Below are positions 1 through 39,887 of a stretch of 39,887 bases of DNA, in pieces (positions within the stretch are counted from its first letter, which is position 1; each line of letters starts with the position of its first letter). The translations under genes and the position numbers were made by a program. This DNA is from Pseudobutyrivibrio sp. (GTDB taxonomy: Bacteria; Bacillota; Clostridia; Lachnospirales; Lachnospiraceae): contig JAILKL010000104.1 in NCBI GenBank assembly GCA_024693775.1, forward strand, positions 1-39,887, written 5' to 3'. Below the pieces are notes generated by a model. It saw only the letters and a program-made list of their open reading frames with translations, had not been told where the DNA came from and made no database searches.

Positions 1-219
1 GATAACATCCTGTGGTGGAAAATCTGCAACCTGTTCCTTTAATGAAACGCGTTTTGAAACACGATCAATGAATGGAATGATTACATGGAAACCTGGTCCC
101 AATGTGTTGTGATACTTACCAAGTCTTTCAATGACAAATACATATCCCTGTGGTACAATGCGGATTCCAAATCCAACTGCAATCAAAACTAAGACTAATA
201 CAACAATTAAAATTCCCAT
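1..219 (-). CDS. SPFH/band 7 domain protein (stomatin/paraslipin-like), 5' part only
   Basis: The reverse strand from 219 encodes 73 residues that run off the left edge, so only the N-terminus is present. It starts MGILIVVLVLVLIAVGFGIR, a single hydrophobic anchor, followed by IVPQGYVFVIERLGKYH and GPGFHVIIPFIDRV. This is the typical opening of the SPFH/band 7 family (paraslipin, QmcA/YbbK type). These are membrane-anchored proteins that oligomerise and organise membrane microdomains or assist membrane proteases. A good Shine-Dalgarno (GGGAGGAC) sits just upstream of the ATG. The family call is firm; the subfamily and partner (often an NfeD protein next door) lie outside the window. Confidence 0.88.
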   Translation of the reverse strand, partial: MGILIVVLVLVLIAVGFGIRIVPQGYVFVIERLGKYHNTLGPGFHVIIPFIDRVSKRVSLKEQVADFPPQDVI

Positions 220-298
220 AAAATGTCCTCCCTTTTGTAAAACATCTATTGTCATTATTGTAGTCCATTAGAATTAGAAATTCATCAAGTTTTTTAAC

Positions 299-928
299 TT
301 AACTTTCACTTTCCTTCTCAATCACCACAACCCCAGAGCAGTAGCTCTTTGGTTCGTACTTGATTCCTGGGAAATGCTGCTGCAATTCATCCAACACAAA
401 GTAGATTTCATCATCGTCCCAGCGTTGGCCTTCTTCCGCCTTGCACTGCTCAAGCTTTTCACGAGTTTCAAAAGCAACATCTCCAAATAGGATTTTTCCG
501 CCGTCATTTAACAAGCCAAGAAGCTCATTGATAAACTCTATCTTCTGCTCATCATTAAGATGATGAATAGAATAAGTACCAACGATGAAATCAAATTTCT
601 TCTCATGTAACTCTGGCACTATTCCCTTAGTGATATCTCCTTGATAAAGCTTTGCTTCTGGCATCTTCTCCTGAGCAAGCTCAATCATACGAGCTGAGAA
701 ATCCTGGCCATATACTTCACAGCCATGCTCATAAAGCTTAGAAGTAAGTGTGGCTGTTCCAAAGCCGATATCTAAAACTGCTGCGCCAGGCTTTTCCATA
801 ATCACCTCATAGATGTAGCCTAACACATTCTTATAGCCAGCAAACGGATAAACATTGCTCTCCTCTGATAATCCAACTGCCTCGTCATATCCATCTGCCC
901 ATAAATCGAATCCCTTGTTGTCTAACAT
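299..928 (-). CDS. Class I SAM-dependent methyltransferase
   Basis: 209 residues, the usual size for a stand-alone Rossmann-fold methyltransferase. Motif I is VLDIGFGTAT at about residues 51-60, followed by an acidic motif II region (VYGQDFSARMIELA) and motif IV-like FDFIVGTYSIHHL. The N-terminus (FDLWADGYDEAV) resembles the YrrT group of Firmicute methyltransferases. The substrate cannot be read from the sequence. The start is supported by AGAGGAGG a few bases before the ATG. It is transcribed toward the band 7 gene, with about 80 bp between them and no terminator hairpin that I can see, so the two may be co-transcribed. Confidence 0.85.
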   Translation of the reverse strand: MLDNKGFDLWADGYDEAVGLSEESNVYPFAGYKNVLGYIYEVIMEKPGAAVLDIGFGTATLTSKLYEHGCEVYGQDFSARMIELAQEKMPEAKLYQGDITKGIVPELHEKKFDFIVGTYSIHHLNDEQKIEFINELLGLLNDGGKILFGDVAFETREKLEQCKAEEGQRWDDDEIYFVLDELQQHFPGIKYEPKSYCSGVVVIEKESES

Positions 929-961
929 AATCTGCCTCCTCTATTTATGTCATTTTCTTAC

Positions 962-999
962 CTGTTCACTTTATCAATTTAACCCACAAAAGTAAACAG
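962..999. promoter_or_regulatory. 11-bp inverted repeat upstream of the methyltransferase gene
   Basis: CTGTTCACTTT (962-972) and AAAGTAAACAG (989-999) are complementary at 10 of 11 positions with a 16-nt spacer. The pair lies between the coaBC terminator and the methyltransferase start. It could be an operator for the methyltransferase gene or a second terminator-like hairpin. No function is shown. Confidence 0.3.
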
Positions 1000-1002
1000 C
1001 CT

Positions 1003-1031
1003 AAAAAATGAGCAACCCACTTAAGGGTTGC
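1003..1031 (-). terminator. Rho-independent terminator after coaBC
   Basis: Seven-base-pair stem GCAACCC/GGGTTGC (1012-1018 with 1025-1031) and a six-base loop. On the minus strand it is followed by a T-rich run (ATTTTTT). It sits 9 bp past the coaBC stop codon. Confidence 0.8.
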
Positions 1032-1039
1032 CCATTTTA

Positions 1040-2230
1040 TTATCTCCCTATTATTTCATCGAAAATGGCATTTGCCACATCATCCTTTGACATAATTGGT
1101 AGCTCGCTGGCGTTATCTGCTGTAATAAGTGTTACAACATTTGTATCCGTACCGAAGCCAGCCCCCGCTGTCCTCAGGTTGTTCGCTACAATCATATCCA
1201 CGTTTTTCTTTTTTAGTTTAGCGCGGGAATTCTCAAGCATGTTTTCCGTCTCCATTGAGAATCCACAAATAAACTGTCCGTCTACTCTGTGGCTACCTAG
1301 ATATGACAATATATCCTCTGTTCTTTCTAATTCAATTGCGGCTGCCTCGCCATCCTTCTTTTTAATCTTCTCTGCTGCAACTGTGGCAGGTCTATAATCT
1401 GCAACTGCTGCACTCTTTATTATAATGTCGCACTTCCCCGCCCTTTCTTTAACAGCCTGGGCCATTTCCGCGGCACTAGTTACATTGACTACCTCTACAA
1501 ACATAGGTGGTTCAATGGCAACTGGCCCTGAAACAAGTGTGACCTCTGCGCCTCTCATCATAGCAACACGGGCAATGGCATATCCCATTTTTCCTGTGCT
1601 GTGATTGCTGATGTAGCGGACTGGATCAATTGCTTCCTCGGTTGGACCGGCTGTCACCAATACTTTCTTCCCCTCAAGGTCATGTTCATATGCCAGCTCT
1701 TTAAGAATATACTGTAGCAATACCTCTGGGTCTGGCATCTTGCCAGCACCAGTGTCTCCACATGCTAAATATCCACTAGCTGGATCGATTATTTCGAATC
1801 CGTATTTACGAAGTGTGTCGAGATTGTCCTGAACAATTGGATTAGTAAACATATTTGTATTCATAGCAGGGCTAACTAGCTTTTTGCACTTAGCTGCTAG
1901 AATTGTTGTAGTGAGCATGTCGTCTGCTATACCATGTGCCATCTTTGCGATTACGTTTGCACTAGCTGGCGCAACCATAAAAATGTCAGCACGCTTGGCA
2001 AGAGCCACATGCTCTACATTAAACTGAAAATTACGATCAAATGTATCTACAAGACATTTATTCGATGTAAGTGTTTCAAAGGTAATTGGGTTTATGAAAT
2101 TTGTGGCATTCTTTGTCATGATGACATTTACATCCGCCCCAAGCTTCACCAATGCTGATGCTAAATTTGCAATTTTGTATGCTGCTATAGAGCCTGTAAC
2201 ACCAAGCACTACACATTTACCTTTTAACAT
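1040..2230 (-). CDS. coaBC: Bifunctional phosphopantothenoylcysteine decarboxylase / phosphopantothenate-cysteine ligase
   Basis: 396 residues, normal for CoaBC. It makes 4'-phosphopantetheine from 4'-phosphopantothenate and cysteine in coenzyme A synthesis. The N-terminal HFCD flavoprotein half (CoaC) shows GSIAAYK (13-19), the conserved His in NVEH (74), PAMN (121-124) and the active-site Cys in ACGDTG (157). The C-terminal CoaB half begins near 188 with TAGPTEEAIDPVR and STGKMG, then AAVADYRP and GFSMET. RBS AGAGGT lies upstream of the ATG. The ECF S component gene lies 103 bp upstream on the same strand. A small hairpin (GTAAGC/GCTTAC, 2248-2262) precedes the RBS and could affect translation. 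Confidence 0.97.
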   Translation of the reverse strand: MLKGKCVVLGVTGSIAAYKIANLASALVKLGADVNVIMTKNATNFINPITFETLTSNKCLVDTFDRNFQFNVEHVALAKRADIFMVAPASANVIAKMAHGIADDMLTTTILAAKCKKLVSPAMNTNMFTNPIVQDNLDTLRKYGFEIIDPASGYLACGDTGAGKMPDPEVLLQYILKELAYEHDLEGKKVLVTAGPTEEAIDPVRYISNHSTGKMGYAIARVAMMRGAEVTLVSGPVAIEPPMFVEVVNVTSAAEMAQAVKERAGKCDIIIKSAAVADYRPATVAAEKIKKKDGEAAAIELERTEDILSYLGSHRVDGQFICGFSMETENMLENSRAKLKKKNVDMIVANNLRTAGAGFGTDTNVVTLITADNASELPIMSKDDVANAIFDEIIGR

Positions 2231-2333
2231 AAATACCTCTTTTCAATGTAAGCTTTGCTTACCTTTTTTCATTTAAATGCTGTTTAAAACTTGCTTTTCA
2301 TAACATTTTAGAACTGATTCTCTAAAATTACAA

Positions 2334-3260
2334 TTATTCTGCCATCTGGCTAACTGACTCTTCGTGTTCAACAACCTTTATGGGTCTAGTCGACTTTCCA
2401 TTGTTGTACACGCCTGCTGGCTGAATCTTATCTAAAACAATTCCTACAAGATAAACAATGATGGCACCAACAACAGCCTCGATAACACCATTGAAGCTGA
2501 TAACTCCACCAATCATTGTCATAAGAGCATCTGGATCAACTCCTACAGCCTCTGCATATGGATATTTGTAGAATACATAAATGCTACCCATAACAAGAAG
2601 TGTATTTGTCATAGCACCAGCAATACCTGCTGTGATAAATCCAAGTGCCTTTGCATCCTTGTTCATAAATAAATATTCAATTCCTGCAAAAGCTGCGATG
2701 CCAATTACTACTCCAAGAATCTGGGCAACTGCAACTGACATACCAAGTCCCTGCTGTGAAATCATTTTATTGAAAAATGCGAACACACCAAATCCAAGAA
2801 TAAAGGAAATAACAGCGTTAATAATTGAACCGTAAACTACCTTTTTGTCTGAGCTAATGGCTCTCTTGATTCCAATGTATACGAAGTAAGGTACAACACC
2901 GATTAATACTCTAGGAACAACTGCAATGAATGTACTCTTGAGTACAAGTAAAAGAGCTGCGCCAACAGTATCATGTGGAAGCATTGAAAGAGCTGCCACT
3001 GGTGAGAATACGAAAGCAGATAATGATGCTGCTCCCATAGAGCTCTTGATTAAGCTGGTAAGACCAAATACTCCTCCAAGGAATCCGCCCTTCTTTGGTC
3101 CTAAGAATAATGAACCAAGAATAACTGGAATATGAAGTGTGGTTGCATTAATAACTACAAGTGGAATAAATCCGAGTGGTGTGGAAGCCATAACTACAAT
3201 AATGGCTACGAATAATGCTGTGAGCACAAGCCCATAGCTTTTAGAATTGTTGCTTTGCAT
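2334..3260 (-). CDS. ECF transporter S component, probable pantothenate uptake
   Basis: 308 residues from the chosen start. A longer frame opens at 3320, but the ATG at 3260 has a strong AAAGGAGG seven bases upstream and the extra 20 residues are charged and unlike a membrane protein start, so I use 3260. The protein is almost all hydrophobic, with about eight membrane segments. It carries the S-component pattern LVLTALFVAIIVVM near the N-terminus and the motif FLGPKKGGFLGGVFGLTS. S components bind a vitamin and dock to a shared EcfA/A'/T energy module encoded elsewhere. Substrate is inferred only from the downstream coaBC: pantothenate fits. It is longer than typical S components (about 190 residues), so the second half may be an extra membrane domain. 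Confidence 0.8.
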   Translation of the reverse strand: MQSNNSKSYGLVLTALFVAIIVVMASTPLGFIPLVVINATTLHIPVILGSLFLGPKKGGFLGGVFGLTSLIKSSMGAASLSAFVFSPVAALSMLPHDTVGAALLLVLKSTFIAVVPRVLIGVVPYFVYIGIKRAISSDKKVVYGSIINAVISFILGFGVFAFFNKMISQQGLGMSVAVAQILGVVIGIAAFAGIEYLFMNKDAKALGFITAGIAGAMTNTLLVMGSIYVFYKYPYAEAVGVDPDALMTMIGGVISFNGVIEAVVGAIIVYLVGIVLDKIQPAGVYNNGKSTRPIKVVEHEESVSQMAE

Positions 3261-3345
3261 ATAATCCTCCTTTTGGTAGAAGCCGTCTAGCGGTCTCCTC
3301 CTGTGAACATAAAATAGCAAGCGTTAATTTTTTAACAGCATTTGG

Positions 3346-3375
3346 ATTTTACCACATATTTACAATTTTGAACAC
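3346..3375 (-). promoter_or_regulatory. Likely promoter of the ECF S component-coaBC unit
   Basis: On the minus strand an extended -10 box, TGGTAAAAT (3354-3346), with a weak -35 (TGTTCA) about 17 bp upstream. It would give a leader of about 80 nt before the ATG at 3260. Confidence 0.4.
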
Positions 3376-3427
3376 TGTTTAATTCTAAACTGATGTGTTA
3401 ACATGATAGCACTTTACAAATATTGCA

Positions 3428-3455
3428 TTGGCTTCAGTATTTGTCCCATTATAAA
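3428..3455 (+). promoter_or_regulatory. Possible promoter of the dihydrouridine synthase gene
   Basis: TTGGCT (3428-3433), 16 bp, TATAAA (3450-3455), ending 19 bp before the ATG. The -10 is good, the -35 only partial. Confidence 0.35.
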
Positions 3456-3474
3456 TATATGATAGAGGTATCCT

Positions 3475-4455
3475 ATGAAAAATATTTACCTGGCGCCACT
3501 GGAAGGCGTTACAGATAGCATTTATCGAAACACCTTCGAAAAATATTATGGCGGTGTGGCAAAATACTTTACACCTTTTATATCGCCAAATTCTACATTT
3601 AAATTTACTACCCGTGAATTCAAGGAAATCAATCCTGAAAAGAATAATATAGAAACCACCGTTCCACAGCTTTTAACAAACAAGGCTGAGCACTTTCTTT
3701 GGGCTGCTGCAGAGATTGCATCCTTGGGATTTAAGGAAATCAATTTTAACCTAGGCTGTCCTAGTGGCACTGTGGTGGCAAAGAAAAAGGGCTCTGGTCT
3801 TTTATATTATCCGGAAGACCTCGATAATATGCTCTATGAGATTTTTGATGGACTGGACAAAGCCTGCCGACTAGTAGATGCAAAAGCGCCTGCCATTTCC
3901 ATCAAAACAAGACTAGGAAAAGCAGACCCTGAGGAATTTTATGAGGTATTAGATATTTATAATAAATATCCTATTTCTGAGCTAACCATTCATCCTCGTG
4001 TTCAAACTGATTTCTATCGTGAGCCTATTCGCCCAGAATTCTTTGAATATGCCTATGAGCATGCAAAAGCACCTCTTATATTCAATGGTGATTTAGTTAC
4101 TTGCGATGATATAGAAAATACACTTCGTAAATACGAATCAATAGATGCTGTTATGATTGGACGTGGGCTTATTGCAAATCCTGAGCTTGCCCTTGAATAT
4201 GAAAAAGGCCTAGAGCATAAAGCCCTAGACCCAAGATTATTCAAAGATTTTCATAATGAACTGTTATGTGAATATACCGAAATACTTTCTGGTGAAAAGC
4301 CTGTGCTCCATCGCATGAAGGAGTTTTGGGGCTTCTGGCAAAACAGTTTTCCTGATAGCGAAAAGGCTATAAAAAAGATCAAGAAATCAAATCGTATATG
4401 CGATTATAAAGATAATGTAAATATCCTAATCTCTTCTGCGATTTCCGCTAACTAA
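3475..4455 (+). CDS. dus: tRNA-dihydrouridine synthase
   Basis: 326 residues, FMN-dependent TIM-barrel enzyme that reduces uridines in the tRNA D-arm. It opens with MKNIYLAPLEGVTDSIYRN, matching the Dus start (LAPMEGVTD). It has the conserved catalytic Cys in FNLGCPS (Cys95), the phosphate/FMN motifs SIKTRLG and IFNGDL, and VMIGRG near the C-terminus. RBS AGAGGT precedes the ATG. Its last 30 bases overlap the 3' end of the convergent zinc peptidase gene, so there is no room for a normal terminator. The exact Dus subfamily cannot be fixed by eye. Confidence 0.93.
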   Translation: MKNIYLAPLEGVTDSIYRNTFEKYYGGVAKYFTPFISPNSTFKFTTREFKEINPEKNNIETTVPQLLTNKAEHFLWAAAEIASLGFKEINFNLGCPSGTVVAKKKGSGLLYYPEDLDNMLYEIFDGLDKACRLVDAKAPAISIKTRLGKADPEEFYEVLDIYNKYPISELTIHPRVQTDFYREPIRPEFFEYAYEHAKAPLIFNGDLVTCDDIENTLRKYESIDAVMIGRGLIANPELALEYEKGLEHKALDPRLFKDFHNELLCEYTEILSGEKPVLHRMKEFWGFWQNSFPDSEKAIKKIKKSNRICDYKDNVNILISSAISAN

Positions 4456-5130
4456 TAATACTAATCTAAGAAGCTGTAAGATAGTAGCAAACAGTGCTGC
4501 CACATAGGTCATGGCTGCGGCCTTTAACACCTTTGTGGCACCTCTATGCTCATCACCCTCTAGAATGTGATCTCTCTCTAAAATCTTCAATGCTCTAGCG
4601 CTGGCATCAAATTCCACTGGAAGAGTAATCAACTGAAAAGCTACAACAAATGTGAATAACACAATACCTGCCTGGGCAAGTGGTGTATTACCAATCAAAA
4701 TACCAATAAGTATAACTGGCCATGAAATCCATGAGCCTATATTGGCAAGTGGTACAGATGCTGAACGAAGCTTTAATGGTGCATATCCCTCCTGGTGCTG
4801 GATAGCATGTCCACACTCATGGGCTGCTACGCCAAGGGCTGCCACACTGGTCTTGCCGTATACTGCATCTGAAAGTCTAAGGACCTTTTCGTTTGGTGAA
4901 TAGTGGTCTGTAAGATTTCCTCTGATGCGCTCTATTCTAACATCATAAATTCCTGCTGCATGTAAAATATGCTCTGCCACCTGATTAGATGTAATTCCAC
5001 GGGAATTTCTGATTCTATCGTATCGACTGTATGTTGATTGAACCTTCATTGATGCAAATCCAGAAATTAAAGCACCAATAATAACTAAAATATATGTTGG
5101 ATCAAACATGAAACCATATCCGTAATACAT
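4426..5130 (-). CDS. Membrane neutral zinc metallopeptidase (YugP family)
   Basis: 234 residues. It carries an HExxH zinc site, AAHECGHAIQHQ (His104-Glu105-His108), flanked by hydrophobic segments at about 12-30, 127-170 and 205-228. This fits the putative neutral zinc metallopeptidase family that includes Bacillus YugP. These are membrane proteins of unclear substrate, distantly like HtpX. A strong AGGAGG precedes the ATG. The 3' end overlaps the dus gene on the opposite strand by 30 bp. Confidence 0.88.
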   Translation of the reverse strand: MYYGYGFMFDPTYILVIIGALISGFASMKVQSTYSRYDRIRNSRGITSNQVAEHILHAAGIYDVRIERIRGNLTDHYSPNEKVLRLSDAVYGKTSVAALGVAAHECGHAIQHQEGYAPLKLRSASVPLANIGSWISWPVILIGILIGNTPLAQAGIVLFTFVVAFQLITLPVEFDASARALKILERDHILEGDEHRGATKVLKAAAMTYVAALFATILQLLRLVLLVSGNRRRD

Positions 5131-5149
5131 AATTTATCCTCCTATGATT

Positions 5150-5192
5150 TACTAATATTAGTATAATACTGCCGCCTACATTTATACTAATA
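5150..5192 (-). promoter_or_regulatory. Promoter with overlapping palindrome for the zinc peptidase gene
   Basis: TATACT on the minus strand (5165-5160) is a good -10. It overlaps a perfect 14-bp palindrome, TACTAATATTAGTA (5150-5163). A related half (TATACTAATA) lies at 5183-5192. The arrangement looks like an operator over the -10/start region. No regulator is identified. Confidence 0.35.
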
Positions 5193-5214
5193 AAATAATA
5201 TTAAATATTTATAA

Positions 5215-5260
5215 AGTAAAACCCCACAGAAGGTTTTTACACCATTTGTGAGGTTTTACT
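5215..5260 (-). terminator. Terminator after the chemoreceptor pair
   Basis: AGTAAAACCCCACA (5215-5228) pairs with TGTGAGGTTTTACT (5247-5260): a 14-bp stem with one mismatch and an 18-nt loop. It ends in TTTTACTTTA on the minus strand, directly after the chemoreceptor stop. The symmetric sequence could work in both directions. Confidence 0.65.
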
Positions 5261-5286
5261 TAATTATCATTTATTTTAGCAAAGCT

Positions 5287-7344
5287 TTAAAATTCATCAT
5301 TATTTACATTTTCTTCAACCCTTTTGGCTGAATCGATTGTAAATCTAACCATGCTTTCATTGATTGTATCAACAGCATTTGAAACTGATGTGGCTGCATC
5401 GGCAACTCTCTCGCTGGATGCGGCAACCTCCTTTGAGGTCTCAGTAACCTTTTCAACATTTGATGCAATCTCCTGAGTAGATGCTGACTGCTCCTCCGAT
5501 ACAGAAGCCATGTTTGTGGCAACATCGTTTACTCGACGCATCTGCTCTGCCATATCATTCAATGTAGCTGTGGCTGATCCTAATTCTACAGTGATTTCAT
5601 TAAAGGTGTCAGCTGCTGTGTTTACAGATTCTGCACTGTTATTGATAAGCTCTGTATTGGCTGCAGATTTATCAGATAGGTCGCGAACTCTGTCGGACAT
5701 TTCCTTGATAATATCTGCAATTTGGTTTGTAGCATCTGCAGAATTGTTAGCAAGTGCTCCAATTTCTGTAGCAACAACTGCAAAGCCCTTTCCTGCCTCA
5801 CCAGCTCTGGCTGCCTCGATACTTGCATTTAAAGAAAGTAAATTGGTCTGGCTGGAAATAGAATTAATCAAATCAACAATCTGTGTGATTTCCTGTGCAG
5901 CATCATCAACGCTGGCAACTGCCTCTGCCATATCCTGCATAGATGCAACAATGTGGTCCATACCCTCTGCTACGTTCTTCATATCCTGCTGTCCCACATC
6001 AGCCTTCTGTACCAGGTCGTTCATTGTATTTTCGATTTGCTCTTCCTCTGTGGTTACGTCTGCGATAGTCTGAGCAAGTGTTGTGGCATTTTCTGCAACC
6101 TCTGTTACTGCATCTGCCATATTATCAATATTCTCTCGAATCTGGTCCATAGATGCTGACTGGTCATTGGCTGCTGCCTCCAACCCTTCAGCTGTTTCCT
6201 TTGAAACCTGCGCATCATTTAAAAGATTCTGAGATACTGTCTTGATTTGAATCAAGCTTTCACGCATACCATTGATAAAATCGCCCATGGCTGTATTCAT
6301 AAATGCAATTTCATCATTACCCTTTGATTCAATATCTACAGTGAAATCTCCACTTGCAATCTTTTCAATATTTTCTGTAAGTGCTGTAACAGGCTTTTTA
6401 ATCATATTTGAAAGAACTCTTACCATAACAATTACAACAATCAATACTGCTGCAAATGTAAAGATAACAAGTGCTACCAAAATCTTGTAAAGTGTAGCTA
6501 GCACCTCAGACTTTTTGGCATAGGTAATTACCTGCCAATCTGTTCCATCTACTGTAGAGGATACCATGTAATATTTATCTCCACCTGCTGTTACAGTGGT
6601 AAGCACATTGTCCTCTACTCCAAGAAATCCACCAACAGCCTTTAGGAATTTATCATCTGTGTTATCAGCAATATTGGTTCCGCAAACCTCTGTATCCTTA
6701 TATGTAAGAATCAATCCATCTGTGGTAACCATCATAGCGCCACCAGTTTTATATAGCTGAATAGAGTTTAAAGTCTCCTGTATTGTGCCCATCATAATAT
6801 CACAGGCAAAGCATCCCTCACGTCCATCCTTTAGATGAACATGCCTAATAACTGTTGAGCAAAGCTCACCTGTTACATTGTCAAAATATGGAACATCATA
6901 ATAGTAGAACCATGTATTATCATAGCCTAAGGCCTCTTTGTACCATGGCTTTTCTGTGATTCCTTCCATGGTAAAGCCCGGGTCAGAAGGATAAAAGAAC
7001 GAACCATCCTCCAATGCTAAATATGCGCCGGTAGGAATAGTGTCGTATCTTCCTACTGTCTGGGTAAGATAACTCATTATCTCCTCATCACTTTGGAAAT
7101 TCAGGTTTTCCACTGAATCAGCTACGCCATTTAAATAGTAGAAGGTAGAGTTTAAAACTTTATTAACCTCGCCTGCATCTACTATAACCTCACTCTTCAG
7201 GGATTTATCAATCAAATCCTTGATCATACTTGTTCCAAAGATTGCGGCAATTGATTCTCCGATTATAACGCTACAAATTAATAGTGCTGCAAAAAATAGC
7301 GTTAATTTTTTGCTGATTGCCTTAGGTGCTATTTTTTTCTCCAT
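5287..7344 (-). CDS. Methyl-accepting chemotaxis protein with Cache sensor and HAMP
   Basis: 685 residues. Membrane segment 1 at about 14-36, an extracellular Cache-type sensor at about 40-285 ([16 protein letters not shown] is a dCache-like stretch), membrane segment 2 at about 287-311, HAMP at about 312-365. A long coiled-coil signalling domain follows, with the hairpin tip [20 protein letters not shown] at about 498-517. It binds an external ligand and controls CheA. RBS GGAGG lies nine bases upstream. It is 38 bp downstream of a second receptor gene on the same strand and probably shares its transcript. The ligand is not predictable; Cache sensors often bind amino or organic acids. Confidence 0.95.
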
Positions 7345-7382
7345 ACCCTGATGCCTCCATTTTACTACATCACACTGTTACC

Positions 7383-8870
7383 TTACTTTAGGGCCATCTC
7401 TTCCATCTCTTTTGCGATTTTGTTTATAACCTCTAATGTTTCATTCATATTTCTAAGAGCATCCATGGCATCATCACTAACTGAACCAACTGTATCTGTG
7501 GCTGCTGCCACCTCCTCTGATGTAGCTGATAAATTGGTAATGTTTTCCATAATCTCTGTATTAGCACTAATAACCTCATCTACCGATGATTTTACCTGTA
7601 CAACACCAGTTCTTAGCTCGTCTGTACCCTCTTTAATAGTGTCTAATTTAGTACCGGTTTCACTAATAAGCTCGTTTTGTTTAGTAGCATACTCCGCTGA
7701 CTTTGACATGGCGTCTGCTGCCGAACGAGCATCTGAGGTTAATCTCTCTATAATTTTTGCAATCTCTTCTGTAGCCTCTCTTGTACTTTCAGAAAGAGCT
7801 CGTATTTCATCTGCAACAACTGCAAAACCCTTTCCTGCCTCACCTGCTCTAGCAGCCTCAATTGAAGCATTTAGTGCTAATAAATTTGTCTGACTAGAAA
7901 TACCAAGAATTGTTTCTGTAATACCTTGAATATCTTGGATACTGTCATTCAGCGCCTTTGTTGTATCGCTAGTTTCAATATTTATATTAGCAACCTTTTC
8001 AGCCTGGTTCTTTAATTGATTTACTAACTCTACACCTTCGTTTACTGATCCTTCAACGTTTCTAGATACTTCATCGATATTATTAGCTTCTCTACCAACA
8101 ACGTTTATACTTTCCTGAATAACTGCTGTCTTGTTTGTTTGATTTTCAATAGCTTCTGCAGTAGTCTTTGTTCCCTCAACAATTTCAATAACAGAATCAT
8201 GAACTACATTCATAGACTCATTTAAGTTTGTTGATACCTCATTTGCCTCTTCAAATTTCTTGTTAAGATTTTCTGCTAACTCAACAATTGTCTCTGATGT
8301 TTCTTTAATATCTTCCGCATGTTCTTTTATAGTATCCAAGGTTTCGAAATTCTGTCTGCGCTGTTGCTTACAAACAATAACAGCAATTGTACAGCCGATA
8401 ATACTGAACATTAACTGTGTAAATAATTCATGAATTGTAATATTTCCTCTGTGTATTTCAATAGCTCCAGATGTAATTAAGCAGAAAATTGCAATAAAAC
8501 AACCTAATCGTACTGTATTTGCCTCACCATAAATCATTACAATCAAAATAATTGTATACATAAACGCATACATATGCTCATCTGCAGGGTAATAAATAGT
8601 AATCAAAAAGAGAACAACCATAGACAAAGTAATACAATACTTATACCTATACTTTTCGCCAAAGGACATGGCACAAACCTGAAATAGAATAATATCAAGC
8701 ACTGCAATGGCTAATCTTATAATAGTCCAGGTATCTGGGCCCTCAAATATTAAGGTCCTTAACCCAATAATAATAAGCGCAATACAAGTTATTGTTCCGC
8801 AATATCTAGCCAATCGATTCTTTTCATACATTTGTCTGGTTTCAATATCCATCTTCTCGTTTGTTTCCAT
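7383..8870 (-). CDS. Methyl-accepting chemotaxis protein with six-TM N-terminal domain, no HAMP
   Basis: 495 residues. The first 170 residues hold about six hydrophobic segments (near 22-42, 48-69, 78-95, 101-115, 121-137, 150-168) with only short loops and no extracellular sensor. After that comes a straight coiled-coil signalling domain with the tip [20 protein letters not shown] at about 325-344. I see no HAMP between membrane and signalling parts. Such receptors are thought to sense membrane state, membrane-embedded ligands or cytoplasmic cues. The start is supported by GGAGG before the ATG. Likely first gene of a two-receptor operon. Confidence 0.93.
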
Positions 8871-8993
8871 TTTGCTTCCTCCATCCTTGTACTATTAAAG
8901 ATATTTAGCGGTATTCGCCCACATTAGTAAAGTTAGTATATCAACTTTTTCAGACTATTTATCTCTTTTAACAGAAATTTCGCAAAACTTTCA

Positions 8994-9022
8994 TTGCCCT
9001 TAAATAATTACATAAGTACAAT
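8994..9022 (+). promoter_or_regulatory. Promoter of the DUF4422 gene, possibly leaderless
   Basis: TTGCCC (8994-8999), exactly 17 bp, TACAAT (9017-9022). The ATG is at 9029, so transcription would start at or next to the start codon. No Shine-Dalgarno is present, which fits a leaderless message. Confidence 0.45.
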
Positions 9023-9028
9023 CAAATT

Positions 9029-10072
9029 ATGAAAACAAAAATATTTTGTATGACTCATAAAAAATTTGATATTCCTAGTGATTCAACCTATGTTCCTCTA
9101 CAGGTCGGAGCAAGCACTCACTATAATTTAGGTTATTTAACTGATGATAATGGTGACAATATTTCAGATTTAAATTGCTATTACAGCGAATTAACTGGGG
9201 TTTATTGGGTGTGGAAAAATGTGCATGACGCAGACTTGGTAGGCGTATGCCATTACAGAAGATTTCTATTAAATGAAGCGGAGCTGGTTTTCACAAAATC
9301 AGAAATCGAACAACTTTTGACTAGCTACGATATTCTCACAAGCAAATCTTTAGAATTAAACTTTTCCTATTATTATGGATTTGGGCACAACCATGCCATG
9401 GATGATTTAGATAATACTATGGAAGTAATAGGTGAATTATACCCGGATTTTCTCCCTCTCTTTGAAAAAAGGGTGCATGAAAATCACACCTACTTTGGAA
9501 ATATTATGTACTGCAAAAAGGATTTGTTCGACGAATATTGCAGCTTTCTATTTCCTATATTCTTTGAGCTACATAAGAGAATTAATCTGGATTCATATGA
9601 CGATTATCATAAACGTTTATACGGATTTATTTCAGAGTTTATTCTATTTGTCTGGTGCGAATACAAAGGACTAAAGGTAAAGGAATGCAAGGTTGGCTTT
9701 ATTGGTGAAAAAACCGAGACTCGTGAAACAAAGCTGCAGATAGATAAATATTTAAAGAAGCATGATATAAAGAGTGCTAAGAATTATTTCCTAAATGTAC
9801 GCCAAAAGCGCCCTGATATATTAATGGAAGCAAGTGATATAACAGGTGAATTGCATCTATGCCTGGAGATTATCTCTATATGTGAATTTGAGCTTTTGAA
9901 AATTGGTGAAATTATGGCTCCTATTGACTATCCCTTTGATGAAATGATAGCATGGGTTCGCAGATTAAATAGAGCAGCTAGTAAAAATGAGCCTTTTTCA
10001 GAAGAGTATTCATCTGAGATTGCCTATGATATAGCTAAAAAGCTCTATAGCAACAATTCAGTTTTTAAATAA
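9029..10072 (+). CDS. DUF4422 glycosyltransferase-like protein
   Basis: 347 residues. The first 225 or so match the DUF4422 pattern found in capsule/exopolysaccharide loci: KIFCMTHKKFDIP, VPLQVGAS, GDNISDLNCYYSELTGVYWVWKN (residues split across the motif), and VGVCHYRRFLL. The family is regarded as glycosyltransferase-like. A C-terminal extension of about 110 residues is helical and not recognised. M1 fits the usual family start (KIF.. THKK), but there is no RBS, see the promoter entry. The substrate is unknown, and no other polysaccharide genes are nearby. Confidence 0.8.
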   Translation: MKTKIFCMTHKKFDIPSDSTYVPLQVGASTHYNLGYLTDDNGDNISDLNCYYSELTGVYWVWKNVHDADLVGVCHYRRFLLNEAELVFTKSEIEQLLTSYDILTSKSLELNFSYYYGFGHNHAMDDLDNTMEVIGELYPDFLPLFEKRVHENHTYFGNIMYCKKDLFDEYCSFLFPIFFELHKRINLDSYDDYHKRLYGFISEFILFVWCEYKGLKVKECKVGFIGEKTETRETKLQIDKYLKKHDIKSAKNYFLNVRQKRPDILMEASDITGELHLCLEIISICEFELLKIGEIMAPIDYPFDEMIAWVRRLNRAASKNEPFSEEYSSEIAYDIAKKLYSNNSVFK

Positions 10073-10084
10073 TAGAGGTAAAAT

Positions 10085-10564
10085 ATGGCTAAGAAAGACG
10101 ATAAGACAAATGTAATGAGACTATTGGATCAGAAGAAAATAGCCTATGAACACTTTTCATTAGATGATGCTGAGGGATTATCTGGAGAGGAAATTGCAGA
10201 AAAGCTTTCCGAGAATCCTGCTCAGGCCTTTAAGACACTAGTAACAACTGGCAAAACTGGAACCCATTATGTTTTTGTAATTCCTGTGGCTGCAGAGCTT
10301 GATTTAAAAAAAGCTGCCAGCGCCGTAGGCGAAAAAAACATAGAAATGCTCAAGCAAAAGGACCTGCTTCCACTGACAGGATATGTTCACGGTGGATGCT
10401 CTCCTATCGGTATGAAAAAGTTTTTCACAACAGTTATTGATGCCAGCGCGAATAACTTTGAAGAAATCTTTTTCTCAGGTGGAAAAGTTGGCCATCAGTT
10501 AAAGGTGGCTGTGGCCGATATAAGTAAAATCATCAGAGTAGATTTCAAGGATATCGTAAAATAA
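10085..10564 (+). CDS. ybaK: Cys-tRNA(Pro)/Cys-tRNA(Cys) deacylase, YbaK/EbsC family
   Basis: 159 residues, normal for YbaK. It clears mischarged Cys-tRNA(Pro). Visible hallmarks are AFKTLVTTG, HYVFVIPVAAELDLKKAA, the substrate-pocket segment GYVHGGCSPIG, and a C-terminal sheet ending KVAVADI. The ATG follows AGAGGT and lies 12 bp after the DUF4422 stop, so it is likely co-transcribed with it. Confidence 0.93.
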   Translation: MAKKDDKTNVMRLLDQKKIAYEHFSLDDAEGLSGEEIAEKLSENPAQAFKTLVTTGKTGTHYVFVIPVAAELDLKKAASAVGEKNIEMLKQKDLLPLTGYVHGGCSPIGMKKFFTTVIDASANNFEEIFFSGGKVGHQLKVAVADISKIIRVDFKDIVK

Positions 10565-10580
10565 TAATTTAAATAAAAAG

Positions 10581-10616
10581 GCCATAGGCTAAACAATTAA
10601 TTGTCTAGTCTATGGC
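10581..10616. terminator. Bidirectional terminator between ybaK and the Lar-like gene
   Basis: A stem of up to 18 bp runs from GCCATAG (10581) to CTATGGC (10616), with one G-T and one A-C pair. An A-run lies on the left and a T-rich run on the right, so it can stop transcripts from both convergent genes. Confidence 0.8.
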
Positions 10617-10623
10617 TTATTCT

Positions 10624-10845
10624 TTATTCTCCTGGAGCACTGTTTATTACTTTGCCTGTGTTCCAAAGCATGGCTGCCTTTTCTGCTGCGGCAACGCGTC
10701 CTTCTTCACTCTTGAAACCAACTGTTCCAGTGTAGCTACCACAATCGAGGCATGCTACATAATATCCGTGGTCCTCTGACTCCATAAGGCCTGCGCCTCC
10801 GCAGATAGGACAATCATGTACATCAATGTTTTCTGTAATATCCAT
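10624..10845 (-). CDS. Small zinc-ribbon protein, Lar-like (restriction alleviation family)
   Basis: 73 residues. Two CxxC knuckles, DCPICGG (residues 11-17) and ACLDCGS, are followed by AAAEKAAMLWNTG. That is the layout of the Lar restriction-alleviation family: CPxCGG, then VxCxxCG, then an alanine-rich helix ending in WN. Lar proteins are best known from phage and prophage, where they reduce type I restriction. Here the gene is single, between ybaK and murA, with no phage genes nearby. RBS AGGAG precedes the ATG. The fold call is good; the biological role is inferred only from family resemblance. Confidence 0.7.
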   Translation of the reverse strand: MDITENIDVHDCPICGGAGLMESEDHGYYVACLDCGSYTGTVGFKSEEGRVAAAEKAAMLWNTGKVINSAPGE

Positions 10846-10885
10846 CGCTAAATCTCCTATAACTAAATTATTCTGTATCTAGAAA

Positions 10886-10907
10886 TAGGTCAGCCGCAGC
10901 TGACCTA
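10886..10907 (-). terminator. Terminator-like hairpin after murA
   Basis: TAGGTCAGC (10886-10894), loop CGCA, GCTGACCTA (10899-10907): a perfect 9-bp stem 21 bp past the murA stop. The T-run on the minus strand is short (TTTCT), so termination may be partial and could let transcripts into the Lar-like gene. Confidence 0.55.
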
Positions 10908-10928
10908 GTAATCTATCAAAATATTGAT

Positions 10929-12224
10929 TTATGAAACCTTTAATTTGAATTTCTGTAAATCTCTTTCGTTGTCTACCATTTCAAACTGAGCACCAAGACC
11001 TGATAGCTTTGTAGGAAGGTCCTCATATCCACGCTGAATGTACTGAATGTCATCAATAACTGTGATGCCATCAGCAGATAGACCTGCAATGATAAGAGCT
11101 GCACCAGCTCTAAGATCTGGAGCACTAACTCTAGCACCTGTGTAGTTGCTAACACCTGTAACAATAGCTACTGTGCTCTCTACCTTTATAGATGCACCCA
11201 TGCGAGCAAGCTCATCAACGTATTTAAATCTGTTTTCAAAAATAGACTCTGTAACTGTACTAGTACCCTCAGCAATAGCAAGAACTGCTGTAATCTCAGG
11301 CTGCATATCTGTAGGGAATCCAGGATATGGAAGTGTAGTAACGTGAGTGTTTGTGAGCTTTCTGCCCTCACCGATAACTCGTACTGCATCATCATATTCC
11401 TCGATAAGACATCCTGCCTCGATAAGCTTTGCTGAAATAGCCTCTAAATGCTTTGGAATAACATTTTTGATAACTACGTTTCCGTGTGTAGCTGCTGCTG
11501 CACACATATATGTACCAGCCTCTATCTGGTCTGGGATAACTGCATAATTTGTACCATGAAGTGCAGAAACACCACTGATACGGATAACATCTGTACCAGC
11601 TCCACGGATATTGGCACCCATACTGTTAAGGAATGAGGCAACATCAACTACGTGTGGCTCCTTTGCTGCATTTTCGATAGTAGTCTTTCCATCAGCAAGA
11701 ACAGCTGCAAGCATAATGTTGATAGTAGCACCGACTGAAACCTTATCAAGGTAGATGTGGCTACCAACTAATCTATCAGCCTTTGCTGACCATAGACCAT
11801 AGCTAACGTCTACGTCTGCACCAAGTGCCTTTAGTCCCTTTACGTGTAGATCGATAGGACGTGAACCAATGGCACATCCACCTGGAAGTGCAACCTCAGC
11901 ATTTTTATATTTTCCAAGAAGTGCACCCATTAAATAATATGATGCACGAATCTTTTTGATATATTCGTAATCAACTGAAAGTCTATTGATAGTCTTTCCT
12001 GTAATCTCTACTGTATGGGCATCGATACGATTAACTGTAGCTCCAATGTCCTCGATTGCTCCGATAAGTACATTTATATCCTTTACGTTTGGTAAATTTT
12101 CAATTGTAACAGTTTCGTCTGTCATAATGGCACCTGCTAAGATACCGAGTGCAGCGTTTTTTGCGCCACTAATCTCGACCTCTCCACGAAGTGGAGTGCC
12201 ACCTTTTATCACATACTGTTCCAT
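10929..12224 (-). CDS. murA: UDP-N-acetylglucosamine 1-carboxyvinyltransferase
   Basis: 431 residues, first committed step of peptidoglycan synthesis (enolpyruvyl transfer from PEP to UDP-GlcNAc). The catalytic Lys-Asn pair is at 22-23 (SGAKNAALG). The active-site loop is LPGGCAIGSRPIDLH with Cys117, the residue fosfomycin modifies, so the enzyme is of the fosfomycin-sensitive type. The FPTDMQPE motif carries the catalytic Asp. RBS AGGAG precedes the ATG. It appears to be its own unit. Confidence 0.97.
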   Translation of the reverse strand: MEQYVIKGGTPLRGEVEISGAKNAALGILAGAIMTDETVTIENLPNVKDINVLIGAIEDIGATVNRIDAHTVEITGKTINRLSVDYEYIKKIRASYYLMGALLGKYKNAEVALPGGCAIGSRPIDLHVKGLKALGADVDVSYGLWSAKADRLVGSHIYLDKVSVGATINIMLAAVLADGKTTIENAAKEPHVVDVASFLNSMGANIRGAGTDVIRISGVSALHGTNYAVIPDQIEAGTYMCAAAATHGNVVIKNVIPKHLEAISAKLIEAGCLIEEYDDAVRVIGEGRKLTNTHVTTLPYPGFPTDMQPEITAVLAIAEGTSTVTESIFENRFKYVDELARMGASIKVESTVAIVTGVSNYTGARVSAPDLRAGAALIIAGLSADGITVIDDIQYIQRGYEDLPTKLSGLGAQFEMVDNERDLQKFKLKVS

Positions 12225-12292
12225 GCTAACTCCTAATATTATCTATATTTGCCTAAAAATTCAGCCTGCAAATACTTTAATTTCTTTTTCGG

Positions 12293-12377
12293 GTTTGCTT
12301 AAATTCAGCCCCGCATTCAATCTACAAGTAGATTTTTTTAAAAAGTGACAAATATTCTACTCTGAATTTAAGCAAAC
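12293..12377. repeat. 16-bp perfect inverted repeat spanning the ABC exporter stop codon
   Basis: GTTTGCTTAAATTCAG (12293-12308) and its exact reverse complement (12362-12377) flank a 53-nt loop. The loop itself holds a small hairpin (AATCTA/TAGATT, 12319-12334) followed by seven Ts on the plus strand. The right arm includes the last codons and stop of the exporter gene. A degenerate third copy (TTTGCCTAAAAATTCAGCC) begins near 12249. It may be the 3' end structure of the mfd-exporter transcript, but the T-tract is poor for a minus-strand terminator. Confidence 0.6.
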
Positions 12378-14107
12378 TGACTCCGATATAATTTAGCATA
12401 AAAGCCATCTTTCTGCAACAGTTCTCTGTGATTACCTTGTTCTACAATCTGTCCATCCTTAACAAAGAGAATTACATCCGCCTCGCGGATAGTAGAAAGT
12501 CTATGGGCTACAACAAATGTTGTACGGCCCTTCATCATTTTATTAAATGCTGATTGAATTTTCTGTTCTGTACGTGTATCAATTGAACTTGTTGCTTCAT
12601 CCAAAATTAACATTGGAGGAATATTCAACATAACTCGTGTAATACATAATAACTGCATCTGTCCCTGAGATAATGATCCATTATCTGTAGAAAGAATTGT
12701 GTCATAGCCATATGGCATCTTCTTTATAAAGCTATGGGCGTGAGTAGCCTTTGCTGCCTCGATGATTTCTTCATCTGTGGCATTTGGGCTTGCCATTCTA
12801 AGGTTTTCCTTTACTGTGGCTTCCTTTACCCAAGTCTCCTGAAGAACCATACCAAAGTTTCTTCGAAGATTGTCTATGCTAATATCTGAAATATCTACGC
12901 CGTCGATAGTAATCTGTCCTGCATCGATATCATAAAATCTCATTAATAGATTAATGATTGTACTCTTACCAGCACCGGTAGGTCCAACAATGGCAACCCT
13001 CTGTCCTGGCTCAACCTTGATGTTAAGGTTTTCGATAAGCTTTTTGTTCTTATCATATGAGAAGAATACATCCTTGAACTCGATGCTGCCCTTTGCGCCA
13101 TCAATAATCTTTTCGCCTTCGTCCACTTCCACCTCGGCATCTATCATTTCAAATAGGCGCTCGGCACATGCCAAGGCATTTTGGAATTCTGTAACTACAC
13201 CACTAATTTCGTTGAATGGCTTTCCATAGGTGCTGGCATAAGATAAGAAAGAAGTAAGTCCGCCGACTGTAATTCCTCCTGCGATAGCCATAAGTGCACC
13301 AAGAACTCCAACGATTGCATAGATGATGTTGTTAACAAGACGAGTGCTTGGGTTTACTGTGGATGAATAGAAGGTAGCCTTCATAGAAGCATCTGCCAAT
13401 TCATCGTTCATGCTCTCAAATTTAACAAGAGCGTCATCCTCGTAATCCATATTTCGTACGATATTTTTGTTGAGGATGATTTCTTCTATATAAGAAGTTT
13501 CTGTACCACGAAGCTTTGCCTGCTGGCCAAAGAACTTGTAGGTACGTTCTGAAATAAATTTTGCAAGGAATAGTGATGCAGGTGTAAGGATAATTACTAT
13601 AAGGGCAATCTTGAGTGAAATGCCTATCATAAAGTAAATGGTACCTATAATAGTAAGAACACCTGTAAACACCTGTGTAAATCCCATTAATAATCCATCA
13701 GAAAATGTATCAGCGTCTGAAACGATACGGCTGACATAATCGCCATGTGGATGACTATCGATGTCTGCTAGTTTCATGTGCTGCTGCTTTGCAAAGGCTC
13801 TATCTCTAAGACTCTTTGTAACACTATAGGTAATATTGTTGTTGAGTCTATTCATAATCCACTGAGTAAAGAATGTGGCAGCAACTGTACCACCCATCAC
13901 CTCAAGAATAGATAAAAGCTTTACATAATCAATCTCACCTGGTCCTATAACACAGTCCACTGCCTGACCTGTGAGGATTGGAATTCTAAGTGTAAGGTAA
14001 ACTGTGGCAATAGCACATAATATAGAAAAGATAATGCTGGTGCTATAGGCCTTTAGTTCTGTTAAAACACGATTTAATATCCTTGATTGAGACTCTTTTT
14101 TAGCCAT
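12368..14107 (-). CDS. ABC exporter half-transporter, subunit B of a heterodimer (intact Walker B Glu, degenerate signature)
   Basis: 579 residues. An open frame continues to 14191, but the ATG at 14107 has GAGAGGAGG upstream and begins MAKKESQSR, so I start there. Six membrane segments (about 30-320), then the nucleotide-binding domain: Walker A GPTGAGKST at about 375, signature LSQGQ at about 479 (consensus LSGGQ), Walker B MLILDEATSS with catalytic Glu504. The first 8 bases overlap the end of the partner gene, so translation is probably coupled. Together the two form a type IV (former B-family) exporter like BmrC/BmrD or TM287/288. Exported substrate unknown. Confidence 0.93.
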   Translation of the reverse strand: MAKKESQSRILNRVLTELKAYSTSIIFSILCAIATVYLTLRIPILTGQAVDCVIGPGEIDYVKLLSILEVMGGTVAATFFTQWIMNRLNNNITYSVTKSLRDRAFAKQQHMKLADIDSHPHGDYVSRIVSDADTFSDGLLMGFTQVFTGVLTIIGTIYFMIGISLKIALIVIILTPASLFLAKFISERTYKFFGQQAKLRGTETSYIEEIILNKNIVRNMDYEDDALVKFESMNDELADASMKATFYSSTVNPSTRLVNNIIYAIVGVLGALMAIAGGITVGGLTSFLSYASTYGKPFNEISGVVTEFQNALACAERLFEMIDAEVEVDEGEKIIDGAKGSIEFKDVFFSYDKNKKLIENLNIKVEPGQRVAIVGPTGAGKSTIINLLMRFYDIDAGQITIDGVDISDISIDNLRRNFGMVLQETWVKEATVKENLRMASPNATDEEIIEAAKATHAHSFIKKMPYGYDTILSTDNGSLSQGQMQLLCITRVMLNIPPMLILDEATSSIDTRTEQKIQSAFNKMMKGRTTFVVAHRLSTIREADVILFVKDGQIVEQGNHRELLQKDGFYAKLYRSQFA

Positions 14108-15830
14108 TGTTTGCCTCCTCTCTTGGATACTGACAATAGTAAATCTCCTCGTAGGTCTCGCATGTACCCAAAAGCTTATCATGTGAACCAAGGCCTACGC
14201 ATTTGCCATCATCAAGTACTAATATCTGGTCTGCTTCCAATACAGAAGAAGCTCTCTGTGAAACTATAATAATTGTTGGATGCCATGGAAGTGACATCAA
14301 TGCCTTTTTAAGCTTTGACTCTGTGGCCAAATCAAGGGCTGATGACGAATCATCTAAAATAAGAATCTGTGGCTTGCTTACAAGTGCACGGGCAATTGTA
14401 AGTCTCTGCTTTTGGCCGCCTGAGAAATTGGCTCCACGGCCTGCCACTGTGGCATCTATACCGCCGTCCTTTGCCTGAACGAAATCAAGTGCCTGGGCTG
14501 TAGTAAGTGCTGCCTCTATATCAGCATCTGTGGCATCTGCACATTTCATTGTCATGTTTGATCTGACTGTTCCACTAAAGAGGGCTGCTCTTTGAGGGAC
14601 GATGCCAAAGATATCTGAAAGCTCTGTATCAGTAAAAGCTCTAACATCTTTTCCGTCTAAGGTAACTGTTCCCTTTGTGACATCGTAGGTGTGATTGAGT
14701 AGGCGAAGGAAGGTACTCTTTCCTGAACCTGTACCACCGATAACACCTAGGACCGAACCAGATGGGATGTTTAGAGAAATGTCTTCAATATCATATTCAT
14801 TTCCACCGTTGTAGCTGAAATATACATGATCAAGCTTTAAATCAGCGCTGTTTGACTGACCCTGATTTTCAAGGTGAGCTCTCTCGTCTGATTTCATATT
14901 CATAAGCTCAGATACACGTTCAGCAGATGGGAATGCTTTCATTAATAAAACAATAAGGTTGGCTAATTTTACTAGCTCAATAAGAATTTGTGACATGTAG
15001 TTTACTAAGGCAACAATATCACCCTGTAAAATAAATCCGCTATCAACTCGCTTCATTGATACATAAATAAGTGCGATGATACCAAAGTTTACAACTACAT
15101 ATGTAACAGGATTTAGCAATGCTGCAATACGTCCTGTATTAATCTGCATGCTGGCAAGCTCTTTTGTCTTTATCTCAAAGTCCTTCTTTTCTTTGTCTGT
15201 TTGACAGAAGGCTCTAAGAACTCTCGAACCTGTAAGGTTTTCAGATGTAAGGTGTAATACCTTTTCTAGCTTTGCTGCTATTGCCTTGTAACGAGGCAAT
15301 GTATATCTCATGATGAAATATACGATTATGGATAGTAAACCGACTACAACTAAAAAAGTAAATGCTGATTTAACATCTACTATAAATGCCATAATTGTAG
15401 CTCCAGCAACGATAAATGGTGATCTTAGGAATAATCTAAGTACCATATTTATAGCGTTTTGGATCTGGTTTATATCATTTGTAATACGAGTGGTAAGTAC
15501 CTCCTCACCAACTCTATCCTTTGCACCCTGTGACAATGATAATATCTTTGCGAATAAATCATGTCGGATGTCTGATGCAGAATATACTGCAACATATGCA
15601 CTAAAATATTGTGCTGTGATTGAGAATATCAATCCACATACGGCTAAAATTAATAAAACCCCACTCATACGGATGATATAAGCGGAGTCTCCGCTTCCGA
15701 TACCCTTGTTAATGATTGATGCCATAACAAGTGGTACCAGAAGCTCGAAAACTGCCTCTAACATCTTAAAGAATGGGGCTAAAATAGCTCGTATATGATA
15801 TTTTTTTACGTAGCTAAGAATAAATTTCAT
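14100..15830 (-). CDS. ABC exporter half-transporter, subunit A of a heterodimer (canonical signature, Asp in place of catalytic Glu)
   Basis: 576 residues. Membrane domain about 15-320 and a nucleotide-binding domain with Walker A GGTGSGKST at 365-373, signature FSGGQ at 469-473 and Walker B ILILDDSSSALD at 489-500. Asp494 stands where hydrolysing subunits have Glu. With the partner's LSQGQ this leaves one complete and one dead ATP site per heterodimer, a known pattern for asymmetric exporters. The gene starts 3 bp after the stop of the PrsA-like gene and ends inside the start of subunit B. Confidence 0.93.
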   Translation of the reverse strand: MKFILSYVKKYHIRAILAPFFKMLEAVFELLVPLVMASIINKGIGSGDSAYIIRMSGVLLILAVCGLIFSITAQYFSAYVAVYSASDIRHDLFAKILSLSQGAKDRVGEEVLTTRITNDINQIQNAINMVLRLFLRSPFIVAGATIMAFIVDVKSAFTFLVVVGLLSIIVYFIMRYTLPRYKAIAAKLEKVLHLTSENLTGSRVLRAFCQTDKEKKDFEIKTKELASMQINTGRIAALLNPVTYVVVNFGIIALIYVSMKRVDSGFILQGDIVALVNYMSQILIELVKLANLIVLLMKAFPSAERVSELMNMKSDERAHLENQGQSNSADLKLDHVYFSYNGGNEYDIEDISLNIPSGSVLGVIGGTGSGKSTFLRLLNHTYDVTKGTVTLDGKDVRAFTDTELSDIFGIVPQRAALFSGTVRSNMTMKCADATDADIEAALTTAQALDFVQAKDGGIDATVAGRGANFSGGQKQRLTIARALVSKPQILILDDSSSALDLATESKLKKALMSLPWHPTIIIVSQRASSVLEADQILVLDDGKCVGLGSHDKLLGTCETYEEIYYCQYPREEANNG

Positions 15831-15833
15831 TTA

Positions 15834-17015
15834 TTACTCTGCGGCTGCTCCATCAGTAGACTCCTCTGATGTCTCGTCGGATGGCTCGTCCTCAGACTGC
15901 TCTGCAACCTCTTCCTCCTCTGTAGACTCTTCTGTTATCTCTTCTGTACTTTCCTCAGGTTCATTGGTAGACTCTGTAGTCTCGTCAGTAGTCTCCTCTG
16001 TGGCTGTCTCGTCCTCTTTTGATTTGAATAAAGTATCAAACTGGACTGTCTTCCAAGCTTTTTCGTTGACCTTCCAAACGATGTCACCCTTCCAAGCTTC
16101 GAGGATGTCATTGTAATACTCATCTGTAAGAGAATCAAGTTTTGTTTCTGATGCTTCCTCGTCATGGTCTGCATCAAGTCGGATTACATAATATCCAACA
16201 CCATCGATTTCGATTACGTCTGATACATCACCCTCGGACATCTTTTCAGCTGCCTCGATAATAGACATATCCATTGTTTCATCTTCCTCTTCACCCTTTA
16301 GGTAAGAGTATGTCTGTGCTGTAAGTCCAGCATCTGTAACAGCTGCATCGAAATCATCTGCTGCTGCGATTGTCTCTGCCTGCTCCTTTAAGCCAGCAAG
16401 CTCTTCATCAGTGTACTCAGTAACTGTACCATCCTCTGCCTTTGCACCTGTAGTATCTACAAGCACATATGAGAATGTACGCATCCAGTACTCGTCCTCT
16501 TTGTATTCAGACTTTCCTTCTTCCTTTACTGCGCTTTGTACAAGATTGTTGTATGTGCGGTATTCAAGAAACTGCTTTACATACTCCTCTGTAGCCCCCA
16601 TAACTTCCAATGTGTCCTCTGGATTGTCTTTGATGAACTGAGCAGCAGCGTCTGCAATTGCTGTATTCTGCTCATCTGTAAGGGCAATGTCATAGTCAGC
16701 TGCATGAAGCTTGCACAAATACTGTTCCTCCATGTCATCTAGGATGCCATCTTTGGTATCATCTTGGAATGTGCTACCAGAACCCGACATATCAGTAGTC
16801 CACATGGACTCACCATAATATGCTAAAAGGAACTGATCGTAGGTAGCCTGCTGATAGCGAGCTACGAAATTTCCATAACCAAGTGAAATGGTGTCTTTGC
16901 TATCGCCTGTATTTATATCAACAAGTGTAGCAGAAGGATTAATGCCACCACATCCCATAAGTGTAGTAGCTGCTAAGACTGCTGCACAACCTGATGTCAA
17001 AAATCTCTTATTCAT
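15834..17015 (-). CDS. PrsA/SurA-type foldase lipoprotein with acidic C-terminal tail
   Basis: 393 residues from the ATG at 17015, which has CTGGAGG upstream; the frame opens 8 codons earlier without such a site. A lipoprotein signal ends in LMGCGG, so the mature protein is lipid-anchored outside the cell. The middle is helical and resembles the SurA N-domain. Around 255-310 there is a parvulin-like stretch (AAEKMSEGDVSDVIEIDGVG, then YYVIRLD). The last 45 residues are a Glu/Thr/Ser repeat tail, probably disordered. It lies directly after mfd, a common Firmicute arrangement, and before an exporter. Isomerase activity is inferred from family; the parvulin domain looks divergent. Confidence 0.75.
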   Translation of the reverse strand: MNKRFLTSGCAAVLAATTLMGCGGINPSATLVDINTGDSKDTISLGYGNFVARYQQATYDQFLLAYYGESMWTTDMSGSGSTFQDDTKDGILDDMEEQYLCKLHAADYDIALTDEQNTAIADAAAQFIKDNPEDTLEVMGATEEYVKQFLEYRTYNNLVQSAVKEEGKSEYKEDEYWMRTFSYVLVDTTGAKAEDGTVTEYTDEELAGLKEQAETIAAADDFDAAVTDAGLTAQTYSYLKGEEEDETMDMSIIEAAEKMSEGDVSDVIEIDGVGYYVIRLDADHDEEASETKLDSLTDEYYNDILEAWKGDIVWKVNEKAWKTVQFDTLFKSKEDETATEETTDETTESTNEPEESTEEITEESTEEEEVAEQSEDEPSDETSEESTDGAAAE

Positions 17016-17065
17016 TATTCTTTCCTCCAGAATTTTCAATCCTTTTGATTATACGATTTTTACTA

Positions 17066-20000
17066 CTAATTATCAACTTTAATAGTCTTTAGGTCCATGA
17101 TGAAATCCTGAAGATAATCGAATATTTCATTAGGTTTTATACGTGTATTTGCCTTTGTGTTAAAGGTGAAGGCAGGCTCCTTTGGATCGGCTGAAAAGGT
17201 GATATGAGGATTGTTTCTCTCCAATAATGCAGGAATCTGTAGAATATCAATCTTTGCTTTTTCATACATTATTATCTTGATGAAGTCGCCCTTTTGCTCA
17301 ATAGCACTGACGTATGCCTCGTGAGCGTGAACTCTCAGCATAGCCACCCAAAGAAGATTTTGAACACACTTCTTTGGCTCACCAAATCTATCCACAAGCT
17401 CATCTAACATATCATCTCTAGCTTCCTCGCTATCGATGGCCGCGATACGCTTGTAAATATCAATACGCTGCTCCTCGTTTGATACGTATGTATCTGGCAG
17501 GTATGCCTCAATATTAATATCAACAGAGGTATTGAAGGTATCCTCTGTAATTTCACCCTTTTCGATTTTGACAGCCTCATTTAGCATCTTGCAGTATAGG
17601 TCATAGCCTACTGCAGTCATATTTCCGTGCTGCTCCACTCCAAGTAAATTTCCTGCACCTCGAATTTCCAAATCACGCATGGCAATCTTAAAGCCAGAGC
17701 CTAGGTCTGTAAATTCCTTTATGGCGGCTAGACGTTTTTCTGCAACCTCTTTTAGCATCTTGTCTCTGCGGTACATTAAAAACGCATATGCGGTTCTGTT
17801 ACTTCTACCTACACGTCCCCTTAGCTGATATAGCTGGGACAATCCTAGGTTATCAGAGTCGTGAATAATTATCGTATTTACGTTAGAAATATCCAGACCG
17901 ATTTCTATGATAGTGGTAGCCACCAATACATCCAGCTCATGGTTGATGAACTGCATCATTACATCCTCCACCTTGGCCTCGGTCATCTGACCATGGATAT
18001 AGCCTACATTTGCCTCTGGAACCAAGCGCTCGATTTCTGCTGCCATATCCTGGATACCCCTGACTCGGTTGAATACGTAATATACTTGCCCATCTCTAGC
18101 CATCTCTCTGACAATGGCCTCTCTAACCATCTCTTCATTGTATTCAAATACAAAGGTCTGGATTGGTGTACGCTCCATAGGTGCCTCATCTAATACACTC
18201 ATGTCTCTTATGCCAACCAGTGACATATGCAGGGTTCTAGGAATAGGTGTAGCTGATAGAGAAAGCACATCTACGGTCTTTTTCATCTGCTTTATCTTTT
18301 CCTTGTGGTTTACACCAAAACGCTGTTCCTCATCAATAATGAGAAGTCCTAAATCCTTGAACTGCACATCCTTTGAAATAAGCCTGTGGGTACCGATAAC
18401 AATATCCACTGTACCGGCCTTTAATCCCTCGATGGTCTTCTTTTGCTCCGCAGGAGTTCTGAATCTGCAAAGCAATCCCACATTTACAGGGTAGGCGCCC
18501 ATTCTTTGGACGAAATTGTTGTAATGTTGCTGGGCCAGGATGGTAGTAGGCACCAGGTATGCCACCTGCTTTCCTTCCTGCACTGCCTTGAAGGCTGCGC
18601 GCATGGCCACCTCAGTTTTACCAAAGCCTACGTCACCACAGATTAATCTATCCATAATCTTGGTGGACTGCATATCTGCCTTTACAGCCTCTATTGCATT
18701 GAGCTGTCCCTCTGTCTCGTCATATGGGAAGCTCTCCTCGAATTCTCTCTGCCATACAGTATCTGGACCATAGACAAATCCATTTGTGTTTTGACGAAGG
18801 GCATAAAGGTCTACTAGTTCCTTTGCCACAATACCAACAGCAGATTGAACCTTTTGTTTTGTTCTATGCCACTCCTGAGTACCAGCACCTAAAGAATTTA
18901 GCTTTGGCTTTTTGCCCTCTGGGCCAGAATACTTTTGAATCTGATCCAGCTGCGAGGTAAGTACATAAAGATTGCTGCCCTTGGCATACTCGATTTTTAT
19001 ATAATCACGAATAACCTTGTCTACCTCTATCTGCTCTGTGCCCTTGTAGACACCTAGTCCGTAGTTTTCATGAACTACGAAATCTCCCACATGAAGGTCT
19101 GAGAAGGATGAAATAGACTCGCCCTCGTATTTCTTTACACGGCGCTTTTTCTTTCTAACATGACCAAAGATATCTCCGTCAGAAAGCATTACAAAGGCTG
19201 CATCTGGATAATCAAATCCTCTTTTAATATTTCCCACACATATCATAGTTTCGCCTGGTGCGATGCTATGATCCATATCTGTGGTAAAGTATGCATTTAG
19301 TCCCTCATCCATCAAATCCTCAGCCAAACGCTGACCCTTTGTGGATGAACTGGTGACAAGCAATACCTTGTATTTTCTCTTTTTATATTGGAGCAGCTCC
19401 TTTGTCAAAAGCTCAAAGCTGCCGTTATAGGCATTTACACCCTGGATGGCAATGCTGAAATGCCCAGCTGATTTTAACAGCTTGTTCTTTGCATCAAGCA
19501 CTGACATAAGTGTGACTGGATGCTTTTCGATTTTGGCGAAAACCTGCTCTAAAGAATAAAGCATATCCATCTGACCTGTAAGCATATATCCCTGCTCTAC
19601 ACGTCTAGTCATGGCATCTGTAAATTCCGCTGAGGTAACCTCGCCCTTTGTGATTATCTTTTGGACCTCATCCATAAAGATGTAGGTATCAGCTGGCATG
19701 AAGTCTATAAACGATCCAAGATTATCGCAGAAGTATGTAAGATGAGTCTCTAGCTCTTGGCTTAATCCCCATTCTCTGGTTTCTTCTACCACTCTATCCA
19801 CATAGGTCTTTAAATGGTATGCCTCTTCTGTTTTCATTTCCTGACGGTAGGCCTCGTATCTGCTATCTCTCTCAGCTTCGATTTTTTGCAGACCAGCCTC
19901 TACCTCGTCCTGAGACAGGATTAATTCCACCGCGGGAAAAATTAAAACTTGATTTATATTTTCGATTGATTTTTGATTTGATGGGTCATAAGAGCGAATA

Positions 20001-20593
20001 CTATCCACCTCATCGCCCCATAATTCTATACGAACTGGTAGCTCTGCAGTCAGTGGGAAAACATCAATGATTCCACCTCTGATGGCAAACTCTCCTGGAT
20101 GCTCACAGGTGCCAACAGCCTCATAGCCCATGGCCACAAGTCTCTTTCTGAAATCATCCATATCCACAGTATCTGTATCAGATAATGCTATGACACCCTC
20201 CTCAAAATACTCCTTTGCAGGGAGCTTGTTCATAAGGGCATCTATAGTGGTAATGACTGTACAACTACTATTTCCTATTACAGCTTCGATGGCACTCATT
20301 CGCTCTCTTGTAAGAGCATTTCCTCTGATATCCGACTGATAAAATAAGAAATCCTTTGCAGGGAAATATACGCAATCGTTGTCAAAGAATCTATACTCCT
20401 CGTATAGCTCTCTGGCCTTTAGCTCATCAGCTGTAACGATAAGCTTGTATTTTACGTCATGTCCAATACCAAAAATAAGGTGCGCCTTATCAGCGCACCC
20501 AGTTATATCGTATATCTTTCCATGACGATTTAGAGCCTCGCGGAGAGACTCTATATCTACTAATGATTCAAATGGTTCTAAAAATGCTTTCAT
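17066..20593 (-). CDS. mfd: Transcription-repair coupling factor
   Basis: 1175 residues, full length. It removes stalled RNA polymerase at lesions and recruits UvrA. UvrB-like N-terminal module (about 1-300), the RNA polymerase-interacting CarD-like domain beginning VGDFVVHENYGLGVYKG at about 502, then a RecG-like motor: Walker A GDVGFGKT at 653-660, DEEQ box IIDEEQRFG at about 752-760, SATPIPRTL, and the QxxGRxGR-type motif LYQLRGRVGRS. No Shine-Dalgarno is visible before the ATG, which is odd in this window. The SulP gene ends 41 bp upstream with no terminator between, so mfd may receive read-through. Confidence 0.98.
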   Translation of the reverse strand: MKAFLEPFESLVDIESLREALNRHGKIYDITGCADKAHLIFGIGHDVKYKLIVTADELKARELYEEYRFFDNDCVYFPAKDFLFYQSDIRGNALTRERMSAIEAVIGNSSCTVITTIDALMNKLPAKEYFEEGVIALSDTDTVDMDDFRKRLVAMGYEAVGTCEHPGEFAIRGGIIDVFPLTAELPVRIELWGDEVDSIRSYDPSNQKSIENINQVLIFPAVELILSQDEVEAGLQKIEAERDSRYEAYRQEMKTEEAYHLKTYVDRVVEETREWGLSQELETHLTYFCDNLGSFIDFMPADTYIFMDEVQKIITKGEVTSAEFTDAMTRRVEQGYMLTGQMDMLYSLEQVFAKIEKHPVTLMSVLDAKNKLLKSAGHFSIAIQGVNAYNGSFELLTKELLQYKKRKYKVLLVTSSSTKGQRLAEDLMDEGLNAYFTTDMDHSIAPGETMICVGNIKRGFDYPDAAFVMLSDGDIFGHVRKKKRRVKKYEGESISSFSDLHVGDFVVHENYGLGVYKGTEQIEVDKVIRDYIKIEYAKGSNLYVLTSQLDQIQKYSGPEGKKPKLNSLGAGTQEWHRTKQKVQSAVGIVAKELVDLYALRQNTNGFVYGPDTVWQREFEESFPYDETEGQLNAIEAVKADMQSTKIMDRLICGDVGFGKTEVAMRAAFKAVQEGKQVAYLVPTTILAQQHYNNFVQRMGAYPVNVGLLCRFRTPAEQKKTIEGLKAGTVDIVIGTHRLISKDVQFKDLGLLIIDEEQRFGVNHKEKIKQMKKTVDVLSLSATPIPRTLHMSLVGIRDMSVLDEAPMERTPIQTFVFEYNEEMVREAIVREMARDGQVYYVFNRVRGIQDMAAEIERLVPEANVGYIHGQMTEAKVEDVMMQFINHELDVLVATTIIEIGLDISNVNTIIIHDSDNLGLSQLYQLRGRVGRSNRTAYAFLMYRRDKMLKEVAEKRLAAIKEFTDLGSGFKIAMRDLEIRGAGNLLGVEQHGNMTAVGYDLYCKMLNEAVKIEKGEITEDTFNTSVDINIEAYLPDTYVSNEEQRIDIYKRIAAIDSEEARDDMLDELVDRFGEPKKCVQNLLWVAMLRVHAHEAYVSAIEQKGDFIKIIMYEKAKIDILQIPALLERNNPHITFSADPKEPAFTFNTKANTRIKPNEIFDYLQDFIMDLKTIKVDN

Positions 20594-20634
20594 AATAATT
20601 AAACCGTGTTTTAATAATCTCTTTTCTTATTAAA

Positions 20635-22278
20635 CTACTGCTTTATTATTGACTCTGCTCTATCGATAGCTGCATCGATATTTGGCTGGAAGTTTTCCTC
20701 ACCTACAATTGAAATGAAGTCTGCCTTTTCCATCATCTTTCTAGGCTGCTCATTTACATGTGAGAATACTACCTTTATGCCCTTTTTCTCTGCGCGCTCA
20801 ACTAAATCTCTGAGAGCACGAAGAGCTGTAACATCGATTGCTGGAACTGAACGCATTCTAATAATAAGAACCTTTGTGAAATCCTTTACGTTGATGCTGT
20901 TTGCAACAACATCAGAAACTCCAAAGAATAAAGGTCCTGTAATCTCAAATACTCTGATTTCCTTTGCAACTGGACGGAGGTCATCAACAAACTCAGCGTC
21001 ATCACTTTGATATGTCCAACCATTTACATGAGTTTCCTCGCTCATTCTCTTGATAAAGAGAATACATGCAACAATCATGCCCCACTCAATGGCTACAACA
21101 AGATCAAATACTACAGTAAGCACGAATGTCAAAACAAGAACAATGATGTCTGACTTTGGTGCGAATTTAACTAATCTAACAAATGGTCTCCACTGGCACA
21201 TATTGTAAGCAACCTGGAAAAGGATTGCTGCGATACATGGCATTGGAATAAATGCTGCGTATGGCATTAAGATAACAAGAATTAATAATAATGTTACTGA
21301 GTGAACCATACCTGCAATTGGTGTACGTCCACCGTTTTTAATGTTTGCTGCTGTACGTGCGATAGCTCCTGTGGCAGGAATACCACCGAAAAGTACAGAA
21401 CCAATATTACCAATACCCTGAGCAATAAGCTCCTGGTTTGAACGGTGCTTGCTATTTACCATTCCATCAGCAACTACTGCTGAAAGAAGTGATTCGATAG
21501 CTGCAAGAATAGCAATGGTAAATGCATTTGGCATCTCATTTCTAATCATTCCAAGGGAAAGATTTGGCAATGAGAACTTTGGTGCAGCACTGCTAAGTGT
21601 ATATAAATCACCGATTGTGTTTACCTTTAATCCAAGACCCTTTACCATGGCAATACCAACAAATACTGCAATGATTGAACCTGGAATCTTTGCACTAACC
21701 TTTGGCCAAAGGATAAGAATCAATAAACAAACAACACCAACTAATGTGGCCTGCCAGTTTAATGTATCTATATTGTCAAAGAATGCCTTTAACTTGTCCA
21801 TTGTTTCGATTGGCTTTGCTCCGCGGAAATCTACACCAAAGAAATCCTTGAACTGACCAATTAAAATAGTGACAGCAATACCAGCAGTAAATCCTGTGGT
21901 AATTGTGTAAGGTATGAACTTAATAAGTGCTCCTGCCTTTACTATACCAAGTATTATAAGAATAATACCCGCCATAACTGTGGCAACTACAAGTCCATCC
22001 ATTCCGTCTGTGGCAATAATACCAGCTACAATTGTAGCAAATGCCGCTGTTGGGCCCGCTATCTGAACGCTACTGCCTCCAAAGAACGAAATCAAAAATC
22101 CAGCTACAATAGCTGTGTAAAGACCTGGCTCTGGACCAACTCCTGATGCCAACGCAAGGGCAATTGAAAGTGGTAGGGCAATGATAGCCACAATGATACC
22201 AGACACAATGTCTTTGACTAGCTGTTCCTTGCTATAGTTTTTCATGCAAGTAAACAGCATCGGTTTGAAATTTTCCAT
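20635..22278 (-). CDS. SulP family anion transporter with STAS domain
   Basis: 547 residues. Around 12 to 14 hydrophobic segments cover residues 20-420, with SulP marks near the start (GIIVAIIALPLSIALALASG, GLYTAIVAGF) and GPTAAFATI. A STAS domain occupies about 440-547 (VLIIRMRSVPAIDVTALRAL). Family members move sulfate, bicarbonate or organic anions; the substrate is not readable here. RBS AGGAG overlaps the end of pilT, 4 bp upstream, so the two are almost certainly co-transcribed, an unusual pairing. Confidence 0.93.
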   Translation of the reverse strand: MENFKPMLFTCMKNYSKEQLVKDIVSGIIVAIIALPLSIALALASGVGPEPGLYTAIVAGFLISFFGGSSVQIAGPTAAFATIVAGIIATDGMDGLVVATVMAGIILIILGIVKAGALIKFIPYTITTGFTAGIAVTILIGQFKDFFGVDFRGAKPIETMDKLKAFFDNIDTLNWQATLVGVVCLLILILWPKVSAKIPGSIIAVFVGIAMVKGLGLKVNTIGDLYTLSSAAPKFSLPNLSLGMIRNEMPNAFTIAILAAIESLLSAVVADGMVNSKHRSNQELIAQGIGNIGSVLFGGIPATGAIARTAANIKNGGRTPIAGMVHSVTLLLILVILMPYAAFIPMPCIAAILFQVAYNMCQWRPFVRLVKFAPKSDIIVLVLTFVLTVVFDLVVAIEWGMIVACILFIKRMSEETHVNGWTYQSDDAEFVDDLRPVAKEIRVFEITGPLFFGVSDVVANSINVKDFTKVLIIRMRSVPAIDVTALRALRDLVERAEKKGIKVVFSHVNEQPRKMMEKADFISIVGEENFQPNIDAAIDRAESIIKQ

Positions 22279-22282
22279 CTAC

Positions 22283-23389
22283 TTATACTCCTAATCTTCT
22301 TCCTAGCATTTCTGGGTTTACAGCATACTCCATCGCTGTTTCCTTGGATATTATACCCTGTTTTGTCAATTTGAAAAGACTAGAATCCATAGAAACCATC
22401 TCATCTGTATCAGAAGAGTAGATTACGCCCTCAATTTGAGGTACTTTATTCTCTCTAATCATGTTTCGAATAGCTGGTGTGGCAGTCATTACCTCAAAGG
22501 CTGGAACCAAAGATCCATCGATTGCAGGAACAAGCTGCTGAGATACCACCGCTCTGATAACCATAGATAGCTGCAATGCAATCTGGTGCTGCTGCTCTGA
22601 TGGGAATACATCAATAATTCTATCTATAGTATTGGCTGCTCCAATAGTATGAAGTGTTGATAAAATAAGATGTCCTGTCTCAGCTGCTGTCATGGCTACT
22701 GAGATGGTCTCAGCATCACGCATTTCTCCAAGAAGAATAACATCTGGACTCTGACGAAGTGATGCACGCAGTGCTGTCACATAATTTTCTGTATCCAGAT
22801 GAATCTCTCGCTGAGATACAATTGATTTTCCGTGGCGGTGCAAATACTCCACTGGATCTTCTAGTGTAATAATATGCTTATTATAATTTTTATTTATTCT
22901 ATCTACGATACATGACAAGGTGGTGGATTTACCACTACCTGCAGGGCCTGTAACAAGCACTAGTCCCTTTGACTGGTTTGCAAGATTAATAACTGACTCT
23001 GGAATACCAAGAGACTTGTAATCTGGCAAAGTAAAAGTGATGACACGCACTACAGCTGCGTATGTACCTCTTTGCTTGAAAGCATTTACTCTGAAACGAG
23101 AAACGTCCTTAATAGCAAAGGAGAAATCATCATCACCCTTTTCCTTAAATTTATTTATATCTCTATTTGCAAGCTTAAATATCTGTTCAACAAGCTCTTC
23201 TGCTCTGGCTGGCATTACTGGTCCTTCGTCTATCTCGGATTTTTCAGTGAAGCCTTCCTCTAGTTCTGTTCTGGTCATTACTAAATCATTTACTCTAAAT
23301 GATACTTCACGACCTGTGATAATGAATACATCAGAAGCCTTGTATTTTCTAACTGCGTCAGTCAAATAACTAACAATATCTACTGCCAT
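22283..23389 (-). CDS. pilT: Type IV pilus retraction-type ATPase (PilT family)
   Basis: 368 residues, hexameric secretion ATPase. N-terminal PAS-like domain, Walker A GPAGSGKS at 148-155, Asp box ITLEDPVEYLH at about 174-184, Walker B ILLGEMRD at about 218-225 and the His box AETGHLILSTLHT at 236-248. The AIRNMIRE motif typical of PilT is present near the C-terminus (PAIRNMIREN). About 20 acidic residues at 41-60 look like an insertion in the N-domain. RBS GGGAGG precedes the ATG. It is the only secretion ATPase in the cluster; no PilB/GspE is in the window. Confidence 0.92.
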   Translation of the reverse strand: MAVDIVSYLTDAVRKYKASDVFIITGREVSFRVNDLVMTRTELEEGFTEKSEIDEGPVMPARAEELVEQIFKLANRDINKFKEKGDDDFSFAIKDVSRFRVNAFKQRGTYAAVVRVITFTLPDYKSLGIPESVINLANQSKGLVLVTGPAGSGKSTTLSCIVDRINKNYNKHIITLEDPVEYLHRHGKSIVSQREIHLDTENYVTALRASLRQSPDVILLGEMRDAETISVAMTAAETGHLILSTLHTIGAANTIDRIIDVFPSEQQHQIALQLSMVIRAVVSQQLVPAIDGSLVPAFEVMTATPAIRNMIRENKVPQIEGVIYSSDTDEMVSMDSSLFKLTKQGIISKETAMEYAVNPEMLGRRLGV

Positions 23390-23421
23390 TTACTCATTCC
23401 TCCCGATAATTAAATCTAGTT

Positions 23422-23781
23422 TTAATCTTCTATAGTCATAACTGGCTGAGTATTATCAGCTTCCCAACCGTTAGTACTTTCTACTTTCCACTTTGTAATT
23501 TTACCATTTTCTACTTTTACGCTGAGAACCTGGCTATCGTTTATTGTCTCTGTAAATTCCTGGTCTGCAAAGCCCGTATTTGCAAGCTTTTCGTTGGCTG
23601 CATTAGAAGCTGCATAATATTCTTCGGTATGACTTGCAAGCTTCATGCTCAGATTGTAGTTGTTCTGAGAGGATGAAATAGCCAGAGCTGCAATAACTGC
23701 AAAGGCCAAACCTATTAGAATAACCACCATCAATGAGGTGCCAATATTTATAACCGTTCTGTTTTCTGCTTTGTTTTTCAT
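23422..23781 (-). CDS. Small single-TM protein of the pilus locus (pilin-assembly-like)
   Basis: 119 residues. A cytosolic start (MKNKAENRTVINIG) is followed by one hydrophobic helix (about 13-37) and an extracellular part of about 80 residues. Size, layout and position suggest a PilX-type minor component, but there is no canonical prepilin cleavage site (G-FxxxE). It ends 32 bp before pilT and starts 3 bp after its upstream neighbour. I do not recognise a named family. Confidence 0.6.
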   Translation of the reverse strand: MKNKAENRTVINIGTSLMVVILIGLAFAVIAALAISSSQNNYNLSMKLASHTEEYYAASNAANEKLANTGFADQEFTETINDSQVLSVKVENGKITKWKVESTNGWEADNTQPVMTIED

Positions 23782-23784
23782 AAT

Positions 23785-24171
23785 CTACTCCAAAGGAATT
23801 GCCTTTTCTACTACTAAAGAATAAATCTCTTTTTCATCTTCCATAGTTGATACTCTAAGGGACATGGATTCAAGTCCTGTATCATCTGCAGCTGTAATAA
23901 TTCCAGTAAGCTTATATTTGCCTTCCTCGCTTACCTCTTTCCAATCCTCATCATAGTAAATGGTGAAGTCTGTATCCTGAACGTCAGAAAGATAAAGCTC
24001 TGCTGCATTTGTGGTAACTCCCACAGCTTCTGTCATCTGGTTTGCTTCCTTGCTTCGTACAAATGAGGCTGCAAAGCATTGAACACAGACTGCTGAAATT
24101 ACTATAAAAAACAGAATTGCAAACATTAGCTCAGTTAAAAATAATCTAGAGCCATTGCCTCTATTCCTCAC
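23785..24171 (-). CDS. Minor pilin-like protein
   Basis: 128 residues. N-terminus MRNRGNGSRLFLTELMFAIL runs straight into a hydrophobic helix ending at about 34. LFLTELM echoes the class III signal and Glu of prepilins (FTLIELM), but the Gly and Glu spacing is not standard. A beta-rich extracellular part follows. The gene overlaps the end of its upstream neighbour by 11 bp, so translation is likely coupled. A degenerate pseudopilin is my best reading. Confidence 0.6.
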   Translation of the reverse strand: MRNRGNGSRLFLTELMFAILFFIVISAVCVQCFAASFVRSKEANQMTEAVGVTTNAAELYLSDVQDTDFTIYYDEDWKEVSEEGKYKLTGIITAADDTGLESMSLRVSTMEDEKEIYSLVVEKAIPLE

Positions 24172-24715
24172 TTTTCAACACCTCCTGGTCCTTTGCCGCC
24201 TCATTATCCACATTTTCTTTTAAAGCTACTGTGGATTGTGAATAAACACCGATTTCTACCATGTGATCATCTCCGCTGGCATCTATTATCTCAACCTCTA
24301 AAAGCTTTCCAGTCTCTTTCCAGGCAATATCAAAGGATTTTGCCTCGATTATCTTGTCACCAAACTCTGGTGTAGCTCCGGAATCCTCCTTTGCCACAAG
24401 CTCCATAAGATATCCGTCGTACTGATAAATGTATCTGCTATAGCCCTCTGACTCGTTGATAACCAGCGCCTCACAGCCCTCTAAATCTCCTACAGAAATG
24501 GCATCTGCCTCATCTGTGCTATGAACCACCTCTCTCACGTAGGACATTGCTGCTCTGGCATCAGTGCCCCTGTGATTGGCATCCACAACTGACCTGTAAG
24601 AATTGACTGCTAATAAAAGTACGCTTACAGCTGAGAATGTGAATATCAAAAACAGAATCATGAGAAACAATATATCTATATGATGTTTTTGGATTCTACT
24701 GGTGTTTATATTCAT
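24161..24715 (-). CDS. Single-TM protein, DUF4860-like
   Basis: 184 residues. A short basic/His start (MNINTSRIQKHHIDILFLMI) leads into one membrane helix at about 13-35, then an extracellular domain with YSRYIYQYDGYLMEL and FDIAWKE. This resembles DUF4860 proteins that accompany type IV pilus-like genes in Lachnospiraceae; I am moderately sure of that family name. It lies between two other one-helix proteins in a tight run. Confidence 0.6.
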   Translation of the reverse strand: MNINTSRIQKHHIDILFLMILFLIFTFSAVSVLLLAVNSYRSVVDANHRGTDARAAMSYVREVVHSTDEADAISVGDLEGCEALVINESEGYSRYIYQYDGYLMELVAKEDSGATPEFGDKIIEAKSFDIAWKETGKLLEVEIIDASGDDHMVEIGVYSQSTVALKENVDNEAAKDQEVLKSEE

Positions 24716-24722
24716 AGTCCCT

Positions 24723-25073
24723 CTACTTTAAATTTATAATAGTAATCTCTGGCTTCATATTTGAGCCGTAAATTACATAATCAACTCTAAATTGCTCTTC
24801 ATCATAGATAATTCCATAGTTTTCCTTGAGATAATCAAAGCTCTCAGGGTATTTTCCCTCAGTGATATAGCACTGGACTACTCCTCTATCTATGGCCTCC
24901 TGCAATACCTTTCTTTGCTCCTCTAGAGAACTGGCTGTAGCCTTAGAAACTCCCACTAAAAAGAACACAAAGATAATAATAAATAGGGCTGCAGAAATAA
25001 GCGTGGTAGAAACTGTATTATTTTTCTTTATTTCATGAATGCCGTCTAGGCTTCCAAAACGTGTTTTTGCCAT
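24723..25073 (-). CDS. Small single-TM protein of the pilus locus
   Basis: 116 residues. Cytosolic N-terminus of about 20 residues, one hydrophobic helix (about 22-42), then an amphipathic helix (SSLEEQRKVLQEAIDRGVVQ) and a short sheet domain (YPESFDYLKENYGIIYDEE). The helix followed by YPESFDYL is reminiscent of pilin-like proteins, yet there is no prepilin signal. It starts 1 bp after the GspF stop codon. Function unknown. Confidence 0.6.
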   Translation of the reverse strand: MAKTRFGSLDGIHEIKKNNTVSTTLISAALFIIIFVFFLVGVSKATASSLEEQRKVLQEAIDRGVVQCYITEGKYPESFDYLKENYGIIYDEEQFRVDYVIYGSNMKPEITIINLK

Positions 25074-25074
25074 A

Positions 25075-26127
25075 TTAGATCATTCCTGACATGATGTTTA
25101 ACAGTGGTAACATAACTGAAAGTAGGATAATTCCTACGATAACTGACAATATAATAACTAAGCTAGGCTCTACAACAGCAATGAAATCGTTGATTTCCTG
25201 GTCTGCCTCCTCCTGATAGGTCTCTGCAACCTTTTCAAGAACGTTTTCCATATTTCCTGTTTTTGCTCCTAAAATGGCCATTCTGCCATATAATCCACCA
25301 AATATACCTGACTCTGAGAATGCCTTTCCTACATCCATAGACTCTGCGAAGGAATCCTTGCACTTTTCCACCTTTGCCTCAAATTCTGGTGCGTCTACGA
25401 TTTTCCCACTGACATCAAGGGCCTGCATAACATCCATACCACTTGACAGTGTCATAGCCATAGCTGATGCAAATCTGCTTGTGGCAATCTTTGAATGGAT
25501 AGACTTAAATCTTCTGCTCTTATATAAGAGATTTTTTCTATGCTGCTTGCCCCATTTACTCTTGTTTAAGGCAATCACATAAATAATAAGTGCTGCTAAA
25601 ATCACAAGTAGGATAGCGCCATGATTTTTCATAAAAATGCCTACAGATAAGAATCCAGCAGAGAGGCCGTCCATAGTGCCGCCTAGCTGTCTAAATACTC
25701 TATCAAACACTGGCATAATCTCTGTAACAAGAACAATGATAATCACAAGCATCATTACAACCATCATAAGTGGATAGGTAACAGCACTGCGAATAGCATT
25801 GCTAATGGCAATTTCTCTAGCATAATGCTTGGAAAGGTTTGTAAGGACTGTATCCATCTTTCCGGTAACCTCTCCCATGTTTGCCATATCCACAAAATAA
25901 TCAGGGAAAACCTCACTCTTTTCTATTGCTCGCGAAAGAGAACCTGTCTCTCCCACTACCTGCTCCATCTCTGTAAGAAGCTCTTTTTCCTCTCCCCCGC
26001 GGGATTCATCTAGCATCATTGTGATGCCCTGTATTGAAGAAACTCCGCTGGAAATCATCATTCCCATCTCATCTGAGAATGCATATAGCTCCTCGGAGGT
26101 TAATTTTTTTCTTTTACTATCACTCAT
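25075..26127 (-). CDS. Type II secretion/type IV pilus platform protein (GspF/PilC family)
   Basis: 350 residues from the ATG at 26127, which has GGAG seven bases upstream. An earlier ATG at 26142 overlaps the preceding stop as TAATG but lacks an RBS, so it is possible though less likely. Two T2SSF domains: ELYAFSDEMGMMISSGVSSI (N-terminal) and SRFASAMAMTLSSGMDVMQA (C-terminal). Membrane helices lie near 115-137, 165-187 and 320-345, and FPDYFVDMANMGEVTGKM is the family hallmark. This inner-membrane protein links the ATPase to the growing pilus. Confidence 0.93.
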   Translation of the reverse strand: MSDSKRKKLTSEELYAFSDEMGMMISSGVSSIQGITMMLDESRGGEEKELLTEMEQVVGETGSLSRAIEKSEVFPDYFVDMANMGEVTGKMDTVLTNLSKHYAREIAISNAIRSAVTYPLMMVVMMLVIIIVLVTEIMPVFDRVFRQLGGTMDGLSAGFLSVGIFMKNHGAILLVILAALIIYVIALNKSKWGKQHRKNLLYKSRRFKSIHSKIATSRFASAMAMTLSSGMDVMQALDVSGKIVDAPEFEAKVEKCKDSFAESMDVGKAFSESGIFGGLYGRMAILGAKTGNMENVLEKVAETYQEEADQEINDFIAVVEPSLVIILSVIVGIILLSVMLPLLNIMSGMI

Positions 26128-26141
26128 ACGATTTCTCCACA

Positions 26142-27095
26142 TTAGTATTTGTACTTTAATTGATAATAGCTGCTTGAATTAAGATGTTCCTTGATAGTGC
26201 TTTTCTTTGCGTAGGAAGCAAGAGTTGGGTCCATTAAGGTCCAATCCTTTCCGTCGAATTCGATGATGTTATCAATCCAACCTGTTTCCTTTGTATACAC
26301 AGATATCCATGCGTGATATTCAGTGCCCGCATATCCGATTTCTAGTCTGGTAGGAATGCCCTGTGACCTAAGCATGGCCCCCATAAGGGATGCATAGTCA
26401 AAGCAAATACCTGTGCCTGTAGCCAAGGTGTCATCTACCTTTGGAATATATCCTGACTGCACTGTTTCTGCCTTGTCGTAGTCATAGGTAATATTTCCAG
26501 CAATGTATTTGTACACTGCCTTTACCACATCGATATCTGAATTGCAGCCGCTGGCCAATTCCTGGCCCTTTTTCACTGCGCTTGAAGAAGCGTCGAAATT
26601 CACGTATGCATTAGGATAAAGAAACATACTATATTCATCTTTTAATGTGACGCTCACTGATTGAGTAAAAGCCGCCGCATACTGATCGTCATGTAGATTC
26701 TCGTATACGCCGATTTTGTAGGTGCCACTGCCCTCTGAAAGAGGGTATACATCATATTGTCCGTCTAAGTCCATGAGATAATTGTAGGTATTTCCTGCAG
26801 GAGTTTCTATTAACATACGCACCTTTGCAGCATCTCCGGTGTAGGACACCATTACGTATCCGTCCGCAGCATTGCTGGCGTCAATGGTGGCATCTGCATT
26901 ACCGTACACTGTAACTCCTGATGCTTCAGGCTTTAGAACCCTTATTGAATTATCTCTCGTCCCCTTTGAAGCCTTGGCCTCCACGCCGGTGGAATCACTT
27001 CCTGCCCCACTATTTGAGGTGGTGCTAAGATTTCCACAGGCCATAATACTGATACTCAGAATAACCAGTGAAAGCAATACTCTGGCTCGCTTCAC
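26142..27095 (-). CDS. Transglutaminase-like cysteine protease-fold lipoprotein
   Basis: 317 residues. A signal peptide ends in SIMAC with lipid-anchor Cys20, followed by a Ser/Gly/Thr-rich linker. A beta-rich region (about 50-150) precedes a transglutaminase-like core with a complete triad: Cys231 in GTGICFDYASL, His261 in EYHAWISVY and Asp289 in WTLMDPTLA. Such domains act as peptidases or crosslinkers outside the cell. RBS TAGGAGG precedes the ATG. The stop codon overlaps the first possible ATG of the GspF gene, so it belongs to the pilus operon. Confidence 0.88.
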   Translation of the reverse strand: MKRARVLLSLVILSISIMACGNLSTTSNSGAGSDSTGVEAKASKGTRDNSIRVLKPEASGVTVYGNADATIDASNAADGYVMVSYTGDAAKVRMLIETPAGNTYNYLMDLDGQYDVYPLSEGSGTYKIGVYENLHDDQYAAAFTQSVSVTLKDEYSMFLYPNAYVNFDASSSAVKKGQELASGCNSDIDVVKAVYKYIAGNITYDYDKAETVQSGYIPKVDDTLATGTGICFDYASLMGAMLRSQGIPTRLEIGYAGTEYHAWISVYTKETGWIDNIIEFDGKDWTLMDPTLASYAKKSTIKEHLNSSSYYQLKYKY

Positions 27096-27121
27096 CTGAT
27101 TCCTCCTATATTAATCAAAAC

Positions 27122-27139
27122 GGAGGACTAAAGTCCCCC
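27122..27139 (-). terminator. Weak terminator or attenuator before the pilus genes
   Basis: GGAGGACT (27122-27129) and AGTCCCCC (27132-27139) form an 8-bp stem with one G-T pair. On the minus strand GTTTTGATTA follows. It lies between the BTAD-linked gene and the transglutaminase gene and may set different expression levels for the two halves of the locus. Confidence 0.5.
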
Positions 27140-27146
27140 GCTTAAA

Positions 27147-27584
27147 CTATCTTGTAGTGCATGCTCCGCTAATAATCTTGAGGAGCTGAATATCACTGTT
27201 AAACAGGTACTCTTTATCTGCGCTAGCATCAAAAATAGCGCCTTGCATGTGTGCAAAATCTCTGCTTGTTACATTAATAATAAAGGTACCTTTCTCACCC
27301 TTTAAGTCTGCCATATCCTTTGGCTGAATACATTTGTTTTCGAATTCTATGCCAAAGTCTACTGTTCTATTTTGAGTCTTTTTAAAATGTCTTGGCTTAA
27401 TTTTTGCCTCTGGGAAATTTACCTCATTTAAAACAGCCTCAATGGTGGCCAGCATTTCTGCTATATCCACAAACTCAACTGGTGTCTCGCTATATGAATG
27501 ATAAATTCGGCCTGAATAATCATCTTTGTCAATACATACGCATACACAATTAGGCATGCGGTTCATTTTACTAGAAACTGCCAT
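27147..27584 (-). CDS. Unknown protein coupled to the BTAD regulator
   Basis: 145 residues, soluble, no signal peptide or membrane helix. I do not recognise the family. Visible features: MPNCVCVCIDKDDYSGRIYH, a central helix (FVDIAEMLATIEAVLNEVNF) and a sheet-rich C-terminus with FIINVTSRDFAHMQGAI and a final Cys. The ATG overlaps the stop of the BTAD gene (TAATG), so the two are translationally coupled and may form a complex or a signalling pair. Confidence 0.7.
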   Translation of the reverse strand: MAVSSKMNRMPNCVCVCIDKDDYSGRIYHSYSETPVEFVDIAEMLATIEAVLNEVNFPEAKIKPRHFKKTQNRTVDFGIEFENKCIQPKDMADLKGEKGTFIINVTSRDFAHMQGAIFDASADKEYLFNSDIQLLKIISGACTTR

Positions 27585-28825
27585 TACTCTGCACCTCTAA
27601 CAATATCCTGCAATTCATCAGTATCTCTGTCTGTACCTGCGCTGGCAAGGTTTACAGGAGCAATGTGGTACTGAATATATCTCTTTCTGGATTCCTTGCT
27701 CATGTTGTCATTTATACGATCCTGTACCAATGAACAATCCTCCTGGTTGATACCAAGAAGTAAAACAACATATTGATTGTTGCTATAGCGAGCATACATA
27801 TCCCCGCCTCGTGCAGAAACTCTGATAGCTTCTGATAGCTCATCTGATAATTTATTTAAACGATCCGAATCGTCAAGGGCAAATCCCTTTCCGTCTGTGA
27901 TGGTGCAAAGCATAAGCCATGCTGCCTGACCTGATCGTCTGATTACTCTTTTAATGTATCTATAGCTCTCTATAAATACTGGGTATGTACAATAGAAGGC
28001 ACCCTCGATATCCTCTTTTGTGGTCTCAAGATTGTGCTTTACTGTACTGATGGCATCTGTGTTGTTAACCATCTGTCCGCCTAGCTTATCAAGCTGCGCT
28101 GCCATAGCAGGGCTAACTGATACACCAAGCTCTCTAAACATAAGAAGCTCTGTCTTTTCGTATAGCTTCATAGCCTCTTTTGTGCGTCCAAGCTCGATAA
28201 GGGCCTTCATCTGGTATGACTGCCACTCGTCATATGGATATAATTCACTGCACTTTTCTGATATTCTAAGAAGGTTTTTGTAATCTTCTTGTTCTTCGTA
28301 GTATTTACAAAGCTCATTTGAAACCTGGAAGAAAAGCTTTCTAAGTCTAACCTGGATAGGAACAACCCACTCTGTTCCACTAAGTGCTGGTAGGAAGTCA
28401 CCTTTATAAAGGTTGAATGCTTTGTCAAAAAGATCAATCTTTTCTGACATACTTGTAGCCGAAAATCCTTGCTTTGCAATAGCTTCAAAGATTGTGGCAT
28501 CGCATTCTACTTCAAATGTAGGGCTGAAACTATACACACCCCTCTTGATATAAATAAACTCATCCTCTGGAAGGCCAACCTTTGGCAATCCGCGTCTAAG
28601 TCTAAACACAAGGGCGCGAAGGCTATTAGAAGGATCAGCTATGTCCTCATCTCCAAATAGGTAATCAATGATTTTTGTGCGCTCAATTCCTTTTGAGTGA
28701 TATATGATTATTTGGAGTAATTGATTAACCTTTGTGACTGTATTTCTCTCGATTGAAAATGGTTTGCCATTATAGCTCAGTTCAAAGCCACCGAACATAT
28801 TAGCTTCTACTATCTCTTTGCTCAT
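27584..28825 (-). CDS. BTAD (SARP-type) transcription regulator with degenerate GGDEF-like tail
   Basis: 413 residues. Residues 1-105 form an OmpR-like winged helix (NMFGGFELSYNGKPFSIER; SLRALVFRLRRGL), 106-255 a bacterial transcription activation domain with TPR-like helices (ALIELGRTKEAMKLYEKTE). Residues 275-400 resemble a diguanylate cyclase fold: RGGDMYARYSNNQYVVLLLG aligns with the R.GD..ARYGGDEFVVLL region, but SNNQY replaces GGDEF at 348-352. So it should not make c-di-GMP; it may bind a ligand or another protein. First gene of the locus, with RBS GGGAG and a good promoter upstream. Confidence 0.85.
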   Translation of the reverse strand: MSKEIVEANMFGGFELSYNGKPFSIERNTVTKVNQLLQIIIYHSKGIERTKIIDYLFGDEDIADPSNSLRALVFRLRRGLPKVGLPEDEFIYIKRGVYSFSPTFEVECDATIFEAIAKQGFSATSMSEKIDLFDKAFNLYKGDFLPALSGTEWVVPIQVRLRKLFFQVSNELCKYYEEQEDYKNLLRISEKCSELYPYDEWQSYQMKALIELGRTKEAMKLYEKTELLMFRELGVSVSPAMAAQLDKLGGQMVNNTDAISTVKHNLETTKEDIEGAFYCTYPVFIESYRYIKRVIRRSGQAAWLMLCTITDGKGFALDDSDRLNKLSDELSEAIRVSARGGDMYARYSNNQYVVLLLGINQEDCSLVQDRINDNMSKESRKRYIQYHIAPVNLASAGTDRDTDELQDIVRGAE

Positions 28826-28867
28826 ATTTCTCCCTAAATTCTGTTATTAATTCTAGTTACTTCAATT

Positions 28868-28897
28868 AGTATAATATTATTTATTATGCCTTGTAAA
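28868..28897 (-). promoter_or_regulatory. Promoter of the BTAD/pilus locus
   Basis: On the minus strand TTTACA (28897-28892), 18 bp, TATACT (28873-28868), each five of six to consensus. The leader to the ATG at 28825 would be about 35 nt. Confidence 0.55.
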
Positions 28898-28919
28898 TAA
28901 CAATTTACACACAAATAAA

Positions 28920-28948
28920 TAGACGCCTGTAGGCTATACAGGCGTCTA
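28920..28948 (-). terminator. Terminator after pth
   Basis: A perfect 12-bp stem (TAGACGCCTGTA, 28920-28931, with 28937-28948) and a five-base loop. On the minus strand TTTATTTG follows. It lies just past the pth stop and ends the glgC-glgD-spoVG-pth transcript. Confidence 0.8.
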
Positions 28949-28950
28949 AA

Positions 28951-29523
28951 TTAATCTAGTTTTTCTTTCACGTTGTATTTATTCATTGCCTGATTCAAGT
29001 CGTCTTCAAGGAATAACTCTACAGCTCCCATGGCTTTTTCAAATGAATCATCGACACGGGCCCTATCCTCTGCATTATATCTACCAAGAACGTGTTCAAT
29101 CATATCCCCTTTGCACTCGCCCACACCTACTCTTACTCGAGCAAATGAATTGGTATCCAGTAATGCGATGATATTTTTCAGACCATTATGGCCTCCGGCG
29201 CTGCCCTTTGCTCTGACACGAATATTTCCTGTGGATAAGGATACATCATCTGAAATGATAACTATCTCCTTTTCTGGATTCACGTCATAATACTGAGCCA
29301 GCTCATAAACGCACTCACCGCTAAGATTCATAAAAGTCTGTGGCTTTACCAGCATAACCTTGTGGCCATTAATGATACCCTTTCCCACAAGACCCTTATG
29401 TTCCTTGTGATTTACAGGTATATTAAATTTTTTTGAAATGGCATCCACCACCTCAAAGCCAACATTATGTCTGGTCCCGTCATACTTACTTCCGGGATTG
29501 CCTAGGCCTACGATTAAAAACAT
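28951..29523 (-). CDS. pth: Peptidyl-tRNA hydrolase
   Basis: 190 residues, normal length. It recycles peptidyl-tRNA released by drop-off. The sequence begins MFLIVGLGNPGSKYDGTRHN with the catalytic His in TRHNVGF. It continues with KPQTFMNLSG, the catalytic Asp in IISDDVSL and GSAGGHNGLK. It starts 7 bp after spoVG; the Shine-Dalgarno is weak, so translation may depend on coupling to spoVG. Confidence 0.97.
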   Translation of the reverse strand: MFLIVGLGNPGSKYDGTRHNVGFEVVDAISKKFNIPVNHKEHKGLVGKGIINGHKVMLVKPQTFMNLSGECVYELAQYYDVNPEKEIVIISDDVSLSTGNIRVRAKGSAGGHNGLKNIIALLDTNSFARVRVGVGECKGDMIEHVLGRYNAEDRARVDDSFEKAMGAVELFLEDDLNQAMNKYNVKEKLD

Positions 29524-29530
29524 ATAATAC

Positions 29531-29791
29531 TTACTCTGGGAACTCTTCCTTATACTTCTCCAAAATCATATTCTGCATCTGTTCTCTTGTGGTAGAACGG
29601 ATAGGATGCGCAATATCCTTGTATCCACCCTCAGAACCACGACGAGATGGCATTGCAATAAAAAGTCCCTTATCTCCTTCAATAATCTTGATGTCATGAA
29701 CTACAAACTCTTCATCAATTGTAACTGAAACAACGGCTTTCATCTTACCTTCTTTTTCAATCTTACGAATTCTGATGTCTGTAATCTGCAT
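29531..29791 (-). CDS. spoVG: SpoVG family RNA/DNA-binding regulator
   Basis: 86 residues. It opens [20 protein letters not shown], then [14 protein letters not shown] and [11 protein letters not shown], the SpoVG signature. SpoVG is a small dimeric nucleic-acid-binding protein that tunes many processes in Firmicutes, whether or not they sporulate. A strong GGGGAGG overlaps the end of glgD, 5 bp upstream. Closeness of spoVG, pth, mfd and prs is a conserved Firmicute neighbourhood, here rearranged. Confidence 0.97.
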
Positions 29792-29796
29792 TGTTT

Positions 29797-30930
29797 TTAT
29801 ACCTCCCCAACTGGCATGTCATAACGGTTCTTGTTACCTGTAACGATGCGGATACCATCTTCCCCAATATATGTGGATCCGCTGAGCAATGTTTCATGGC
29901 TTTCAACAATGCAATTTTCTACGTGCACGTTGTCTCCTATGTATGCTCCATTTAAAATGACACAATTTTTGACAACCGAATTGTTGCCAACAAATGCCTT
30001 TTTAAATAATACAGAATTCTCAACAGTACTGTTAATAATACATCCTCCAGCTACAAGTGAATTCTTCACCTTTGATCCAACATTGAATTTTGCTGGTGGT
30101 AAATCATGTGTCTTAGAGAAGACGCCTGGTTCTTCGTGGAAGAAGTTGTCCCTGACATCCTTTCTAAGGAAGTCCATATTGGCTTTGTAGTAGCTGTCTA
30201 CGTCAGCAATATTGCTCCAGTAGCCGCTCATCTTGTAGCCATATATTCTCTTCATATTCTTGTATCTGATAAGAATATCTGTAACAAAATTATAACGTCC
30301 CTCCTTGTTGCACTCCTCGAGTAAATCGATAAGTGCTCTACGACGGATAACGTAAACACCTGCAGAAACTAAATCTGACTGAGCAACCATTGGCTTCTCA
30401 TCAAACTCTGTGATTCTGCCGTCCCTGTCCATAGAAACAACACCATAACGGCTGATGTCATCTCCCTCAGGAAGCTTTGCACAAACCACTGTTATATCTG
30501 CCTGCTTTTGAATGTGGTAATCTAAAACCTTGTTAAAGTCTAGCTTATATATGCCATCACCACTAGCTATAATAACATATGGCTCATGTCTTTTCTTCAA
30601 GAAATCAATATTCTGCCAAATCGCATCAGCTGTGCCTCTGTACCACCAGCTATTGTTTGTAGTAACTGTTGGAGTAAAGAGGAACAAGCCTCCCTGCTTT
30701 CTACCAAAATTCCACCATTTTGATGAATTTAAATGCTCGTTTAATGAGCGTGCGTTGTACTGTGAAAGTACTGCAACCGTTTGTATATGTGAGTTTGTCA
30801 TATTAGATAAGACAAAATCAATACATCTATAGCTTCCTCCTACAGGCATTGCTGCAATGGCGCGCTTGTCTGTAAGGTTTTGCATTCTACTGCTATTTCC
30901 ACCTGCTAAAATAATTCCTAATGCTTTCAT
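29797..30930 (-). CDS. glgD: Glucose-1-phosphate adenylyltransferase, GlgD subunit
   Basis: 377 residues. Nucleotidyltransferase fold plus a left-handed beta-helix of hexapeptide repeats at about 285-370 ([20 protein letters not shown]). The glycine-rich loop is GGNSSRM rather than GxGxRL and the conserved Lys-Pro after it is missing (AIAAMPVGG), so this is the regulatory/poorly catalytic GlgD type that works with GlgC. Its ATG overlaps the glgC stop by 4 bp (ATGA), giving translational coupling and a fixed ratio. Confidence 0.94.
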
Positions 30931-32201
30931 GATCGATCACCTGCCTTGATAATGTAGCCGCCACTAGCTAACTGTCCGTCAGGATAATCCTCATCGCTAG
31001 TCTCGCCCTTGATAGCTGTATTTTTTCCGATAGTTACATTTGATGGTATCACCGAATTTTCTCCGATGACTGCAAGACCATATGAATAAATGCTGGCATT
31101 GAGCTGACTCTCTGCCTCCTGGCCCTGACCAATCTGTGCATTATCGCCTACTACTGTATTCTCAGCAATAATCGATTTATCTATGACGCAATTCTTTCCT
31201 ATATGAGCACTCTCCATAATAATGGAATCTCTAATGACTGTGCCCTCTTCAACTATAACACCTGCACCCAGTACAGAGTTGTATACCTCGCCATAAATCT
31301 GAGCACCAGCTCCTACTATGGCCTTTTCCACAACTGCGTCTCCTGCAATGAACTGTGGTTCAATAATATTTTGATTTGTGTAGATCTTCCAGAACTCCTC
31401 GTAGAGGTTGAACTCTGGAATAAGATCAATAAGCTCCATATTTGCTTCCCAATATGAGCCAAGAGTTCCTACATCCTTCCAATAGCTGTTGAACTCGTAT
31501 GCATACATTGGTGAACCCTTCTCATGAAGGTATGGAATAATATGCTTTCCAAAGTCACAATTGCTCTGATCCTTAAGAGCGAGCAATGATTCCTTAAGTG
31601 CAGCCCAGCTAAAGATATAAATACCCATTGAAGCTAAGTTGCTACGTGGCTGAGGTGGCTTTTCCTCAAACTCACTGATACGTTTTTCGTCGTCAGTAAT
31701 AACCACTCCGAATCGAGAAGCTTCCTCGATTGGCACTGGGATTACCGCGATTGTAACGTCTGCCCCCTTTGCCTTATGGAAATCCAACATGGCCTCATAG
31801 TCCATCTTGTAAATGTGGTCGCCTGAAAGAATAAGTACATATTCTGGATTATAGTTTTCCATGTACTTTAGATTCTGGTATATCGCATTTGCGGTACCAG
31901 AATACCACTCACTTGTGTCGCTTTTTTCGTATGGAGGTAACACAGTAACTCCACCGTTATTTCTGTCCAAATCCCATGGAATACCAATACCTATGTGGGA
32001 ATTTAGTACTAGTGGTTGGTACTGAGTAAGTACTCCGACGGTATCAATTCCTGAATTGATACAATTTGATAGAGGAAAATCGATAATACGATATTTACCT
32101 CCGAAAGATACTGCTGGCTTGGCAACATCAGATGTTAGAACACCCAATCTGCTCCCCTGACCGCCTGCTAATAGCATGGCTATCATTTCTTTTTTCATCA
32201 T
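30927..32201 (-). CDS. glgC: Glucose-1-phosphate adenylyltransferase, catalytic subunit
   Basis: 424 residues. It makes ADP-glucose for glycogen synthesis. Intact catalytic features: [34 protein letters not shown], the metal-binding [12 protein letters not shown], and [11 protein letters not shown]-terminal beta-helix covers about 300-410. Two ATGs sit side by side at 32201 and 32198. The RBS is weak (AGGG very close), so the second may be used. First gene of glgC-glgD-spoVG-pth. Confidence 0.97.
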
Positions 32202-32318
32202 CCCTAATCATCTGCCTTTCTCGTGGTGTCGTCGAAAGAACTAGAACAAGCCTAATTCTAGTAACTTTGCCTAGAGATGTGCATAAAAACCCCTTTACAC
32301 ACCCCCATTTATAAAAAT
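32202..32318 (-). other. Long 5' leader of glgC
   Basis: About 115 nt lie between the predicted promoter and the start codon. It contains a small hairpin CTAGAA/TTCTAG (32241-32246 with 32256-32261). I see no known riboswitch consensus. The length leaves room for translation control of glycogen synthesis. Confidence 0.4.
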
Positions 32319-32347
32319 AGTATAACAAAGTATATTTTGTCACGCAA
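32319..32347 (-). promoter_or_regulatory. Possible glgC promoter
   Basis: On the minus strand TTGCGT (32347-32342), 17 bp, TATACT (32324-32319). A second TATACT lies ten bases upstream (32334-32329). Confidence 0.4.
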
Positions 32348-32384
32348 TAATATTCATAATTTTTAAATAATTATGACTCATAGT

Positions 32385-32412
32385 TTGACAATTCTTATGC
32401 AAATATGCTAAT
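32385..32412 (+). promoter_or_regulatory. Possible murC promoter
   Basis: Perfect -35 TTGACA (32385-32390), 16 bp, GCTAAT (32407-32412). It points toward murC with a leader near 100 nt and is back-to-back with the glgC promoter. The rest of the 315-bp divergent gap holds no gene I can support. Confidence 0.45.
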
Positions 32413-32516
32413 TTTCCCTTTAAATTGGCGGTTTTACACCACTAACTACTTGCAACTATACCCTACCTGGAGTATTGTAGTAAGTTGTAACTATTATAAT
32501 AAGAAGAAGGTAAGAC

Positions 32517-33896
32517 ATGTACAAAATTGATTTTAATAACAAAATACATGTTCATTTCATCGGAATAGGCGGAATTAGTATGAGCGGCCTTGCAGAAATT
32601 TTGCTCGGTGCAGGCTTTACTATTTCAGGTTCTGATAGAAGTGAGTCAGATTTGACAAAACATTTGTCAGCCCTTGGAGCCAAGGTTTCATATCCACAGG
32701 CTGCCCAAAATATTACTGATGATATAGATTTGATTGTCTATACAGCAGCTATTAGAGAGGACAATCCAGAGTTCGCTGCAGCAAAGGCCTCAGGTAAGCC
32801 AATGCTTACACGTGCCCAGCTCCTTGGCGAAATCATGGAAAACTATACACGTTCCATCACAGTATCTGGTACACATGGAAAAACTACAACTACTTCAATG
32901 ATTAGCCAGATATTATTAGAAACAGCTAATGAGCCTACAATCTCTGTTGGCGGTATCCTTGATGCCATCCACAGCAACGTACATGTAGGCAACAGCGATG
33001 TATTTATTACAGAGGCTTGTGAGTACACAAACAGTTATCATTCATTCTTCCCTAAGTACAACATTATTTTAAATGTTGAGGCTGATCACTTAGATTTCTT
33101 TAAGAATCTTGAGAACTATCGTGCATCCTTCAAGAAGTTTGCTGGAAATACATCAAAGGATGGAATCCTTATCATTAATAATGAAATTGAAGATGTTTCA
33201 TATTTTACAGAGGGACTTGAGTGCAAGGTAATCACTTATGCACTTCACGGCGATGCCGATATTGTTCCTACAGATATTGTTTACAACGAAAAAGGCTTTG
33301 CAAGCTTTGTTCCTGTATATAATGGAAAGACTCTTGATCGCGTACAGTTAAATGTTCCTGGCGATCACAACATTAGCAACGCTTTATCTGCTATTGCACT
33401 TTGCACAGAGATGGGCGTTTCCTATGACCACATCAAGACTGGTCTTGCCAAGTTTGGCGGTGCACACAGACGCTTTGAGCTAAAGGGCACATACAAGGGT
33501 GCCACTGTTATTGATGACTATGCTCATCATCCAACAGAGATTGCTGCCAGCCTAGCCGCTGCCGCAAATTACCCACACAATCGTGTCATTGTTTGCTTCC
33601 AGCCACATACCTATACACGTACACTTAGCTTCCTTGATGATTTTGCAAAGTCACTTTCAGCAGCTGATATAGTTCTTTTAGCAGACATATATGCAGCTAG
33701 AGAGCCAGATATCTACGGTGTAAGCTCAAAGGATATCGCCGATAGAATCGAAAAAATGGGAACAGAGGTTCACTATTTAGGCTCATTTGACGCCTGTGAA
33801 AAATTTTTACAAAAAAATCTTTTACACAACGACTTGTTGATAACTATGGGCGCCGGAGACGTGTATTTAGTAGGCGAAAATCTACTTAACGAATAA
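32517..33896 (+). CDS. murC: UDP-N-acetylmuramate--L-alanine ligase
   Basis: 459 residues, complete Mur ligase. It adds L-Ala to UDP-MurNAc. N-terminal Rossmann part with HFIGIGGISMSGLAE, ATP loop GTHGKTTTT at 118-126, the central EACEYTNSYHSFFP, then VEADHLDFF, and C-terminal DDYAHHPTEI. RBS AAGAAGG lies seven bases before the ATG. It faces away from glgC and ends in a long hairpin terminator. Confidence 0.97.
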   Translation: MYKIDFNNKIHVHFIGIGGISMSGLAEILLGAGFTISGSDRSESDLTKHLSALGAKVSYPQAAQNITDDIDLIVYTAAIREDNPEFAAAKASGKPMLTRAQLLGEIMENYTRSITVSGTHGKTTTTSMISQILLETANEPTISVGGILDAIHSNVHVGNSDVFITEACEYTNSYHSFFPKYNIILNVEADHLDFFKNLENYRASFKKFAGNTSKDGILIINNEIEDVSYFTEGLECKVITYALHGDADIVPTDIVYNEKGFASFVPVYNGKTLDRVQLNVPGDHNISNALSAIALCTEMGVSYDHIKTGLAKFGGAHRRFELKGTYKGATVIDDYAHHPTEIAASLAAAANYPHNRVIVCFQPHTYTRTLSFLDDFAKSLSAADIVLLADIYAAREPDIYGVSSKDIADRIEKMGTEVHYLGSFDACEKFLQKNLLHNDLLITMGAGDVYLVGENLLNE

Positions 33897-34002
33897 TTTT
33901 CCACATTATCCACATTTTTTGCTGAGATTTATCCTCAAAAAAATGTGGATTTTTATTTGCCTTTTTTTAGGGCTGTGGAGAAGGTTTTCCACACTGTCCA
34001 CA
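33897..34002. promoter_or_regulatory. Cluster of DnaA-box-like 9-mers
   Basis: Compared with TTATCCACA: TTATCCACA at 33906-33914 (9/9); TTTTCCACA at 33897-33905 and 33985-33993 (8/9); TTCTCCACA on the minus strand at 33974-33982 (8/9); AAATCCACA on the minus strand at 33944-33952 and CTGTCCACA at 33994-34002 (7/9). Two same-direction pairs abut exactly (33897-33914, 33985-34002). The cluster lies directly upstream of the DnaD-domain and helicase loader genes. Two of the boxes are also arms of the murC terminator, which partly explains them. Confidence 0.5.
33908..33957 (+). terminator. murC terminator
   Basis: ATCCACATTTTTT (33908-33920) pairs perfectly with 33938-33950. After a 2-nt bulge TGAG pairs with CTCA, and the stem ends in TTTTTATTTG. 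It overlaps the DnaA-box-like motifs. Confidence 0.7.
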
Positions 34003-34068
34003 TTTTCACCAAACCCTTTATTTACAAGGGTTTGCGGGCCCTCCTCCCTTTTCTTTTTGAAATTACTG

Positions 34069-34077
34069 TGCTATCAT
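34069..34077 (+). promoter_or_regulatory. Extended -10 promoter of the DnaD-domain gene
   Basis: TGCTATCAT is an extended -10 box. Transcription would start near 34083, about 26 nt before the ATG and just ahead of the GAGGAGAGG ribosome binding site. No good -35 is visible. The DnaA-box cluster lies 70-170 bp upstream. Confidence 0.5.
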
Positions 34078-34108
34078 CAGCCATAGGTTATGAGGAGAGG
34101 ATAAAGTT

Positions 34109-35242
34109 ATGGCAGATATTATGTTACACACAAGCAACAACACTGGGGTTACTTGTGTATCAAATGCGTTTATTGATGATTTCATGAAAGACGCGAATGG
34201 AGAATTTGTTAAGATTTACCTTTATCTGTTGCGTTGTCTAAATAGAGATGATTACGATTTTTCAATCTCACAGTTGGCGGACTGCTTAGACCACACAGAA
34301 AAAGATGTAATGCGAGCATTCAACTATTGGGAGAAAGTGGGCTTGCTTCGTCTTGAGTATGATTCTACCGGCGAACTTTCTGGAATATATTTTGAAGATG
34401 TGCAAGGATATGACAGGCTTGCAAGTCCTGTCATTTCCACAGCCACATCAATGAATCATTTAGAGACTCATCAACTAAATACACGTCCGATAGAGACACC
34501 ACAGCCTTTGAGCATGAGCATGACAGCTCCAACAGCTGTCACTATCGAAAAGCCAAACTACAGTCCTGACGAGCTACAAGCTTTTCGTAACGATTCGGAG
34601 GTTGAAGACCTCCTTTTTGTTACTCAGCGATATATAGGAAAGCCTCTATCAACAAGTGACACTACTACTATCTTATTCTGGTATGACAGCCTACACATGA
34701 GCGTAGACCTTATTCAGTATTTGATAGAATACTGCTTGGACAACGATCACCGCAGCTTCCATTACATGGATACAGTTGCTAGAAACTGGGCTGATGATGG
34801 CATCACCACAGTAGAGCAGGCAAAGAATTCTAGCCGCTCACACAGCAACACTGTTTATTCTATTATGAAGGCTATGGGTATTTCCGGACGTGATCTTATT
34901 CCACAGGAAATGCAGTACGTTTACAAGTGGACCGATGTATTTGGTTTTGATTTAGAACTAATTTGCGAGGCATGTCGACGCACAATCCTTGCTACAAATA
35001 AGCCAAGCTTTAAATATGCAGATACCATATTAACAGGCTGGCACAACTCATCCGTTGCTTCAATGGATGACGTAAAACGTCTAGATGCACAGTTTCAGGC
35101 GGCCGCTGCAGCTAGACCACAGGCAAAACCACGTAACAACGCTTCAACTGTTACAAGAAAGCCTACAACCAACAAGTTTACAAACTTCCCTCAGAGAGAT
35201 TACGATTTCGACGAGCTGGAAAGAAAGCTACTTGGCCGCTAA
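34109..35242 (+). CDS. DnaD-domain replication protein with two DnaB_2 domains
   Basis: 377 residues. An N-terminal winged-helix part (FVKIYLYLLRCLNRDDYDFSI, ISQLADCLDHTEKDVMRAF) is followed by two DnaD/DnaB_2 domains. The first ends FHYMDTVARNWADDGI at about 226-241, the second FKYADTILTGWHNSSV at about 298-313; both carry the Y-x-x-x-I/V-x-x-x-W signature. Such proteins remodel DNA at the origin and help load the replicative helicase. The tail is Pro/Asn/Thr-rich and probably flexible. RBS GAGGAGAGG is strong. It is followed 14 bp later by the loader ATPase. Confidence 0.88.
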   Translation: MADIMLHTSNNTGVTCVSNAFIDDFMKDANGEFVKIYLYLLRCLNRDDYDFSISQLADCLDHTEKDVMRAFNYWEKVGLLRLEYDSTGELSGIYFEDVQGYDRLASPVISTATSMNHLETHQLNTRPIETPQPLSMSMTAPTAVTIEKPNYSPDELQAFRNDSEVEDLLFVTQRYIGKPLSTSDTTTILFWYDSLHMSVDLIQYLIEYCLDNDHRSFHYMDTVARNWADDGITTVEQAKNSSRSHSNTVYSIMKAMGISGRDLIPQEMQYVYKWTDVFGFDLELICEACRRTILATNKPSFKYADTILTGWHNSSVASMDDVKRLDAQFQAAAAARPQAKPRNNASTVTRKPTTNKFTNFPQRDYDFDELERKLLGR

Positions 35243-35256
35243 TAGGGGGATAATTT

Positions 35257-36246
35257 ATGGCACTTACAAACGAACAATATGATTCACTTATGCGCCTTTA
35301 CAACCACAAGCAGATGCGTAATAACCAGATTGTTGCATACCGTACCAAAGAGCTGTATTCAGCCATTCCTTCTTTGACCACACTAGATCAAGAGGTTACG
35401 GATATCTCCATTTCTTCTATTTCTGCTATGTTTGACGGCGCAGATATGTCACAGACTACTGCTTCTTCAAAGCAAAAGCTGGCAGAACTCAAGAAAAAAC
35501 GTGAGCACATGATAGTTGATGCTGGTTTTCCAGCTGATTATCTAGAGCCACCATACGATTGCCCTGACTGCAAAGATACAGGCTACATCAACGGAAAGCG
35601 TTGTCATTGCTTTAAGCAGGCAGCTATTAACATTGTCTACAAACAATCTAATATTTCCACCATCCTTTCTAAGGAGAATTTCGACGCGTACGACCTCACT
35701 TTGTTCAGTGATGATTATTATGAGAAGGAAAATGGCCTTTCAGCTCGCGCTACTGCACAAAAGGCGCTAGAAGATGCTAAAAACTTTGTGCAGAATTTTA
35801 AACAAGATGGTGGTAATCTCTTGTTGCTTGGACAGACAGGTTGTGGTAAAACTTTCTTGTCCAACTGCATTGCAAAGGCACTTTTGGATGAAGGCGTATC
35901 AGTTATCTATTTTACAGCCTTCGAACTTTTTGATATTTTTGAAAAGCAGGTATTCAAAAAGAATATCGATGTGGCTGATCTCCATGATCAGATTTTCGAT
36001 TGCGATTTATTGATTATCGACGACCTTGGCACGGAGTTGCCTAATTCATTCACTACATCTAGATTATTCCAGTGCTTAAATGAGCGTCTACTCAGAAATA
36101 AATCAACAATTATTTCCACAAACTACAATCTCGCCCTATTGCGAGACACATATTCAGAGCGAATTACTTCACGCATATTCTCATGTTACAAGATAATAGA
36201 GTTTCTTGGAGAGGATATTCGCATGAAGAAAATAATAAATAAATAA
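35257..36246 (+). CDS. Helicase loader ATPase (DnaI/DnaC family)
   Basis: 329 residues. An N-terminal helical region, a Cys cluster CPDC...CHC (Cys102, 105, 116, 118) that likely binds zinc, then an AAA+ core with Walker A GQTGCGKT at 192-199, Walker B LLIIDDLG and sensor STNYNL. This matches the DnaI-type loader that brings DnaB helicase to origins or restart sites, with the DnaD-domain protein encoded just upstream. RBS GGGGGA is present. Confidence 0.9.
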   Translation: MALTNEQYDSLMRLYNHKQMRNNQIVAYRTKELYSAIPSLTTLDQEVTDISISSISAMFDGADMSQTTASSKQKLAELKKKREHMIVDAGFPADYLEPPYDCPDCKDTGYINGKRCHCFKQAAINIVYKQSNISTILSKENFDAYDLTLFSDDYYEKENGLSARATAQKALEDAKNFVQNFKQDGGNLLLLGQTGCGKTFLSNCIAKALLDEGVSVIYFTAFELFDIFEKQVFKKNIDVADLHDQIFDCDLLIIDDLGTELPNSFTTSRLFQCLNERLLRNKSTIISTNYNLALLRDTYSERITSRIFSCYKIIEFLGEDIRMKKIINK

Positions 36247-36270
36247 TTTTATAAAAAATAGGAGCAAGAC

Positions 36271-37449
36271 ATGCCAAACAATGAAATCGTGTTGGAAAAC
36301 ACACCCCCTATGGCTGAGTTAGGACTTATTCCTCACAAGAGCTGTACAGCTATCACTGAGAAGGTTAATGAGTATCTCCTTAATTGGAGACAGGAACGCA
36401 AGAGCGATCAGTCAATCATTACTCTTGCCGGATATCGCAGCGATTCTTACATCGTAAATGCAGATTGTCCACGTTTTGGGTCAGGTGAAGGTAAAGGCGT
36501 TATCACACAGTCAGTTCGAGGTCTTGATTTATACATCCTTGTTGATGTTACAAATTACAGCCTCACATATACTGTATGTGGCCACGAGAATCACATGAGT
36601 CCTGATGACATCTATTGTGATCTCAAGCGTATCATTGCCGCAGCTATGGGCAAGGCAAAACGCATCACTGTAATTATTCCTTTCTTATACGAAGGACGTC
36701 AGCATCGTCGTAGCAGCCGTGAGTCACTTGACTGCGCTATGGCACTTCAGGAACTTGTAAACATGGGTGTAGACAACATCATTACATTTGATGCTCACGA
36801 TCCACGTGTACAGAATGCTATTCCACTTCACAGCTTTGAGACTGTATCTCCTACATACCAGTTCCTAAAGGGTATCTTTAAGAACTGCAAGGACTTAAAG
36901 CTCGACAACGACAACCTTATGATCATCTCTCCTGATGAGGGTGGTACAAAGAGAGCCGTATACATGGCATCTGTTCTTGGCGTAAACGTTGGTATGTTCT
37001 ACAAGCGTCGTGATTACAGCCGTATCGTAGACGGACGCAATCCAATCGTTGCTCATGAATTCCTTGGAAACGATGTAGCAGGCAAGGACGTAATCATCGT
37101 AGACGACATGATTTCATCTGGTGAATCAATGATCGACGTAGCTACAGAGCTCAAGAAGCGTAACGCAAAGCGTATCTTCGTTGTTGCAACATTCGGCCTC
37201 TTCACAAACGGAATGGCCAAATTCGACAAGGCTGTAGCAGACGGCATCATCTACAAGGTTGTAACAACAAACCTTACATACCTTACAGACGAAGTCCTCA
37301 ACAAGGACTACTTCATCAAGTGCGACATGTCAAAATACATCGCATACATCATCGATACACTCAACCACGATTGCTCAATCTCAGAGCTTCTCAACCCATA
37401 TGGTCGTATCGAAAAGCTTATCACCCGTTACAAGAACGGCGAATACTAA
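36271..37449 (+). CDS. prs: Ribose-phosphate pyrophosphokinase (long Lachnospiraceae-type form)
   Basis: 392 residues; most Prs enzymes are near 315. It makes PRPP for nucleotide, His and Trp synthesis. Key parts: the catalytic flexible-loop region IIPFLYEGRQHRRSSRESLD (about 135-154), ITFDAHDPRVQNA, and the PRPP-binding loop VIIVDDMISSGES at 274-286. Extra length lies mainly in the first 60 residues and the C-terminus. Codons here are clearly C-ending (AAC, GAC, TAC, ATC) compared with neighbours, as expected for high expression. RBS AGGAGC lies upstream. Confidence 0.95.
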   Translation: MPNNEIVLENTPPMAELGLIPHKSCTAITEKVNEYLLNWRQERKSDQSIITLAGYRSDSYIVNADCPRFGSGEGKGVITQSVRGLDLYILVDVTNYSLTYTVCGHENHMSPDDIYCDLKRIIAAAMGKAKRITVIIPFLYEGRQHRRSSRESLDCAMALQELVNMGVDNIITFDAHDPRVQNAIPLHSFETVSPTYQFLKGIFKNCKDLKLDNDNLMIISPDEGGTKRAVYMASVLGVNVGMFYKRRDYSRIVDGRNPIVAHEFLGNDVAGKDVIIVDDMISSGESMIDVATELKKRNAKRIFVVATFGLFTNGMAKFDKAVADGIIYKVVTTNLTYLTDEVLNKDYFIKCDMSKYIAYIIDTLNHDCSISELLNPYGRIEKLITRYKNGEY

Positions 37450-37454
37450 AAATC

Positions 37455-37481
37455 AAGCACCGCAACTGCGGTGCTTTTTTT
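37455..37481 (+). terminator. prs terminator
   Basis: AAGCACCGCA (37455-37464) pairs with TGCGGTGCTT (37467-37476) and seven Ts follow. Textbook Rho-independent terminator. It abuts the giant palindrome. Confidence 0.92.
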
Positions 37482-37490
37482 ATACCCTAA

Positions 37491-38091
37491 GCATGCATCT
37501 CCCGCCATTCTACTATCTATTTCACCTCCGTCCCACCCAAAGGGCCCACAGCGCCCGCCATAAAAACTCTCAAAGAATTAAGATTATCTAAGTGAGCAAT
37601 CGCGTATGTCTATTCACAGGTGTTCTTCTGACGGTTTTACAATTCTGGCAGGACAGTTCGTACAAAGCAGACACTCATAACAAATAGTAAATAAGGTACT
37701 ACAATCCATGTACCACACAGGTGCCTGATTTTAAGTGTAGCCTTAGTAGCACAGAAGAGGATTACATAGATAACAGACACGCTGAGCCATGGACGGCGAA
37801 GCGAGCTCAAGCTGAACATGGACGTGAATTTGAGCGTTGTCTGTTATCAAGTAATCCCCTTCGTTGTGCTCCTTAGGCGAAACGACCCATGAAGGCAAGC
37901 CTGTGTGTCGTACATGGTTGTAGAACCTTTTTAAGTAACTAAAAGTGTCTGCTTAGTACGGACAGTCCCTTCGAATAGTAAAACGCGCAGAAGTACACCT
38001 GCACATACTCGATTTTGCTCACTAAGATAATCCAAAATTCTCCTCGAATGTTTTTATGACGGGCGCTGTGGTCCTTGGATGGGACGGAGGT
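37491..38091 (-). repeat. Giant imperfect palindrome, copy 1 (candidate large structured RNA)
   Basis: The gene-free stretch after prs is one long inverted repeat centred near 37808. The left arm from 37524 (ACCTCCGTCCC) pairs with the right arm ending at 38091 (GGGACGGAGGT). Examples of matching blocks: 37552-37567 with 38048-38064, GCAGACACT (from 37666) with AGTGTCTGC (37944-37952), GATAACAGACA (37769-37779) with 37838-37848. Indels and mismatches are spread along the rod. At the tip are two hairpins: CGCT/AGCG with a 16-nt loop (37784-37799) and GCTCAA/TTGAGC with a 19-nt loop (37811-37829). Given as minus because its tip order matches copy 2 on the reverse strand. No convincing protein gene lies inside. 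Confidence 0.85.
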
Positions 38092-39406
38092 AAGTTTTAT
38101 GCTTTAACAAGGGCGGGGCGGGATTTGGGGTTAATTTGGGCGTAAAAAAATCAGAGGATATTTCACCTCTGATTGATTCAAAATATATAGCTCCTGCTTC
38201 CTCGTCCACCTGGTAAGATAAATCAAACAGCTTGCAAAAATCCTCTGCTGTCAAACTAAACAAAGGCCGGTTATCCGGGCTGTTGTACATAGTTAGCGGA
38301 ATCTTTTCCCCGTCACGCTTCACCACAACATCCAGTATTTTCTGCTTTCCAACCTCATCACTGTCACGGTATTTGCCGGTCATCACCCACGTATGGTCGC
38401 CAATGGTCCACCGCGACTCTAAATCCATCCTATCGCCTTGCTCCTGGGCTTTTGCATCCACAATTTCATAGGTACCACCTAAATGGTCCACGTACTCGGA
38501 AATCACCAAGGCCGGGCTCCCCCATGAACTCTTGACAAATCCGCAATCGCACACCATCATGTAGCTTTCTGCGTCATAATCGTAAAAAGAGTATGCATAA
38601 TCATCCGTAATCAATCCATAGTACACATATGGACTCTCGTTATTGTCATAGAGCATCTCCACGTCGTCCAGATAAATGTGCTCCAGCTTTGATGCATGAG
38701 CCGAGGATAATTCTTCATCCAAGCCTTCATTTGCAGATGCTTCCAATTCCCCGTCTTTGATACCCTGGGCCACCTCCTTACGAAGTGTCGAAGTTATTTT
38801 CTCCAGACTATCATTCGAACCATCAATGTCCGTTCCATAAAATACCTTATATTGCGCATTCTCTGTTCCTTCACCGGTAAAATAAAGGTGACAATATGGG
38901 TGGGACTGCATCAACTCCTCTGAGTTATACTGCAACTCTTCCCGATAACTTCTATTGGCCTCATAGATGCACTTCGCGGCTACATCGATGTCCTCAGTGG
39001 AACACACCTTGATATTTCCTTTTTCATCCTCCTGTACCGAAGCAAATACTTCCTTCATCTTCGGCAAATAGTACTCATGTACCTTTTCCCAGTAATTGTC
39101 ATCAATTTTCTTCTGATACCAAAGTGTCGCATCCGATGTTGGAATTCCAACGCCCATGCGATAGCTTCGCACCGTGAACTCCAAATCCCGCTCTTTGGAG
39201 GAAAAGGTGTAGTCCACCTCACGTGGGGACTCACTGATGTTCTCCGTTTTTATGATTTTCACACGCTCATCGCAGAGTTCTGCCACATAACGCTTCACTG
39301 CATATTTGGATGGCACTGAGCCGTCCGCCCGACATCCCACACACACCAAGGCACTTAGTAGCGCCAGCGTACATGCCATGCTCTTTTTCCAAAATCCCCT
39401 CATCAT
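38054..39406 (-). CDS. Unknown lipoprotein, C-terminus running into the giant palindrome
   Basis: 450 residues from the ATG at 39406 (or 39403), which has GGTGGG seven bases upstream; a GTG at 39418 is in frame but has no RBS. The signal peptide (MMRGFWKKSMACTLALLSAL) ends in VCVGC, a plausible though not classic lipobox. The mature part is acidic and Tyr-rich (YVYYGLITDDYAYSFYDYD) with no family I recognise. The last 30 or so residues (from FFTPKLTPNPAPPLLKHK) are encoded by the outer flank and right arm of palindrome copy 1, so the original C-terminus was probably replaced. It is the only gene between the two palindromes. Confidence 0.7.
   Translation of the reverse strand: MMRGFWKKSMACTLALLSALVCVGCRADGSVPSKYAVKRYVAELCDERVKIIKTENISESPREVDYTFSSKERDLEFTVRSYRMGVGIPTSDATLWYQKKIDDNYWEKVHEYYLPKMKEVFASVQEDEKGNIKVCSTEDIDVAAKCIYEANRSYREELQYNSEELMQSHPYCHLYFTGEGTENAQYKVFYGTDIDGSNDSLEKITSTLRKEVAQGIKDGELEASANEGLDEELSSAHASKLEHIYLDDVEMLYDNNESPYVYYGLITDDYAYSFYDYDAESYMMVCDCGFVKSSWGSPALVISEYVDHLGGTYEIVDAKAQEQGDRMDLESRWTIGDHTWVMTGKYRDSDEVGKQKILDVVVKRDGEKIPLTMYNSPDNRPLFSLTAEDFCKLFDLSYQVDEEAGAIYFESIRGEISSDFFTPKLTPNPAPPLLKHKTYLRPIQGPQRPS
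38118..38150 (+). repeat. 33-bp direct repeat, copy 1 (3' side of the lipoprotein gene)
   Basis: Matches 39467-39499 at 25 of 33 positions in the same orientation; the core is AATTTGGG followed two bases later by TAAAAAA. It lies in the last coding part of the lipoprotein gene next to the palindrome arm. Confidence 0.55.
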
Positions 39407-39441
39407 TCTTCTTCCCACCTATTTTCTATAAATACCACACA

Positions 39442-39450
39442 ATTGTAGCA
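39442..39450 (-). promoter_or_regulatory. Promoter of the lipoprotein gene
   Basis: On the minus strand TGCTACAAT is an extended -10 (39450-39442). It would give a leader of about 30 nt. The -35 region is weak. Confidence 0.45.
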
Positions 39451-39466
39451 TAAAATAACTCAGTAG

Positions 39467-39499
39467 GACGGATTTTGAGTAAATTTGGGTATAAAAAAG
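39467..39499 (+). repeat. 33-bp direct repeat, copy 2 (5' side of the lipoprotein gene)
   Basis: Partner of 38118-38150 (25/33 identical). Here it directly precedes palindrome copy 2 and lies upstream of the lipoprotein promoter. Confidence 0.55.
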
Positions 39500-39887
39500 C
39501 ATGCGTCTCCCGCCCTTCTACTATCTATTTCACCTCCGTCCCATCCAAGGGCCCACAGCGCCCGTCATAAAAACATTCGAGGAGAATTTTGGATTATCTT
39601 AGTGAGCAAAATCGAGTGTGTGCAGGTGTACTTCTGCGCGTTTTACTATTCGAAAGGACTGTACGTACTAAGCAGACACTCTTGGTTTTTCTCTAGAAGG
39701 CTCAACAAGATATATCCCACGCAGGCTCTCTCATTGGCCGTGCAGTCCAAGAAGCAAGACGAAGTAAATTACTTAGCCAACTGGCACCATGCCAGATTCA
39801 CGTCCATGTTCAGCTGGCATTTGCCTCGCCGTCCATGGCTCGGCATGCCAGTTGGCTATGTAATTCACTTCTGTGCTTCTAGAGCTT
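39499..39887 (+). repeat. Giant imperfect palindrome, copy 2, cut by the window end
   Basis: The first 44 nt (GCATGCGTCTCCCGCC...) match 37491-37534 at 42 positions. 39531-39690 matches the reverse complement of 37944-38090 nearly base for base (about five differences). Past GCAGACACT the sequence diverges, yet it ends in the same tip design: basal helix AGCCAACTGGCA (39775-39786) with 39846-39857, hairpin ATGCCAG/CTGGCAT around an 18-nt loop (39796-39813), and TGCC/GGCA around a 16-nt loop (39826-39841). Only about 30 nt of the returning arm is inside the window. No gene is seen here. Confidence 0.85.

Follow-up and report, generated by a model that had tools for sequence, protein, structure and literature searches.

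The window, i.e., the 39,887-nucleotide stretch of a Pseudobutyrivibrio sp. genome analysed here (contig JAILKL010000104.1 of assembly GCA_024693775.1), contains two copies of the same element, one between two convergent genes and one at the contig end. To the left of copy 1 lies prs (36271–37449, plus strand), encoding ribose-phosphate pyrophosphokinase, with PF13793, PF00156 and PF14572 all above the Pfam cut-off. To the right lies a convergent open reading frame of 454 amino acids (38054–39418, minus strand) for which a Pfam search gave no match. The original prediction concerned the tips of the two copies. However, in copy 1 the tip caps a far longer hairpin, an imperfect palindrome of about 680 bp that spans approximately 37472–38154, with its centre at 37809; the two arms measure about 337 and 345 nt. 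Thus, the feature is much larger than first claimed. The minimum free energy of the region 37450–38160 is −332.8 kcal/mol, compared with −187.1 ± 7.1 kcal/mol in 20 shuffles (z-score −20.6), and a strand-symmetric alignment of the two arms scores 110, while five shuffles score at most 14.

Each of the two genes has a terminator-like hairpin at the border of the palindrome. The T-run of the prs hairpin (37455–37476, plus strand) forms the start of the left arm in the arm alignment, and it pairs with the T-run of the hairpin belonging to the right gene (38149–38174, minus strand). Here, the T-runs and a few adjacent bases pair (15 of 19), but the terminator stems do not. The right open reading frame, crossing the terminator-like hairpin of its strand, terminates within the right arm, so its final residues are encoded by the element. 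Copy 2 is represented by its left arm and tip (39500–39887, the start being approximate and placed by left-arm sequence in common with copy 1), because the contig stops at 39887 and truncates the right arm. The arm pairing of this copy can be measured in the window over 64 and 67 nt only.

Both tips are members of a known Rfam family, TwoAYGGAY (RF01731), in which a basal helix carries two hairpins, each with an AYGGAY loop. The scores are 59.0 bits for copy 1 and 58.8 bits for copy 2, against a gathering score of 43, and the covariance model matches from position 1 to 168 on the plus strand in copy 1 (37731–37887) and on the minus strand in copy 2 (39754–39878). The tip of copy 1, a basal helix with two hairpins, covers 37769–37848 on the plus strand, and its two loops, both ATGGAC (37789–37794 and 37818–37823), align with the loops of RF01731. 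In copy 2 the tip covers 39775–39857 on the minus strand, where the loops are again ATGGAC (39802–39807 and 39831–39836). It had been stated that no described RNA has such a tip; this does not hold after the Rfam check, and the motif is already present in a table of PMC2864571. A novel RNA family is therefore rejected, as both copies match RF01731 above the cut-off. A clear hit to a known family is also one of the outcomes that the original prediction had named as refuting it.

The shared segments and complementary flanks that had been predicted at these two places are found in the sequence. The shared segments are, however, more than simple loops. Aligned to RF01731, each contains an inner stem that closes an AYGGAY loop, read on the opposite strand (plus in copy 1, minus in copy 2). 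It is also correct that the helices of the two copies differ while pairing is kept, and that this is not a random repeat. The extent of the change was overestimated. Instead of fully replaced helices with more than 20 pairs changed on both sides, an ungapped comparison counted from the loop-proximal end gives double-sided differences in 10 of 21 pairs (4 of 11 in the basal helix, 4 of 6 in the loop-1 stem and 2 of 4 in the loop-2 stem). Nor do the three helices have to change at once, as mixed forms exist among the 18 tips of the same genome; L001, for example, combines the basal helix of copy 1 with the loop-1 stem of copy 2. The GCTCAA stem is found only in copy 1 (L007) among these 18 tips.

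The motif was described in 2010, and it is treated as an RNA in the relevant parts of PMC2864571 (a table row), PMC4333381, PMC11701678, PMC7657543 and PMC11661157, the last being a 2025 preprint that still calls it relatively unexplored. The passages on the motif do not describe a long palindrome, and compared with TwoAYGGAY as presented there, the outer stem found here is hundreds of bp longer, has copy-specific ends and is strand-symmetric. A literature search on Butyrivibrio palindromes, on long palindromes that lie between convergent genes and on covariation combined with template switching gave no match among the titles and abstracts covered, with most subscription papers lying outside the search. 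The tip motif is already known, while its setting in a long palindrome looks new. To our knowledge, no transcript of the element is known.

The element is dispersed, and consists of a conserved TwoAYGGAY tip that centres a long imperfect DNA palindrome, often between convergent genes. The genome of the window has 18 RF01731 matches, which is an upper bound on the copy number because six contigs end at most 20 nt from a match, so that two matches may be halves of one copy. The six contigs of this genome (G000) that end so close to a tip match are C10, C114, C115, C28, C74 and C43, the window included, and palindromes seem to break assemblies. They are not merely artefacts of broken assemblies, since palindromes also lie on contigs of 3.4 Mb (L134) and 2.7 Mb (L144). 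Within the genus, a match is present in 27 of the 29 genomes, with 0 to 49 matches per genome. The two genomes without one are G001 and G013; in G001, whose assembly consists of one contig with a stated completeness of 100%, the absence is likely real. When matches at E 0.001 or better are counted, the family has 46 carriers among 298 genomes, 44 of them over the Rfam cut-off, and a phylum sample has 50 among 398, of which 34 exceed it. In the 113 uncut copies of the genus, those of the window's genome included, the two arms extend over a median of 331 and 333 nt; most arms are shorter in the wider family.

The site downstream of prs can be followed through the genus. A long inverted repeat is present there in 6 of the 29 genomes (scores 71–161). 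Three genomes are left out of the comparison (L214, together with L208 and L210, of which the last two are too short), and 20 of the 26 examined sites have no long inverted repeat with a centre within 800 nt (best score at most 16), only a short gap. At five of the six occupied sites (L192, L193, L196, L204 and L205), but not in the window, the outer ends of the palindrome carry mirrored terminators, with 42–54 identical columns of 52–80. L205 has an inverted centre relative to its close relative L192 (score 195 inverted, 47 direct), and its outer arms are missing on both sides. At L196 (from G020) the palindrome is long, and the TwoAYGGAY tip is replaced by an ordinary hairpin.

Orthologous copies, defined by both flanks matching, form 21 cross-genome pairs. 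The tip has the same orientation in 11 of these and the centre is inverted in the other 10, corresponding to inversion at 6 of 12 shared sites in our own grouping of the pairs; L192/L205 is an additional inverted case. In the 11 same-orientation pairs we counted the columns that pair in one copy, taken as the first, and have an aligned counterpart in the other, setting aside 425 unpaired and 265 gapped columns. Of the counted columns, 2189 are unchanged and 180 are changed on one side (46 to G.U, 39 to A.C and 95 other), while 81 are changed on both sides and pair and 21 are changed on both sides and do not. When the changes on the two sides are tested for independence, omitting L294/L320 and with two sites counted twice, 92 columns are changed on both sides where 22.0 are expected, and 73 of them are still Watson-Crick (10 pairs, 8 sites). 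These 73 mirrored changes are clustered, with 29 neighbour gaps of at most 3 nt against 9.1 expected (maximum 17 in 500 draws). One-sided changes also cluster, though mildly, 55 against 37.5 expected (maximum 51 in 500 draws).

The comparison of L135 with L282 illustrates a block-wise change. The flanks and the central approximately 400 columns are near-identical; in the mid-arm a block has been replaced on both arms, so that the block differs between the two genomes yet pairs within each of them. A search with the block from L135 in the 29 genomes gave no strong match but its own mirror arm, the next best having an E-value of 0.0185, and no donor copy was found among 157 copies or in the 29 genomes.

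From these comparisons, we suggest that most of the helix covariation around the conserved tip is probably made by DNA copying from arm to arm through template switching. During replication, a polymerase would switch template between the arms, and a change in one arm would be copied into the opposite one. Through such copying the palindrome could perfect and extend itself, and the centre would occasionally be inverted. With a single long switch, sequence flanking one gene could be copied across the element, which would explain the uptake of host terminators. The compensatory changes in the helices would then come mainly from arm copying and not from selection on an RNA fold. According to the part of PMC8604942 on the subject, template switching at inverted repeats homogenises arms, inverts spacers and gives multinucleotide changes. 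We prefer template switching because all three published signs are present in the palindromes, i.e., mirrored changes beyond independence, multinucleotide clusters and inversion of the spacer. In this respect the elements resemble inverted-repeat homogenisation and quasi-palindrome correction by template switching (PMC8604942, PMC7202029), and homogenisation of long inverted repeats is likewise presented as well known in PMC8604942. However, the cases tabulated in PMC8604942 have arms of 7–16 bp and come from yeast genes, whereas here the median arm is about 330 nt and many copies with one conserved centre exist in a bacterial genome. Several observations weigh against arm copying, namely the mild clustering of one-sided changes, the unpaired terminator stems at the prs site of the window, a slight G.U excess among isolated arm mismatches in the genus (134:103) and the lean of the genus tips to the sense strand.

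If the pairing were kept for the sake of an RNA, it should tolerate G.U but not A.C. The arms do not behave in this way. The ratio of G.U to A.C mismatches is 64:59 in the 18 copies of the window's genome, 553:598 in 109 other copies of the genus and 72:73 in 30 copies from the wider family, and for isolated mismatches it is 18:12, 134:103 and 17:17, respectively, at most a mild G.U excess. With a looser arm alignment the ratios become 491:546, 4935:4882 and 1586:1786, the last being an A.C excess (p 0.0006), compared with 531:239 for SRP RNA. The consensus pairs of 29 SRP sequences contain 458 G.U and 15 A.C; this control replaced a first one based on symmetric local alignment (27 G.U, 13 A.C), since that alignment broke the SRP helices. 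When the elements are folded without the tip, the sense strand is favoured in 42 of the 105 copies of the genus, 5 of the 8 from the window's genome and 16 of the 27 from the family, as opposed to 29 of 29 SRP RNAs. RNAalifold of whole elements from five genomes gives 65/89, 59/53, 49/49, 15/34 and 72/52 G.U cells on the sense and antisense strand, against 458/37 for SRP RNA. The apparent G.U excess over A.C in these whole-element alignments (65:25 and 59:9) is read as a bias of the method, because the reverse complement gives a similar excess. One of 30 SRP loci and two of 24 loci from the phylum are truncated and left out, and as copies from the same genus are related, the counts above are not independent, which also applies to some of the ortholog pairs. 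No RNA strand bias is seen in the pairing of the arms.

Arm copying would account for the stems; the tip calls for a separate explanation. Its loop sequence recurs across genera, so it is probably selected and probably read by something. One candidate reader is CsrA. Read-through or dedicated transcripts would present two ANGGA loops that titrate the protein, with the stem as a scaffold, a role that is compatible with arm copying and that we regard as possible, although we lean against it. In CsrA sponges of the CsrB/RsmY type, GGA motifs are found in hairpin loops. The GGA loops are the likeness to these RNAs; here, however, there are two sites only and the stem is strand-symmetric. The AUGGAC loops fit the ANGGA hairpin-loop criterion, and PMC4333381 matches TwoAYGGAY to the CsrA site and proposes the link to such sponges. 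CsrA is present in 28 of the 29 genus genomes. Among the 298 family genomes, 44 of the 46 carriers have it, compared with 107 of the 252 others (Fisher 1.2e-12); in the phylum sample, the corresponding figures are 48 of 50 and 244 of 348 (Fisher 2.3e-5). Carriers are taken here at E 0.001 or better, the phylum overlap was read by eye, and three carriers belong to both samples. The carriers without a CsrA match are G168 and G294 in the family and G489 and G688 in the phylum. However, flagellin fits equally well, with a match in 45 of the 46 carriers of the family, and the two proteins coincide in 149 of the 298 genomes. Motility is thus a full confounder, and the co-occurrence with CsrA is set aside as proof. 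A search for promoter signals in the window found 3 against 4.1 expected from shuffles, none above chance.

It could also be that a hairpin or cruciform is selected at the DNA level, for example as a barrier to replication forks, supercoils or convergent transcription. The strand-symmetric pairing agrees with this, as does the genomic setting: genes are convergent around 5 of 7 copies in the window's genome, 12 of 28 in the genus and 11 of 28 in the family, in total 28 of 63, compared with 13 of 201 adjacent gene pairs, or 10 of 100 with gaps of at least 30 nt, in 240 kb of G003. For these counts genes were called mechanically, so some short open reading frames may be spurious, and copies with one geneless flank were left out (11 of 18, 1 of 29 and 2 of 30, respectively). 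Several tips lie midway between two stop codons, at distances of 284/287 and 285/288 (one shared site), 189/189, 310/309 and 145/145 nt. In several copies the arm pairing starts at or beside the stop codons (L127, L128, L129, L140 and L151 being the stronger examples), while in the gene-end alignments of L123, L137, L003, L163 and L183 the pairing is weaker or starts later. However, clustered mirrored change and flipping of the centre are not predicted by DNA-level selection alone, and the 20 of 26 prs sites that lack a long inverted repeat mean that the structure is not needed there. We therefore consider such selection unlikely to be the main cause of the pairing.

The original prediction took the paired changes as a sign of selection on RNA structure, i.e., a transcribed RNA would need its helices, and single changes would later be compensated. 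RF01731 is indeed listed in Rfam as an RNA family, and PMC7657543 and PMC11701678 report covariation in support of it; its loop sequences recur across genera in the alignments. In addition, the sense strand of the tip folds more stably in 95 of 105 genus copies and in 8 of 8 from the window's genome; in the family, however, this is so in 15 of 27 only. The G.U cells of the tip in RNAalifold are 45/10 (sense/antisense) in the genus, 4/14 in the family and 7/25 in the phylum. G.U is scarce in the tip stems of the family, with 4 G.U and 8 A.C in 424 cells, and a geometric hairpin rule gives 8 G.U and 15 A.C over four sets, where the SRP cells are too few to serve as a control. The strand signal of the tip alone is mixed, so the tip may have a role as RNA. 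For the arms, the observed symmetry is not what selection on a single RNA strand would predict; such selection is disfavoured, and it also has to face the lack of a G.U excess, the clustering of the changes and a centre that flips relative to the genes between relatives. Convergent read-through that makes RNA from both strands could hide a strand bias. As an explanation of the paired changes, selection on RNA structure is quite improbable, and the claim is unsupported by these comparisons.

Mobilisation by a Y1 (REP-associated) transposase that acts on the hairpins, as in a REP/REPIN-like element, would fit the dispersal of the hairpins, their varying number (0 to 49 matches in 29 genomes) and the existence of orthologous sites without the element, but it is very improbable, as Y1_Tnp was not found in 19 of the 29 genus genomes, including that of the window (assembly 82% complete) and G008, which has 49 matches. 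A necessary link to the Y1 transposase is rejected, since only 10 of the 29 genomes have a Y1_Tnp match. REP elements and REPINs (PMC3116915, PMC3733652) are likewise dispersed extragenic palindromes; however, REPs are 20–40 bp (PMC3733652), whereas the elements here are far longer, have another loop sequence and do not require the transposase.

Template switching between the arms, the preferred explanation of the covariation, leads to a wider and more tentative proposal, to which we would give somewhat less than even weight. TwoAYGGAY might not be primarily an RNA but the conserved centre of a family of self-perfecting DNA palindromes ("mirror elements") that copy their arms, host terminators included, and flip their centre. 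Covariation is a main line of evidence for conserved RNA structure. In this family it occurs without RNA strand bias in the long stem, together with mirrored changes that come in clusters and a centre that flips. If the DNA palindrome reading is true, the covariation that brought TwoAYGGAY into an RNA database would be largely a product of replication. Other families of "structured RNA" that lie on inverted repeats could then share the flaw, and a test of strand symmetry would detect it. Comparing G.U with A.C, or sense with antisense folding, would be a simple control for RNA-discovery pipelines. If arm copying is the cause, these very long, dispersed quasi-palindromes would also offer a natural collection for tracing template switching from species to species. 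For the motif itself, a testable anatomy is supplied.

A pattern scan of GTDB genomes gave at least 104 stretches. It is not taken as evidence on the family, because many matches (48 of the 99 analysed) lie inside open reading frames of at least 100 amino acids and Rfam called RF01731 in 1 of the 18 loci submitted (L109). Among the matches listed, compact repeats with two GGA-loop hairpins are found in Marinobacter, Saccharospirillum and other gammaproteobacteria. The basal helix of these is copy-specific but complementary (L023, L028, L033, L039, L056, L081 and L097, also L046 and L118), and none of the first seven reached the RF01731 threshold in Rfam. Also among the matches listed, planctomycete or "Kuenenia" bins contain GCC-ATGGAT-GGC hairpins flanked by GA steps (for example L019, L021, L024, L061 and L073).
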